DNA of 64,000 nt from an uncultured Prevotella sp. (lineage in GTDB: Bacteria > Bacteroidota > Bacteroidia > Bacteroidales > Bacteroidaceae), in contig CAMKRS010000003.1 in NCBI GenBank assembly GCA_946415245.1, forward strand, positions 36,350 to 100,349, written 5' to 3'. Of this stretch, positions 1 through 64,000 are shown piece after piece. A program made the position numbers and the translations under genes. The notes beneath the pieces were generated by a model that was not told the DNA's origin, did not search any database, and saw nothing but the letters and a program-made list of their open reading frames with translations. Within the stretch, counting starts at the first letter, position 1. Every line of letters starts with the position of its first letter.

Positions 1-455
1 CACCTTATGCCTACAACTCCATCATCGACTTCTACGATAACATCGTGTCTTGCAAAAATGCCCTATATGGCAGCATGGGTGCTACCACGCCTAATGAAAA
101 GTCGCTCATCTACTTCTGCAAGAATGCTGGTAATACCACGCTAGCAGCTCAGGCCAACACCGTTGTCAGCAAACTCGACAATGCACTGGCTAAGATCAAG
201 GCCATGAAGGCGCCGTTTGCTCTCTATTACAGTGATGCATCTTGTAAGGTAGCCATTGATGCACTTGGTGAACTGGACGATGCCCTTGGTGAGCTGGCCG
301 AGACGCTGAAGGCTTACGCAGGCAACGAGACCGTTGAGAATCAGTGTCAGGTAATAAACGAGAACTATGTCGACAACGTGGTTGTTGCCACCTATCGTCT
401 CCTCGCTGATAATGCCCAGAAACTTTATCAGTCTATTGTGAATATTAAGAAATAA
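1..455 (+). CDS. Imelysin-family (peptidase M75-like) protein, 3' part; open at left window edge
   Basis: Frame is open from nt 3 (PYAYNSIIDFYDNIVSCKNALYGS...); helical imelysin-like C-terminus; followed directly by a di-heme oxidoreductase gene, a common Bacteroidetes neighbour. Confidence 0.6.
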   Translation, partial: PYAYNSIIDFYDNIVSCKNALYGSMGATTPNEKSLIYFCKNAGNTTLAAQANTVVSKLDNALAKIKAMKAPFALYYSDASCKVAIDALGELDDALGELAETLKAYAGNETVENQCQVINENYVDNVVVATYRLLADNAQKLYQSIVNIKK

Positions 456-467
456 AACTTTTAGCTT

Positions 468-2177
468 ATGAACAGACTATCATTCTTTGGTAGTATGCTA
501 TTAGGTGCCTTCATCACCGTCGGATGTTCCGACGGTGATGATGCCGCTAATCCCACCACATGGGATATCGGCGAACCTACGACTACCGATTATCCAGAAG
601 ATTACTATGCCGGAGGTCTGCTCGGTACCACTGCCGAGAACTCTTCCACAGCTTTCAAACAGCCCTCGAAGGCGGTTGAAACCGCAGGCATGATGACGGC
701 CTTCAACGAAGGCGAGTATCTCTTTGAGAAAGACTACAACACCAACACCGATGGCGCTTTCCACGGACTGGGTCCTGTCTATGTGCGTCGCGGTTGTCTC
801 TATTGTCACCCAGGCTACGGTCACGGTGCCCGTCAGACAGACTACAAGGCCGATACCCATCGCAACGGTTATCTGCTCGTCATCTACGACAAGACCACCA
901 ATGCCTACATTCGTTCGGTGGCTGGTATGCCGCAGACGGGAGCCGTAAAACCTTTCAAGGCGCCTATCGACGAGAATCAGATCCGTATTGCGTGGAACAA
1001 CTATACTGACGAATGGGGCAATCAGTTCCCTGATGGTGAAACCTATTCACTCATCTATCCTGAAGTATCCATCCCCTACTCTGCCTACTATGCACCTGTG
1101 ATTGTGGCCCGTGGCGGTAGCGATGTAACACTGGATGAGGCTCAGTATAATAACGAGATTGGTGTATTGCTCGAATCCACCATCGGTATCTACGGCACAG
1201 GTCTGACGGATGCCATTCCCGATGAAGATATCACTGCGCAATGGAAGTCGGAGAGCGACTATTTCAACAGCATCGGCAAGACTGATGCCCTGAACCCTGT
1301 TATGTGGGATCAGACGACCGGCACTTGGAAGAGCTATTACAGCAATTCACTGCAGGGTGATGGCACAAAGTATGTGCGTCGCTATACCTATGCGATGTCG
1401 CGTGGTCCTATCCTCGATGCTGCTGGTGCCAACGCTATTTGGAACATCACCAATGTGACACGCTCCGATCGTCGTTATCACTACCTCGATCTTGCCGGCA
1501 TCTATTATGCCACAAAGTCATCACAGGATCCAGAGGTACAGGCAGGATTCACAGACTACATCAATCGCATCGATCCCACAGGTGCTCATCCCGAGTGGCA
1601 TACAGGCAACCTCGAGAAAGATATCTACACCTATCTCACCAGCAAACAACTGGATGCTGAGATGACTGATGCACAGTACAAGAACCTCATGATCTGGCAT
1701 CGTGGACTGGCTGTTCCTGCAGCCCGTAACACCACCACCGAGGACTTTAAGAAAGGCAAGGAACTTTTCTCGCAGATTGGCTGTGCCAATTGTCACCGTC
1801 CCTCGTGGCAGACGGGTGAGGATCATATTCAGGATCCCGCCAAGTTCTTTACCTCTGACAGTGATATGCCGCGCTATCCGCATCAGAAGATCTGGCCTTA
1901 CACCGACTTCGTACAGCACCGCTTGTGGATGAAGAACGACATCCGCACGGGTTGGTGTCGTACTACCCCGCTATGGGGACGTGGTCTCGCTGGCAAGACC
2001 GGCAGTGGTGTGGAGCGCTTGCACGACTGTCGTGCTCGTAATGTGTTGGAGGCCATCATGTGGCACGGGTGTAAGAACGAGGGCGGAACGAGCGATGCCT
2101 ACCAGACCGTTGTGAAGTTCCGCAACCTGACGAAGAAGGAACGCGAGCAATTGATTTACTTTATTGAATCCATTTAA
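468..2177 (+). CDS. Di-heme oxidoreductase / thiol oxidoreductase-like lipoprotein (DUF1111 family)
   Basis: Two CXXCH motifs (GCLYCHPG, GCANCHRP); lipobox TVGC followed by SDGDD. Confidence 0.8.
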   Translation: MNRLSFFGSMLLGAFITVGCSDGDDAANPTTWDIGEPTTTDYPEDYYAGGLLGTTAENSSTAFKQPSKAVETAGMMTAFNEGEYLFEKDYNTNTDGAFHGLGPVYVRRGCLYCHPGYGHGARQTDYKADTHRNGYLLVIYDKTTNAYIRSVAGMPQTGAVKPFKAPIDENQIRIAWNNYTDEWGNQFPDGETYSLIYPEVSIPYSAYYAPVIVARGGSDVTLDEAQYNNEIGVLLESTIGIYGTGLTDAIPDEDITAQWKSESDYFNSIGKTDALNPVMWDQTTGTWKSYYSNSLQGDGTKYVRRYTYAMSRGPILDAAGANAIWNITNVTRSDRRYHYLDLAGIYYATKSSQDPEVQAGFTDYINRIDPTGAHPEWHTGNLEKDIYTYLTSKQLDAEMTDAQYKNLMIWHRGLAVPAARNTTTEDFKKGKELFSQIGCANCHRPSWQTGEDHIQDPAKFFTSDSDMPRYPHQKIWPYTDFVQHRLWMKNDIRTGWCRTTPLWGRGLAGKTGSGVERLHDCRARNVLEAIMWHGCKNEGGTSDAYQTVVKFRNLTKKEREQLIYFIESI

Positions 2178-2226
2178 CGGCTATAGGTATTGCGTTTTTC
2201 GATTTAATTTCGTACCTTTGCAGCCG

Positions 2227-4308
2227 ATGAAATGGACAAAGATAACCGTCTGCTCCCTATACACGCTCATTGTAGTGTGTATAGGGTTTGCTACTGTCAT
2301 AGAAAAATACCGCGGCACCACGTTTGTCAGTGAGCATATCTATGGTGCTTGGTGGTTTTCTGCACTATGGGCAGTACTCACCATAGTGGCACTTGTCTAT
2401 ATCATCCAGCAACGGTTGTATAAGCGCCTGGCGGTGATGTTGCTCCACCTGTCGTTTGTGGTGATATTGGCAGGTGCACTCACCACACACCTCTTTGCCC
2501 GCAGAGGCATCGTCAGACTTAGGACTAATGTGCCAGAAATGATTTTCATCGATAAAGACAATAGGGTGGAACATTTGCCTTTCTCACTGACACTGAAGGA
2601 GTTTCGTATCATCAACTATCCTGGCACCGATGCGCCACTCGACTATCAGAGCATCGTCAAAAGTGGTAATGACGAGGTCGTCGTCTCTATGAACCACATC
2701 GGCAATATCGATGGCTACCGCCTGTTCCAGCAGAGCTACGACACCGATGGCGAGGGTGTGACACTGGGTATCAGCCATGATCCCTACGGTATCGCCATCA
2801 CCTACGTGGGCTATCTTTTACTATTGATAGGTATCATCGCCACCCTATTGTCGCGAAAGACCCAGATGCGCTCGCTTTATCGCAAAGCCATCGCGGTGAC
2901 AGTGCTTTTCTTCGGCATGAACACTGGCGCGGTAGCAAATTCTTGCGTCCCTTCGGTAGCAAGCGGCATAGCCGAGTCTTCACTCTTCACTCTTCACTCT
3001 TCACTTCCTGTCGTAGACGCAGACATCGCCCACCGCATGGGCACCATCCATGTGCTCTACAACAACCGCATCTGTCCGCTCAACACCGTCGCCACCGACT
3101 TCACCATGAAGCTTACGGGTAGTGCTTCGTGGAAAGGTTATTCTGCCGACGAGGTGTTTTTCAGTTGGATGATCTATTACATGCCGTGGGAGGAAGAGTT
3201 GCTCAAAAATAACCCCAAGCAGAAAGGTGCTGAGGAAAGGAAAGCTATCGTCGAGATGTTCTACAACGGACAGTTTACCAAAATATTCCCCTATCGTTTA
3301 GACGACGCCGTCAGTTGGTACTCGCCAGGCGGACAGGTATTACCGAGGGAGATTCCCGTCAAGGAACAGTTCTTCATCAAGCAGTCGATGGACTTTCTCA
3401 CTGAAGCCATCGTCACAGGACAGCGCGACCGTGCCTTTGAGATTATTGCGAAGATCAAACTCTTCCAACAAGACATGATCGGCGACGTCTTGCCCAGCAA
3501 GAGCAAAACCCAGGCAGAACTCTTCTTTAATAAGATGTACAGTCAGAAGTGGCCGGTATTCCTATCACTGACGCTCAGCCTGCTGCTGTGTATCGCTATG
3601 CTCTTTTGGCGGAAGCGAGTGATTCGCTATTCTCTTTTCACTTTTGCTTTCCTCCTCTTCGCTTACATCACTCTCTCGCTTGGCTTACGCTGGTGGCTTG
3701 GTGGTCATATCCCCGTGAGCAATGGCCCAGAGACTATGCTCTTCATGGCATGGGTGATGCTTTTGCTCACCATCCTGATACAAAAGAAATTCCCCATCAT
3801 CCTGGCTTTCGGACCACTCATAAGCTCTTTCTGTCTCTTGGTGGCTATGCTCGGCGGCAGCAGTTCTCAGCTTACACCTCTCATGCCTGTGTTGCAGTCG
3901 CCGTTGCTGTCCATCCACGTGATGACCGTCATGTGCGCCTACGCCCTCTTTGCCTTGCAGATGCTCTTAGGCATCTACGCCTTTGGGGCCCCCAACTCCA
4001 ACTTGGAGCGAATCACGGCTCTTTCGCAACTCTTGCTCTACCCAGCCGTTTTCCTGCTTACCATCGGTATCTTCCTTGGTGCTGTCTGGGCCAATGTATC
4101 GTGGGGAAACTACTGGTCGTGGGATCCTAAAGAGTCGTGGGCACTCATCACCCTCATGGTCTATGCTGTCCCACTCCACAAGTCGTCTATCAGCCGCTTC
4201 CGCAGCACCCGCTTTTACCACAGCTACATGATCTGTGCCTTCCTCGCCGTCATCATCACCTATTTCGGTGTGAATTACCTGTTGGGAGGAATGCACAGTT
4301 ATGCCTGA
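2227..4308 (+). CDS. Fused ResB-CcsA cytochrome c biogenesis protein; start set at the internal ATG
   Basis: N-terminal ResB-like TM region; C-terminal WANVSWGNYWSWDPKESW tryptophan-rich CcsA signature; TACCTTTG promoter ends 6 nt before ATG 2227. Confidence 0.85.
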   Translation: MKWTKITVCSLYTLIVVCIGFATVIEKYRGTTFVSEHIYGAWWFSALWAVLTIVALVYIIQQRLYKRLAVMLLHLSFVVILAGALTTHLFARRGIVRLRTNVPEMIFIDKDNRVEHLPFSLTLKEFRIINYPGTDAPLDYQSIVKSGNDEVVVSMNHIGNIDGYRLFQQSYDTDGEGVTLGISHDPYGIAITYVGYLLLLIGIIATLLSRKTQMRSLYRKAIAVTVLFFGMNTGAVANSCVPSVASGIAESSLFTLHSSLPVVDADIAHRMGTIHVLYNNRICPLNTVATDFTMKLTGSASWKGYSADEVFFSWMIYYMPWEEELLKNNPKQKGAEERKAIVEMFYNGQFTKIFPYRLDDAVSWYSPGGQVLPREIPVKEQFFIKQSMDFLTEAIVTGQRDRAFEIIAKIKLFQQDMIGDVLPSKSKTQAELFFNKMYSQKWPVFLSLTLSLLLCIAMLFWRKRVIRYSLFTFAFLLFAYITLSLGLRWWLGGHIPVSNGPETMLFMAWVMLLLTILIQKKFPIILAFGPLISSFCLLVAMLGGSSSQLTPLMPVLQSPLLSIHVMTVMCAYALFALQMLLGIYAFGAPNSNLERITALSQLLLYPAVFLLTIGIFLGAVWANVSWGNYWSWDPKESWALITLMVYAVPLHKSSISRFRSTRFYHSYMICAFLAVIITYFGVNYLLGGMHSYA

Positions 4309-4312
4309 TTTC

Positions 4313-4960
4313 TTAAATATAAAATTCTGAGGAATCTACCAATCCTGCTCGTAAAGCGTATTTGATGACCTCGTGAGCCGTATTGACACCGAGTTTGCGG
4401 AAGATGTTCTTGCGGTGAGTAGTGATGGTGTGGACACTCGAGAAGCGCTCGTTGGCAATCTCTTTGGTGGTCTTGCCCTGAGCGATAGCACGCACGATCT
4501 CCGTCTCCGTCTCCGTCAGGATGCTGGGGTTCTCTTCATCTTCCTGTTGCTGGTTGATGATCACTTCCAACGCCCGCTGACTGATATGACGGTTGTGACG
4601 GCTGACAGCATCGAGGGCATCGCGGATATCCTTCAGCGGACCATCCTTGAACACGATGCTGAACTGGTGGGATGAATAGACCACGCGGCGCAGGAACTGC
4701 GGAGTGAGTTCATCGCTGATGAGAATCCACTCTGACAGTGCAAAACGCTCAGCGACAATCAGCAACTGATCCTCGTCGGCGAAGTCGAACAGCGTGTAGT
4801 CGAGCAGCACGACAGCATTCTCGTGTTCCTTCAACAGCTGAACGAGTCCGGCCTTGTCGCTAGCCTTGTAGATGTCGTTTTCACCCTTCTGGCGAATCAG
4901 ACTCTCCAGCGCGAACCGCGTCAGTTCCTGATTGTCTGCTAAGATATATTTTCCCATCAT
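4313..4960 (-). CDS. LuxR-family response regulator (orphan)
   Basis: Receiver-like N-terminus (VVLLDYTLF) and C-terminal LuxR HTH (LTETETEIVRAIAQGKTTKEIANERFSSVHTITTHRKNIFRKLGV). Confidence 0.85.
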   Translation of the reverse strand: MMGKYILADNQELTRFALESLIRQKGENDIYKASDKAGLVQLLKEHENAVVLLDYTLFDFADEDQLLIVAERFALSEWILISDELTPQFLRRVVYSSHQFSIVFKDGPLKDIRDALDAVSRHNRHISQRALEVIINQQQEDEENPSILTETETEIVRAIAQGKTTKEIANERFSSVHTITTHRKNIFRKLGVNTAHEVIKYALRAGLVDSSEFYI

Positions 4961-4994
4961 TTACCTATTTGCGTGCAAAGGTACAAACTTTTTT

Positions 4995-6281
4995 TTAAAT
5001 TTTGTCGAGTGCCTGCGACAAATCATCAATGATGTCGTCGATATGCTCTGTACCGATACTCAGACGGATGGTCGACGGTGTGATGTGCTGCTCGGCAAGT
5101 TCCTCAGGCGAGAGCTGTGAGTGGGTGGTGGTGTAAGGATGGATCACCAGACTTTTCACATCGGCCACATTGGCCAGCAACGAGAAGATCTGCAAGGCAT
5201 CGATGAACTTCCAGGCCTCTTCCTGTCCACCCTTGATCTCGAAGGTGAAGATCGAGGCACCACCGTTGGGGAAATACTTCTGATACAACTTGTGGTCGTG
5301 ATGACTCTCGAGGGCCGGATGGTTCACCTTGGCCACCTTCGGATGGTTGGCGAGAAAATCGACGACCTTCAGGGCATTCTCCACATGACGCTCTACACGC
5401 AGACTCAATGTCTCAACACCCTGCAAGAGGATGAAGGCATTGAAGGGCGAGATAGCAGCACCGGTATCACGCAGGATGACGGCACGGATGCGGGTGACGT
5501 AAGCGGCTGCACCTACTGCATCAGCAAAGACGATACCATGATACGAGGGATCGGGCTTAGAGAGCGTGGGGAACTTGTCGTTCTGTTTCCAATCGAACTT
5601 ACCACCATCGACGATGACACCACCGAGGCTTGAACCGTGACCACCCAGGAACTTCGTTGCCGAATGCACCACAATGTCAGCTCCGTGCTCCAACGGACGA
5701 ATCAGATACGGTGTACCAAACGTGTTGTCGACGATAAACGGAATACCGTGCTTGTGGGCCACAGCTGCCACACCTTCGAGGTCGAGCACGTCAGAGTTGG
5801 GGTTGCCGAAAGTCTCGGCATATACTACTTTTGTGTTGGGTTGGATAGCAGCTTCGAGGGCCTCGAGGTCGTTCACATTGATAATCGTATTCGTGATGCC
5901 CTGAGTAGCCAGCGTGTGGGTAATCAGGTTGTATGAACCACCATAGAGGTTATCAGCAGCCACGATATGATCGCCATTCTGTACGATGTTCTGCAGCGCA
6001 TAGGTGATAGCAGCAGCACCAGAGGCAACTGCCAATCCGGCTACACCACCCTCGAGGGCAGCAACGCGATCCTCGAACACACCCTGAGTCGAATTGGTCA
6101 GACGACCATAGATATTACCTGCATCGCGAAGACCGAAACGGTCGGCTGCGTGCTGAGAGTTGTGGAACACATACGACGTGGTCTGATAGATGGGCACTGC
6201 GCGAGCGTCAGTTGCGGGGTCTGCCTGTTCCTGGCCTACATGAAGCTGTAAAGTCTCAAACTTGTAATTCTTTGTACTCAT
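4995..6281 (-). CDS. metY: O-acetylhomoserine aminocarboxypropyltransferase/cysteine synthase
   Basis: Cys/Met metabolism PLP-enzyme signature, VVHSATKFLGGHGSSLGGVIVDGG. Confidence 0.85.
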   Translation of the reverse strand: MSTKNYKFETLQLHVGQEQADPATDARAVPIYQTTSYVFHNSQHAADRFGLRDAGNIYGRLTNSTQGVFEDRVAALEGGVAGLAVASGAAAITYALQNIVQNGDHIVAADNLYGGSYNLITHTLATQGITNTIINVNDLEALEAAIQPNTKVVYAETFGNPNSDVLDLEGVAAVAHKHGIPFIVDNTFGTPYLIRPLEHGADIVVHSATKFLGGHGSSLGGVIVDGGKFDWKQNDKFPTLSKPDPSYHGIVFADAVGAAAYVTRIRAVILRDTGAAISPFNAFILLQGVETLSLRVERHVENALKVVDFLANHPKVAKVNHPALESHHDHKLYQKYFPNGGASIFTFEIKGGQEEAWKFIDALQIFSLLANVADVKSLVIHPYTTTHSQLSPEELAEQHITPSTIRLSIGTEHIDDIIDDLSQALDKI

Positions 6282-6290
6282 AACCTTATC

Positions 6291-6400
6291 CTTTCTTAAT
6301 TTTTAATTGTTAATACTGTTTCTATTCCCTTTTGGTTTACGCCGCTTTCCTGATTGACAGGAAAAGCTCAAATGTCTTTTCGACGGTGCAAAGGTACGAA
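6291..6400 (-). promoter_or_regulatory. metY promoter and 5' leader with a strong hairpin
   Basis: Minus strand: GTACCTTTG promoter, then GCTTTTCCTG-TCAAT-CAGGAAAGC hairpin, then GGCGTAAACCAAAAGGG. Confidence 0.45.
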
Positions 6401-6524
6401 CTTTAGAAATATCTTCCAAATTTCTTGCAGAATTCAGAAAATATCGCTATATTTGCAGCCGAGAAAGAAAATCTTTCCATACAGGCCCCTTTTGAGCGCC
6501 TCAAACAGAATAAAAATCTAAATT

Positions 6525-6989
6525 ATGGCGGAAATCCTCGACGAAACCGACCTGCAGATACTGAAAACGCTGCAAAAAAACGCGAAATTGACCACAAAAG
6601 AGCTGGCCGATGCCGTTCATCTGACCCCAACACCCGTCTTTGAGCGTCAAAAACGACTTGAGAAGAAAGGCTATATTAAGAAGTATGTGGCAATCCTCGA
6701 TCCAGAGATGCTGGGTCAAGGTCTGCAAGTGTTCTGCAAAGTGAAACTCAAGCAGATCAACCACGAGATAGCCGACGCATTCAACCGTCGTATCCAGCGC
6801 ATACCCGAAGTCACCGAGTGCTATAACACCTCGGGCGCCTACGACTACTTATTAAAGGTACGTGCACGCGATATGAAACAATATCAGGAGTTTGTGCTCA
6901 ACAAACTCGGCGAGATAGAGAGTCTGGCCTCTATCGAGAGTACCTTCGTGATGAGCGAACTGAAACAGAATTACGGTATCAACATCTAA
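6525..6989 (+). CDS. Lrp/AsnC family transcriptional regulator
   Basis: N-terminal HTH (LDETDLQILKTLQKNAKLTTKELADAVHLTPTPVFERQKRLEKKGYI) and RAM-like domain. Confidence 0.92.
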   Translation: MAEILDETDLQILKTLQKNAKLTTKELADAVHLTPTPVFERQKRLEKKGYIKKYVAILDPEMLGQGLQVFCKVKLKQINHEIADAFNRRIQRIPEVTECYNTSGAYDYLLKVRARDMKQYQEFVLNKLGEIESLASIESTFVMSELKQNYGINI

Positions 6990-7014
6990 CAGAAATCATA
7001 AAAAATAAGACTAT

Positions 7015-7740
7015 ATGAAAAGAATTCTTATCGCCCTCTTTGCAGCCGTCATCGCTGCTGTAAATGTCAACGCTCAGTTTAGGAGCACCTATTTCACCGC
7101 TGACGAGATGCCCAATGGTGTCGTCTTCCTGCCATCACCGCCCGACACCACATCGATACTGTTCATCAGCGATTACGCCCAATATATGTGGGGTAAGACC
7201 ATCCGCAACACAGAACGCGGACAAGAAGCCATCGACCATGTGGTGACGTCAGTATCTGAAATGGCGGCCCTTTTCAGCAAACCCTTTGGTATGACCATCT
7301 CAAGAGAGGCAACGCCCGCTATCTACAAGATGCTGTTGAAGGCGATTCCCACCCTACGTCTGAGTGCTGTCCATCCCAAGGAGACCTATATGCGCAAGCG
7401 ACCCTATGTCAGGATGAACGAGACAACACCTGTTCCTCAGGAAGAAGAGGAACTGCGCAATTCCGGCTCCTACCCTTCCGGACATGCCATCCGAGGTTGG
7501 GGAATGGCTCTGTTGCTGGCAGAAATCAATCCTGCAGCACAAGATGCCTTGTTGAAATTGGGTTATGAATGGGGAGAGAGCCGCGTCATCCTCGGCTATC
7601 ACTGGCAGACGGATATCGATGCCGCCATCGCTCTGGCCTCAGCCAGCTATGCCCGCCTGCACACCAGCCAAGAGTTTCTCGACGATATGGCCAAAGCCCG
7701 CGAGGAATATGCCTGCCTGAGTAAAAACCAGACGCGCTAA
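7015..7740 (+). CDS. Class A non-specific acid phosphatase / PAP2 family, exported
   Basis: Signal peptide; KRPYVR...GSYPSGHA...SRVILGYHWQTDIDA PAP2 motifs. Confidence 0.85.
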   Translation: MKRILIALFAAVIAAVNVNAQFRSTYFTADEMPNGVVFLPSPPDTTSILFISDYAQYMWGKTIRNTERGQEAIDHVVTSVSEMAALFSKPFGMTISREATPAIYKMLLKAIPTLRLSAVHPKETYMRKRPYVRMNETTPVPQEEEELRNSGSYPSGHAIRGWGMALLLAEINPAAQDALLKLGYEWGESRVILGYHWQTDIDAAIALASASYARLHTSQEFLDDMAKAREEYACLSKNQTR

Positions 7741-7862
7741 TCCCCGTTTTTTCAAATGTGGTGCGGCGCTTCAACTTGTCATTGCAACAATACTGATAAA
7801 CAAAAAAACTTTTTTCATATACCTTATTTTGATATTGTTTTTTTGTATCAAATGGGGCGTTT

Positions 7863-10040
7863 CTATTTCTCGCACAGGAAGTATTCCGACAGACCGTTCA
7901 CCACGCGATGCCGGAAGCTGAAGCGATAGTTGTTTATCGCCCTACCCAGTTTGTTCGATGACATCTTCTCGGCATCGAAATAGGCATATTTTGAGGCGAA
8001 GAGAGTGAGAATCTCTGAAGTTCCCCACCAACGGCCCTCGCCATCCTTAGGTTTGCGGAAAGTCTCTGCAATCATCTCCTCCAGCGGAACGGTACGCTGA
8101 TAAGGTTCGTTTTCCTTCATCAATTGGGTTATCTCGTCGTCTTCCAACCAGTAACGCTCCCCGTTGACTACCATCTGAAGCACTTGGGCGAAGAGCTGCG
8201 AGTGGTTGATATTATCGGTGAAATCAATGTTCTTTCCATTGGGAATGCCCACACAGACGAACCTTCTGGAGCCTGTGGGGTCAACCAACGGTTGCTTCTG
8301 ATTGGTAGTACCAATAAAAGAGGTATAACGACGGTATTGCTTGATGGTCTTGCCGTATGGCGGACGGAACTTGACATCACTCGACGACAGGAGATACTTC
8401 AGCACAATCTGCTGCGAATTGGTGGTCTTGTCGAACTCATCGATGTTGATGAGGGCAAAGGAGGTAAGGGCGATGTTCAGGTCGAACTCGTTCTTGAAGT
8501 TCAGCTTGTCATTATAGTAGTCGCGCAGTTCCTCAGGCAGCAGGATCTTGCAGAAACGAGTCTTTCCGCAACCTTGCCGACCTATCAGAAGTGGCGTTAA
8601 CGCATTGCCAGTCAACTGCTTATCACTCTCGCGCCACTGTGCCACCATACCCATCAGCCAATAGCGCAGATATTTCTCCCAATGCGGCTGGTCGGTGGGC
8701 ACACGGGCTGCAAGGTCTTTGATATAGTCGTGACCATCCCAAGTCGGGAGGTTCTTCAACCAAGTATTCACAGGGTCATACTGCTCGATGCGGGTGGAGT
8801 CGATAAAACGGTTCACGTCCTGATCCCACGACTTCAGTCCCTGTTCGCGAGCCTGAATGGTCATATCATTGCGCACCTCCTCCGTTAATGGCTTAAATGT
8901 CTGATCCTCAGAGTACTTATAGCGATACTCTGCCACACCCGTCATCAGGTTCTTGCGCATGTCGAAGTTGGCATTCAGAAACATCTCCGTGCGCATCGTC
9001 TGCAACGTCTCGTCAGGCACGCTCTTCAGTGGCTTCACCTTGTGTTTTTTCAGGTAGTCGGCTTGCAGACTGACGTCGTAGACCGATGAAAACACGTTTT
9101 TCACCAGTATGGGATCGGTGTTGAGGATTGGGTGTTCGAGGGTCAATCCCTGTGCGTGGGCCAATGGGATGCCTTGGTCCAGACAGAGACTGGCGATGCG
9201 CATCAGCATTTGCATCTGGCGGTCCTCGTCTGATACGTCTTCCAGCTTGAAATAGTCACCCAGCACCTGTTTCACGATGAAGAGCCAGTTGAGATGATAG
9301 GTACGCGTGATGGTGCGACCAGGCATCAGCATGTCGCTCTCCCAGGATATCCTGGCTGGTTCGGGCTGGTCATGCTTCTCCGTATCAGCCTTGAAAGGTC
9401 GGGCATCGGGGTTGAAGTACATCTCGGGGTCGGCACTCATATAGACGGTGCGCTCCAGCGTGGGCTCGAGATACTCGATGTCGAAGCCAAACTGGTTCTG
9501 GTAGGCTCTGCGAGCCGTCTCGTACAGGTTCTTATGAAACTGTCGCATCTCGTCTTCCTTCGTGGGCAACTCCTTCCCCTCAAACATCTCGCCTCGACAT
9601 ACGATCTTCACTGACTTTCCTGATCCGCCCAAGAATGCCATCACCGTCTCGTCCAGCCTCGCAGCCTGGTTCCTGACAACAACGGCATCTTCGTAAGTTT
9701 TCAGTCCGTTCACCTCGACCACCACCAGTCCGTTGTACTTCAGACCTTTCTGCATCTCCTTGTAGTTCATGCATTCTACAGCGAAGAGGATTCGTGGCAG
9801 GTTCACTGTATGCTGCTGGTCGTCGATGATGATCTGTCCGTTGTTCATTCGCTGCGGTTTCAGGAACTGATAGTTCAGGCGTACGTTGAACACCTTGCTT
9901 TCATCCGGTCCCTTGCGGATCATGTCTGCGAGTTCCGACAATTCTAAACGCTTGATGACTTCTTTCTTGCGCGAAACTTTCAAATAACTGATTTTCATAT
10001 CTGTTTTCTTGGTTTTTTGTTCTATATCCTTGTTGTTCAC
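7863..10040 (-). CDS. VirE-like protein: BT4734-type N-terminal domain plus VirE/SF3-like P-loop NTPase
   Basis: Walker A LIGRQGCGKTRF, Walker B-like FALINIDEFDK, N-terminal domain typical of Bacteroidales VirE_N proteins. Confidence 0.82.
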   Translation of the reverse strand: MNNKDIEQKTKKTDMKISYLKVSRKKEVIKRLELSELADMIRKGPDESKVFNVRLNYQFLKPQRMNNGQIIIDDQQHTVNLPRILFAVECMNYKEMQKGLKYNGLVVVEVNGLKTYEDAVVVRNQAARLDETVMAFLGGSGKSVKIVCRGEMFEGKELPTKEDEMRQFHKNLYETARRAYQNQFGFDIEYLEPTLERTVYMSADPEMYFNPDARPFKADTEKHDQPEPARISWESDMLMPGRTITRTYHLNWLFIVKQVLGDYFKLEDVSDEDRQMQMLMRIASLCLDQGIPLAHAQGLTLEHPILNTDPILVKNVFSSVYDVSLQADYLKKHKVKPLKSVPDETLQTMRTEMFLNANFDMRKNLMTGVAEYRYKYSEDQTFKPLTEEVRNDMTIQAREQGLKSWDQDVNRFIDSTRIEQYDPVNTWLKNLPTWDGHDYIKDLAARVPTDQPHWEKYLRYWLMGMVAQWRESDKQLTGNALTPLLIGRQGCGKTRFCKILLPEELRDYYNDKLNFKNEFDLNIALTSFALINIDEFDKTTNSQQIVLKYLLSSSDVKFRPPYGKTIKQYRRYTSFIGTTNQKQPLVDPTGSRRFVCVGIPNGKNIDFTDNINHSQLFAQVLQMVVNGERYWLEDDEITQLMKENEPYQRTVPLEEMIAETFRKPKDGEGRWWGTSEILTLFASKYAYFDAEKMSSNKLGRAINNYRFSFRHRVVNGLSEYFLCEK

Positions 10041-10314
10041 TTTCGGACTGCAAATATACTAAAAATCTGGCATATTTCCCAAATTTTCCAAGAGAATTGT
10101 TTCGTTTTTCATGCTTAATCCTACCAAAACTTCGAATTTTTCTTTATAAATCGAGTATTTCGCATCATTTATTCCACTACTTTAATCCTACTAATTCTCT
10201 ACTAATTCTCTACATTATTCCTATTTATTTTTTCACTATATCATAGTTGTTCCCTGCCTAGCCCGCAAGTTTCCTAAGCCCTTCTTGCAACTTTTCCGTC
10301 TAATCCTCGCTCAT

Positions 10315-10398
10315 AAATTCTCTAGAGAATTCAACCATTAACCCTAATCTCTCATTTGTTTTCCCCTAAGGGAACACTCAAATTCTCTAGAGAATTCA
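10315..10398. repeat. Two identical 19-bp copies (AAATTCTCTAGAGAATTCA), each with a 16-bp perfect palindrome, 65 bp apart
   Basis: Read directly at 10315-10333 and 10380-10398. Confidence 0.9.
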
Positions 10399-10454
10399 TT
10401 AACTACCTTTCGTCTGAAATCTTGCAAGCCCATATCTTCATCTCTGTGAGTACC

Positions 10455-10528
10455 CTTATCGGCAATTAATAGCCACTTATCACCAATTAAGAGCTCCTTA
10501 TCTGGCAATAATGTGTACTTATTGCAGG
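10455..10528. repeat. Four direct repeats with exact 21-bp period (CTTATC..CAATTAA.....)
   Basis: CTTATC/T at 10455, 10476, 10497, 10518. Confidence 0.85.
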
Positions 10529-10698
10529 TGTTTTGCAGCCAAAATGTGGGCTTTTGTAGAAATAATGTAGGGATATAGTAGGGTATTAGTAGGATTTTGG
10601 AAGGAATAATATGCGATATAAACATTCTAATAACCAATATGTTATTTGCATTTTAGTAGGATTAAATAGTAATAGATTATATCTCTGAAGTATATTTT

Positions 10699-11877
10699 TT
10701 ACCGCGGATTGAGGTTGAATCTTAATCCGAAGCTGATGGAGGGTGCCAAGGGATGCTCTTTGTAATAATGTTCGAGGTTGGAACCATCGTCGAAATAATA
10801 GCCAAGAGATGGCTCCAGGTAGACGCCGAGTTGCGGAGTAAATGAATATTCTGCTCCTGCTGCAGCATTGAGAGACCACTGCCAGGGCTTTTCAATATCA
10901 ACCCCATCAGAACTCTTATAGTCGAATGACGCATTGATACATTTCTCGAGCATGGCACTTCCTGAGAGATACAAGCGGAAATGACCAGAAGACCACAATT
11001 GCCAGACCATGCCAATAGGTATGCCTAAATAATGCAGCTTCTGATTGTAGTTTATATTGTAGAGGGGTATGCTGCATTCTGAATAGAGATAAGTATAGCT
11101 GATTCCGCTTAGCAGAGATAGCCGGTCGTTAAGCTGGTAATGCACACTGAGGCCGAAACGTAAAGGCAGACGATGCTTCCAGACGAATTCTGTCTGGGCG
11201 TTTGAAAACTGGCTGGTGATACCATAAAAAGCGTAATCTATGGAATTAACGTTTTTATAGTACAGAAGATTTGTATTAACAGAGTTGTTGGCTGCAAGCA
11301 GTCCACCAGATGCGGTCAGGCCTAAAGACCATCTGTCGGATGTCTCATTGCGTTTTGGCGATGGTTCGGATGACGGCAGTTGATAAGTCCTAGGATCATC
11401 CACCGGCTTCTTCGGCTGAGGTTCTGTCACAGGTTCCTCGCTATCTGACTCCTGGAGGACATCTTTATTTAGGTCATCATCAGATTCAGGCTCTGGCTCA
11501 GGCGCAGAAGGCTCCAGATCACAAGGGGTCTGACACTTTGTGAGGTTGTCCTCTTTCGACACCTTATGATTAATAGATGCGAGAGCCAGCTTATCATCCA
11601 CTTTATCTTCTGATGCAGGTGTATCAGGTTTTTCTGGAGCGATCATCTCACTTTTCACTGTGAGCTCCTTCGTTTCGTTGTTGTTATTGAGCTGGTAGAC
11701 GGCAAAGAATCCGGCAACCGCAAGTAAGGCGGCAGCAGCAGCATAGTACCAACGCCTATTGGTACTGTGATCTCTCACGTCCAACTCTTTACAAATGTCT
11801 TCCCAGAGACCTTCAGGGGGAGCCACCTTGTGACCCTCGAGCTTTCGTCGCAATTGTTCTTCCCAACTTCCTTTCAT
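10699..11877 (-). CDS. Putative dual-membrane-spanning anti-sigma factor: cytoplasmic N-term, one TM, acidic/Pro linker, OM beta-barrel
   Basis: Overlaps ECF sigma gene stop by 1 nt; TM YYAAAAALLAVAGFFAVYQL; C-terminal barrel strands ending SISFGLRFNLNPR. Confidence 0.72.
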   Translation of the reverse strand: MKGSWEEQLRRKLEGHKVAPPEGLWEDICKELDVRDHSTNRRWYYAAAAALLAVAGFFAVYQLNNNNETKELTVKSEMIAPEKPDTPASEDKVDDKLALASINHKVSKEDNLTKCQTPCDLEPSAPEPEPESDDDLNKDVLQESDSEEPVTEPQPKKPVDDPRTYQLPSSEPSPKRNETSDRWSLGLTASGGLLAANNSVNTNLLYYKNVNSIDYAFYGITSQFSNAQTEFVWKHRLPLRFGLSVHYQLNDRLSLLSGISYTYLYSECSIPLYNINYNQKLHYLGIPIGMVWQLWSSGHFRLYLSGSAMLEKCINASFDYKSSDGVDIEKPWQWSLNAAAGAEYSFTPQLGVYLEPSLGYYFDDGSNLEHYYKEHPLAPSISFGLRFNLNPR

Positions 11878-12416
11878 TACTTACTGTCTATGAGTTCGTT
11901 TATTCTCTTTGCCAATTCTCTCTTTGCATAATAGAGCTGTGATGCTGATGTACTCTCAGTGATTCCCAGCATCGCTGCTATCTTTTTATGAGGGTAGCCT
12001 TCGAAGACATAAAGGTTTATCACCGTTCTGTAACCGTCGGGCAGTTCACTGATCAGCCTGTGCAGCTCGTCATTGGATATCTTCTCTGCTTGTGGCTCAT
12101 CGTCGTCGGAAATCTGAATGGCCACAGGGTCTTGCTCTATGAAAAACAGCTTCTTCCGTTTTCTCAGGAAGCTGAGCGCCTCGTTCACCACCACTTTGAT
12201 CATCCAGGCCCTCAGGCTCTCCTCATTCCGATAGTCGATGGTAGGAATAGCGGTGAATATCTTTACGAGACTGTTCTGCAACACATCCTTTGCATCGTTC
12301 TTCGAAGGCACATACCGGTAGCAGACCGATGACAACTCCTCTATGTACATCTTGTAGAGTTGGTTCATCGCCCTCTGGTCTTTCTGCCGTATGCGCTCAA
12401 CGAGTTCTCTGACCAT
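11877..12416 (-). CDS. ECF-type RNA polymerase sigma-70 factor
   Basis: Region 2 (DAKDVLQNSLVKIFTAI) and region 4 (LPDGYRTVINLYVFEGYPHKKIAAMLGITESTSASQLYYAKREL). Confidence 0.92.
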   Translation of the reverse strand: MVRELVERIRQKDQRAMNQLYKMYIEELSSVCYRYVPSKNDAKDVLQNSLVKIFTAIPTIDYRNEESLRAWMIKVVVNEALSFLRKRKKLFFIEQDPVAIQISDDDEPQAEKISNDELHRLISELPDGYRTVINLYVFEGYPHKKIAAMLGITESTSASQLYYAKRELAKRINELIDSK

Positions 12417-12563
12417 TCTTTTCCTTATGGCTTTACTTTAATAATCCAAAATTACGCAAATCTTGTATGGAATCTCGATATTTTTAGATTCTTTAACACA
12501 ATCTGATACAAGATTCACCACTTTTTCCCATTATATATGCAGAAACATTTAACAAGACAAATT

Positions 12564-13874
12564 ATGAAGAAACATCTTTTTTCAGTAGCAGCAATGGCTG
12601 TCGGTAGCCTGCTGATGATGTCGTGCTCATCTTCTGACATAGAAGAAGATCTTGAGCCAAAATCAATTGTGGACATGTACTCTGAGTCACAGACTATCCA
12701 GCTAACTCAGGCTCAGCAGGTGTTTGTCAACGACAACAACACCTTTACGCTGAATTTCCTGAAGGCTGTCAACGAGACAGACCGCTCAGGAAAGAGTTTT
12801 ATCTATTCACCCCTTAGCATCACATACGTATTAGGGATGGTAAACGATGCTGCAACAGGTCAGACAGAACAGGAACTGGAGCAGGCACTTGGTTTCCACC
12901 AAGGAGGCATCAATGCGGTGAACGATTACTGCAAGAATCTGATTGATAATCTGCCAAAGGTGGACAATAAGGTGACACTCAACATCGCCAATGCCATCTT
13001 CCTAAACAAGAACTACACTCTGAAACCACAGTTCACTCAGGACATGCAGACCTACTACAATGCAAAAGCCGAAGCCCTCGACTTTGGGGCTCCTGAGACG
13101 CTCGACCACATCAATGGATGGGCCAAGGAGAAGACCAACGGTATGATTCCAAACATCCTTGATGAGATCGATCCATATATGGTATCATACTTGCTTAACG
13201 CTATCTATTTCAAGGCAGACTGGGCTTCGAAGTTCGACAAGAACAATACTAAGACAGAATCTTTCACCACAGACAACGGAAAGACGGAATTGCCGCTGAT
13301 GCACCAGAACGTGCTTATCAACTATGTAAACAATGGCGTCTATTCAGCCATCAAGATGCCTTATGGCAACGGCTATTGGGACATGACCGTTATGCTGCCT
13401 GAGGATGGCAAGACCACAGACGACATCATCAGCCAACTGTCATCAAGAGGTTTCAACGATGTGGAAGGCTTCTGCGGAACAATGGGGGGTGTTTTTAAAC
13501 CTTACGAAGTCGATCTGAAGTTGCCGCGCTATGAGACAGAATCAGATACTAAAGATGTGCCAACAGGACTTACCGGCCTCTTACAGAAAATGGGGATTAA
13601 CAGGATTTTTGATGGTAGCCTTGCAGAGATTCCCAATATGGCCAACGCGCATGTGTATATCAGTATGATGCGTCAGAAGGCAAAGATCAAGGTCAACGAG
13701 GAAGGCTCTGAGGCTGCTGCCGTCACTGTCGCAGGAATAACGTTTACTTCCTACATTAATGAGCCAGTTCAATATCCCAAGGCCGTGTTCCATGCCAATC
13801 ATCCCTTCGTCTATGTCATCCGCGAAGCATCCTCGGGTGTGATCCTCTTCGTCGGAAAGTTTACCGGTAAGTGA
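12564..13874 (+). CDS. Serpin family protein, lipoprotein
   Basis: FIYSPLSITYVLGMVNDAATGQTEQEL, hinge EEGSEAAAVT, NHPFVYVIREASSGVILFVGKF; lipobox LMMSC. Confidence 0.93.
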   Translation: MKKHLFSVAAMAVGSLLMMSCSSSDIEEDLEPKSIVDMYSESQTIQLTQAQQVFVNDNNTFTLNFLKAVNETDRSGKSFIYSPLSITYVLGMVNDAATGQTEQELEQALGFHQGGINAVNDYCKNLIDNLPKVDNKVTLNIANAIFLNKNYTLKPQFTQDMQTYYNAKAEALDFGAPETLDHINGWAKEKTNGMIPNILDEIDPYMVSYLLNAIYFKADWASKFDKNNTKTESFTTDNGKTELPLMHQNVLINYVNNGVYSAIKMPYGNGYWDMTVMLPEDGKTTDDIISQLSSRGFNDVEGFCGTMGGVFKPYEVDLKLPRYETESDTKDVPTGLTGLLQKMGINRIFDGSLAEIPNMANAHVYISMMRQKAKIKVNEEGSEAAAVTVAGITFTSYINEPVQYPKAVFHANHPFVYVIREASSGVILFVGKFTGK

Positions 13875-13947
13875 ACTTAGAACTCATGGGGATATGTCCG
13901 TGATCGTTGCTTGTTATATAAGAAAGGGCAAATAAAAACGAAAGCGT

Positions 13948-14712
13948 ATGAAAAAGAGCTTTTTATTATGGATGGGCGTTGTGCTGATGCTGGCTGTCGG
14001 CATGAGCAGCTGCAGTGGTGATGACGAAACCACCAGCATTGCAAAAGATATATATGATAACTTTTTTACTGAGAAGTATCATACAGATTCCATCAACGGA
14101 TGGACTATTACACGAGATGAATCTGATAGAGTAACACAATTGATATTCTTTTTAGCAGGATACGATCCTATTGAGAAATTGTATAGCAGTCCAACATCCC
14201 TAGATGAAATCATGAACTTTTTCCCATTAAGCGATGGCAATGAAATCAGGTTAATACATCAAGATAAACCAACGCCCGTTGATGGACATCCTGAATTACA
14301 ACAGTCTTACGAGGAATATGATCATTATTATAAAGGAGTTCTCGTGGTAAACGGGATGTCACGATTATATTATTTCATAACCCCACAAGGCAAACGGATG
14401 TCATATGCCATAACAGAATCATTCATTGACATCAAGAACCTCGATCCCATTCCCGATATCTCAGAACAAAAGGCCAGACAGATTTTGGCAAACTATCTGA
14501 ATGTTGACAGAGATGACACATGGCCTTGTAAACTTTATGTTAAAGAGTACTCCTCTAGAAAGAACGGACTGGTTGTTCGAGATCAGCGGCTTATCTATTT
14601 TGTTACAGGACCTTATGCTCCTAGTGATCCAAATGTTTGGTACTATACAGCACCTCGATATCATGCGGAGATAGATGCCCATACAAGTGAACTAATTATG
14701 GTTACTGAGTAA
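13948..14712 (+). CDS. Hypothetical lipoprotein
   Basis: Signal peptide with lipobox SSC followed by SGDDE. Confidence 0.65.
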   Translation: MKKSFLLWMGVVLMLAVGMSSCSGDDETTSIAKDIYDNFFTEKYHTDSINGWTITRDESDRVTQLIFFLAGYDPIEKLYSSPTSLDEIMNFFPLSDGNEIRLIHQDKPTPVDGHPELQQSYEEYDHYYKGVLVVNGMSRLYYFITPQGKRMSYAITESFIDIKNLDPIPDISEQKARQILANYLNVDRDDTWPCKLYVKEYSSRKNGLVVRDQRLIYFVTGPYAPSDPNVWYYTAPRYHAEIDAHTSELIMVTE

Positions 14713-14728
14713 AAATAAAGAGAAACGA

Positions 14729-15211
14729 ATGGTTATGAGAAAGAGTTATTATTTTGTTGTGTTAGCAGTGTTTATGACAATGTCATTCTTAGGCTGTAGC
14801 AGTGAAGACTACGAATCATCGACCGAACCAAGGTTGAGAATTCTGGGGACATGGCAACAAATAATAAATCATGGACATCCTGTAGCTTCGGATAGTATTT
14901 ATTATACATTCACTGCCAACGGAAAGTTGATTATCACCCATCGTAAACAAAACAATACAGAGAAATTGGATGATGCTATAGGAACATATACCATTTATAG
15001 TAGTTGGACTTATGAAGCTGTTGATAATTGGACCTATGATGAGAAAAATGAGAAAACAGATGAAGTCATTGGATTAATCGATTATACAATCACAAACACT
15101 GATGGTTCTTGCGAATCTGGTGGATATAAGTGCAGAATTGGGGAGAAGGAAATGCTATGGACAGGTTCCCCAGGAGTTGCAGATCTAACATGTAAATTTG
15201 AAAGACGATAA
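14729..15211 (+). CDS. Lipocalin-like hypothetical lipoprotein
   Basis: Lipobox LGC; ILGTWQQI...YTFTANGKLII pattern. Confidence 0.6.
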   Translation: MVMRKSYYFVVLAVFMTMSFLGCSSEDYESSTEPRLRILGTWQQIINHGHPVASDSIYYTFTANGKLIITHRKQNNTEKLDDAIGTYTIYSSWTYEAVDNWTYDEKNEKTDEVIGLIDYTITNTDGSCESGGYKCRIGEKEMLWTGSPGVADLTCKFERR

Positions 15212-15253
15212 TTGACACGGAGAGGTCAGGTACTTGTTTGTCCAACAAAAACA

Positions 15254-15282
15254 AAAAGCTTCCCCCACCGGGAAGCTTTTTT
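15254..15282 (+). terminator. Rho-independent terminator
   Basis: AAAAGCTTCCC-CCACC-GGGAAGCTTTTTT. Confidence 0.85.
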
Positions 15283-15291
15283 GTGTCATTA

Positions 15292-15352
15292 TGTCACATT
15301 GGGGTCAGGATAATCTGTGACAGTCACGAAGTATCCTGACCCCAACGTGACA
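15292..15352. repeat. Long inverted repeat, 21-bp arms with 1 mismatch, 19-nt loop
   Basis: TGTCACATTGGGGTCAGGATA ... TATCCTGACCCCAACGTGACA. Confidence 0.85.
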
Positions 15353-15621
15353 CTATACCGGCAGCGGGGCTCTGCTTTTTTGCAGACTTTTTCTTCAGCA
15401 AAAGCCATTTTTTTGCCCGCTTTCCATACCTATACCGAAAATTTTCCATAGGGTCAAGTAGGTGGTTTTTTATAACACGCTGATTTGTAGCAGTTTCTGA
15501 TTTTTTCTCGTTTAAAAATTTTCCATAGGCAAGAGATACAACTTTCGAAATAATGTCGTAACTTTGCAACTGAGAAGTAATCAATAACTCAATATCAAAT
15601 AATAACAGATACAATAGCAAC

Positions 15622-18600
15622 ATGAAGAAACTATTATTCTCATTCATTTTGATGCTCACGCCAATGCTGGCAAGTGCCAATGACGGCGATACGTTTAGTG
15701 AAGAGACAGTAGAAGGTGTTCTTTTAAATTATACCATTATCAGTGAGTCAGAGAAAACCTGCATGGTCGGATACAAACAATACCCGGAAGTTCCTACCGC
15801 TCGAGACCGTAGAGGGCCTGAAAAAGATATGTCTAAAGCGTCAGGAGACATCACGATACCTGAAGAGGCAAAAGGGTACAGAGTTGTCCGGATAGAAACT
15901 TCTGCTTTCGAACAGGCTGCCATCACCAGCGTTTTCATTCCGAATAGTGTCAAGACCATTGGCTCTTATGCCTTTCAGAGGTGCGTTGACTTGAAATCCG
16001 TCAGGTTATCTGAGCAATTGACAAGAATAGAAGGATTTTTATTCTATGGTTGTAAAAGCCTTACCAGCATCGACATACCCGAAGGAGTGACCTCTATTGG
16101 CGACTATGCATTTGCAGGTTGTGAACAACTGAAGGAAATCAACATTCCATCAGGTGTGGAGCAATTTGGTAAGTGTGTGTTTTGGAATACTGGTTTCACA
16201 TCTTTGCCTAAACTGCCTGAAAGTCTCACAGTCATTCCTAAAAGCATGTTTTACGAATGTACTCAGTTAACATCCATCGAGATTCCGAAGAATATCACAA
16301 TGATTGATGAATGCGCATTTGGCAGATGTCCCATCTCGGAAATAGAAATCCCAGCCAGTGTGACCCATATCGGTGTGGCTGCGTTTGCCAATTGTAAAAA
16401 CATTACCGATTTGACCATTCCCGACAATGTGACGGAAATCGGTTTTAACGCTTTCAATGGCTGCTCCAATCTGAAGACAGTTAAATTGTCCGCCAATATC
16501 ACCATTCTCAATCAAGGCATTTTCACAGAATGTTCCAGTTTGGAATCTATCATCATTCCCAATGGAGTGAAGAGCATTGGCAAATTCGCTTTTATGTATT
16601 GTTCTTCACTTAGTTCCATCAATCTTCCTGAAACGCTGGAAGAAATAGGTGAACAAGCGTTCTTTGGCTGCTCATCGCTTAAGCAACTTTTTATACCCAA
16701 AAACTTTGTAAGATTTAAAAAGGATGAGAATAATACTTATTGGTCGTTTATTTATGGTTGCACCAGTCTGACATCTGTTGTTGTTGACGAAGACAACCCT
16801 GTGTTTGATTCCAGAGACAATTGCAACGCTATTATTGAGACAGCCAGCAATACATTGGTTGCTGGTTGTATCACCACCAAGATTCCAGAAGGCATAACTG
16901 CCATTGGATCCTGGGCATTTGGTGGCTTTAAGGATCTTACTTCCATCACTTTACCCAATAGTCTGAATCGCATTGAACAGTCGGCATTCAATGGGTCCGG
17001 ACTTCGAGAGATAACAATTCCAGGAAATGTAACCTACATTGGGGCTTATACATTCTCAAGTTGCAATAGCCTAAAAGAGTTTTATTGCTGTGCAGAGAAA
17101 GTACCAGAAGCAGAAAGCTCAGCCTTTGGTAACACCAATCTCAAAGAAGTCACGCTTCATGTGCCAGCTGCATCTGTCAGCGCATACCAAGCCACAGAGC
17201 CTTGGAGTAATTTTAAAGAAATCATAAAACTACCGAACAATCCCGACACCCAAGAGTACTTCCCCGAAGGAACCAAATGGACGGAGATAAGGTTGGACAC
17301 GCTGAAGTACGACAGCTGGTATTCGAAGGTTGGCGATGAGTGGGTACCGAACTTTGAGACAATAGAGTACTATGTGAAGGGAGAATATGTGAAAAAGGAA
17401 TGGGATGATTTCAATACATTTAAAAAAGTATATACCAACGGCTCTGAATGGAAAGACTCTCTCACGCTTATGATACAAGAAGCGCATGATAGCGTTTGGG
17501 TTTCAGTGTTAGTTCACGACTATGATGGAAAATCTTATGTGCTATGGCCAGGAGAGGCATACCAGTTTGATTGGAGCATAGGAAAAGGACTTTATTATGA
17601 GAATATTCTTATGCAAAATACGACAAGCATTTCGCCTCATCAGCACAACTATGGCATAGTGGATGAAATAAAGGAAGGAGACTTCGGGGGTGTGAAACCA
17701 CTGAAGTACGTGGATTTGAATGGCAACCGTATTATTCAAGGAATAGGCATAACTGAATGGAATGACGGAGAATGTCTGTTTGGGCCACCAGACCCTTATT
17801 CTGCTTTAGCACAATATGAAAGTTATCATTGGGAGTCATATCCTGAGCGTCACTACCGCTCCATGCTTGTTCATTTTGAGCGTAACGGAGAGGTGCTTTA
17901 TGACGTCTGGCCAGAAAAAGGTGTAACCTACCGTCCGTTTGTCGAAGATGGTAAGGTGTGGAAATGTGGAAGCACTGCTGGTATTTCGGATGGTATTGTG
18001 AAAATGGTTGAATACTATTACTTCGATGGCGATACGATTATCGACGGAAAGACCTGCAAGCAGATGATGTGTCAACGATATGTCAGTCCAAATCATCCGG
18101 ATTATGCTGCTATGTCACAAACATCCTCCTTAAGATATATTGGAGCATGGTGCGAAAAGGATAAGAAAGTGTACATTTATAACGCGATAAACCAACTTAA
18201 GATGACGTATGACTTTTCCCTCGAAGCCAATGATACCCTGTTTATTGATAATCAGCCCTACGTGATAGGGCCAAAGCAGACCGGAGGATTAGAAGGCTTT
18301 AAGGGCGTTTATAGAGACATTCTGTGGTGTTTTGGTGGAGATCCATATTACAATTACAATACCACTTGGTTGGAGGGTGTTGGAGGTATTGACGGTCCGA
18401 CCGTAAATGTCTATTATGGGGAAGAAGGTCATGGACTGTTCCTGATGTCATGTACCGTTGGAGATGAAGTTATCTACCTCAACGACAGATATGAGGATGG
18501 GGCTACACCTGAAAGCATGGGAGCCCGAAAGAACCGCTTCGACTTCACTCATACGATCAAGACAAAGCCCAAAGCACGGAAGAGAAGTGAGGAGGAACCG

Positions 18601-18966
18601 TTATTATATGGCGAATACAACGACCTGAAGTTGGGCATTAATTTGAACCCGCTCGACGATGCTTATCAGGTGCGCATAACTGACGAATCCGGCAAGGTCG
18701 TCTACGAGAAAACCGTCAACGCTGGCAACATCGTTGGCCTCGACATCGACATCTCTACCTACGAAAAAGGCCGTTATACCGTCACCGTAGAGAATAGCGA
18801 TGAGTTGTTCACAGGCGAATTCAATGCCCAGGCCACAGGAATTGAAGCTATAATAAATAATAAGGTGGAAACCATACCATTTATCTACAACCTTCAGGGT
18901 CAGCGTCTCAGTTCCTTGCAGAAGGGATTGAATATCGTAAATGGACAGAAGATTCTTGTAAAATGA
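15622..18966 (+). CDS. BspA-like leucine-rich repeat surface protein with Prevotella-type C-terminal tail
   Basis: Repeated LRR_5 units (e.g. LTSIDIPEGVTSIGDYAFAGCEQLKEINIPSGV); C-term IYNLQGQRLSSLQKGLNIVNGQKILVK. Confidence 0.85.
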   Translation: MKKLLFSFILMLTPMLASANDGDTFSEETVEGVLLNYTIISESEKTCMVGYKQYPEVPTARDRRGPEKDMSKASGDITIPEEAKGYRVVRIETSAFEQAAITSVFIPNSVKTIGSYAFQRCVDLKSVRLSEQLTRIEGFLFYGCKSLTSIDIPEGVTSIGDYAFAGCEQLKEINIPSGVEQFGKCVFWNTGFTSLPKLPESLTVIPKSMFYECTQLTSIEIPKNITMIDECAFGRCPISEIEIPASVTHIGVAAFANCKNITDLTIPDNVTEIGFNAFNGCSNLKTVKLSANITILNQGIFTECSSLESIIIPNGVKSIGKFAFMYCSSLSSINLPETLEEIGEQAFFGCSSLKQLFIPKNFVRFKKDENNTYWSFIYGCTSLTSVVVDEDNPVFDSRDNCNAIIETASNTLVAGCITTKIPEGITAIGSWAFGGFKDLTSITLPNSLNRIEQSAFNGSGLREITIPGNVTYIGAYTFSSCNSLKEFYCCAEKVPEAESSAFGNTNLKEVTLHVPAASVSAYQATEPWSNFKEIIKLPNNPDTQEYFPEGTKWTEIRLDTLKYDSWYSKVGDEWVPNFETIEYYVKGEYVKKEWDDFNTFKKVYTNGSEWKDSLTLMIQEAHDSVWVSVLVHDYDGKSYVLWPGEAYQFDWSIGKGLYYENILMQNTTSISPHQHNYGIVDEIKEGDFGGVKPLKYVDLNGNRIIQGIGITEWNDGECLFGPPDPYSALAQYESYHWESYPERHYRSMLVHFERNGEVLYDVWPEKGVTYRPFVEDGKVWKCGSTAGISDGIVKMVEYYYFDGDTIIDGKTCKQMMCQRYVSPNHPDYAAMSQTSSLRYIGAWCEKDKKVYIYNAINQLKMTYDFSLEANDTLFIDNQPYVIGPKQTGGLEGFKGVYRDILWCFGGDPYYNYNTTWLEGVGGIDGPTVNVYYGEEGHGLFLMSCTVGDEVIYLNDRYEDGATPESMGARKNRFDFTHTIKTKPKARKRSEEEPLLYGEYNDLKLGINLNPLDDAYQVRITDESGKVVYEKTVNAGNIVGLDIDISTYEKGRYTVTVENSDELFTGEFNAQATGIEAIINNKVETIPFIYNLQGQRLSSLQKGLNIVNGQKILVK

Positions 18967-18978
18967 AGAATAAAAGTC

Positions 18979-19047
18979 GTATCTTTGCACAAAATTTGTT
19001 AAAAACAGCACCCTCTCGTGCAAGATTTGCGATGCTCGGGTGTTATA
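18979..19047 (+). promoter_or_regulatory. Repeated promoter-leader cassette, copy 1
   Basis: GTATCTTTGCACAAAATTTGTTAAAAACAGCACCCTCTCGTGCAAGATTTGCGATGCTCGGGTGTTATA. Confidence 0.8.
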
Positions 19048-19048
19048 G

Positions 19049-19105
19049 GGTAGTCGTAGGGACAGGCGTATGAGCCATACCCAATTACCAGTCCCCACGA
19101 CTACC
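19049..19105. repeat. Inverted repeat, 18-bp arms with 2 mismatches, between leader copies 1 and 2
   Basis: GGTAGTCGTAGGGACAGG ... CCAGTCCCCACGACTACC. Confidence 0.8.
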
Positions 19106-19110
19106 ATGTT

Positions 19111-19180
19111 GTATCTTTGCACAAAGTTTGTTAAAAACAGCACCCTTGCGTGCAAGATTTCCGATGTTTGGGTGTTATAT
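19111..19180 (+). promoter_or_regulatory. Repeated promoter-leader cassette, copy 2
   Basis: GTATCTTTGCACAAAGTTTGTTAAAAACAGCACCCTTGCGTGCAAGATTTCCGATGTTTGGGTGTTATAT. Confidence 0.8.
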
Positions 19181-19209
19181 AAGAAAAGAATGGTATCAAA
19201 ATAAGGTAT

Positions 19210-19611
19210 ATGAAAAAAGTATTTATGTTTATCAGTATTGCTGCAATGACCACATTGTTTAGTTCATGTGCAACACTCTTCGCAGGTGGCGATCCTTCGA
19301 TCACCATTGATGGTACAACCAAGGAACCAGTAACCATTGTCACAGAAAAGCAGACCTATCCAAATGTACAATTACCTTGTGTAGTTCAAGTAAAACGTCA
19401 TCACCTTGATGGTCAGCGCATTCAGGTTCAGTCTGAGAACTACATTTATCGCGATATTGTCCTTGAGAAATCTATGAATGAGTGGACATTGGCTAACATC
19501 TTGATAGGTGGCATCATTGGCTGGGGTATTGATCTGGGAACAAATTGTGTAAGCAAGCCATCTCAGAAGCATTACTACATTCAGGAAGAAGGCCCCAAGA
19601 ATAAAGAATAG
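19210..19611 (+). CDS. Hypothetical lipoprotein
   Basis: Signal peptide LFSSC lipobox; PEGA-like beta region; Gly-rich hydrophobic C-terminal segment. Confidence 0.65.
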   Translation: MKKVFMFISIAAMTTLFSSCATLFAGGDPSITIDGTTKEPVTIVTEKQTYPNVQLPCVVQVKRHHLDGQRIQVQSENYIYRDIVLEKSMNEWTLANILIGGIIGWGIDLGTNCVSKPSQKHYYIQEEGPKNKE

Positions 19612-19617
19612 GCTTGT

Positions 19618-20310
19618 ATGATAAAAAGTCTCACATTGCTGCTGACAATCTTTTTCTCTACAGGATTGTCGGCACAAGAGATTAATAAGAAATTTCATCA
19701 CCACGAGTTCAGTGGAAGTGTATCTGTAGGCGCCAATCCTGCAGACAAGACTGTTCGTGATATCAGATCACAGTATTGCGACAGATACCATCTGACGAAT
19801 CAAGGAGAGTGCTTTGATATACTGGGTGAAGGCTTTGCGATGCTAAACTTTGAATATCATTATCGGTTTAATCAGACCTATGCCTTGGGCTTTATATTCG
19901 GTTGGGGAACTTCGAGTGAATCTTATGTTGGTGATGATAATGAATTGGGTAACAATCTGATTCAGTGGGGTTATGGTGACGAGAAGAGTCGAATCTTCTA
20001 TGTTGCTCCTTCTTTCCGTTGTTCATGGTGTCACTTGAATAAAATAAGTCTATATTCACGGATAGCATTGGGAGCTATGAGACAACATATGATTTTCAAT
20101 TACAGTGAAGTTATCCTTGATTTGGGAAAGCCCACTCAATGGGAAGATAACTATTTACCAGAATTATCTTATGATAAAGTGAAATGGAAGCCCACATATC
20201 ATGTTACATTCGTTGGCTTTGATTTTGGCACAGAACCTGTCAATTTGTATATGGAACTCGGATATGGTTGTCAGGATGTCTTTGCTGTAGGAATCAGATA
20301 TGCATTGTAA
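19618..20310 (+). CDS. Hypothetical exported protein, possible beta-barrel
   Basis: Signal peptide; alternating aromatic strands; ends VFAVGIRYAL. Confidence 0.5.
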   Translation: MIKSLTLLLTIFFSTGLSAQEINKKFHHHEFSGSVSVGANPADKTVRDIRSQYCDRYHLTNQGECFDILGEGFAMLNFEYHYRFNQTYALGFIFGWGTSSESYVGDDNELGNNLIQWGYGDEKSRIFYVAPSFRCSWCHLNKISLYSRIALGAMRQHMIFNYSEVILDLGKPTQWEDNYLPELSYDKVKWKPTYHVTFVGFDFGTEPVNLYMELGYGCQDVFAVGIRYAL

Positions 20311-20379
20311 AATTACTCAGTAGGGTCGGTTCCCATTGTGTAAAAACACTGTTTTGTTAATTATATCATGATCTGTAAG

Positions 20380-20416
20380 GCCCGAAGGGATGCAAATGTT
20401 TCTGCACCCTTTGGGC
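20380..20416. terminator. Strong hairpin downstream of 19618-20310; possible terminator (no clear T-tract)
   Basis: GCCCGAAGGGATGCA ... TGCACCCTTTGGGC. Confidence 0.45.
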
Positions 20417-20561
20417 TGTTTGGATTTTCAGAAATATAAGAATGTGGCAAATAAATGTAAGGGGAAAGAATTAAAACTAATGATCTTTTTAGAAAAATCG
20501 ATTCGATTTTTTGCGAATTTCGATTCTTTTTATTATCTTTGCAGCCGAAAAAGTATAAAGT

Positions 20562-20879
20562 ATGATAGTTACTTTTAATGAAGTATATCTGGAGAACCTC
20601 TATAAAAAGGGGGAGACTGGCTTGAAGAAGTTCAGGTTTCAGCCCCAAGTCGTCAGAGGATATCAGAAGGCTGTCAAGTACTTGATTCAAGCTTGATGCA
20701 AAGAAGACTTGTTTCCATTTAAATCACTTCATTTCGAAGCTCTTCATGGCGATAAGGAAGGACGGTTTTCGGTTAAGGCGAATGATCAATATCGAGTAGA
20801 GTTTACTTTGGAAGAGTCAGATGACGAACCTGTGGTGACTATCTGCAACATTATGGAATTGTCAAATCATTATAAATAA
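20562..20879 (+). pseudogene. HigB/RelE-type toxin with a single in-frame TGA (20694-20696)
   Basis: MIVTFNEVYLENLYKKGETGLKKFRFQPQVVRGYQKAVKYLIQA*CKEDLFPFKSLHFEALHGDKEGRFSVKANDQYRVEFTLEESDDEPVVTICNIMELSNHYK; reading frame otherwise intact. Confidence 0.85.
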
Positions 20880-20887
20880 ATACGGTT

Positions 20888-21232
20888 ATGGCTAAAATAC
20901 AAAACATCTCAGAAAACAGAATAGCAAACAATATGACTTCATCAGAATTGATACATCCAGGAGAAATGATCAAAGATGAAATTATGGCACGAGGACTGAC
21001 TCAAAAAGAGTTGGCCCAGCAGATGGGTGTGTCCTATACCGTATTCAATGAGATACTAAACGGTAAACGTCCTGTTACTACAGAATATGCCTTGTTGTTG
21101 GAAGCTGCTCTTGGAACGAGTGCTAATATCTGGCTTGGTTTACAAGCAGACTATAATATGCAGAAAATAAAGCAGGACAAGTCGTTTATGAAGAAGCTGG
21201 AGAAGATTCGCAAAATAGCTGCAATTTTCTAA
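20888..21232 (+). CDS. HigA-family addiction module antitoxin (XRE HTH)
   Basis: LIHPGEMIKDEIMARGLTQKELAQQMGVSYTVFNEILNGKRPVTTEYALLLEAALGTSANIWLGLQADYNM. Confidence 0.92.
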   Translation: MAKIQNISENRIANNMTSSELIHPGEMIKDEIMARGLTQKELAQQMGVSYTVFNEILNGKRPVTTEYALLLEAALGTSANIWLGLQADYNMQKIKQDKSFMKKLEKIRKIAAIF

Positions 21233-21408
21233 TGAGAGTCTAGTGCAATAAATATCTCGTAAGAATCCCAACGTATCATTTTTAAAATAGGGATATTAAG
21301 AGCCAATAGCTTGTGTTACAGGTGATTAGTTCGTCATTTTGTGTCGAAAACCGAGAAAAACAGCAAAAAATGAAACGCCCCTTTTGATACAACCTATTGA
21401 AAAATGTT

Positions 21409-21478
21409 GTACCTTTGCACAAAGTTTGTTAAAAATAGCACCCTCTCGTGCAAGATTTGCGATATTTGGGTGTTATAT
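21409..21478 (+). promoter_or_regulatory. Repeated promoter-leader cassette, copy 3
   Basis: GTACCTTTGCACAAAGTTTGTTAAAAATAGCACCCTCTCGTGCAAGATTTGCGATATTTGGGTGTTATAT. Confidence 0.8.
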
Positions 21479-21506
21479 AAGAAAGGATTAATATAAACAA
21501 AGGAAT

Positions 21507-22121
21507 ATGAAGAAGATCGTTTTAGCAGTAACAGCAATGTTACTTAGTGTGTGTGCAAATGCTCAGAATGCCGTTAGCAATTGGAGCCTCCAACCAAAAG
21601 TTGGTATAAATCTGGCGACAATGACGAATGACGATGATGCAAAGATGCGTGTAACACTCGCACTTGGAGCAGAACTTGAGTATCACGCAACGCCCTTGCT
21701 CTCTATTTCTGCTGGGGCTATCTATTCTCAGCAGGGAGCCAAAGGAGATACTAATGGAATTAAGGAAACCATCAAGATGGATTATATAAATGTGCCGATA
21801 TTGGCCAATTTCCATGTGGCAGAAGGTCTTGCCTTCAAGGTTGGTATACAACCCGGATTTCTGATAAACGACAAGGTTGAGGTCTCAGCAAATGGTGTTA
21901 CTGCTGAGGTTGGGCTAAAAGAAGCCCTTCAGGAATCAGGAGTCAACGCAGATATACCCTCCTTGGATTTCGCCATTCCGCTTGGCGTTTCCTATGAATT
22001 TAATCGTGTCGTACTGGATGCACGTTATAACTTCAGCCTAACGGAGGCGCTGTCTATCATGGGAGAATCAACCAAGCACAGCGTGTTCCAGATAACTCTC
22101 GGATATAAGATTGGCTTATAA
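21507..22121 (+). CDS. PorT-like outer membrane beta-barrel protein
   Basis: Signal peptide; KVGINLATM...DARYNFSLTEAL...FQITLGYKIGL. Confidence 0.78.
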   Translation: MKKIVLAVTAMLLSVCANAQNAVSNWSLQPKVGINLATMTNDDDAKMRVTLALGAELEYHATPLLSISAGAIYSQQGAKGDTNGIKETIKMDYINVPILANFHVAEGLAFKVGIQPGFLINDKVEVSANGVTAEVGLKEALQESGVNADIPSLDFAIPLGVSYEFNRVVLDARYNFSLTEALSIMGESTKHSVFQITLGYKIGL

Positions 22122-22133
22122 TCGTTTCATGGG

Positions 22134-22203
22134 CTACCTTTGCACAAAGAATGTTAAAAACAGCACTATTGCGTGTAAGATTTTTGATGTTTGCGGGTTA
22201 TAT
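22134..22203 (+). promoter_or_regulatory. Repeated promoter-leader cassette, copy 4 (more divergent)
   Basis: CTACCTTTGCACAAAGAATGTTAAAAACAGCACTATTGCGTGTAAGATTTTTGATGTTTGCGGGTTATAT. Confidence 0.7.
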
Positions 22204-22231
22204 GGGTGAAGACCAATTAAAAATAGAGAAG

Positions 22232-22711
22232 ATGAAAGTAAGATTTAATCGTTGGTACAACGCCGTTTTGACAGCATTACTGTCGATATTAGGGTTTGGA
22301 TGCTCTTCTGAAGAGCCTATGGATATGTATGGTCCACCTGTAGAGTATGGTACGCCTCAGGCTGATTTTATTCTGAAGGGTACTGTCACAGATGAGATTG
22401 GTACACCCGTTCAAGGCCTCAAGACCTCTTTGAAGGAAGTCTATGGGCATAAAACTGGCTATTGTGTAGACTCGATACAGACAAACGAATCTGGCAATTA
22501 TCAGTTGAAACTCGGAAAAGAGTCTAATTTCTTTAAAGAAAATGTAAAACTGATTGTCGAAGACATCGATGGCGAGGCCAATGGCGGTGAATTCCTCAGC
22601 GACACTCTTGATATTGACTACAGCAAGGCAGTAAAGGTTGGTGAAGGAGACCAGAGATGGTATGAAGGCACATTCGAAGTGGTCACCGATATCAAACTGA
22701 AAAAGAAATGA
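22232..22711 (+). CDS. Radical SAM-associated putative lipoprotein; start set at the internal ATG
   Basis: Lipobox GFGC; carboxypeptidase-regulatory-like domain (LKGTVTDEIGTPVQGL); 4-nt overlap with radical SAM gene. Confidence 0.72.
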   Translation: MKVRFNRWYNAVLTALLSILGFGCSSEEPMDMYGPPVEYGTPQADFILKGTVTDEIGTPVQGLKTSLKEVYGHKTGYCVDSIQTNESGNYQLKLGKESNFFKENVKLIVEDIDGEANGGEFLSDTLDIDYSKAVKVGEGDQRWYEGTFEVVTDIKLKKK

Positions 22712-23787
22712 AGCCTACCCCGCTGACTCTCAAGAAGAAACTTGCCCTCGAACTCTGGCGACAGAAGGAGAATCTTATCCGTGAGGAGCATCCCCTGAGG
22801 CAGTTGTTCTGGGAATGCACCTTGCGCTGCGACCTGAAATGTCGTCATTGTGGCAGCGACTGTAAGATGAAGGCAGAGAGCAGCGATATGCCTAAGGAAG
22901 ACTTCCTGCATGTGCTCGACAGCATTGCTGCGAAGACCGATCCCCACAAGGTGTTTGTCATTATCTCAGGAGGCGAGCCCCTGATGCGACGCGACATAGA
23001 GGAATGTGGACGAGCCATCTACGAAAAGGGCTTTCCCTGGGGTATGGTAACCAATGGGCTGCATCTTACTCCCCAACGTTGGCAGGAACTCTTAAAGGCA
23101 AGTATCCACTCGATGACTATCAGTCTCGACGGTCTGGAAGAAGACCATAATTGGATGCGAGGCAACGATCAGAGTTTCCAGATGGTGAGTCAGGCTATCG
23201 ACATGTTGGTAGCAACTGAGGGTTTTCTTTTCGACATTGTCACCTGCGTGAATCGTCGTAACTATCCGAAACTCGATGAAATCAAGGAATTCCTGATTTC
23301 GAAAGGTGTGAAGCGCTGGCGACTTTTTACTGTTTTCCCCGTAGGTCGTGCTGCCCTCGATCCTGATATGCGACTGACCAATGAGGAATTCCGCGGGGTC
23401 TTCGATTATATTAAGAAGGTACGTGAGGAGGATCGCATCCGGGCTGATTATGGTTGTGAGGGTTTCCTTGGCAATTACGAAGGTGAGGTTCGTAGCCGTC
23501 TTTTCGCTTGTCAGGCGGGAGTGACGGTTGGTTCTGTGATGGCGGATGGCTCTATCGCTGCCTGTGCCAGCATCCGGGCCGACTATCATCAGGGCAATAT
23601 CTATGAAGACGACTTTATGGAGGTTTGGGAGAACCGCTATGCGGCCTATCGTCAACGCGAATGGATGCGTACAGGCGAGTGTGCCAACTGCAAGTATTTC
23701 CGTTACTGTCAAGGCAACGGAATGCATCTGCGCGATGCTGATGGCAAACTATTGTTCTGCCATCTGCATCGGCTACAGGAAACTTAG
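22708..23787 (+). CDS. Radical SAM/SPASM enzyme of the rSAM/lipoprotein type
   Basis: CTLRCDLKCRHCGSDC; SPASM-like GECANCKYFRYCQGNGMHLRD. Confidence 0.87.
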   Translation: MKPTPLTLKKKLALELWRQKENLIREEHPLRQLFWECTLRCDLKCRHCGSDCKMKAESSDMPKEDFLHVLDSIAAKTDPHKVFVIISGGEPLMRRDIEECGRAIYEKGFPWGMVTNGLHLTPQRWQELLKASIHSMTISLDGLEEDHNWMRGNDQSFQMVSQAIDMLVATEGFLFDIVTCVNRRNYPKLDEIKEFLISKGVKRWRLFTVFPVGRAALDPDMRLTNEEFRGVFDYIKKVREEDRIRADYGCEGFLGNYEGEVRSRLFACQAGVTVGSVMADGSIAACASIRADYHQGNIYEDDFMEVWENRYAAYRQREWMRTGECANCKYFRYCQGNGMHLRDADGKLLFCHLHRLQET

Positions 23788-23790
23788 CTT

Positions 23791-25077
23791 TTATTTTTTC
23801 AGATTCAGGCGGAGACCAAGCTGGAGGTTGAAACTGGTGGGCTGGTCCTTGAAGTAGTTGCACAAACGACTACCGTTGTCGAAGTAGTGCTTCACACCTG
23901 GTTCGGCATATAGGCCAAACTGAGGCAGGATATTATATTGAAGGCCTACCCCACCCTGAACGGAGAACTGCAAGCGGTCGCGATTGAGATGCTGCGTCAC
24001 ACCCTCGGAAGCCAGATACGTCTTGATGTTGTAATCGGCCTCAGCACCAGCAGACAGATAGATGTTCAAGCCACCACGATGGAACAGTTGATACTGCGCA
24101 TTCAGTGGAATGCCCAAATAATGAAGTATCTGTTCCTGCGAGATAGCAGAACCGTTGATGATAGACGCGAAGTCGGAGTGCAGACGGGTGTAGATGATGC
24201 CCGACGACAACGACCATTTCGTCGACAGCGGATAACTGACAGACAGTCCGATAGCGATGGGCAGATAGTGTTTCTGTCGCTCTTCGTAGCCAACGAGATA
24301 GATAGGTTCGTCGCTCCGAGTGAGGGCTCTGTTGTGAGGCAGATACTGGTCTATTTCATAGCGAGCTGCCAAAGCATCGTCCATTCGCACACCATTGGAT
24401 CGCTGCAGATGATTAAAGCCGTTGGAAGCATAGAGGGCGAGGGTCATTGCTTTGTCGGCTTTGGAAGACAATTGGGCGATTGCTTCGTCTATCTGGTGAA
24501 GGGGATCGTCGGTTTCGAGTTCTTTCTGAGGAAAGCGCCCCTTCAGGTCGAGTGGAGAATTGAGAGTTGAGAATTGAGAGATATCATTACTCTGCTGCGG
24601 GTTATTCTCAGCCTGAGGAATGTCTGAAATCTCAGTTGTTTCGTGGGTTTCGATGATAGATTTCTCAACAGAAGCCTGAGCCATAAGGTTTGTTGAAGGC
24701 TGAATCACGGGGACAGGCACCCTGATCTCCACTGCGCTACTATCATTGAGCCAGTCCCCATGATTCTTCTGCGACTCGGTAGGCACCTGTGGATTGGCCT
24801 GCGAGAGTTCTGGCTGAGGAGTTTGGGGAGTCTGAGGGGTTGGGGCTTCTGGGTTCGAAGAATGCCACAAGCGATAGCCTCCGCCAGCTACGAGAAGGGC
24901 GAGAGTTGCAGCCACAGCCCAACGGCGCAAGGGTACGAAACGGGCACGAGGCTTCTTGTTGCCTGCGAGGTCTTTGGGCAAGGCTGCCTCAATATCAGCC
25001 CACAGGTCGTCTGGTGGAGCTACTTCGCGCTCTGCCAGCTTATCATGCAGTTGTTGAGTCCATTTGTCCATTTTCAT
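23791..25077 (-). CDS. Second putative dual-membrane-spanning anti-sigma factor with OM beta-barrel
   Basis: KMDKWTQQLHDKLAEREVAPPDDLWADIEAAL; TM AVAATLALLVAGGGYRLW; C-terminal barrel LQLGLRLNLKK; same architecture as 10699-11877. Confidence 0.72.
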   Translation of the reverse strand: MKMDKWTQQLHDKLAEREVAPPDDLWADIEAALPKDLAGNKKPRARFVPLRRWAVAATLALLVAGGGYRLWHSSNPEAPTPQTPQTPQPELSQANPQVPTESQKNHGDWLNDSSAVEIRVPVPVIQPSTNLMAQASVEKSIIETHETTEISDIPQAENNPQQSNDISQFSTLNSPLDLKGRFPQKELETDDPLHQIDEAIAQLSSKADKAMTLALYASNGFNHLQRSNGVRMDDALAARYEIDQYLPHNRALTRSDEPIYLVGYEERQKHYLPIAIGLSVSYPLSTKWSLSSGIIYTRLHSDFASIINGSAISQEQILHYLGIPLNAQYQLFHRGGLNIYLSAGAEADYNIKTYLASEGVTQHLNRDRLQFSVQGGVGLQYNILPQFGLYAEPGVKHYFDNGSRLCNYFKDQPTSFNLQLGLRLNLKK

Positions 25078-25616
25078 ATCCTTTGTTTGTTTTTATATTC
25101 TACGATCATCTGTTGTAGCATCTTCTTCGCTCGGAAGAACAGCATAGCTGAGTTTTGTTCGCTGATGCCGAGCTGTTGGGAGATTTCGCGATGAGAGAGT
25201 TGCTCGAAGACGAAGAGGTTGAGTACCACTCGGTATTTGGCGGGCAGCTGTCCTATCATCGCGTCCAGCAGGTCTGGTGGCACTTCGCCCACATCCGGCT
25301 CTTCGTCTATCACGTCGTCGGGCTTCTCTTCTGTAAAGGGCAGACGCTCATGTTCTCTGATATGGTCGATCGCTCGATTGGCGACAATTCTCGACACCCA
25401 CGACTTCAACGAGCCTTCGCCCCGATAGTCGAAGTGGCCGATGTTGGTGATGATCTTCACGAAACTGTCTTGCAGTACGTCGCGCATGTCGTCACGATTA
25501 GGGATATACCTCAGTCCGATCGCCATTGCATATTTCGAATAGCGATCGTAGAGTCGGCGCATTGCTGCCCGCTCCCCTTTACGTATGGCGTCTAACAGTT
25601 CGCGTTCTGTCTCCAC
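25074..25616 (-). CDS. ECF-type RNA polymerase sigma-70 factor
   Basis: RDVLQDSFVKIITNIGHFDYRGEGSLKSWVSRIVANRAIDHIR; LPAKYRVVLNLFVFEQLSHREISQQLGISEQNSAMLFFRAKKML. Confidence 0.92.
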   Translation of the reverse strand: METERELLDAIRKGERAAMRRLYDRYSKYAMAIGLRYIPNRDDMRDVLQDSFVKIITNIGHFDYRGEGSLKSWVSRIVANRAIDHIREHERLPFTEEKPDDVIDEEPDVGEVPPDLLDAMIGQLPAKYRVVLNLFVFEQLSHREISQQLGISEQNSAMLFFRAKKMLQQMIVEYKNKQRI

Positions 25617-25625
25617 AGATATTGT

Positions 25626-26297
25626 TTAGAGTTTTTTCTTTGCAACAAATAATAATACAAAGGGTGACGGGAGGTCGTAAATCTTTGTTTCTAATCCATC
25701 GTAAACAAATACTTGGATTATCTTTATCTTCAGCGTCCATAAACCCGTCTCTATATCGTAAATTGCCTGACTTGGCCTCTCAGATATTAAAAAAAACATC
25801 ATTTCTCTATTTGAATGGTCAACATCATAATACATCATACCTCCATAAATAGAAGTAGATGAAAAGTTGACTTGCATATTAGCTTGTATTTCAGCTTGCA
25901 TTCCTCTAAGATCATAAAAGCCAAAATTGTAATAGGCTTTATTATCTGAAAGACCTAGAGGTATAACACGCATATAACGAGGATAAATTTCCGTTATATT
26001 AATATCCTTTTCCATCCCGATGACTTTCAAAGCTTTTGATACAACAATATCACCTGGAATATGAAACTCTACATAATCACTGTCCATAACAACAATGGCC
26101 GATTCTGATATGACTTGCTGTTCAAGAATCCAATCTCCTTCAAATGTACCAAATTCATAATTCGTATTTACGGAATCATCTCCATTTGGCACGCGGGGTC
26201 CAGGTGCTGCGCTCATGTAATCATCATGTTCATCATCTTTCGTACAGGCAGCGAGGGCTACCACTAGCATCAATAATAGAAATAATTTCTGTTTCAT
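25626..26297 (-). CDS. Hypothetical lipoprotein
   Basis: Lipobox ALAAC followed by TKDDEHDD. Confidence 0.65.
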   Translation of the reverse strand: MKQKLFLLLMLVVALAACTKDDEHDDYMSAAPGPRVPNGDDSVNTNYEFGTFEGDWILEQQVISESAIVVMDSDYVEFHIPGDIVVSKALKVIGMEKDINITEIYPRYMRVIPLGLSDNKAYYNFGFYDLRGMQAEIQANMQVNFSSTSIYGGMMYYDVDHSNREMMFFLISERPSQAIYDIETGLWTLKIKIIQVFVYDGLETKIYDLPSPFVLLFVAKKKL

Positions 26298-26497
26298 ACC
26301 TTTGCTTTTTAATTGTTTTCTACTTTTATAACGGCAAAATTACGAAATCTTACACGAAATCCTAAATTATTTTAGGGAAATTCCATTTTCTTTTAGGGGA
26401 AATCCTTTCAAGCGTTGGCGGTTTAGGGCTAATTTTGCAACGTGAAACCTTATAAAGGTAAAAAGATAAAATAGTAAAAAGGTAAAATGTTTGGCTT

Positions 26498-27175
26498 ATG
26501 AAAAGGATGATGATTGCTATGCTGAGCTTGATGCTCACGTTGCCAATGATGGCACAATACGGGCGACCCCGCTACTCTTCAGGTCGCTATGGATATAGTA
26601 CGTATACCCGTACGAGTTATCGTCACAACCCCGTGAACTCCTACTTCGGATTCCGTGTAGGTGGGGCGTTCTCGACGGTCAGCTCTGATGACAAGTATCT
26701 CGATGGCGGTACGATGCGCTCAGGTCTGAACGTGGGCGCTGTGGCTGGATTCCAAGTGGCTCCTCACGCACCTATCTATTTCGAGACGGGTCTCTCCTTT
26801 ATAGAAAAAGGTGGTAAGGGCAACTTCGAAGGTCGTAAGTTTACCTATAACCTCGACTATCTGGAAGTGCCGCTGTTGCTGAAGTACGACTATAAGGTGG
26901 ATCGCGATCTGAGCATCCAGCCCTTCTTAGGCGGTTATGTGGCAGCAGGCGTAGGCGGAAAGATTAAGGATTTCGGCCATCGTCAGGCTTACAGCTCCTA
27001 CGATGATGATGCTTTCAATCGTTTCGATGGAGGTATTAAGGTGGGTTGTGGCTTGCAGTTCAACTACCTTTATGCGGAAGTGGGCTACGACTTTGGTCTG
27101 TCAAATATCAGTCGTGACTACTTCGACGATGCCCATACGGGCAGCCTCTTCGCAACGATCGGCGTAAACTTCTAA
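26498..27175 (+). CDS. PorT-like outer membrane beta-barrel protein
   Basis: Signal peptide; FGFRVGGAFSTV, beta-barrel pattern, ends GSLFATIGVNF. Confidence 0.78.
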   Translation: MKRMMIAMLSLMLTLPMMAQYGRPRYSSGRYGYSTYTRTSYRHNPVNSYFGFRVGGAFSTVSSDDKYLDGGTMRSGLNVGAVAGFQVAPHAPIYFETGLSFIEKGGKGNFEGRKFTYNLDYLEVPLLLKYDYKVDRDLSIQPFLGGYVAAGVGGKIKDFGHRQAYSSYDDDAFNRFDGGIKVGCGLQFNYLYAEVGYDFGLSNISRDYFDDAHTGSLFATIGVNF

Positions 27176-27180
27176 AATTA

Positions 27181-27239
27181 TTCCCACGTTGGGAACGTTT
27201 CATTCCCACCGTGGGAATCAAATGTTCCCAGTCTGGGAA
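27181..27239. repeat. Three dyads TTCCC-N5-GGGAA at exact 22-bp spacing
   Basis: TTCCCACGTTGGGAA 27181, TTCCCACCGTGGGAA 27203, TTCCCAGTCTGGGAA 27225. Confidence 0.9.
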
Positions 27240-27246
27240 TGAAAAG

Positions 27247-28302
27247 TTAGCTTTCTGCAAAGGCTGCAGCCTCTGCTTCAGCGATAATATCTTCGCGTGA
27301 TTTCTCTTTGTGAGAGATATCGGAGAGGTCGAAGTCGTCTTCGAATTGAGAATTGAGAGTTGAGAGTTGAGAGTTTGGATTACCTTCTTCGCTTGGGTCT
27401 GTGGAAGGGGTATTCTCTTTCCTCTTTCCACTTTCCTCTTTCCTCAAATCCTCCTGCTCGATGATAAAATCCTCCTGTTCTTTCTCCGGATCAGGCACGA
27501 GCATCGTGGGCTCTTCCTCCATCTTCGTGCGATCAGACTTTGCCTTGAAGATGGCATCCACGAACTGCGGTTCGCGCTTCAGCTTCTGCAGCGTCTCTTT
27601 CGAGGCGTTCTGCTGGGCCTCTTTCTTGGAATAGCCTGAGCCGCGCTCGCCTTCGACACCCTCGATGACCACCTGGAAACTGAAAATCGGACTTCCGTTA
27701 TCGTCCAGCTTCTGTTTCAACATGCGATACTCCATACGTACCTTGTTCTTCTGGCTCCACTCCAACAGCTTCGACTTGAAGTTCACCTCCTTGAAGGCCA
27801 CCTTGTCGAGGTTGATGTATCTGCCCAGCACACGATTCTCCCAGAACCACATACAGGCATCGTAGCCACGATCCAGATAGATGGCGCCCACCAAAGCCTC
27901 GAAAGCATTGCCGTTGACGTAGCTGTTGTGCGAGTTGCTGCGACCTGCCGAGAGGAGAAGCTGCGAGAGTCCCATCTCGTTGGCGAGCTTGCCTAAGGTC
28001 TCACGACTGACCAGTTTACTGCGGGTATTCGTCAAAAAACCCTCACGCTTACCCTCGTATTGCTTATAGACAATGTGTCCCACTATCGCATCGAGGATGG
28101 CATCGCCCAAGAACTCCAAGCGTTCGTTGTTCAACGGCTTACCCTTGTCATTACGACGACCTATGCTCTTGTGCATCAGCGCCTGACGGTAATACTCGAT
28201 GTGGTGCGGATAGAAACCGAGAATCTCGTAGAGAGAAGAAAAAAGCTCCTTCTCCTTGCGGAAAGGGAGCTTGATATGATCAATGATGTTATTAATCCAC
28301 AT
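27247..28302 (-). CDS. rnc: Ribonuclease III with C-terminal extension
   Basis: NERLEFLGDAILDAIVGHIVY; dsRBD GSGYSKKEAQQNASKETLQKL; start MWINNI. Confidence 0.92.
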   Translation of the reverse strand: MWINNIIDHIKLPFRKEKELFSSLYEILGFYPHHIEYYRQALMHKSIGRRNDKGKPLNNERLEFLGDAILDAIVGHIVYKQYEGKREGFLTNTRSKLVSRETLGKLANEMGLSQLLLSAGRSNSHNSYVNGNAFEALVGAIYLDRGYDACMWFWENRVLGRYINLDKVAFKEVNFKSKLLEWSQKNKVRMEYRMLKQKLDDNGSPIFSFQVVIEGVEGERGSGYSKKEAQQNASKETLQKLKREPQFVDAIFKAKSDRTKMEEEPTMLVPDPEKEQEDFIIEQEDLRKEESGKRKENTPSTDPSEEGNPNSQLSTLNSQFEDDFDLSDISHKEKSREDIIAEAEAAAFAES

Positions 28303-29554
28303 ACTTCTTGAAGACAACACAAGCATTATGACCACCAAAGCCGAAGGTATTGCTGAGACCAGCACGTACCTCACGCTTCTGAGCCTTGTTGAATGTGAAG
28401 TTCAGATTGTAGTCAATCTCAGGATCCTCATCGCCCTCCTCGTGGTTGATGGTGGGAGGAATGATGTCATTCTTCACTGCGAGCACAGTAGCCATAGCCT
28501 CAACGGCTCCAGCAGCACCCAGCAGGTGACCAGTCATTGACTTCGTAGATGAAATATTCAGTTTGAAGGCAGCGTCGCCAAAGACGTCCTTGATGGCCTT
28601 AGCCTCAGAGATATCACCCACGTGGGTAGAAGTACCGTGAACGTTGATGTAGTCGATCTCATCGGGCTGCATACCAGCATCCTCAAGAGCATTCTGCATC
28701 ACAAGCTTGGCACCCAGTCCCTCAGGATGAGAAGCGGTGATATGATGTGCATCAGCACTCATACCGGCACCCACCATCTCAGCATAGATCTGCGCTCCAC
28801 GAGCCTTAGCATGCTCGAGTTCCTCGAGGATCATACAACCAGCACCCTCGCCCATGATGAAACCATCACGAGAGGCACTGAACGGACGGCTGGCCTTCTC
28901 AGGCTCATCATTGCGGGTAGAAAGCGCATGCATAGCATTGAAACCACCTACGCCCGTAGCACAGATAGCAGCCTCAGCACCACCAGCTACGATGGCGTTG
29001 GCCTTACCCAAACGTATGAGATTGAAGGCATCAGCAAGTGCGTTAGAAGAAGAGGCACAAGCAGAAGCGGTGATATAGTTGGGGCCGTGGAAGCCATACT
29101 GAATCGAAATCTGACCTGCTGCGATGTCAGCAATCATCTTCGGAATGAAGAACGGATTGAACTTAGGACCATCGGCCTCGTGTACACCATAGTACTTCAC
29201 TTCTTCCTCGAAGGTCTTAATTCCACCAATACCTACGCCAAAGACCACACCAATGCGGTTCTTGTCTTCAGTCTCGAGATCCATCTTACTGTCTTCGACA
29301 GCCTGCTTGGCGGCAATCATGGCCAGCTGGGTATAGCGGTCCATCTTACGAGCCTCCTTGCGGTCGATAAAGTCGTTGATATTGAGGTTCTTCACCTCAC
29401 AAGCGAACTGTGTCTTAAAATTACTTGCATCAAAAAGTGTAATAGGTGCTGCGCCGCTTACTCCGTTGATGAGGTTGTTCCACATCTCTTCAGGAGTGTT
29501 GCCGACTGGCGTCACTGCGCCAAGACCTGTTACAACTACTCTTTTTAATTCCAT
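28292..29554 (-). CDS. fabF: Beta-ketoacyl-ACP synthase II
   Basis: VVVTGLGAVTPVGN; TASACASSSNAL; HGTSTHVGD; NTFGFGGHNACVVFK. Confidence 0.96.
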   Translation of the reverse strand: MELKRVVVTGLGAVTPVGNTPEEMWNNLINGVSGAAPITLFDASNFKTQFACEVKNLNINDFIDRKEARKMDRYTQLAMIAAKQAVEDSKMDLETEDKNRIGVVFGVGIGGIKTFEEEVKYYGVHEADGPKFNPFFIPKMIADIAAGQISIQYGFHGPNYITASACASSSNALADAFNLIRLGKANAIVAGGAEAAICATGVGGFNAMHALSTRNDEPEKASRPFSASRDGFIMGEGAGCMILEELEHAKARGAQIYAEMVGAGMSADAHHITASHPEGLGAKLVMQNALEDAGMQPDEIDYINVHGTSTHVGDISEAKAIKDVFGDAAFKLNISSTKSMTGHLLGAAGAVEAMATVLAVKNDIIPPTINHEEGDEDPEIDYNLNFTFNKAQKREVRAGLSNTFGFGGHNACVVFKKYVD

Positions 29555-29619
29555 AAGCTACTTTTAAAGCATAATGGTTGCTTCGAATAGGAAGCAACCA
29601 TTATGTTATTCATCAAAAT

Positions 29620-29856
29620 TTATTTTGCGTTCTCCTCGATATAAGCGATAGCATCACCTACAGTACCGATCTTCTCAGCCTTATCGTCGGGGATAGAGAT
29701 ACCAAACTCCTTCTCAAACTCCATGATGAGCTCAACGGTATCCAGAGAGTCTGCACCCAGATCGTTAGTGAAACTTGCCTCGGGCTTAACCTCAGCCTCA
29801 TCAACACCCAGTTTGTCTACGATAATAGCCTTTACTTTGCTTTCAATTTCTGACAT
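29620..29856 (-). CDS. acpP: Acyl carrier protein
   Basis: [20 protein letters not shown]. Confidence 0.97.
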
Positions 29857-30141
29857 AATTTTCTTTCTTTAAAATGTTAATAATGTATTTGCTATCTTGA
29901 AAATTTTGCGATTTTTTCGCTTTCGGGGTGCAAAGTAACACATTTTCTTTGAGTTACGCAAATTTTTTTAAGGAAAACTCACTCTCTTTTGCACAAAAGG
30001 GGTATATTTGTGCATTTTTTTGCCCTTTTGTGTGCGTTACCAACACTAAAAATGCAAAAAATGGATGAAAATATCACTAATTCGTTGGTCAATTCAAAAA
30101 CTTTCTGTAGCTTTGCAAATCAAACAAATCATTTTTTGATA

Positions 30142-30744
30142 ATGTCATTTACAGAGCACGCTAATGAAATCTTCAATCAGGTGATTAAGGACTATCATCT
30201 GACAGATAATGTAGACACCCCCATTCATAATCCTTATGAGCGGGACAGCATCGAGTTCAACCTGTATCTGAAATGTTGGATCGACACCGTTCAGTGGCAT
30301 TATGAGGATATCATCCGCGACCCACATATCGATCCCGTTGAGGCGCTGGCCCTGAAACGGAGAATCGACAGAAGCAATCAGGACCGTACTGATCTGGTGG
30401 AGGAAATCGATTCCTATTTCCGTCAGACTTACAGTCACGTGAAGCCTGAGGCTGATGCCAAGCTGAATACGGAGAGTCCTGCGTGGGCTGTCGATCGTCT
30501 GAGTATCCTGGCTCTGAAGATCTATCATATGCAGGAGCAGGTGGATCGAAAGGATGCCTCAGCAGAGCATATCGCCAAGTGTCAGGCTAAATTGGAAGTG
30601 CTTCTGGAACAGCAGAAAGACCTCTCGCTGGCTATCGACCAGTTGTTGGAAGATATTGAGGCAGGACGGAAATATATGAAGGTATACCGTCAGATGAAGA
30701 TGTATAACGACCCCGCTACGAATCCAATACTTTACAAGAAGTGA
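30142..30744 (+). CDS. DUF4254 family protein
   Basis: NPYERDSIEFNLYLKCWIDTVQWHYEDIIRDP...RIDRSNQDRTDLVEEID; adjacent to a GT9 gene. Confidence 0.75.
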   Translation: MSFTEHANEIFNQVIKDYHLTDNVDTPIHNPYERDSIEFNLYLKCWIDTVQWHYEDIIRDPHIDPVEALALKRRIDRSNQDRTDLVEEIDSYFRQTYSHVKPEADAKLNTESPAWAVDRLSILALKIYHMQEQVDRKDASAEHIAKCQAKLEVLLEQQKDLSLAIDQLLEDIEAGRKYMKVYRQMKMYNDPATNPILYKK

Positions 30745-31793
30745 AAAAAGAGCATATCCTGGTCATCCGCTTCTCATCGTTGGGCGACATCGCTATGACT
30801 GTACCTGTGGTATGGTCATTGGCCAATCAATATCCTGACATCCGCATCACAGTACTGAGTCGCGGATATGCCCGTACACTATTTGCTGATCTGGCTCCCA
30901 ACGTGAATTTCATGGAGGCAGACCTGAAAGTAGAGTATCATGGCATCAAGGGTCTGAATGCGCTCTATCGTCGTTTGGTAGCCAAGCAGTTTACCAAAGT
31001 GGCTGATCTGCATAATGTGCTTCGCTCTGAGTATCTGCGTATGCGTTTCAACTTGGGGCGCTATCGTGTGGAGCATATCAACAAGCATCGCAAGGACCGT
31101 CGCCATCTGGTGTCGTATAAACATAAGGTAAAGAAACAGTTGCCTACCTCGTTTGAGAACTATCTGAAGGTTTTCGAGCAGTTAGGCTATCCTGTCAACA
31201 TCCAGCAATTCCATTCCATCTTCCCGGAAGAAGGGGGCAACCTGAATCTGCTTCCTAAGGAGATTGGTCCGAAGAAGAACTTTGAACAATGGATTGGCAT
31301 TGCACCATTTGCGGCCCACGAAGGTAAGATCTATCCGCCACGATTGATGGAACAGGTGATTCACCAGTTGTTGGAGAAATATCCCAAGTGTCGTATTTTT
31401 TTCTTTGGCAAAGGTCACAATGAAGATAAGTATCTCAATATGTGGTGTGCTCAATATCGCCAGTGTCTCAATGCCACCTACTATTGTGAGAATATGTATC
31501 AGGAGTTGATTATCATGAGTCACTTGGATGTGATGGTGTCGATGGACTCTGCCAATATGCATCTGGCTTCATTGACAGCTGTGCCTGTGGTGAGCATCTG
31601 GGGCGCTACGCATCCCTATGCGGGTTTCCTGGGCTTCGGACAGCCTAAAGATAATATCATCCAACTCGATCTCGATTGCAGACCTTGCAGTATCTATGGT
31701 CAGAAGCCTTGTCAGCGTGGCGACTATGCTTGTATGAAGAACATTCCGCCAGAGCGGATTGTTGAAAGAATAGAATCTATCATTAATAACTAA
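30741..31793 (+). CDS. Glycosyltransferase family 9 (heptosyltransferase-like)
   Basis: [49 protein letters not shown]. Confidence 0.9.
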
Positions 31794-31806
31794 AACAAGT
31801 ACGATT

Positions 31807-31971
31807 ATGAAAAAGTTTGTTTGCGACATCTGTGGTTATGTTTATGACCCAGCAGAGGGTGATGCTGATGGCGGCATTGCTCCAGGCACTGCCTTCGAAG
31901 ACATCCCTGAGGATTGGGTTTGCCCAGTCTGTGGTGTAGGAAAGAGTGATTTTTCACCCGTTGAGGAGTAA
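31807..31971 (+). CDS. Rubredoxin (54 aa, absent from the supplied ORF track)
   Basis: [54 protein letters not shown], two CXXCG motifs. Confidence 0.95.
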
Positions 31972-31977
31972 CTTTTT

Positions 31978-32069
31978 CTCCCCCTAAGTTGGGGGGAGTC
32001 AGAGGGGGTCTGAACAAGGGGACTGTACGGCAAATCAGACCACCCCTAGCCCCTCCTACTCAGGAGGGG
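31978..32069. repeat. GC-rich MITE-like inverted repeat / bidirectional terminator
   Basis: CTCCCCCTAAGTTGGGGGGAGTCAGAGGGGGTCTGA ... TCAGACCACCCCTAGCCCCTCCTACTCAGGAGGGG; inner hairpin CCCCTCCT-ACTC-AGGAGGGG. Confidence 0.7.
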
Positions 32070-32079
32070 AAATAATTAC

Positions 32080-32607
32080 TTATAACATAGTCTGGGCGAA
32101 ATGCCAGATGATGATGCCTGCTGTGACGGAGACGTTCATCGAATGTTTCGTTCCAAATTGCGGAATCTCCAGGCATCCGTCTGAGACATCGATGACTTCC
32201 TGATGCACACCTTTTACTTCATTGCCTAAGACCACAGCGTATCGCTTTCCTTTTTCAGGTATAAAGTCCTGCAGCATCGTAGAACCGTGTGCCTGTTCTA
32301 CTGAGTATACTTCAATACCTGCCTCTTTTAGTGCAATAAGTGCCTCTTGTGCTGTCGTAAATGCCTTCCATTCCACGCTATCCTCTGCTCCTAAGGCCGT
32401 CTTATGAATCTCAGCACTCGGAGGTGTTGAAGTGATGCCACACAAATAGACAGCCTCAATACGGAAAGCATCGCCTGTACGAAACACGCTGCCCACATTG
32501 TGCATCGAGCGTACATCATCGAGTACCACGATCAAAGGTAATTTCTCTGCCTGCTTGAACTCATCCACAGACAGACGCTGCATTTCTATCGTCCGTAACT
32601 TTTTCAT
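32080..32607 (-). CDS. TrmH/SpoU-family RNA methyltransferase
   Basis: VVLDDVRSMHNVGSVFRTGDAFRIEAVYLCG; VVLGNEVKGV; LEIPQFGTKHSMNVSVTAGII. Confidence 0.9.
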   Translation of the reverse strand: MKKLRTIEMQRLSVDEFKQAEKLPLIVVLDDVRSMHNVGSVFRTGDAFRIEAVYLCGITSTPPSAEIHKTALGAEDSVEWKAFTTAQEALIALKEAGIEVYSVEQAHGSTMLQDFIPEKGKRYAVVLGNEVKGVHQEVIDVSDGCLEIPQFGTKHSMNVSVTAGIIIWHFAQTML

Positions 32608-32747
32608 TGTGGTTGCAAAAGTATATAAAATTGTATAAACCACAAAATTAAAAATGCATTTTGTCGTTTTCGCTTTGTTCGAATCGATATTTTTTGTATC
32701 TTTGACCCCAAATTCTATCAACTATACATTATTAATAATAAAGAAAG

Positions 32748-33965
32748 ATGAAAAAGCTACTATTTATGTCGTTTATGATGCTTTGTGGCACTAGCATTGG
32801 ATATGCCCAGAAGCAGAAAGGTAATGTACCACTTGTTTATGAAGTAGAGAACACAGGCAGCAAATTTGCAGCGCCAAAGATGCCCACAATTGATGCTCTG
32901 CCTGAAATCCGTGAGTTGCCCGATCCCCTGAAATGGAGTAATGGCAAAGGTAAGGTAAAGAGTTTTAAGGACTGGTCAAAGCGTCGTAGTGAGATTTCAA
33001 ACATGATTCAGCACTATGGTATTGGTACCAAGCCCACCGTTCCTGATGGAAGTGTAAAAGCCAAGATGTCTGGTGACACGTTGATTGTAGACGTTACTGT
33101 TAATGGTCAGACGCTGACACTCAGTTCTACCATCAGCTATCCGAAAGTCGGAAAGCCACCTTATGCATTGATGATTGGTACCAGTATGCTGGCATTGCCA
33201 AGACAATTGTTTGCTGATCGTCCTATCGCCATTATGAATTATCGTGAGAAGCAAGTCAATGACTACGGACAAATGGGAAGACATCATGAAAGAGGTGAAC
33301 ATAATTTTGATCGCCTTTACCCAGAACTGAAGGATAATGGTGCTTATAGTGAATGGGCCTGGGGTCTGAGCCGTCTGATTGATGGTCTGCAGCAGTTAGG
33401 TCCTGAGGTGACGAAGATTGATATCAAACATATTGGTGTGTCTGGTTGTTCTTATGCTGGTAAGATGGCACTCTATTGCGGTGCTTTTGATGAGCGTATT
33501 GCTCTGACCATTGCTCAGGAACCTGGTGGTGGTGGTGCAGCTGCCTGGCGTACTTCACACGAGTCCACTTTGAAAGGTAAGAACCTGGAGGATCTCGATA
33601 AGACAGACTATCATTGGTTTATGGAGAGTCAGAAGGAGAATTTCCATGGGGATTCTGTCTATCGTCTGCCTTATGACCAGCATGAACTCTGCACGATGGT
33701 TTGTCCGAGAGCTTTATTGCTGTTGGGTAACCCTGACTATGAGTGGTTGGCTGATGGTTCGATGGTGGTTTCAGCTAAGGCTGCAAAGGAAGTCTGGAAT
33801 TTCTTTGGTATCGGTGATCGCTTTGGTTATTCGATTGTTGAAGGACACGGACATTGTCAGCTGCCTGAGAGACAATTTCCAGAAGTGCAGGCTTTCATTG
33901 ATAAGTTCCTTTTAGGTAAAGAAACCGATACAAAAGATATCCAAGTGGTTTCCGGCATCAAATAA
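32748..33965 (+). CDS. CE15-like glucuronoyl esterase, exported
   Basis: Signal peptide; GVSGCSYAGKMAL nucleophile motif; EPGGGGAAAWR. Confidence 0.82.
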   Translation: MKKLLFMSFMMLCGTSIGYAQKQKGNVPLVYEVENTGSKFAAPKMPTIDALPEIRELPDPLKWSNGKGKVKSFKDWSKRRSEISNMIQHYGIGTKPTVPDGSVKAKMSGDTLIVDVTVNGQTLTLSSTISYPKVGKPPYALMIGTSMLALPRQLFADRPIAIMNYREKQVNDYGQMGRHHERGEHNFDRLYPELKDNGAYSEWAWGLSRLIDGLQQLGPEVTKIDIKHIGVSGCSYAGKMALYCGAFDERIALTIAQEPGGGGAAAWRTSHESTLKGKNLEDLDKTDYHWFMESQKENFHGDSVYRLPYDQHELCTMVCPRALLLLGNPDYEWLADGSMVVSAKAAKEVWNFFGIGDRFGYSIVEGHGHCQLPERQFPEVQAFIDKFLLGKETDTKDIQVVSGIK

Positions 33966-33967
33966 GG

Positions 33968-34322
33968 TGTGGAAAACTCTGTGGATAACTTGTGTAAAAA
34001 ATGGTATTTTTCAACCCGCTGTTTCGGCAGCGGGTATATTTTTGGGTTTATTCTTGCTCAATACGCACATTTTCCATTAATTTTTGCTGAAAAAAGATAT
34101 AAACTTATTAATTTTGCACCAAAATAGAGAATTGTGGATAACTTAGCTTAGGTATTCATTATCAGAGAGAAATAATCCACAAAGGATGTGAATAATGTAT
34201 TTTTCATAGTGAATAAACAAACTTGCAAGTAAATAACTTAAAAGTTTCCAACTTATCAACGTCCTATCATCTTATTCATTCTATTTTTAAAAAGAAAAGA
34301 AAAAATAAAAGATAATATATTA
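33968..34322. other. Candidate replication origin (oriC): DnaA-box cluster in AT-rich intergenic region
   Basis: TGTGGAAAA 33968, TGTGGATAA 33980 and 34133 (perfect), TAATCCACA 34173, TGTGAATAA 34187; A/T-rich tract before 34323. Confidence 0.6.
34014..34042 (+). terminator. Rho-independent terminator
   Basis: ACCCGCTG-TTTCGG-CAGCGGGT then ATATTTTT. Confidence 0.75.
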
Positions 34323-35312
34323 ATGTTGAAAAAGGAGTGGATCAAACAAGGTTTTATTGATGAACCTGTAGCAGAAGGTACAGACCTGAAAGCTGAAATC
34401 AGAAAGATGTGTGAAGAGAAAGGTGCTATTATCCTGGCTCACTATTATACCATCGGCGATATACAAGAGATAGCCGACTTTGTAGGTGATTCTCTGGCTT
34501 TGGCTCGTAAGGCTGCAGAGACAGATGCAAAGATGATGGTGATGTGCGGTGTGCATTTTATGGCTGAAACTTGTAAGTTGCTATCACCAGATAAAACGGT
34601 ACTTTGCCCGGATCTGAATGCAGGTTGTTCTTTGGCTGATTCCTGTAAGGCAGAAGACTTGAAGCAATTCAAGAAAGAGCATCCTGGTTATCAGATCATC
34701 TCTTATGTGAATACGACAGCTGCAGTAAAGGCATTAACGGATGTAGTGGTAACTAGTGGTAATGCGAAGAAAGTAGTAGACCAGCTGCCAAAGGATGCAA
34801 AACTGATTTTTGGTCCTGACTATAATCTTGGTAATTATATCAATGAGGTCACAGGTCGTCAGATGTTGCTTTGGAATGGTGGTTGTCATGTACATGAGCG
34901 CTTTTCTGTTTCAAAGATTGTAGAGTTAAAGAAGCAATATCCTGATGCAGTTGTGATGGCTCATTTGGAGTGTAAGGGTCCAGTTTTGGCTTTGGCAGAT
35001 GTAAAAGGTTCAACTGCTACGATGCTGAACTATGCACAGCAGAGTGATAAGAAGCAGTTTATTGTGGCTACAGAGGCTGGTATTCTGCACGAGATGCAGC
35101 GAACTTGTCCGGACAAGGAATTTATACCTGTGCCTCCCGAAATCAGCGAGAGCGGCTTTGAATGTAGCTGCAATGAGTGTCAGTATATGAAAATGAATTC
35201 ACTGTTGAAGATTTATAATGCCTTAAAGTATGGTTGGCCTTCTGTAGAGGTAGATCCGAAGATAGCCAAGAAAGCTGTGAAACCTATCAATAGGATGCTG
35301 GAATTGAGTTAA
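34323..35312 (+). CDS. nadA: Quinolinate synthase
   Basis: IILAHYYTIGDIQEIADFVGDSL; FGPDYNLGNYI; MAHLECKGPV. Confidence 0.95.
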   Translation: MLKKEWIKQGFIDEPVAEGTDLKAEIRKMCEEKGAIILAHYYTIGDIQEIADFVGDSLALARKAAETDAKMMVMCGVHFMAETCKLLSPDKTVLCPDLNAGCSLADSCKAEDLKQFKKEHPGYQIISYVNTTAAVKALTDVVVTSGNAKKVVDQLPKDAKLIFGPDYNLGNYINEVTGRQMLLWNGGCHVHERFSVSKIVELKKQYPDAVVMAHLECKGPVLALADVKGSTATMLNYAQQSDKKQFIVATEAGILHEMQRTCPDKEFIPVPPEISESGFECSCNECQYMKMNSLLKIYNALKYGWPSVEVDPKIAKKAVKPINRMLELS

Positions 35313-35318
35313 GGCACT

Positions 35319-36389
35319 ATGGATGCGCTGACTTCTCGTGTTGTATCATTCTTACGGTTTCCACTGATTGTTGCAGTGATAGGTATTCATTGCAATTTAT
35401 TTGTGAAAAATCCAGAATTGGAAACAAGGTCAGTATTCTATTTTCTGGTGTACATCACAATGAAGTTGGTATGTATCGCCGTACCTTTATTCTTTTTTAT
35501 TTCAGGCTTTCTCTTCTTTAAGGAAGGAACATTCGATTTTGTCTTATATAAGAAAAAAATAAAAAGTCGTATCCATACGGTTCTGATTCCCTATCTATTA
35601 TGGAACATCATCTATTTTGTGATGTTGGGAATCATGCAATTGATAAAGCCAGATACCTTAGTCATTCTGCATAAGTATATCGCTGATTTCAGATGGCAAG
35701 ATTATCTATGGATATTCTGGGATATCAGCCAGATTACGGGTTTAGCTGACGATCAACGTGCTTGTCTGGTGGGTGCTTTCTGGTTCTTGCAATGTCTGTT
35801 TGTACTTTTCTTGTTGTGTCCTATCATTTATTATATTATCAGGTATTTGCGTCACTTTACCTTATTAATAATAGGTGTACTCTATTTCACTGATTTCATC
35901 CCAGAGATGCCAGGTATTCAGTGTAATGCTATCGTCTATTATATGCTTGGGGCTTATTTATCAATCATTGGTATAGATTTTATCTCTATCCTTAAACGGA
36001 TACCTGTTCAAGTACATCTTGTGTTGATGATAGTTGCTGTACTTATCTCTTATTTGTTTAACGACAATGACACCATCTATAATATCACAGACTTATTCCT
36101 TCAAGCGGCTGTCTTTGCTATCACAGCTTATATGATAGAGAACCATCATTGGCATGAAAGTAAATATCTAGTGTCGAGTGTATTCTTCGTCTTTGCTGTT
36201 CACCGACTATTCTCTGCTTCTCTGATGACAGTATCCACCTATCTCGTTCCTTCGATAGGCAATAATATTATTTTATATCTCTATTATGTATTGATGGTCA
36301 TACTGACTTTAATCGCCAGTCTCGCAGTTTACCAATTCTCCTTAAGGTTTCTACCGAGCGTCACCAACGTACTTAATGGTCGTCGATGA
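35319..36389 (+). CDS. Acyltransferase 3 family membrane protein
   Basis: Multi-TM; LRFPLIVAVIGIHCN; LIPYLLWNIIYF; GAFWFLQCLFV. Confidence 0.82.
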   Translation: MDALTSRVVSFLRFPLIVAVIGIHCNLFVKNPELETRSVFYFLVYITMKLVCIAVPLFFFISGFLFFKEGTFDFVLYKKKIKSRIHTVLIPYLLWNIIYFVMLGIMQLIKPDTLVILHKYIADFRWQDYLWIFWDISQITGLADDQRACLVGAFWFLQCLFVLFLLCPIIYYIIRYLRHFTLLIIGVLYFTDFIPEMPGIQCNAIVYYMLGAYLSIIGIDFISILKRIPVQVHLVLMIVAVLISYLFNDNDTIYNITDLFLQAAVFAITAYMIENHHWHESKYLVSSVFFVFAVHRLFSASLMTVSTYLVPSIGNNIILYLYYVLMVILTLIASLAVYQFSLRFLPSVTNVLNGRR

Positions 36390-37763
36390 ATCTGCGTTCC
36401 GATAGATATAGACTCCTTTTTGCAGTTGTTGGTTAGTAGGCATCTTTTGTCCTTGCAGATTATAGATGCTAATGACCTTATCATCCTGTTCAGCAGGTGT
36501 ATTTGTTATAGATGATTTATTATATAAAAATATATGATCCATTTGGATTATTCGGCGTGTAATCCAAAATTTAATAAACAATATTTCTAAATCAAAATCA
36601 ATGATTTCACCACAGACATCACTATCCATTGACCATTTCTCAGCCTCTCTTTCTGCAGCACCACTTGTGATGAGTAGGTCATAATAATACTCGTATCGTT
36701 GTTGTAAATTGTGGATTGAAAAGACCGTCTTTCTTAATTCAGCATATCGATTGCGTACCTTATTATTAAAGTCATCAACATTCAGGTTTTTGAGTCTTGT
36801 TATCAGATAGAGAATGTCTCCAGGGTCGTATTCTGGTAAAATAAAGTCTTTATCGTATTGCAAAGCTGATTTAGCGCCCATACTGATATCCAGATCCCAG
36901 ACGGCTAGAGTAATCATTTTATCTTTTGTCTGGTCGTAGACAGCCCAATACATATTCTTACCTCGATTGTCAAGGGCATTTAAAACATATACAAAAAGAT
37001 AATAGTCAATGATAACCGGTATATCGAAATATTCATGGACATGCTGTCTGAATTCCTCATCACTACTATTGACTACGAAATTGATAGCATTCCATAGAGT
37101 GCTGTAGTCAGTAGAGTCGAGGTCATTTAAATCGGGATATTTGGCTTCAAATACATCCATCATCGGTTCCTTGTTATCATAGCTTTCAGGAACAATGGTC
37201 ATCATAGAACTATCATATCCTTTTGACTTCCACAAAACACCTCGAATAAGACCGTTCTCATCGAATTTCTTCAGTTTCATCTGTTTACGGTCCATATTCT
37301 CCATAAAGCTATAGATACCTCTGTATTCATCATTCAGATATACCTCCACCACTTTTCCTCTGACACCTGATAAAGCATCAGGTTCTTTATCGGTGTAATA
37401 GGGTTTTGTGGCGAAGTCGTTCCACAGTTCTGTGGCTATCAGATTACGAAGCCTGAAAACATCAGCCTGACCAGCATCGAGTATCCAACTGTCATCTTTG
37501 CGCAGTCCGAAGAAACGATGGTCATCAGTGAATTTTATCTTATAATTTCGTTTATGCTTTCCTTCAGCATTTGTGCTGCCCCCACGCCATTTGATACGGG
37601 CAGTGAGACTGTCTTCTGAGTTTCCATCAGGATAGATGATACTCACTGTGCCATCTTGGTAGTCATAACCAAAATCGCCCGTCAGTTTGATGATGGGCAG
37701 TTTCACTTGAGCACTGATGGTAACACATAAAAGAAGTAAAACTAAGAATATGGTTTTCTTCAT
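36351..37763 (-). CDS. CotH kinase family protein with Prevotella-type C-terminal tail
   Basis: IKWRGGSTNAEGKHKRNYKIKF...LRNLIATELWNDFA...VEVYLNDEYRGIYSFMENMDRKQ; tail IYNLQGQKMPTNQQLQKGVYIYRN. Confidence 0.82.
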   Translation of the reverse strand: MKKTIFLVLLLLCVTISAQVKLPIIKLTGDFGYDYQDGTVSIIYPDGNSEDSLTARIKWRGGSTNAEGKHKRNYKIKFTDDHRFFGLRKDDSWILDAGQADVFRLRNLIATELWNDFATKPYYTDKEPDALSGVRGKVVEVYLNDEYRGIYSFMENMDRKQMKLKKFDENGLIRGVLWKSKGYDSSMMTIVPESYDNKEPMMDVFEAKYPDLNDLDSTDYSTLWNAINFVVNSSDEEFRQHVHEYFDIPVIIDYYLFVYVLNALDNRGKNMYWAVYDQTKDKMITLAVWDLDISMGAKSALQYDKDFILPEYDPGDILYLITRLKNLNVDDFNNKVRNRYAELRKTVFSIHNLQQRYEYYYDLLITSGAAEREAEKWSMDSDVCGEIIDFDLEILFIKFWITRRIIQMDHIFLYNKSSITNTPAEQDDKVISIYNLQGQKMPTNQQLQKGVYIYRNADSSTTIKYVGDAR

Positions 37764-39691
37764 AATATAGCAATCTTACAGACAGTGCCTTTCTCTCCTT
37801 TACTGGTGGCAGTAATCACCATGTAGACGCCTGAGGCTACACGTCTGCCTTGACGATCTTTACCGTCCCAGGTAAACGATCCACCATTGCTTCGACCCTC
37901 AGCTACCAATGCACCGCTGGATGTGGTGATCTTCACATCTGCGTCGTAGCTCAGTCCTACAATCGTAATCAAACCAGAATAGTCTGATGTCACAGGATTA
38001 GGATAGGCATAGACATTGTCTTTTGTCATTTCTTGTGTTGGTTGCGTAGCATCGCTACGATAAGAGCAAAGACCATTATCTGTAAGGAAATACACCTCAC
38101 CTGTCTGATGATTGATGGCCACAGAATAAATCTGATCAGAGAGCAAAGGTGAATTATCTGTAGAGAGATGGCATATTTGCGTCATATTATCGGCACTGAT
38201 AAGGAAGGCGCCAATGCCATTTGTGACAAACCACTTACGGTTACCGCCATCGATGGCAATATGGCTGACGCTGACGCCTGAGAGCAGATAGTCAGCAAAG
38301 TTGGTACCGTCGTTACGAGGCACTTTCACTTGTTGGAAAGTCACACTCCCCTGCCCTACTTCACTCTTGTCGATATAGAAAGGTCCCAGGTCTGTTCCTA
38401 CCCAGATATTGCCTTCCTTGTCTTCTGCCACACAATAGACGAAATTAGGACTGTATCGTGTACCATCTTGGTTGACGAATGAGTTGTAAGCTACCATCAG
38501 GTTAGTCTCAGTATCATAACAAAAGACCGTCTGTCCTACCCATGAGGTATTGACGAACCAAAGCAGACCCCGACTGTCGAATATCATGTTTCTCAGACCT
38601 CCCCAAGTAACACCACTTCCGTCTTCCAACAGTTTCTGATGCTGGTCTGCCCATTCACCGTCTTTCAATATAAACAGATTAACACCCTTTGCCTGACTGT
38701 TAATCACCCAAAGACGTCCTTGCTGATCGTATTTGATGCCATTGATGAGCACATATCTATTGCTCATTTCTTTTCCCCCATCAAAGGCCCCTTTCAACGG
38801 ACTATTATCTTTATTATAGTAATTGATCAGTTTACCATTCTTGAACTCATATAGTCCGCATCTTCCACCTGCAGCCACATGACTCTCATCGGTAGGATCA
38901 ATACTGATACAGTTGATATCCTTATAGTCATAGCCCGTCTTCAGCTGGAGCTCATCCTCATAGATGGTCCAGTTGTCACCATCAAACACTTGTACTGTAC
39001 CAGGATAATTCTGACCTGCTATACCTGAAAGAAAATGACCACCAGTGGTGTATAGCTTACCATTGTAGAATTCAGACTCATAGAAGTAGTTATACTTTGG
39101 TCCACCAGGCTGAAGGCTTGATACCAGCGTGAGGTTGGTCTGCAAGTCTTTATATTCATCGTATTCAGGCAAGCTCGTAGGATATTCAGGATGACCGTTG
39201 TAATAGGTCTCAGCGATTTCTGCCCTTTGGATATTGACTTTCACAAGGCCAAAAGGACAATGAAGCCAAGCATAGACACCATCGATAGTAATCTTTGAGA
39301 CGGTCTTATCCTCCGTCATCGTCTTGCTATAGAGTGCAGAGATATTGGTAATATCCCCATTGGTATCTAAGAGATCGATATTCGAGTTCTGATAGACAGC
39401 GATGAGTCGTTTGGCCTGCGGACACCAGGCGATATGTGTGATGTATGTATCAGAGAGACCATTCACCTTATCATAGGTGGTGATACTCTGGTCGTTTTTG
39501 TTGTATAGGTAGATATCGTTTGAGGCCAGCACAAACAATTGATGGCCTGCCTCGCAGATATTCTGCACATCGTGATAAGCGAGATGATTCTGCCAAGTGC
39601 CAACCTGAGAATATAAAGGTAAAAAGGTAAAAAGGTAAAAAGGTAAGAACCATTTTACCAAACAGTTGATTGTTAATATCCTTGTTCTCAT
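37760..39691 (-). CDS. porZ: PorZ-like type IX secretion beta-propeller protein
   Basis: QVGTWQNHLAYHDVQNICEAGHQLFVLASNDIYLYNKNDQSITTYDKVNGLSD; C-terminal YPNPV...ASGVYMVI sorting-domain-like region. Confidence 0.8.
   Translation of the reverse strand: MRTRILTINCLVKWFLPFYLFTFLPLYSQVGTWQNHLAYHDVQNICEAGHQLFVLASNDIYLYNKNDQSITTYDKVNGLSDTYITHIAWCPQAKRLIAVYQNSNIDLLDTNGDITNISALYSKTMTEDKTVSKITIDGVYAWLHCPFGLVKVNIQRAEIAETYYNGHPEYPTSLPEYDEYKDLQTNLTLVSSLQPGGPKYNYFYESEFYNGKLYTTGGHFLSGIAGQNYPGTVQVFDGDNWTIYEDELQLKTGYDYKDINCISIDPTDESHVAAGGRCGLYEFKNGKLINYYNKDNSPLKGAFDGGKEMSNRYVLINGIKYDQQGRLWVINSQAKGVNLFILKDGEWADQHQKLLEDGSGVTWGGLRNMIFDSRGLLWFVNTSWVGQTVFCYDTETNLMVAYNSFVNQDGTRYSPNFVYCVAEDKEGNIWVGTDLGPFYIDKSEVGQGSVTFQQVKVPRNDGTNFADYLLSGVSVSHIAIDGGNRKWFVTNGIGAFLISADNMTQICHLSTDNSPLLSDQIYSVAINHQTGEVYFLTDNGLCSYRSDATQPTQEMTKDNVYAYPNPVTSDYSGLITIVGLSYDADVKITTSSGALVAEGRSNGGSFTWDGKDRQGRRVASGVYMVITATSKGEKGTVCKIAIL
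39614..39646. repeat. Octanucleotide repeat AAAAAGGT, about 4 units, in porZ signal-peptide region
   Basis: TAAAGGTAAAAAGGTAAAAAGGTAAAAAGGTAAG. Confidence 0.9.
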
Positions 39692-39721
39692 ACCTTTTTA
39701 CTTTTTTACTCTTTTACTTTT

Positions 39722-40351
39722 TTACCTTTTCAACAGGTAGTCTGCCAATTTCTGCGTGGCACGGGCACGATGGCTGATATGGTTCTTGATTTCCATACCT
39801 AACTCAGCGAATGTCTGGTCGTAACCATTAGGCTGGAAGATGGGGTCGTAGCCGAAGCCCTCTCCTCCCCTACGCTCTCGGATGATCTCGCCTTCGACGA
39901 TTCCCTCGAATTTGTGGATCTCCTTGATGCTCGTACAACCACAAGGACAGACATCTTTCTTCTGTATTAACGCAATAACAGTGCGGAATCGTGCCTTACG
40001 ATTGTTATTATTTCCTAATTCTTTTAGCAGACGAGCCATATTGGCCTCAGAATCATGGCTCATCTGACCAGAATCATCAGCCATACTAGCATATCTGGCG
40101 GAATAGACGCCTGGTGCCCCATCGAGGGCGTCAACCTCAAGACCAGTATCATCAGCGAAACAGCTGATATGATAGTGATCGTAGACATACTGTGCCTTCT
40201 GGAGGGCATTCTCTTCGAGGGTAATACCTGTCTCAGGGATATCCACATCACAACCGATATCCTTCAGCGATAAGACCTCAATGCTATCGCCAAGAATACT
40301 GCGAATCTCTGAGAGCTTATGCTGGTTGTTCGTTGCGAAGACTATTTTCAT
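39722..40351 (-). CDS. rdgB: XTP/dITP diphosphatase (HAM1/RdgB)
   Basis: [46 protein letters not shown]. Confidence 0.95.
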
Positions 40352-41288
40352 CAGCAATATTTTGTTGTTTTATCTTTACTCGCATTTCCTCGAAACCTTC
40401 GCCATAGACACCAATAACGGCACTCTGAGAAACGAAGGCCTGAGGGTCGATCATCTTGATCAAACGGAACATGTTGATACTCTCGTTCTTTCTGGCCAGG
40501 ATACAGAGTACCTTCACCTCCTTACCTGTATACCACCCGTGACCATCAAGAATAGTGACACCATGATGTGTCTCAGTACCGATGGCATTGGCTATCTCCT
40601 GCCATTTACGGGTGAAGATCAGGAACTGCACGGACTGACGACGGGCGTTCATGATATAGTCGAGGGTATAGTTCTCCATCGCCATCACACAGAAACCGAA
40701 CATCACCTTGTGGGCTCGTTCGAGGTAAGTGCCAAACTGTGGGAAGAACATACAAGAGCCGATGATACAGAAATCGGCAGCAATCAGTACATTACCCAAA
40801 GACACATTAGGATGGAACTTATTCACTGAGGCTGCGATGACATCCGTACCACCCGTAGAACCGTTGTTCATAAACACCGTTGCCAAAGCAATACCTGTCA
40901 ACACACAACCAATAATCATCGACATGAAATCCTGTCCCTCGCCCATCAGTTTAAAGGGCAGACCGTTCTCTTGTTTGGGAATAATATCCTGCGCAAACTT
41001 CAGCATGAAATAAAGGGTGAAGATGGCAAAGATGGTTTTCATCAGGAATTTCCATCCCAGAATCTTCAGAGCCACAACTAGCAGAACGCCGTTGATGATG
41101 ATGTAGGTGTTCTCCAGATGGAAACCTGTGGCATAGTAGATAATGGCCGAAAGACCTGTTACTCCTCCTGCTACAATCTGATAGGGCATCAGAAATACCG
41201 TAAAGGCAATGGTGTAAAGGAAGAGGCCAAAGGCTATAAAGAAATAGTCTTTGGCTTCGTTCAGTATGATTTTGTGATCGATGGTCAT
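40317..41288 (-). CDS. YitT family membrane protein (DUF2179 C-terminal domain)
   Basis: Multi-TM plus C-terminal [27 protein letters not shown]. Confidence 0.88.
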
Positions 41289-44105
41289 TTATTTTTTCAG
41301 AACAATGTTCACCATACGCTTAGGGACGATGATAACCTTTGCTACTTGGAAGCCTTCGAGATACTTTGCTGAACGCTCGTCTGCCAAGACAGCTTCCTCG
41401 ATGGTCTTGTTGTCAGCATCAGCGGCGAACTGCATCTCGAAACGGGCCTTACCGTTGAAGGCAATACCCAACTTCACCTGACTCTCTACGAGATACTGCT
41501 CATCCCACTTCGGCCACTGAGAGTCGCAGACGCTACCCTTCTCGCCTAGCATCTCCCAGAGTTCCTCAGCGATATGAGGCGCAAATGGAGCAATGAGGAT
41601 CACCAGTGTCTTCAGCATCTCCTTATTCTTGCACTTCTGCTGTGAGAGCTCATTCACGCAGATCATGAAGGCAGAGATAGAGGTGTTGTAAGAGAAGGTC
41701 TCGATATCCTGAGATACCTTCTTGATGAGCTTATGCACACTCTTGAGATTTTCTGGTGTAGCCTCGCCTTCGAAGCCGTTCTGATAGAGGTTCCAGAACT
41801 TACGCAGGAATCTGTGGCAACCATCGATACCGTTGGTATCCCAAGGCTTCGACTGCTCCACAGGACCTAGGAACATCTCATAGAGACGGAGCGTGTCAGC
41901 ACCATATTTCTCGACGATCATATCCGGATTGACCACATTGAACATCGACTTCGACATCTTCTCGATAGCCCAACCACACTTGTACTGACCATTCTCGAGG
42001 ATGAACTCAGCATTGTCGTACTCAGGACGCCAAGCCTTGAAGGCCTCGATGTCGAGAATATCAGCAGAAACGATATTCACATCCACGTGGATAGGTGTTG
42101 TGGTATAGTTATCTTTCAGACCGAAGCTGACGAACTTACCCTTATCGGCACCATCGTCTTCGATACGATACACAAAGTTAGAACGACCCTGAATCATACC
42201 CTGATTGACGAGTTTCTTGAAAGGCTCATCCTCGCAAGAGTAACCAGAGTCATAAAGGAACTTATTCCAGAAACGAGAATAGATCAGGTGACCTGTTGCA
42301 TGCTCCGTACCTCCTACATAGAGGTCGACATTACGCCAGTACTCATCAGCATCACGACTGACGAGGGCTTTCTCGTTCTTGGGATCCATATAACGCAGAT
42401 AGTATGCTGAAGAGCCAGCGAAACCAGGCATCGTGTTCAGTTCGAGTGGGAAGACTGTCTTATTGTCGATTAGATCCTTCGATACCACCTTGTCTGTCTT
42501 CGTATCCCAAGCCCAGATCTTAGCACGTCCCAATGGGGGCTCGCCAGTTTCTGTGGGCTTATATTCATCGATCTCAGGCAATTCCAGAGGCAGACACTCC
42601 TTGGGAATCATATAGGGCATATCGTCCTTATAGTAGACGGGGAACGGCTCTCCCCAGTAACGCTGACGGGAGAAGATGGCATCACGCAGGCGATAGTTCA
42701 CCTTCACACGACCTAAGCCCTGCTCAGTGACGAATTTCTTGGTAGCAGCGATGGCCTCCTTAACAGTCAGACCATTGAGAGAGAACTTACTGCTTGCTGA
42801 GTTACACATGATACCTTCCTTGGCATCATAGCTCTCCTCAGAGACATCGGCACCCTCAATCAGTGGAATGATGGGCAGATTGAAGTGCTTGGCGAAGGCA
42901 TAGTCACGAGAGTCATGAGCAGGCACAGCCATAATGGCTCCAGTACCATAACCAGCCAACACGTATTCTGCTATCCAGATAGGAATCTTCTCATCAGTGA
43001 AAGGATTGATGGCGTAGCTACCAGAGAACACACCAGTCACCTTATGGTCCATCTGACGATCACGCTCTGTACGCTTCTTCACGTAGTCGAGATACTTCTC
43101 AACCTCTTCCTTCTGCTCAGGTGTTGTCAGCTCAGCTACAAGGTCTGATTCTGGTGCCAAGACCATAAAGGTCACACCAAACATCGTATCAGCACGGGTA
43201 GTGAAGATGGTGAAGTGCTTATCTGAGTCAGCCACGTTGAATTCTACTTCAGTACCCTCAGAGCGACCAATCCAGTTGCGCTGGGTTTCTTTCAGCGAGT
43301 CTGTCCAGTCGATGACATCCAAACCGTCAAGCAGTCTCTGGGCATAGGCAGAGACACGCAGACACCACTGGCGCATCTTCTTCTGTACCACAGGATAGCC
43401 GCCACGAACAGAGACACCATCCACCACCTCATCATTGGCGAGCACAGTACCCAGTTTCGGACACCAGTTCACCATCGTATCAGCCAGATAGGCAATACGA
43501 TAATTCATCAGCACCTCCTGCTTCTTCTTCTCTGAGAAGCCTGCCCAGTCAGAGGCCGTAAAGTGCAGTTCCTCAGTACCAAGGGCGTTGCAGTTCTCGG
43601 TACCCATCAGCTCGAAATGCTCAATCAGCTTAATGGTTGGCTGGGCCTTGTGCGATGAGGTGCTGAAATAACTCTTGAACATACGCTGGAAGGCCCACTG
43701 TGTCCACTTATAATAGATGGGATCGCAAGTGCGGACCTCTCTGTCCCAATCGAAACAGAAGCCGATCTTATCCAACTGCGAGCGATAGCGATCAATATTC
43801 TCGAAGGTGGTCTTCTCAGGATGCTGACCTGTCTGGATAGCATACTGCTCAGCAGGCAGTCCGTAGGCATCGTAACCCATCGGATTCAGCACATTGAAAC
43901 CCTGCTGACGCTTATACCTTGCATAGATATCTGAGGCGATATAGCCTAACGGATGACCCACGTGCAAGCCAGCTCCACTAGGATAAGGGAACATGTTGAG
44001 CACATAGAATTTCTTCTTGTTCTGGTCCTCCACCACGCGATAGGTACCATTTTCTACCCATCGCTTCTGCCATTTCTGTTCGATTTCTCTGAAATTGTAA
44101 TCCAT
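41289..44105 (-). CDS. leuS: Leucyl-tRNA synthetase
   Basis: [63 protein letters not shown]. Confidence 0.97.
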
Positions 44106-44238
44106 GTTGTATATTTATTTTAATCGTTTCCGTACAATAATATTTTAGGCTGCAAAGGTACGAATAAGTAAGCAGACTGCCAAATAATCGCCCAAAAATT
44201 TGGTACATTTGGTTTTTCTGAGTACTTTTGCTGCCCGT

Positions 44239-45237
44239 ATGATGAATATGAGACAGATATTAATGGCTTTGCTCTTGATGCCTCTGACCTTGATGGCACA
44301 GGAAGCAACGGTACTGAAACAACGTAAATTTCCCAAGACGGTGCCTGCAGGAAACTATAGTGGCATCACTTGGATGGGCGGTTCGAAATTTGCTGTGGCA
44401 AACGACAAATCACCAACTACCGGTTTTTATCTGATGACGATAGATACAGACAATATTACTGGCGAACTGTTGTCTGTGCATTTGGACACATTTCTGACTT
44501 GTGGTCAGCCAACTCGCGACGAGGAAGGTATCTGCTATATGCCTCAGAATCAGACGATTTTCGTGAGTGGAGAGAAAGATCAGGAGATACTTGAATTTGA
44601 TCTTCAGGGTCAGCTGACGGGCAGGAAACTGAATATTCCTGAAATCTTCAAGACAGCTTATTCAAATCGTGGTTTTGAAGCACTCACTTATCAGCCTGTG
44701 ACGCATCGTTTCTGGACCACTTCTGAGAATACCCTTCAGGCCGATGGAGAGAAGCCAACCATAGACAGGAAAATCAAGAACCGTCTGCGCCTTCAGTCTT
44801 TTGGTGATGACTTGCAGCCCAAAGAGCAATATTGGTATGAGACTGATTCAGCCATTGTCAAAAAGCGCAAAGGTACCAGTATTATGGGAGTTGGAGGTTT
44901 GGCAGCACTCGATGATGGTAGGATCGTGGTGCTCGAACGAGAGTTGTATTTCCCCAAAAAGCAGATTGGCTCGTATTGTCTTGTCAAACTTTACGTCGTT
45001 AATCCCTCTCAGCAACAGCCTGGTGAATTGTTGAATAAATCTTTACTGACAACGTTCCGTACGAAATTCAATATCACGCGCCATAATTTTGCTAACTATG
45101 AAGGCATCTGTGTAGGGCCTAAATTGGCTGATGGCCGCCAGCTCCTTCTCCTCATCTGCGACTCACAAAACCAGTATAAAGGTGTGATGAGAGACTGGTT
45201 CAAACCGGTTGTCCTTCCATCGCCCAGCGCTAACTGA
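44239..45237 (+). CDS. Esterase-like activity of phytase family protein, exported
   Basis: Signal peptide MRQILMALLLMPLTLMAQ; GISWMGG-like GITWMGGSKFAVANDKSP; NRGFEALTYQP. Confidence 0.72.
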   Translation: MMNMRQILMALLLMPLTLMAQEATVLKQRKFPKTVPAGNYSGITWMGGSKFAVANDKSPTTGFYLMTIDTDNITGELLSVHLDTFLTCGQPTRDEEGICYMPQNQTIFVSGEKDQEILEFDLQGQLTGRKLNIPEIFKTAYSNRGFEALTYQPVTHRFWTTSENTLQADGEKPTIDRKIKNRLRLQSFGDDLQPKEQYWYETDSAIVKKRKGTSIMGVGGLAALDDGRIVVLERELYFPKKQIGSYCLVKLYVVNPSQQQPGELLNKSLLTTFRTKFNITRHNFANYEGICVGPKLADGRQLLLLICDSQNQYKGVMRDWFKPVVLPSPSAN

Positions 45238-47344
45238 TTTTCAGACAGAGCATTGTCAGGTCGTCGCTGGGTTCTGCATCGCCAACAAAATAACTGACAG
45301 TGGCATTCATCTGGCTAACGATCTGTTGGCAGTCCTCATTCGAACGGCTTTGGAAGAAATTGAGCAGACGTTTGTCACCAAACTGTTCTTGGAAGCTGTT
45401 TTCGGCTTCGTTAAGGCCATCAGTATAAAGAAATAAGGTACGCCCACGGAGATTGTCAATGCTTTCCCCAAGAAATTCCAGATCAGGCCATAAACCTATG
45501 GGTGCATTCGATTCCACTTCGGCGAACCCAGGATGACAAGGTCCATCAGATGTCAGAGGAGGATCGATAATAATAGGTGGATTATGGCCAGCATTACAGT
45601 ATTTCATCTGTCCCGTGGTGAGATCGATCTCAGCGATGAACATGGTGACGAACATACCACTCTCATTATCCGCAGCCAATGTATCATTCAGTCTTGTTGC
45701 GATATATTCTGGTGGGAAGCCCTCCTTAGCATAGTTGTGGAACAAGTTCACCGCTACGGCCATTGTCATCGAAGCAGGAACGCCTTTACCGCTGACGTCG
45801 CCAATGCAAAGAAATAGCTTATTGTTTTGCATGAAGAAATCATAGAGATCACCACCCACCTCCTTCGCAGGTTTCATCGAGGCATAGAGGTCGACGCCCG
45901 AATACTGTTGAAAAATGTTGAAGTTTCTCGGCACCATACTCATCTGAATATCACGGGCGATACGCAGTTCACTCTCGATACGCTCCTTGGCTTTCGTTGT
46001 CTCCTCCAGCTGTCCGTAGGCATTCTCGAGCTTCTCGTAGGCAGTCTCAATCGCTTTCTCATGCCTTTTGTGACGGTGAAGGATAAAGCCAAGTGCTGCG
46101 ATGATGATAGCAGCCACCAAACCAAGCATATACATAAACACATGATAGGTGCGTTCCGACTGCTTTTGTGCTTCCATTTTCGACTCCCATTCACTAAGCT
46201 GCAAGTCCTTGTTATTTTTGTCGAGACTGTCGTTTTTCAGTTTCACAGCAATATTCTGCAATTCGATGTCGCGATTCTCCAGTTCGATGCGCTGGTTCTC
46301 AAGCGACAGGTTCAGGGCTTCTTCCTCCAATCGTTTTTGGTCAAGCTCGTCGCTGATATGTTCCAGTTTGAGTGCCTGATTGGCGAGACGGAGATCTTTT
46401 GCCTCATTCTCTGAGCGGGCTACATCCAGCTGTAACGAGTGTTCTGCTGCCATCTGTCGCACTTCACGTGCCGATAAAGAATCAGACAAATCCTTGAATT
46501 CTTTATATGTTTTTAATGCCGTCGCATAGTCGCCTAGAAAACCGTATGTGTCTGACACGTAGCTCAGTCTGATGAGTGGACTAACAATTGTCTTGGCAAT
46601 TTCCAGTGCTTGTTGATAATCCTTTTTGGTTTTGGCATGATAATACTCCGCGATTTTGAACATATCGTTTTCATTTACCTTGGGCTGAGTCTGTTTCCAT
46701 TCCCTATAGGCCTTATCATATTCTTCCTCACTATAGGAGCCGTCTCTCCTATGCATCGCCCCAAGAGCGATACAGACGTATGCATGAAGGAGTTGAGTGT
46801 GAATAGGCTGTATGTTTGGTTCCTGAAGTCCTCTTTGTGCCAACTCAAGTGTTTTGCGAAAGTTAACCCTGTTAAAATTAATACGGCATAGCCCGATGTA
46901 GTTTATCGCAGCACTCTCATTGGGGAAGTAACGGTGCAGGTAGTCGATACACTCATAAAGACCTTTTTCTGCCAGCATTGTTTGATTCATGATGCTCAGC
47001 ATCGTCACGTTGGCGCTTGTCGCAGAATAGAGGCCGTACTTGCTGTCTTCCTTTTCTGCATAGGCTTTGATCTCTTTTACCAATTCTATACCTTTGCTGC
47101 GATTGATCTTACGGAAGGTGAAGAGGGCCTGATTGCACCAAGCCTTGTAGAATGTCTGCTCATCGCCTGTTTTCTTGGTTAACGCTTTCAGACGGTCTGT
47201 GGCAGCCATGAATTTCTCAATACTGTCCGTATTATACAGACGGTACATCGTGGTGCTCAGTTCCTCGATGTCCTTCTTCTCCTGCTGTGCTGCCGCAGAC
47301 AGCGACAAGAGGAGAAACAGCAGATGTATCATCCGTTTTCTCAT
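45230..47344 (-). CDS. TPR-containing membrane SpoIIE/PP2C-type phosphatase
   Basis: Signal peptide, TPR-like region, TM, coiled coil, SpoIIE (YASMKPAKEVGGDLYDFFMQNNKLFLCIGDVSGKGVPASMTMA). Confidence 0.87.
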   Translation of the reverse strand: MRKRMIHLLFLLLSLSAAAQQEKKDIEELSTTMYRLYNTDSIEKFMAATDRLKALTKKTGDEQTFYKAWCNQALFTFRKINRSKGIELVKEIKAYAEKEDSKYGLYSATSANVTMLSIMNQTMLAEKGLYECIDYLHRYFPNESAAINYIGLCRINFNRVNFRKTLELAQRGLQEPNIQPIHTQLLHAYVCIALGAMHRRDGSYSEEEYDKAYREWKQTQPKVNENDMFKIAEYYHAKTKKDYQQALEIAKTIVSPLIRLSYVSDTYGFLGDYATALKTYKEFKDLSDSLSAREVRQMAAEHSLQLDVARSENEAKDLRLANQALKLEHISDELDQKRLEEEALNLSLENQRIELENRDIELQNIAVKLKNDSLDKNNKDLQLSEWESKMEAQKQSERTYHVFMYMLGLVAAIIIAALGFILHRHKRHEKAIETAYEKLENAYGQLEETTKAKERIESELRIARDIQMSMVPRNFNIFQQYSGVDLYASMKPAKEVGGDLYDFFMQNNKLFLCIGDVSGKGVPASMTMAVAVNLFHNYAKEGFPPEYIATRLNDTLAADNESGMFVTMFIAEIDLTTGQMKYCNAGHNPPIIIDPPLTSDGPCHPGFAEVESNAPIGLWPDLEFLGESIDNLRGRTLFLYTDGLNEAENSFQEQFGDKRLLNFFQSRSNEDCQQIVSQMNATVSYFVGDAEPSDDLTMLCLKIS

Positions 47345-47474
47345 ATACCGATCTTCGGCTTGTGCCACAAACTGCGCCACAAAGATAAGAATAATAACTG
47401 AAACAAAAAAGAATTATGGGAAATAAATTTGTCTTTTCTTGCCTATCGTCTGAAAAAGGCGTTTTTTCGAGCCC

Positions 47475-47542
47475 CCTAGGAAACACTTGTTCCCTGCCTA
47501 GGAAATTTTTGCTACCTGCCTAGGCCGCAAAAATCGCCTAGT
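47475..47542. repeat. CCTAGG array, three sites at exact 22-bp spacing plus CCTAGT 18 bp on
   Basis: CCTAGG at 47475, 47497, 47519; CCTAGT at 47537. Confidence 0.85.
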
Positions 47543-47587
47543 ATGGCCTCAGAAGAAATCCTTCCTGAAAATATCGTACACCATCAC

Positions 47588-48556
47588 TCAGTTTTTACGC
47601 GCTCCTTCAGTATAGCGGAGGATGATACCGTTTGGGGTGATTTCGAGTGTGGCTTTGACGCCTGTGAGGAGGGGGAAGTTACGAAGGTGAGCGTGGCCAA
47701 CGGGGAAATCATAGCAGACGGGAATGTTGTAATGGCGAAGATATTCGTGGAGCATTGCGTACATATCGTCGAAGCCGTTTTCTGGGTGTTTGTATTTATT
47801 GAACTGGCCCACAATGATGCCTCGCACATTTGAAAGCAGACCTCGCATCTCCATATTGTGCAGCATACGGTCAACTTTGCTCATACCTTCGTCTGTATCC
47901 TCCATAAATAAGATAATGTCTTTCAGCAAGAGCGGATCGAAATCAGAACCAGCGAGATCGTTGTATACAGACAGGTTTCCACCAACGACGATACCCTCTG
48001 CCCTACCCTCGATATTCAGCGGATGAGGCGCAATGCGATACGTGGGCAGATCGCCTTGTAGCATACGACGTAAGGTCTGGCTGACGGTATCATTACCTTC
48101 ATAAGTCTTCAGCGCATGACACATTGAGCCATGAATGCCCTTCACTCCTGCCCTCGCCTCAGCACAAAGCAAGGCTGTGATATCGCTGAAGCCGATGATC
48201 ATCTTAGGATACTGACGTAAGGTGTCAAGCGAAAGACGACTCAGTAAATGCGCAGCCCCATCGCCTCCTCGCGAACACATGATGGCTTTGACGGAAGGCT
48301 CACGAAGCGCCCAAAGCAAATCGGAAAGCCGCTCTTCGATGGTGCCAGCAAAGCCATGATAGTCGTTGAGGGCGTTCTTGCCAATCACACAATGATAACC
48401 CCATTGCTCCAACGTACGAATACCCCCATTGATGGTGGCGGTATCTGTCGCACTTGATGGCGAGATGATGGCAATGGTGTCGCCTTTGTGCAAGAACTGG
48501 GCTGTGACGGAAAATGTCCAACTCAGCAAAATCAGCAGAAAATATCCCTTTTTCAT
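47588..48556 (-). CDS. LD-carboxypeptidase (peptidase S66 family), exported
   Basis: FLHKGDTIAIISPSS; IMCSRGGDGAAHLL; IGFSDITALL; IHGSMCH. Confidence 0.88.
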   Translation of the reverse strand: MKKGYFLLILLSWTFSVTAQFLHKGDTIAIISPSSATDTATINGGIRTLEQWGYHCVIGKNALNDYHGFAGTIEERLSDLLWALREPSVKAIMCSRGGDGAAHLLSRLSLDTLRQYPKMIIGFSDITALLCAEARAGVKGIHGSMCHALKTYEGNDTVSQTLRRMLQGDLPTYRIAPHPLNIEGRAEGIVVGGNLSVYNDLAGSDFDPLLLKDIILFMEDTDEGMSKVDRMLHNMEMRGLLSNVRGIIVGQFNKYKHPENGFDDMYAMLHEYLRHYNIPVCYDFPVGHAHLRNFPLLTGVKATLEITPNGIILRYTEGARKN

Positions 48557-48692
48557 GCCACAAAGGTACATCTTTTATTCTAGAAATGCAAACCAAATGT
48601 TATTTTTCCTAAAGAATTTGGTGGTTTGCAAAGAAAGTCGTATCTTTGTGGCTTGAAATTTATTCATTACTAACAAATAATTCAATTACAAA

Positions 48693-50189
48693 ATGAAGAA
48701 TGTACCTGTAATTAAGATTGGAATCGTGGCTGTTAGCCGCGACTGTTTCCCTGAGTCACTGGCAGTTAACCGTCGTAAGGCCGTTATCGCCGAGTATGAA
48801 AAGAAGTTTGGTAAGGAAGGCATCTACGAGTGTCCTATCTGCATCGTTGAGAGTGAGATCCACGCTCAGCAGGCACTTGAGGATGTTCAGAAGGCTGGCT
48901 GTAATGCCCTTTGTGTATATCTGGGCAACTTCGGTCCTGAGATTTCTGAGACCATGATTGCTGACTGGTTCAAGGGCCCGTCGATGTTTATCGCTGCTGC
49001 TGAGGAGACTCAGAAGGACCTGATTGATGGTCGTGGTGATGCTTACTGCGGTATGCTGAATGCCAGCCAGGCCCTGAGCCTGCGCAAGACCCGTGCTTAC
49101 ATTCCTGAGGAGCCTGTTGGCGATGCTGCCCAGTGCGCTGAGATGATCCATGAGTTCCTGCCCATCGCTCGTGCTATCGTAGGTCTGCAGAACCTGAAGA
49201 TCATCAGCTTCGGTCCTCGTCCTAACAACTTCCTGGCTTGTAACGCTCCTATCCGCGCCCTCTATGACCTCGATGTGGAGATTGAGGAGAACTCAGAGCT
49301 CGACCTGCTCGAGGCTTTCCAGAAGCATCAGGGCGACCCACGCATCGACGATGTGGTGAAGGATATGGCTGCTGAGCTCGGCACTGGTAACAAGATTCCT
49401 TCTGTTCTGCCTAAGCTCGCTCAGTATGAGCTGACGCTGACAGACTGGATCGAGGGTCACAAGGGTTCTCGTCAGTTCGTAGCTATGGCCAACAAGTGCT
49501 GGCCTGCATTCCAGACCATGTTCGGCTTCGTTCCTTGCTATGTGAACAGCCGTCTGACGGGTCGTGGTATCCCCGTAGCTTGTGAGGTTGATATCTATGG
49601 TGCTCTGTCTGAGTACATCGGAACCTGCATCACTCAGGATGCTGTAACGCTGCTCGACATCAACAACTCTGTTCCTACCGATATGTTCGAGGAGAGCATC
49701 AAGGGCAAGAAGTTTGCTTGTGACAGTTACACAGAGAAGGAAATCTTCATGGGCTTCCACTGTGGTAACACCGCTTCTTCTAAGGTTTGCAACTGCCAGA
49801 TGTGCTTCCAGCGCATTATGGCTCGCGCTCTGCCTGTTGAGGTTACTAACGGTACCCTCGAGGGTGACATCCAGCCAGGTCTGGCTACAGTTTATCGTCT
49901 GCAGTCTACTGCCGACACCAAGCTCCGCGCTTACATCGCTCAGGGCGAGGTTATTCCTGTAGCTACACGCTCATTCGGTTCTATCGGTATCTTCGGTATC
50001 AAGAACATGAGTCGCTTCTATCGTCACGTCCTCATCGAGAAGCACTATCCGCACCACGCAGCTGTGATGTTCGAGCACGCTGGTAAGTATCTGTGGGAGG
50101 TGCTGAAGTACATGGGTATCCCCGTTGAGGAGATTGACTACAACTTCCCGAAGGGTGACTTCTACCCCACCGAGAATCCGTTCGCATAA
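48693..50189 (+). CDS. L-fucose/L-arabinose isomerase family protein
   Basis: KIGIVAVSRDCFPESLAVNRRKAV; CEVDIYGALSEYIG; C-terminal RFYRHVLIEKHYPHHAAVMFEHAGKYLWEVLKYMGI. Confidence 0.85.
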   Translation: MKNVPVIKIGIVAVSRDCFPESLAVNRRKAVIAEYEKKFGKEGIYECPICIVESEIHAQQALEDVQKAGCNALCVYLGNFGPEISETMIADWFKGPSMFIAAAEETQKDLIDGRGDAYCGMLNASQALSLRKTRAYIPEEPVGDAAQCAEMIHEFLPIARAIVGLQNLKIISFGPRPNNFLACNAPIRALYDLDVEIEENSELDLLEAFQKHQGDPRIDDVVKDMAAELGTGNKIPSVLPKLAQYELTLTDWIEGHKGSRQFVAMANKCWPAFQTMFGFVPCYVNSRLTGRGIPVACEVDIYGALSEYIGTCITQDAVTLLDINNSVPTDMFEESIKGKKFACDSYTEKEIFMGFHCGNTASSKVCNCQMCFQRIMARALPVEVTNGTLEGDIQPGLATVYRLQSTADTKLRAYIAQGEVIPVATRSFGSIGIFGIKNMSRFYRHVLIEKHYPHHAAVMFEHAGKYLWEVLKYMGIPVEEIDYNFPKGDFYPTENPFA

Positions 50190-50203
50190 GATGAACCTAA
50201 AAT

Positions 50204-50237
50204 ACAGCCCGCCTACTTTGACGAGGCGGGCTGTTTT
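50204..50237 (+). terminator. Rho-independent terminator
   Basis: ACAGCCCGCCT ... AGGCGGGCTGTTTT. Confidence 0.88.
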
Positions 50238-50280
50238 CAACTGATTATCCTAACATTATTAACTTAAAAGTATTTAGCTT

Positions 50281-52032
50281 ATGAAGAATTATTTACGCTA
50301 TTCATTCGTAGTCTTGATGGCTATGTTAGTGGGAAATGCCTTTTCACAAGAGGTTGTCTTCGATTTCACAGATGAGGCAAATCCTTGGGGATTTCCAACA
50401 GAGCAGCTTAAAGAAACTGGAACATTTACAAAAGACGGTAAGTCCATCGTAATTACGACAACCAACTATACTCGTTGGTTTAGTGATAGCAAGGCTCTTC
50501 TTATTGGTAAGGAAGGTGCAACATTAACGCTTCCTGCTTTTGATTTTGATGTAGAGAAAATAGAGGTTGTTGGTCATGATGGTGCTTCTGGCAAAGTTAC
50601 TCATAATATTTTTGTTGGCGATGAGGCTGTAAGTACTGAAGTGACAGGTGCCAAAGGGACAAGCTCCTTTGAAATTGCTGAAGGAAAGCAGGCCGCAGGA
50701 ACTATTTATGTGTTGAAAGTCACAAATGCTAATAACGACCAGATATGTAAGATTAACATCTGGAAGAAGGGAACTACAGACAATCCTGACACTCCTAGTG
50801 GTTCTAGTGACTTGCTTTCATTGTTTACCATTAAAACAGGAAGTTTTAGTGATACTGAAAATCAGCTGCTGTTCGACTTTACTGGGGAAGCAGTTCTTGA
50901 TCAGAGTAGTGGAGCCACGATAGAGGTTAGTGGTAAGTTCACTTTTGAGTTTGAGAATGATATCTGTACAGGCAATCGTCTCTCTCTTACATTCCTCGAT
51001 GAGGCAACTCCAAATGCTGCCAGTATTGCTCTTTCTGGTGACGATGGGTACACCGATGTAAAAGTAGAGGGCAAGACACTTTCAGCTACATTGAAAGATT
51101 ACTTAGGCATTCCTAAAATTGTAATCAAGTCTATGCTGAAGTTAATGTTTAAGGATGAACAAGTCGGCATAGGTACACTCGAGAGCCCGTTAACTCCAAA
51201 CCTTGCTAACATTATGGCTGGTAGTCTTGCAAATAAAGAGGTTACAGAAAATGATGTTTATATCAAGGGTAAGGTCGCTTCGATCAAAGAGCCGTTTGGT
51301 GCACAGTATGGAAATGCAACATTCTATATTTCTATAGACGGAAATGAAGACTTTACTTTCTATGTATACAGAGCTCTGTATTTGGAGAATCAAAAATGGG
51401 TTGAGGGCAACAAAGAGCTTAAAGTTGGTGATGAAGTTATTGTTTGTGGAAAGTTGACCAACTATAATGGCACACCGGAAACTGCACAAGGAAAGGCTTA
51501 TATCTACTCTCTGAATGGCGTAACTAAGAATGAGGGTGGTAGCGAGAAACCTGATACACCAAATGAGATAACCGTAGCCAAGGCTCTTGAGATTATCGCA
51601 GCTCTTGAAGATGGAAAAACAACAAGTGAGGAATATATCATAAAGGGTATCGTTACAGCTGTAGATGAAATCTCTACAAGTTATGGCAATGCAACATTCG
51701 ACATCGCGGACAATGCTGGCGATGCTACTGTCCTGAAAGTCTTCCGTGCAAAGGATGCTGAGGGTCAGAAAATCACAGATGAAAATATTGTGAAGGTTGG
51801 CGACGAAGTTGTTGTACAAGGTAAACTTCAGAAATATGTTAAGAATGACGTTGTTACTCCAGAGGTTGCTCAGAATGGTAAGATCCTGACAGTCAATGGT
51901 CAGTCTACAGGTATTACCATCCTTAAGGCAACTCAGGTCGAGGCTCCTCTCTACAACCTCGCAGGTCAGCGTGTTGACGCCAACTACAAGGGCGTTGTCA
52001 TCAAGAACGGCCAGAAGATGATTCAGAAGTAA
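50281..52032 (+). CDS. Exported protein with two OB-fold-like repeats and Prevotella-type C-terminal tail
   Basis: YIKGKVASIKEPFGAQYGNATFYI and YIIKGIVTAVDEISTSYGNATFDI; tail YNLAGQRVDANYKGVVIKNGQKMIQK. Confidence 0.65.
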   Translation: MKNYLRYSFVVLMAMLVGNAFSQEVVFDFTDEANPWGFPTEQLKETGTFTKDGKSIVITTTNYTRWFSDSKALLIGKEGATLTLPAFDFDVEKIEVVGHDGASGKVTHNIFVGDEAVSTEVTGAKGTSSFEIAEGKQAAGTIYVLKVTNANNDQICKINIWKKGTTDNPDTPSGSSDLLSLFTIKTGSFSDTENQLLFDFTGEAVLDQSSGATIEVSGKFTFEFENDICTGNRLSLTFLDEATPNAASIALSGDDGYTDVKVEGKTLSATLKDYLGIPKIVIKSMLKLMFKDEQVGIGTLESPLTPNLANIMAGSLANKEVTENDVYIKGKVASIKEPFGAQYGNATFYISIDGNEDFTFYVYRALYLENQKWVEGNKELKVGDEVIVCGKLTNYNGTPETAQGKAYIYSLNGVTKNEGGSEKPDTPNEITVAKALEIIAALEDGKTTSEEYIIKGIVTAVDEISTSYGNATFDIADNAGDATVLKVFRAKDAEGQKITDENIVKVGDEVVVQGKLQKYVKNDVVTPEVAQNGKILTVNGQSTGITILKATQVEAPLYNLAGQRVDANYKGVVIKNGQKMIQK

Positions 52033-52070
52033 TCATTCTCCCCTACCCTTTTGGGGAATTCATAAAAAGA

Positions 52071-52106
52071 AACTCCCTGCGGATTCGTTCTGCAGGGAGT
52101 TTTATT
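52071..52106 (+). terminator. Rho-independent terminator
   Basis: AACTCCCTGC ... GCAGGGAGTTTTATTTTT. Confidence 0.85.
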
Positions 52107-52260
52107 TTTCATGCAAAAACGAAGCAATCATTTTGCCATTTCAGAAAATCTTCGTAACTTTGCAAATGAATTTGCGAAAACAGGCTGCACCTCAGCAAAG
52201 AATACATTCTCTGCATTCGGTTTGCTCTGTTTTTGTCGCTCAAACGTAAATCGAGTAAAG

Positions 52261-54879
52261 ATGGCAAAGAAAGACGGGGAACTAACCCCGATGATGAAGC
52301 AGTTCTTCGACCTGAAGGCGAAGCATCCTGATGCGGTGTTGCTGTTCCGTTGTGGCGACTTCTACGAGACCTATTGCGAGGATGCTGTAACGGCTGCGAA
52401 GATTCTTGGTATTACGCTGACACACAGGAACAACGGTTATAACAAGGGCGACGAGATGGCGGGCTTCCCTCATCACGCTCTCGATACCTATTTGCCAAAA
52501 CTCGTGAGAGCTGGTAAACGCGTAGCCATCTGCGACCAGCTCGAAGACCCCAAGCTCACGAAGAAACTCGTCAAGCGAGGCATCACGGAACTGGTAACGC
52601 CTGGTGTGGCGCTCTCTGATAATGTACTGAACTATAAAGAGAACAACTTTCTGGCTGCTGTGCATTTTGGAAAAGTGGCTAGTGGTGTGGCTTTCTTGGA
52701 TATTTCTACAGGAGAGTTTCTGACTGGCGAGGGAACTGTTGACTATGTGGAGAAACTTTTGGCGAATTTCTCGCCCAAGGAAGTGCTCTTTGAGCGAGGA
52801 AAAAAGCAGCAGTTTGAGCAGAAATTTGGCAATAAATTCTTTACTTTCGAACTCGATGACTGGGTATTTACAGACCAGACTGCGCGTACAAAATTGTTGA
52901 AGCATTTCCACGTAAAGAATCTCAAAGGCTTTGGCGTCGACCATCTGCAAAATGGTATCATTGCTTCTGGCGCTATCCTGCAATACCTCGAACAGACGCA
53001 GCACACGCAGATAGGACACATCACGTCTATCTCACGTATCGAAGAAGATAGGTACGTGCGACTGGACAAGTTTACGATTCGCAGTCTAGAGCTAATTCAT
53101 CCGATGCAGGATGATGGTAAGTCTTTATTAGATGTTATTGACAAGACGGTGAGTCCGATGGGAGGCCGTCTGCTACGTCGCTGGCTGGTATTTCCGCTGA
53201 AAGACGAGAAGCCCATCAACGAGCGCCTGGATATCGTGGACTATTATTATCGCGAGCCTGATTTCCGCCAGTGCATCGATGAGCAGATTCATCGTATTGG
53301 CGATTTGGAGCGTATCATCTCTAAGGTGGCTGTGGGTCGCGTATCGCCTCGTGAAGTGGTGCAGTTGAAGACAGCGTTGCAAGCCATCCAACCCATCAAA
53401 ACGGCTTGTTTGTATGCTGACAATGAGGCCTTGAAGCGGGTAGGGGAGCAGTTGAATCTTTGTGAGACCCTGCGCGACAGAATTGAGAAGGAAATCCAGA
53501 ATGATCCGCCACAATTAGTAGCCAAGGGAGGCGTGATTCACGACGGCGTGAATGCAGAACTCGACGAATTGCGTAGTATCGCCTATAGTGGCAAGGACTA
53601 TCTGCTGAAGATTCAAGAGCGCGAGGCTGCAGAAACGGGTATTTCTTCGCTGAAAATAGGTTATAATAGCGTGTTTGGCTATTACCTCGAAGTACGTAAT
53701 ACTTATAAGGATCAGGTACCAGCAGAATGGGTTCGCAAGCAGACGTTGGCTCAGGCAGAGCGCTATATCACGCAGGAGCTGAAGGAATACGAAGAGAAGA
53801 TTCTGGGTGCTGAGGATAAAATACTCTCTTTGGAGGCCAAGCTCTTCAATGACCTTATTTTAGGCATGCAGGAGTATATCCCGCAAATCCAGATCAATGC
53901 GAACATCATCGCCCATCTCGATTGTCTGCTGAGCTTTGCGAAAGCAGCTGAGGAGAATAAATATGTGCGTCCTGTGATAGACTCTATGGAGGTCATCGAT
54001 ATCAAACAAGGCCGTCATCCCGTGATTGAGAAAGAGCTGCCTTTGGGTGAGCGATATGTGCCCAATGATATCCTACTCGATAATGAGCGTCAGCAGATCA
54101 TCATCATTACTGGTCCGAATATGGCTGGTAAATCGGCGCTGCTGCGTCAAACGGCATTGATAGTACTACTGGCGCAGATTGGTTGTTTCGTGCCCGCAGA
54201 GGCCGCGAGAATCGGTCTGGTGGATAAGATCTTCACTCGAGTGGGAGCATCAGATAACATTTCACTTGGAGAATCCACGTTTATGGTGGAAATGACTGAG
54301 GCTTCGAACATTCTTAATAATGTGTCTTCTCGCTCGCTAGTGCTCTTTGATGAGTTAGGCCGAGGTACCAGCACCTATGATGGTATTTCTATCGCCTGGG
54401 CCATTGTGGAGTATCTCCACGAGAATGCCAAAGGTCATCCTCGTACGCTCTTTGCGACGCACTATCACGAACTGAACGAGATGGAGAAGAACTTCTCACG
54501 CATTAAGAACTATAACGTCTCAGTAAAAGAGGTCGATGGCAAAGTCATTTTCCTGCGTAAATTAGAGCGGGGTGGGAGTGAGCACTCGTTTGGTATCCAT
54601 GTAGCAGAGATTGCTGGTATGCCTCGCTCGATAGTGAAGCGCGCCAATGTGATTTTAAAGCAGCTGGAGGCCGAAAATGCTTCCGTAGGCAGCGTAGGCA
54701 AGCCCACAGCAGAGATTGCGGCTTCTCGCGAAGGTATGCAGCTCTCGTTTTTTCAGCTCGACGATCCCGTGCTCTGCCAAGTCCGCGATGAAATCCTTGG
54801 TCTCGACGTGAACAATCTCACGCCCCTCGAGGCCCTCAATAAGCTCAACGACATCAAGAAGATTGTCTCTGGTAAATAA
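52261..54879 (+). CDS. mutS: DNA mismatch repair protein MutS; start set at the internal ATG
   Basis: [68 protein letters not shown]. Confidence 0.97.
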
Positions 54880-54898
54880 GTGTATCTTATCACAAAAT

Positions 54899-54936
54899 AA
54901 GCGCCACTTCCCAAGCGAGAAGTGGCGCTTAATTTT
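54899..54936. terminator. Terminator hairpin
   Basis: AAGCGCCACTTC-CCAAGCGA-GAAGTGGCGCTTAATTTT. Confidence 0.82.
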
Positions 54937-54952
54937 GGTTACTTGGCGCTTA

Positions 54953-55462
54953 TTATTTGTAGGGATTGACGAAGCTGATACGGACGTTGTATTTCATCCG
55001 CGTGATTATTCCGTTGCGCTTGCCAGGAGTCCATTTCGGCATCTTCTTGATCACGCGGTAGGCCTCCTTGGCGAAGAGTTTGGCGAATTGCTGCTTCAAC
55101 TCTTTCTGCTTGGATTCCGTCTCCTGCGAGAATCTAGTCGTATTGAAGCGGTTAATCTTGCAGTCGTGGGCGGAAATGTCTGATAATGAGCCGTCTTCGT
55201 TGACAAAGAACGTCATGATCACTTGTCCCTCTACGTCGTAGTCCTGTGCAGCATCAGGATACTGCACGTTCTTCTCGAGAAATCGCATCAGCGCCTTTTC
55301 CCCACCAGGATATTTGGGAAAAATCTCAGCAATTTCACTGAAAATTTTCTTCGTTCCTGTTGTGTCGTTTTTAACACGAATGCTGTCTGCGCTTTGTGCT
55401 ACTGCGCCCATTGTCAGGGCTGCAAGTATAATAGATAAAATTGTTCTTTTCATATTTTTCAT
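54953..55462 (-). CDS. Energy transducer TonB-like protein
   Basis: YPGGEKALMRFLEKNVQYPDAAQDYDVEGQVIMTFFVNEDGSLSDI...MPKWTPGKRNG. Confidence 0.85.
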   Translation of the reverse strand: MKNMKRTILSIILAALTMGAVAQSADSIRVKNDTTGTKKIFSEIAEIFPKYPGGEKALMRFLEKNVQYPDAAQDYDVEGQVIMTFFVNEDGSLSDISAHDCKINRFNTTRFSQETESKQKELKQQFAKLFAKEAYRVIKKMPKWTPGKRNGIITRMKYNVRISFVNPYK

Positions 55463-56296
55463 TTATGCCACTTTTTTGGCTCTTATCATACAATAGACAC
55501 CAATGATGATGAATGGAATACTGAGGATTTGTCCCATGTCGAGTGGGAGAGTGGCCTCGAAGGCTTCCTGAATTTCCTTGGTGTACTCGATGAGGAAGCG
55601 GAAGGTGAAGATATAGGTCAGGCAGAAGCCAAAATACCAGCCTGTGCCGATCTTCTCAGGCATCTTCTTGTGGAGCACCCACATGATAAAGAAGAGTAGG
55701 GCATAGGCGATGGCTTCGTAAAGCTGGCCTGGATGGCGAGGCATCCCATCAACCTTCTCGAAAATAAAGGCCCAGGGAACATCTGTAATTTTACCGATAA
55801 TCTCAGAATTCATGAGGTTACCCAAGCGGATAAAACAGGCCGTCGTTCCTGTGGCGATGGCGATATTGTCAAGTACCGTCCAGATGCTGAGTTTCGTCTT
55901 GCGGACATAGAGCCAGAGGGCCAGCATCAGACCTAAGGTACCACCATGCGAAGCGAGACCTGCGTAACCCGTGAGTTTCCAGCCTCCATCGGGCAGGAAA
56001 TGAATGGGCAGCAGCATCTCTACAAAGCCCTTCAAAGAGGTTAGGTAGTCCTGTGGCTGATAGAAAATGCAGTGGCCTAAGCGCGCGCCAATCAGGATAC
56101 CGAAGAAGCAGTAGATAAAGAGGGGATCGAAATACTCATCCTTGATCTTCTGCTCTTTGTAGAGTCGCTTCACCACGAGATAGGCGAGTGCCAATCCGAT
56201 GATCCACATCAAACCGTACCACCTTACCGTTATCGGCCCCAGATGAAAGGCCTCTAAGTCCGGATCCCAGACGATAAAATTCAGCAAGTCTGTCAT
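55463..56296 (-). CDS. lgt: Prolipoprotein diacylglyceryl transferase
   Basis: [60 protein letters not shown]. Confidence 0.96.
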
Positions 56297-56299
56297 AGC

Positions 56300-57400
56300 T
56301 TATACGTTGAATCTAAAATGCATGATGTCACCATCCTGGACGATGTAGTCTTTGCCCTCGACAGCGAGTTTTCCGGCCTCGCGGACAGCAGCTTCGGAGC
56401 CATACAGGATATAGTCGTCGTACTTGATGACCTCTGCGCGGATAAAGCCCTTTTCAAAGTCGGTGTGGATGACACCAGCACACTGAGGCGCCTTCCAACC
56501 TTTTTTGTATGTCCAAGCCTTCACCTCCATCTCACCAGCAGTGATGAATGTTTCGAGGTTCAGCAGGGCGTAGGCCTTTTTAATCAGGCGATTCACACCA
56601 CTCTCTTCGAGGCCCAATTCCTCCAGGAACATCTGCTTATCCTCGTAGCTTTCGAGCTCAGCGATATCCTCTTCTGTCTTAGCAGCGATGATCATCGTCT
56701 CAGCGCCTTCTTCCTTGGCCAGGGCCTCTACTTTCTTGGTGAAGTCGTTACCGTCTTTGGCGTCAGCCTCGCCCACATTGCAGACATAAAGCACAGGCTT
56801 CGATGTCAGCAGGAAGAGATTACGGGCGCAATCCTGCTCGTCTTTGCTCTCGAACTCCACGATACGGGCGTTCTTTCCCTGCTCCAACACCTCTTTATAA
56901 GCCTTCAACACCGTCACTTCAACCTTTGCATCTTTATTACCAGCAGCAGCGGCCTTCTCAGTCTTGGCCAGACGGCTCTCGATGGTCTCGAGGTCTTTCA
57001 GTTGCAGCTCCGTATCGATGATTTCCTTGTCGCGGATGGGGTCGATGGTGCCGTCTACGTGGGTGATATTCTCATCCTCGAAGCAACGCAACACATGGAT
57101 AATCGCATCAGTCTCACGGATATTTCCCAAGAACTTATTGCCCAGGCCCTCGCCCTTCGAGGCACCTTTCACAAGACCTGCGATATCTACGATTTCACAA
57201 GTTGCAGGCACGATACGTCCTGGATGAACCAGCTCTGCGAGTTTCGTCAGACGCTCATCGGGTACGGTGATGACACCCACATTGGGCTCAATCGTACAAA
57301 ACGGAAAGTTTGCTGCCTGAGCCTTCGCACTCGAGAGGCAGTTAAACAAGGTGGACTTGCCCACATTCGGCAGTCCTACAATACCACATTTTAATGCCAT
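56300..57400 (-). CDS. ychF: Redox-regulated ATPase YchF / OLA1-type GTPase
   Basis: CGIVGLPNVGKSTLFNCLSSAKAQAANFPFCTIEPNVGVI; TGS-like C-terminus. Confidence 0.97.
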   Translation of the reverse strand: MALKCGIVGLPNVGKSTLFNCLSSAKAQAANFPFCTIEPNVGVITVPDERLTKLAELVHPGRIVPATCEIVDIAGLVKGASKGEGLGNKFLGNIRETDAIIHVLRCFEDENITHVDGTIDPIRDKEIIDTELQLKDLETIESRLAKTEKAAAAGNKDAKVEVTVLKAYKEVLEQGKNARIVEFESKDEQDCARNLFLLTSKPVLYVCNVGEADAKDGNDFTKKVEALAKEEGAETMIIAAKTEEDIAELESYEDKQMFLEELGLEESGVNRLIKKAYALLNLETFITAGEMEVKAWTYKKGWKAPQCAGVIHTDFEKGFIRAEVIKYDDYILYGSEAAVREAGKLAVEGKDYIVQDGDIMHFRFNV

Positions 57401-57440
57401 TTTCTTCTATAAACGTTTATTTCGGGTGCAAAGGTACTAA

Positions 57441-57475
57441 ATAATTCATAATTCATAGTTCATAGTTTATAATTA
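57441..57475. repeat. Heptanucleotide repeat ATAATTC/ATAGTTC, 5 units
   Basis: ATAATTC ATAATTC ATAGTTC ATAGTTT ATAATTA. Confidence 0.85.
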
Positions 57476-57550
57476 TTTGCTTGTCTTTGCAACTTTTTGT
57501 AACTTTGCTGCGTCAAACAGACAAAGTGAAACCCCAAAAAGAGACAGAAT

Positions 57551-58282
57551 ATGAAGACTTATTTGTTATTGACGTTATTAGTAGCGCTGCTTTCTATGAA
57601 TGGATGTAACGTGAAAGTTGGTGATGGTGATAATATTGTTGAACCCAGTGAAAACATCGTCAAGGCCAAGTATCCGCAAAAGGCTTTTGACAAGGTCGAC
57701 AATCATGTAGTAGGTACGATTCAGTTGGTTCAGAGCGACCAGAGTCGTGTGACGCTCTCTGCCCCTGAGAATTATATCGAGTACTTTGAGTTCGAGAACA
57801 AAGGCGGCAAGTTGAATATCAATTACGCTAAGAAGAGCGTGAATATGAGTGCTAACGACGTGATAATCATCATTTATACGCCTAATCTCCGCGAAGTGAA
57901 GAATTCAGGTGCTGCTGATATCCATCTTGACAGTCTGAATACCGATGAATTCAAGGCCATCAATTCTGGTGTGGGTTCGTTCGAGTTGAACCATATCAAC
58001 GCCAGGAAGGTTGATGTTTCGTGCAGTGGTGTAGGCAGTATCAATATTGATGGTCAGGCGGATGAGGCAGAATACTCTTGCTCTGGCGTTGGTGGTATCC
58101 ACGCTCAGGAAATGAAGGCACGTGAAGTGAAGGCCCATGTGAGTGGAGTAGGGGGTATCGATTGCTACGCCTCAGACTATATCAATGGTCGTGTTACAGG
58201 CGTTGGAGGGCTCAATTATGCGGGCCATCCTGCCAAGAAAGACCTTCATCACAATATGACAGGCGGAATCAACGAACTATAA
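57551..58282 (+). CDS. Head GIN domain (DUF2807) protein
   Basis: FDKVDNHVVGTIQLVQSDQSRVTLSAPENYIEYFEFENKGGKLNI; repeated SGVGSI/SGVGGI beta repeats. Confidence 0.83.
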   Translation: MKTYLLLTLLVALLSMNGCNVKVGDGDNIVEPSENIVKAKYPQKAFDKVDNHVVGTIQLVQSDQSRVTLSAPENYIEYFEFENKGGKLNINYAKKSVNMSANDVIIIIYTPNLREVKNSGAADIHLDSLNTDEFKAINSGVGSFELNHINARKVDVSCSGVGSINIDGQADEAEYSCSGVGGIHAQEMKAREVKAHVSGVGGIDCYASDYINGRVTGVGGLNYAGHPAKKDLHHNMTGGINEL

Positions 58283-58286
58283 ACAG

Positions 58287-59090
58287 ATGATACGACCAGC
58301 ACTTCATTTCTATGATTTTGGTGAAAGCGTAAAGGCCTTCAGCAGCACTCGAAAGAGGGGCTGTAGTGAGGGCAACTACGCAGAGTTTAATATCAATCAT
58401 TATTGTGGCGACAGCGAAGATGCGATACAAATAAATCGCACTTCGCTGTGCCAGTATTTAGAAATTAGCAATGACCGTCTGATAATGCCTCATCAGGTGC
58501 ATCAGACGGAGATTGTGGCTATCGATGAGGCTTTTCTCAGGCTTTCTGCAGATGAGCAGAAGGCGAGACTTGAGGGCGTAGATGCGCTCATGACAGGTGT
58601 TGCTGGTGTCTGTATCGGTGTGTCTACTGCGGATTGTATCCCTGTGCTTGTGTATGATAAGGTGCAGCGTGTTTCTTGTGCCATTCATGCAGGTTGGAGA
58701 GGCACCGTCAAACGTATCGTGGAGAAGGCTGTGGAGACGATGATTTCCGTTTATGGCTCGCGTCCTTCAGACCTCCTGGCTCAGATAGGCCCAGGCATTC
58801 ATCTCGAGAGTTTCGAGGTGGGCGATGAGGTATATGAAGCCTTTGCTCATGAGGGTTTTGAGATGGAATCCATCAGTAGAAGATACCCTGCATCAGATGG
58901 CTCTTCTATCACGAAATGGCACATCGATCTGCCTGAATGCAATCGTCAGCAACTGCTCTCCAAAGGCATTCCCCAGAGCCAGATTTCTGTTTCTGAGGTC
59001 TGCACTTTCCAACAGTCTGACACCTATTTCTCTGCCCGTCGTCTGGGCATCAATTCAGGTCGTATCTTTACAGGAATCCTGATGTTTTAA
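58287..59090 (+). CDS. pgeF: Peptidoglycan editing factor PgeF / YfiH-YlmD family
   Basis: MPHQVHQTEIV; TADCIPVLVYD; AIHAGWRGTVKRIVEKAV; YFSARRLGINSGRI. Confidence 0.92.
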   Translation: MIRPALHFYDFGESVKAFSSTRKRGCSEGNYAEFNINHYCGDSEDAIQINRTSLCQYLEISNDRLIMPHQVHQTEIVAIDEAFLRLSADEQKARLEGVDALMTGVAGVCIGVSTADCIPVLVYDKVQRVSCAIHAGWRGTVKRIVEKAVETMISVYGSRPSDLLAQIGPGIHLESFEVGDEVYEAFAHEGFEMESISRRYPASDGSSITKWHIDLPECNRQQLLSKGIPQSQISVSEVCTFQQSDTYFSARRLGINSGRIFTGILMF

Positions 59091-61852
59091 TGCGCCTCCA
59101 ACCAATTTTCTCCGAAGCCGGAATCAGCTACGAGGGGCACACTTAATGGGAAGGCCTTCTGCATCTCTTCGATGACGATGGCTTCCACCTTTTCTTTTTC
59201 CTCGGGATAGACGCTGAAATTGAGTTCATCGTGTACTTGGAGAATCATCTTGCTTCGGATGCCCTCTTTTTTGAATCGTTCGTGAATATGAATCATCGCC
59301 ACCTTGATGATATCCGCAGCAGTGCCCTGAATTGGGGCGTTGATGGCATTGCGCTCTGCAAAACCACGAACGGTGGCGTTGTGGGAGTTGATATCCGGAA
59401 GATAACGACGACGTCCGAATAGGGTAGTGACATAGCCCTTTTGACGAGCCACTTCCTTCGATTTCTCCATATAATCTTGCACCTGTGGGAAGGTGGCAAA
59501 GTAACCATCAATCAACATCTTGGCTTCATCGCGAGGGATATCGAGACGCTCTGCAAGACCAAAAACGGTGATACCATAGATGATACCGAAGTTAGCTCGT
59601 TTCGACTTGGTACGCTCATCGCGCGTCACCTCTTCGATAGGTTTCTTATAGATGTTTGCTGCTGTGGCTGCATGCAGATCCTTGCCTTCCTTGAAGACCT
59701 CTATCATCTGAGGATCCTGCGAGAGATGGGCCATCACACGCAATTCAATCTGGGAATAATCTGCTGAAAAGAACAGACAACCGGGCTCTGGGATAAAGGC
59801 CTTGCGAATTTCCTTGCCATCCTCACCTCTGATGGGGATATTCTGCAAGTTCGGATCCGAGGAGCTCAGACGACCTGTGGCGGTGATGGTCTGATTGAAT
59901 GACGTGTGAATATGTCCTGTACGAGGATTGATCAGCTTCGGTAAGGCATCGACGTAGGTGCCGATGAGTTTTTTTAAACCTCTGTGTTCCAAGATGTCTG
60001 CAACAATCTCGTGTTTGTTTCGCAGTTGTTGGAGCACTTCCTCAGAGGTGACATATTGGCCAGTCTTCGTCTTCTTGGCCTTCTCAACGATTTTGAGTTT
60101 ATCGAAGAGGATTTCACCCACTTGCTTGGGTGAAGCAATATTAAAAGGTACGCCCGCAAGTTCGTAGATACGACGTTCGAGCTCGTTCATACGGTCTGTG
60201 AAAACCTTTGACGTTTCTTTCAGTGATTCCGTATCGAGACAAACACCATTCATCTCCATTTCTGCCAACACGGGCATCAATGGCATCTCTATCTCGTAGA
60301 ATAGTTTTTCGCATTCGAACTTCTTCAGTTCTGGCTCCAGCTTGTTCTTCAGGCGCAATGTGATGTCTGCATCCTCCGCAGCATATTCGTACACCTGAGA
60401 GGGTAGGAGGTCGCGCATCGATTTCTGGTTCTTACCCTTGGGACCAATGAGCTCATCAATATGGATGGTCTGATAGTTCAGATAGATCTCAGCCATATAG
60501 TCCATATTGTGATGCAGTTCGGGTTGGATGAGGTAGTGGGCGATCATCGTGTCCCACATCGGACCTGCGAGATGGATGTCATAGTTGCGAAGTACTTCGA
60601 GGTCATATTTCAGATTCTGGCCGATTTTCAGAATTTGCTCGTTCTCATAGATGTCTTTAAAGATATTAACAATTCGCAACGCTTCTTCACGTTTTGCCGG
60701 AATCGGCACATAGAAGGCCTCAAATTCCTTCACCGCGAAGCTCAAACCCACCAATTCTGCGTCAATCGATGAGGTTGAAGTTGTTTCTGTGTCTAGACTG
60801 AGAATTTCGTTTGTCAAAAAATAATCATGAAGTTTCTGCAAATCTTCCTCATTTTCAACGAGTTTGTAATCATGAGCCACCGTTTTCAGGCTCTCAAAAC
60901 TCGAATTTTCGCTCAAATTCGCCCCGTCGGCAGGAAATTCTGCAAAGAGATCGAGTTGTCCGTTAACGGGAATTTGCGGTTTTTGGCTTTTTTTTAGAAC
61001 TCGGTCCGCGAACGATTTCATCTCCAGTTCAGAGAGCAGACGACCCAATTCTTTCTCATCGGGGTCGACAAGTTTCAAATTTTCCATATCGAGTTCGATG
61101 GGCACATCCGTTTTGATGGTTGCCAAGAAATAACTCATCTTGATATCGTCGATATGCTCCTCCACTTTTTCGCGAAGTTTACCCTTGATTTCTGACGAAC
61201 GAGCCAGTAATCCTTCGATGGAACCGAAGTCATTGATGAGTTTCACGGCCGTTTTCTCACCCACACCAGGACATCCTGGGAAATTATCCGCTGAATCACC
61301 CATCAATGCCAACAGATCAATGACTGATTCTGTCGATGGAATGCCATATTTTTCGCAGACTTCCTTGGGTCCCATTGTCTCATAACCACCTCCGTGACGG
61401 GGGCGGAATATCTTCACGTTGTCGCTCACTAGCTGTCCATAGTCCTTATCTGGGGTCAGCATGTAGGTCTCAATACCGTTGGAACCGGCTTTTTTTGCCA
61501 AAGTTCCGATGACGTCATCAGCCTCAAATCCATCCACTTGCAAGATAGGGATACGGTAAGCCTTTAACAGATCCTTGATGATGGGCACGGCCTTGCGGAT
61601 ATCCTCTGGCGTCTCTTCGCGCTGAGCCTTATACTCCGGAAAAGCCTCGCTGCGGAAGGTAGGACCATGAGGATCGAAGGCCACACCGATATGGGTGGGC
61701 TTTTCTTTCGTGAGCACCTCGTTGAGGGTATTCAGGAAGCCCATGATGGCACTTGTGTTCAGACCTTTCGAGTTGATTCGAGGGTTTTTGATGAACGCAT
61801 AATAACTGCGATAAATGAGCGCATACGCGTCTAAAAGAAACAATTTCTGCAT
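59087..61852 (-). CDS. polA: DNA polymerase I
   Basis: 5'-nuclease N-term; DYSQIELRVMAHLSQD; TKSKRANFGIIYGITVFGLAERL; QVHDELNF. Confidence 0.98.
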   Translation of the reverse strand: MQKLFLLDAYALIYRSYYAFIKNPRINSKGLNTSAIMGFLNTLNEVLTKEKPTHIGVAFDPHGPTFRSEAFPEYKAQREETPEDIRKAVPIIKDLLKAYRIPILQVDGFEADDVIGTLAKKAGSNGIETYMLTPDKDYGQLVSDNVKIFRPRHGGGYETMGPKEVCEKYGIPSTESVIDLLALMGDSADNFPGCPGVGEKTAVKLINDFGSIEGLLARSSEIKGKLREKVEEHIDDIKMSYFLATIKTDVPIELDMENLKLVDPDEKELGRLLSELEMKSFADRVLKKSQKPQIPVNGQLDLFAEFPADGANLSENSSFESLKTVAHDYKLVENEEDLQKLHDYFLTNEILSLDTETTSTSSIDAELVGLSFAVKEFEAFYVPIPAKREEALRIVNIFKDIYENEQILKIGQNLKYDLEVLRNYDIHLAGPMWDTMIAHYLIQPELHHNMDYMAEIYLNYQTIHIDELIGPKGKNQKSMRDLLPSQVYEYAAEDADITLRLKNKLEPELKKFECEKLFYEIEMPLMPVLAEMEMNGVCLDTESLKETSKVFTDRMNELERRIYELAGVPFNIASPKQVGEILFDKLKIVEKAKKTKTGQYVTSEEVLQQLRNKHEIVADILEHRGLKKLIGTYVDALPKLINPRTGHIHTSFNQTITATGRLSSSDPNLQNIPIRGEDGKEIRKAFIPEPGCLFFSADYSQIELRVMAHLSQDPQMIEVFKEGKDLHAATAANIYKKPIEEVTRDERTKSKRANFGIIYGITVFGLAERLDIPRDEAKMLIDGYFATFPQVQDYMEKSKEVARQKGYVTTLFGRRRYLPDINSHNATVRGFAERNAINAPIQGTAADIIKVAMIHIHERFKKEGIRSKMILQVHDELNFSVYPEEKEKVEAIVIEEMQKAFPLSVPLVADSGFGENWLEAH

Positions 61853-61940
61853 AACTTTCTTAATTTTCGGTGTAAAATTACATAATTTCTTTGAATTCCA
61901 ATGTATTTTTACTATTTTTGCATCGAAAAATATGTGTTAG

Positions 61941-62915
61941 ATGGATTATTTGTCAATCATACGCAAGCCCATCGAGGGTGAGATGAACGACTTTGTGAGG
62001 TTGTTCGACGAGAGTTTGTCACAAGGTGAAGGACTGCTGGAACAGGTGCTTTCCCATATCCGTCAGAGGGGCGGAAAGCGTATGCGTCCGATGCTGATTC
62101 TGCTGTCTGCAAAGAACTTTGGTGAGGTGTCGGATGTTACCCAGAATGCGGCCCTCGGATTGGAGTTGTTGCATACGGCCAGTCTTGTTCACGACGATGT
62201 GGTGGATGAGAGTAGCGAGCGCAGAGGTCAGCCCTCAGTGAATGCTTCTTATAATAATAAGGTGGCTGTGCTCGTGGGTGATTATATCCTCTCCACAGCT
62301 TTGCTTCGTGTGGCGCTTTCGAATAATCATAGAATCGTACAACATCTGGCAGAACTTGGACGAACACTTGCTGCTGGTGAAATCCTACAACTTTCGAATA
62401 TTTCGAATCAGGTGATTTCGGAAGATGTTTATTATCAGGTGATTGATAAGAAGACGGCTGTACTCTTTGAGTCGTGTGCAGCGCTTGGCGCCCTCTCCGT
62501 TGGTGTATCAGAAGAGGAGATTGAGAAAGCCAAAAAGTTCGGACATAACATCGGTATGATTTTCCAGATTCGCGATGATATTTTTGATTACTATGATTCT
62601 AAGGAAATAGGTAAGCCGACAGGTAATGATATGACGGAAGGAAAGTTGACTTTGCCTGTCATCTATGCCCTGAATCATACGGATATGCCCGCTATGCAGA
62701 CCCTCGCCAAGAAGGTAAAAGCTGGCACGATCAATCCTGATGAAATCGCTGTATTAGTGGAGTTTACCAAACAGAATGGTGGTATAGATTATGCGGAACG
62801 GAAGATGGAGGAGTTTGCCAAAGAGGCTCAGAAATATATCGATGAAAGCGTGAAACCTGAGTTGAAAGACGCCTTCACCGCCTATCTCGATTACGTCATT
62901 CAACGTAAGTTATAA
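61941..62915 (+). CDS. Polyprenyl synthetase family protein
   Basis: RGGKRMRPML; LLHTASLVHDDVVDESSERRGQPSVN; IRDDIFDYYDSKEIGKPTGNDMTEGKLTLP. Confidence 0.95.
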   Translation: MDYLSIIRKPIEGEMNDFVRLFDESLSQGEGLLEQVLSHIRQRGGKRMRPMLILLSAKNFGEVSDVTQNAALGLELLHTASLVHDDVVDESSERRGQPSVNASYNNKVAVLVGDYILSTALLRVALSNNHRIVQHLAELGRTLAAGEILQLSNISNQVISEDVYYQVIDKKTAVLFESCAALGALSVGVSEEEIEKAKKFGHNIGMIFQIRDDIFDYYDSKEIGKPTGNDMTEGKLTLPVIYALNHTDMPAMQTLAKKVKAGTINPDEIAVLVEFTKQNGGIDYAERKMEEFAKEAQKYIDESVKPELKDAFTAYLDYVIQRKL

Positions 62916-62918
62916 AGA

Positions 62919-62945
62919 AAAACCCTCGCGATCGCGAGGGCTTTT
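62919..62945. terminator. Bidirectional terminator between convergent genes
   Basis: AAAAACCCTCGCGATCGCGAGGGCTTTTT; perfect 18-bp palindrome. Confidence 0.9.
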
Positions 62946-62948
62946 TGT

Positions 62949-63866
62949 TTAGAAGAACTTTGTCTCTACGCCAGTCAGTTCGCTGAGCAAGAGATTTGCC
63001 AGTCGGCTGGTACCCAATCGGAACAGCTCATTGGTGAGCCATTTTTCGCCCAGGAGCTCTTTAACGATGGTATAGTAGATAAGTGCATCCATGACCGAAT
63101 TAATGCCGCCAGCGGGCTTAAAACCAACCATTACGCCCGTTTCATCGTAGTATTCCTTGATGGCCTGACACATGACGTAAGCTGCTTCGGGTGTTGCGCT
63201 GATCTTTTCCTTGCCTGTCGAGGTCTTGATATAATCGGCACCAGAATACATTGCCAACAACGAAGCCTTCTTGATGTTAGCGCAGGAACCTAAGTCGCCA
63301 GTTTCGAGGATCACCTTCATGGGCACTTCGCCACAGGTCTCCTTCTGCTGCTGGATTTCGTCGCAAACGGTCTCGTAATCGCCGCTCAGGAACTCGCCCA
63401 CGTGCATCACGATATCCACATTCTCAGCGCCGTCGCGAATGGCCAAGCCTGTCTCTACGGTCTTCACTTCAATCAGGGCCTGCGAAGAGGGGAATGCACC
63501 ACTCACGCAAGTGGGAATCACGCCCTCAACCTCCAATGATTCGCTTACCAGTTTAGTAAAGCGAGGGTAGGTGACAACGGTGGCCACATGAGGCATTTGC
63601 GGATATTCGTTGGCGAACTTGTTGACCTTCTCAACCAATTGCAACACGCTCTCTGCGGAGTCCTGCGTGGTAAGGGTTGTCAACTCGATGCTGCCGAACA
63701 TGAAACGCTTCACTTCGGGTGTATCGTTCTGAGGTACTTTCTCTGCAATGATTTTCTTCACTGCTTCCTTCACTTCCTCGTCCGAAATCTTGAGGTTGTA
63801 CTTGCCCAGAGCCTCTTCAATCTTGCTCTTCTGGGGCATCTCGTGGTGATGATGATGTTCTGCCAT
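62949..63866 (-). CDS. deoC: Deoxyribose-phosphate aldolase
   Basis: ADYIKTSTGK; VGFKPAGGI; KVILETGDL. Confidence 0.94.
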   Translation of the reverse strand: MAEHHHHHEMPQKSKIEEALGKYNLKISDEEVKEAVKKIIAEKVPQNDTPEVKRFMFGSIELTTLTTQDSAESVLQLVEKVNKFANEYPQMPHVATVVTYPRFTKLVSESLEVEGVIPTCVSGAFPSSQALIEVKTVETGLAIRDGAENVDIVMHVGEFLSGDYETVCDEIQQQKETCGEVPMKVILETGDLGSCANIKKASLLAMYSGADYIKTSTGKEKISATPEAAYVMCQAIKEYYDETGVMVGFKPAGGINSVMDALIYYTIVKELLGEKWLTNELFRLGTSRLANLLLSELTGVETKFF

Positions 63867-63899
63867 AATCGTTTTATTTTAGCGTTAATAATAATGTTT

Positions 63900-64000
63900 T
63901 TATGCCATTAATTTCTTGTTGTGGATGTGGCGGAGAGAGTCGCGTTGGGTCTTCTTCTCGATGCTCTTTTCGAGCTCCTGAGTGAGGTCTACGCCTGTCT
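63900..64000 (-). CDS. C-terminus of a MazG-like nucleotide pyrophosphohydrolase (cut by right edge)
   Basis: Minus-strand frame reads TGVDLTQELEKSIEKKTQRDSLRHIHNKKLMA*; lies upstream of deoC. Confidence 0.5.
   Translation of the reverse strand, partial: TGVDLTQELEKSIEKKTQRDSLRHIHNKKLMA

Follow-up and report, generated by a model that had tools for sequence, protein, structure and literature searches.

Among described systems, those closest to the locus analyzed here are the replication modules of PICIs and SaPIs. PICI origins consist of an AT-rich region flanked by two sets of iterons (PMC6092414), and the SaPI Rep proteins, a class described in PMC7581432, recognize their own iterons through a C-terminal domain (PMC7581432). 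Here we present the analysis of a window of 64,000 nucleotides from an uncultured Prevotella sp. (contig CAMKRS010000003.1, positions 36,350 to 100,349), in which a region of about 550 bp lies upstream of a VirE/BT4734-type gene. Our preferred interpretation, held with moderate confidence, is that this region represents a mirrored iteron-type origin/operator of a PriRep-like VirE protein, located in a selfish, multicopy, and partly non-autonomous element.

A sequence-only reading of the window had described an imperfect inverted repeat in this region, and the repeat is real and as described. The best separated inverted repeats scored 22 and 14, whereas 100 dinucleotide shuffles never gave more than 11, which rules out a chance repeat; shuffled sequences yielded no such repeats, and homologous VirE loci within the genus carry them. 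The motif TAATCCTAC occurs at 10116 and 10183 and its counterpart GTAGGATT at 10589 and 10656, the two copies on either side being 67 bp apart, and two identical perfect palindromes, AATTCTCTAGAGAATT, lie inside the repeat at 10316-10331 and 10381-10396. The motifs that had been read as single elements are present, but are actually the outer and first inner members of 11-bp iteron arrays. From left to right, an outer iteron (TAATCCTAC, 10116-10124, plus strand), the positional equivalent of the outer doublets at other loci, is followed by an AT-rich spacer (10126-10182, 74% AT, belonging to the class of 65-67 bp start to start) and by the left inner iteron array (10183-10221, plus strand), with CTAC at 10188, 10199, and 10210, in 11-bp steps. 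The 81-bp core (10316-10396), recognized by the recurrence of its spacing and by its interior dyad, contains the two palindromes 65 bp apart, start to start. It sits within an extended dyad (10284-10428) whose 48-nt arms are 75% complementary and which, as single-stranded DNA, folds with a z-score of -5.0. On the opposite side are the right inner iteron array (10556-10597, minus strand), with GTAG at 10556, 10567, 10578, and 10589, a second AT-rich spacer (10600-10655, 77% AT), and the right outer iteron (GTAGGATTA, 10656-10664, minus strand). Toward the VirE gene, TAGTATATTTGCAG at 10048-10061 on the minus strand reads as a probable promoter -7 element of the Bacteroidota type.

Other parts of the initial description required revision once additional loci were compared. 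A 21-bp array does exist in the window, as three imperfect repeats (CTTATC...CAATTAA, plus strand) at approximately 10454-10522, but none was seen at the other loci read by eye. The center near 10390, which had been associated with the second palindrome, is replaced by a core axis that falls halfway between the two palindromes, near 10356; because arm distances vary among loci, the near-coincidence looks fortuitous. The constant part is likewise not the TAATCCTAC arms, but the palindrome pair.

Across loci, this constant part is an 81-bp core in which a dyad-symmetric interior lies between two AATTCTCNNGAGAATT palindromes with an exact spacing of 65 bp. Of 115 distinct raw matches, 93 show this spacing (76-bp span), a count made before 11 loci were set aside as unrelated, and the pair is kept in further loci although most other sequence differs. 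The self-complementarity of the core interior is 0.39 in the exact register, compared with 0.21-0.29 in other registers and 0.33 when halves are swapped between cores. VirE-linked loci present, in order, an outer iteron or doublet, an AT-rich spacer, inner 11-bp iterons, the core, and then the mirror image. Spacer lengths cluster at 54-56 bp (26 cases) and 65-67 bp (13 cases), that is, 5 or 6 times 11, and spacers average 74% AT versus 57% beside the core.

The adjacent gene (7863-9998, minus strand; 711 aa from its ATG) had been assigned VirE_N and P-loop domains, and both assignments hold above the Pfam cut-offs (BT4734-like_N, 1.8e-37; VapE-like, 9.8e-35), placing the protein in the BT4734-like VirE family. 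Its domain order is a PrimPol-like N-terminal domain, a VapE/SF3 helicase, and a winged-helix-like C-terminus. PADLOC identified PrimPol (5.4e-29) and returned only PrimPol and RT-associated VirE models, and a known defense system was rejected. The protein matches PriRep1 (structure 7pds), a self-loading initiator of the SaPI type, both in sequence (E = 1.7e-8) and as the top fold match of its AlphaFold model (E = 1.2e-8), a model of moderate quality (pLDDT 72, pTM 0.41). The alignment shows conservation of the Walker A and B motifs and of the arginine motif GSRR. PrimPol catalysis is defined by the AEP acidic dyad and the motif II histidine; neither was found in VirE, which has EVN and SxK where these motifs would be expected. 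The primase residues look lost and the helicase motifs intact, and primer synthesis would need the host because the PrimPol catalytic residues are not conserved. In the model, the helix and strand order of residues 652-723 would suit a winged helix.

Iteron sequence goes with VirE clade. When iteron types, assigned from automated 7-mers and grouped manually, were placed on the VirE tree, they required 8 changes, the minimum, compared with an average of 21.6 in shuffles. Co-inheritance of neighboring DNA alone could explain this agreement; copies of the element without a gene fit such an explanation less easily. As a stronger test, we had predicted beforehand that a VirE gene with matching iterons would be present in genomes with many gene-free copies. 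The prediction held in both genomes: in G034, gene-free copies carry GTCACCC and one VirE gene (L238) has GTCACCC iterons and the core, and in G132, copies carry GTCAACC and the only VirE match (L227) has GTCAACC iterons and the core. Among the VirE loci scanned, L227 was the only one with a GTCAACC array. The layout differs in this second VirE subfamily: L238 is organized as array, core, VirE, and HU-HIG, and in both L227 and L237 VirE is flanked by arrays, including an added one 3' of the gene.

To describe the genes next to the core, 11 loci among the raw matches, judged unrelated by eye, were set aside, which led to a set of 101 loci that is not an unbiased sample. Within it, a VirE/BT4734-type gene adjoins the core at 25 loci and an HU-HIG gene (Pfam PF18291, 2.3e-15) lies beside or just beyond it at 16, in every case reading away from the core; 12 loci have both genes, and gene-free copies constitute the majority. 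HU-HIG is a typical second partner gene and is present at a second locus of the source genome (L002). No HU-HIG match was found in the window, and its copy does not show the complete VirE/HU-HIG form. A DNA search of the source genome also revealed a related stretch upstream of a VirE paralogue that is 69% identical.

A pattern scan of 150 genomes of the genus found the core in 29, with up to 30 copies per genome dispersed between genes, and the reversed-pattern control gave no match. When 394 genomes of the order were scanned with a stricter pattern, the source genome was the only one to match, with only two others in that sample belonging to the genus; it was absent from the approximately 390 sampled genomes of the order outside the genus. 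Among the matches listed from named genomes, the structured ones are nearly all from Prevotella or Xylanibacter, many of them rumen MAGs, and named carriers include Xylanibacter ruminicola Ga6B6 and Prevotella ruminicola KHT3. Among annotated phages, a protein search detected no more than distant relatives of VirE, and a literature search covering few subscription papers found no paper describing the element. The scattered copies, many of them gene-free, may represent an unrecognized family of selfish replicon-like elements in rumen Prevotella.

The surroundings of the element were also compared. Against L024 of genome G025, DNA identity is 98-100% over most of window positions 8600-11412, drops to approximately 75% at the VirE 3' end (7863-8100), and is then lost, a pattern that suggests recombination between VirE paralogues; this G000/G025 breakpoint revealed no element end. 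The OMP, ECF sigma, and serpin genes at 10699-13874 are syntenic in several relatives, in which no VirE gene adjoins them within the 1.5 kb read. A CRISPR-like array with a repeat near GTTCTATCTTCATTCCATTAGAATAAGGATTAAGAC was noticed in G000 (C2, 84536-92300) and at L253; in G025 a gene-free copy sits next to such an array. Several G025 copies (L026, L027, L028, L254, and L255) have beside them a second dispersed motif, approximately CATTCGTTACTTTTNGCCCATCATTTCATTACGTTTTA, and a promoter-like repeat, ATTTTGTATTTCTCTCNGTTTGCAGTAACTTTGCA, at approximately 2116-2153 of L200 has short matches in many relatives.

We propose that the 550-bp region would be the cognate target DNA of the neighboring VirE, an origin that could double as an operator. 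VirE would act as a PriRep-like AAA+/SF3 initiator helicase with a degenerate-looking primase domain, its putative winged-helix-like C-terminal domain binding the 11-bp iterons and helicase being loaded, on each side, at the AT-rich spacer that separates the inner array from the outer iteron. A second factor, possibly HU-HIG or VirE itself, would bind the palindrome pair, whose members are approximately six helical turns apart, and could bridge the two halves and repress divergent promoters. VirE, HU-HIG, and the origin-like DNA would together form a selfish multicopy element, and gene-free copies would be derivatives that have retained the DNA site and rely on a resident VirE whose own iterons match. 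The initiator-plus-origin unit anticipated by the sequence-only reading is strongly supported by the PriRep1 match, the iterons flanking AT-rich spacers, and the correspondence between iterons and VirE clade; satellite status, which that reading also offered, is not supported. Several points weigh against our interpretation. A cell with up to 30 active origins on its chromosome would be harmed unless these were under tight control, the eight flanking proteins scanned (468 to 12416) include neither an integrase nor a transposase, and the window copy lacks HU-HIG. The possible co-inheritance of iterons and VirE, the apparent loss of PrimPol catalytic residues, and the moderate quality of the protein model count on the same side. 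Going further, these could be selfish elements that lack a recombinase and spread through Prevotella chromosomes by replicating from mirrored iteron origins, using a PriRep-like initiator in trans and an HU-HIG partner, with gene-free copies parasitizing the parasite, although we regard this extension as rather doubtful.

A purely regulatory region, in which iterons and palindromes are autorepression operators of divergent VirE and HU-HIG genes and gene-free copies are decayed remnants, is an unlikely but serious alternative. The sites sit between divergent promoters, and 15 of 34 HU-HIG genes have an extra palindrome copy 29-57 bp upstream of the start codon with 1-4 mismatches, while none of 170 shuffled controls fell below 4 mismatches; the suggestion of a complex operator in the first description is thus probably true in part. 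Some gene-free G025 copies also resemble, by eye, decayed gene-bearing ones, and L254 retains a broken piece of HU-HIG. An operator, however, would require neither a helically phased AT-rich spacer on each side nor up to 30 copies per genome, with gene-free copies as homogeneous as those of G132, which have approximately 280 bp in common with sharp limits. Moreover, the 57 gene-free copies with both flanks readable show no preference in the orientation of flanking genes (16/16/13/12), which rules out a role as operators of these neighbors and indicates that such copies do not act as their promoters or terminators.

The homogeneity of the G132 copies at many places would suit a MITE-like transposable element moved by some recombinase of the host or the element, with palindromes as recombinase sites and VirE and HU-HIG as passengers or regulators. 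At the tsf locus, a copy lies within the 565 bp that precede the neighboring gene in G132; the corresponding distance is 82-150 bp in four relatives that have no copy there, and 717 bp in a fifth relative. The central dinucleotide of the palindromes also varies among cores (TA, TC/GA, and others), as it does in serine-recombinase crossover sites. Nevertheless, we consider this explanation decidedly improbable: neither target-site duplications nor terminal inverted repeats were evident by eye in the G132 and G034 copies, whose relatives are too distant for base-exact junctions, no recombinase is linked to the element, and the match between iterons and resident VirE is left unexplained. Joined flanks of G025 copies, used to seek orthologous empty sites in the source genome, gave no useful match. 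That the functional product is a structured RNA, with a long hairpin formed by the palindromes, seems very improbable indeed. The core does fold far better than shuffles, but no Rfam match approached threshold, which rules out a known RNA family, single palindrome copies occur in HU-HIG promoter regions as expected of DNA operators, and the 11-bp phasing of the arrays points to double-stranded DNA.

VirE/BT4734 genes are multicopy in these genomes, and no paper found in our search, which covered few subscription papers, explains them; a cognate site with swappable iterons provides a testable role for them. Under our origin/operator interpretation, SaPI-like initiation modules would sit on chromosomes with dozens of possible trans-acting sites, which raises the question of how the cell tolerates so many origin-like sequences.

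Compared with the pri-rep-ori modules of PICIs and SaPIs, the Prevotella locus has the same combination of PrimPol and SF3/AAA+ initiator helicase as PriRep1 (7pds), two iteron sets flanking an AT-rich stretch, and iteron sequences that vary by allele. In contrast to those modules, the origin-like site lies 5' of VirE, in the window and at other core-linked loci, and not 3' of the initiator gene; it is duplicated as mirror images on either side of a palindromic core, is paired with HU-HIG, and exists in many gene-free chromosomal copies, with no integrase (among the eight proteins from 468 to 12416), terminase, or attachment site seen here. The BT4734/BF3469 (VirE_N) genes of Bacteroidales that have an HU gene nearby belong to the same protein family. 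Two Bacteroides VirE_N loci have an upstream 42-nt hairpin (L301) or TGACAATA repeats 11-13 bp apart (L302), but these loci and one from Parabacteroides lack the TTCTCNNGAGAA palindromes of the Prevotella element. Like MITEs and REP-type dispersed repeats, the element is short, intergenic, and multicopy, with relatives that bear genes; unlike them, no transposase parent was found and the linked gene is an initiator helicase. Finally, iteron plasmid origins likewise have direct repeats in helical phase next to an AT-rich segment and an initiator gene, but the element differs from them in its SF3 PriRep-type initiator, its mirrored arrays, and its multicopy presence on the chromosome.
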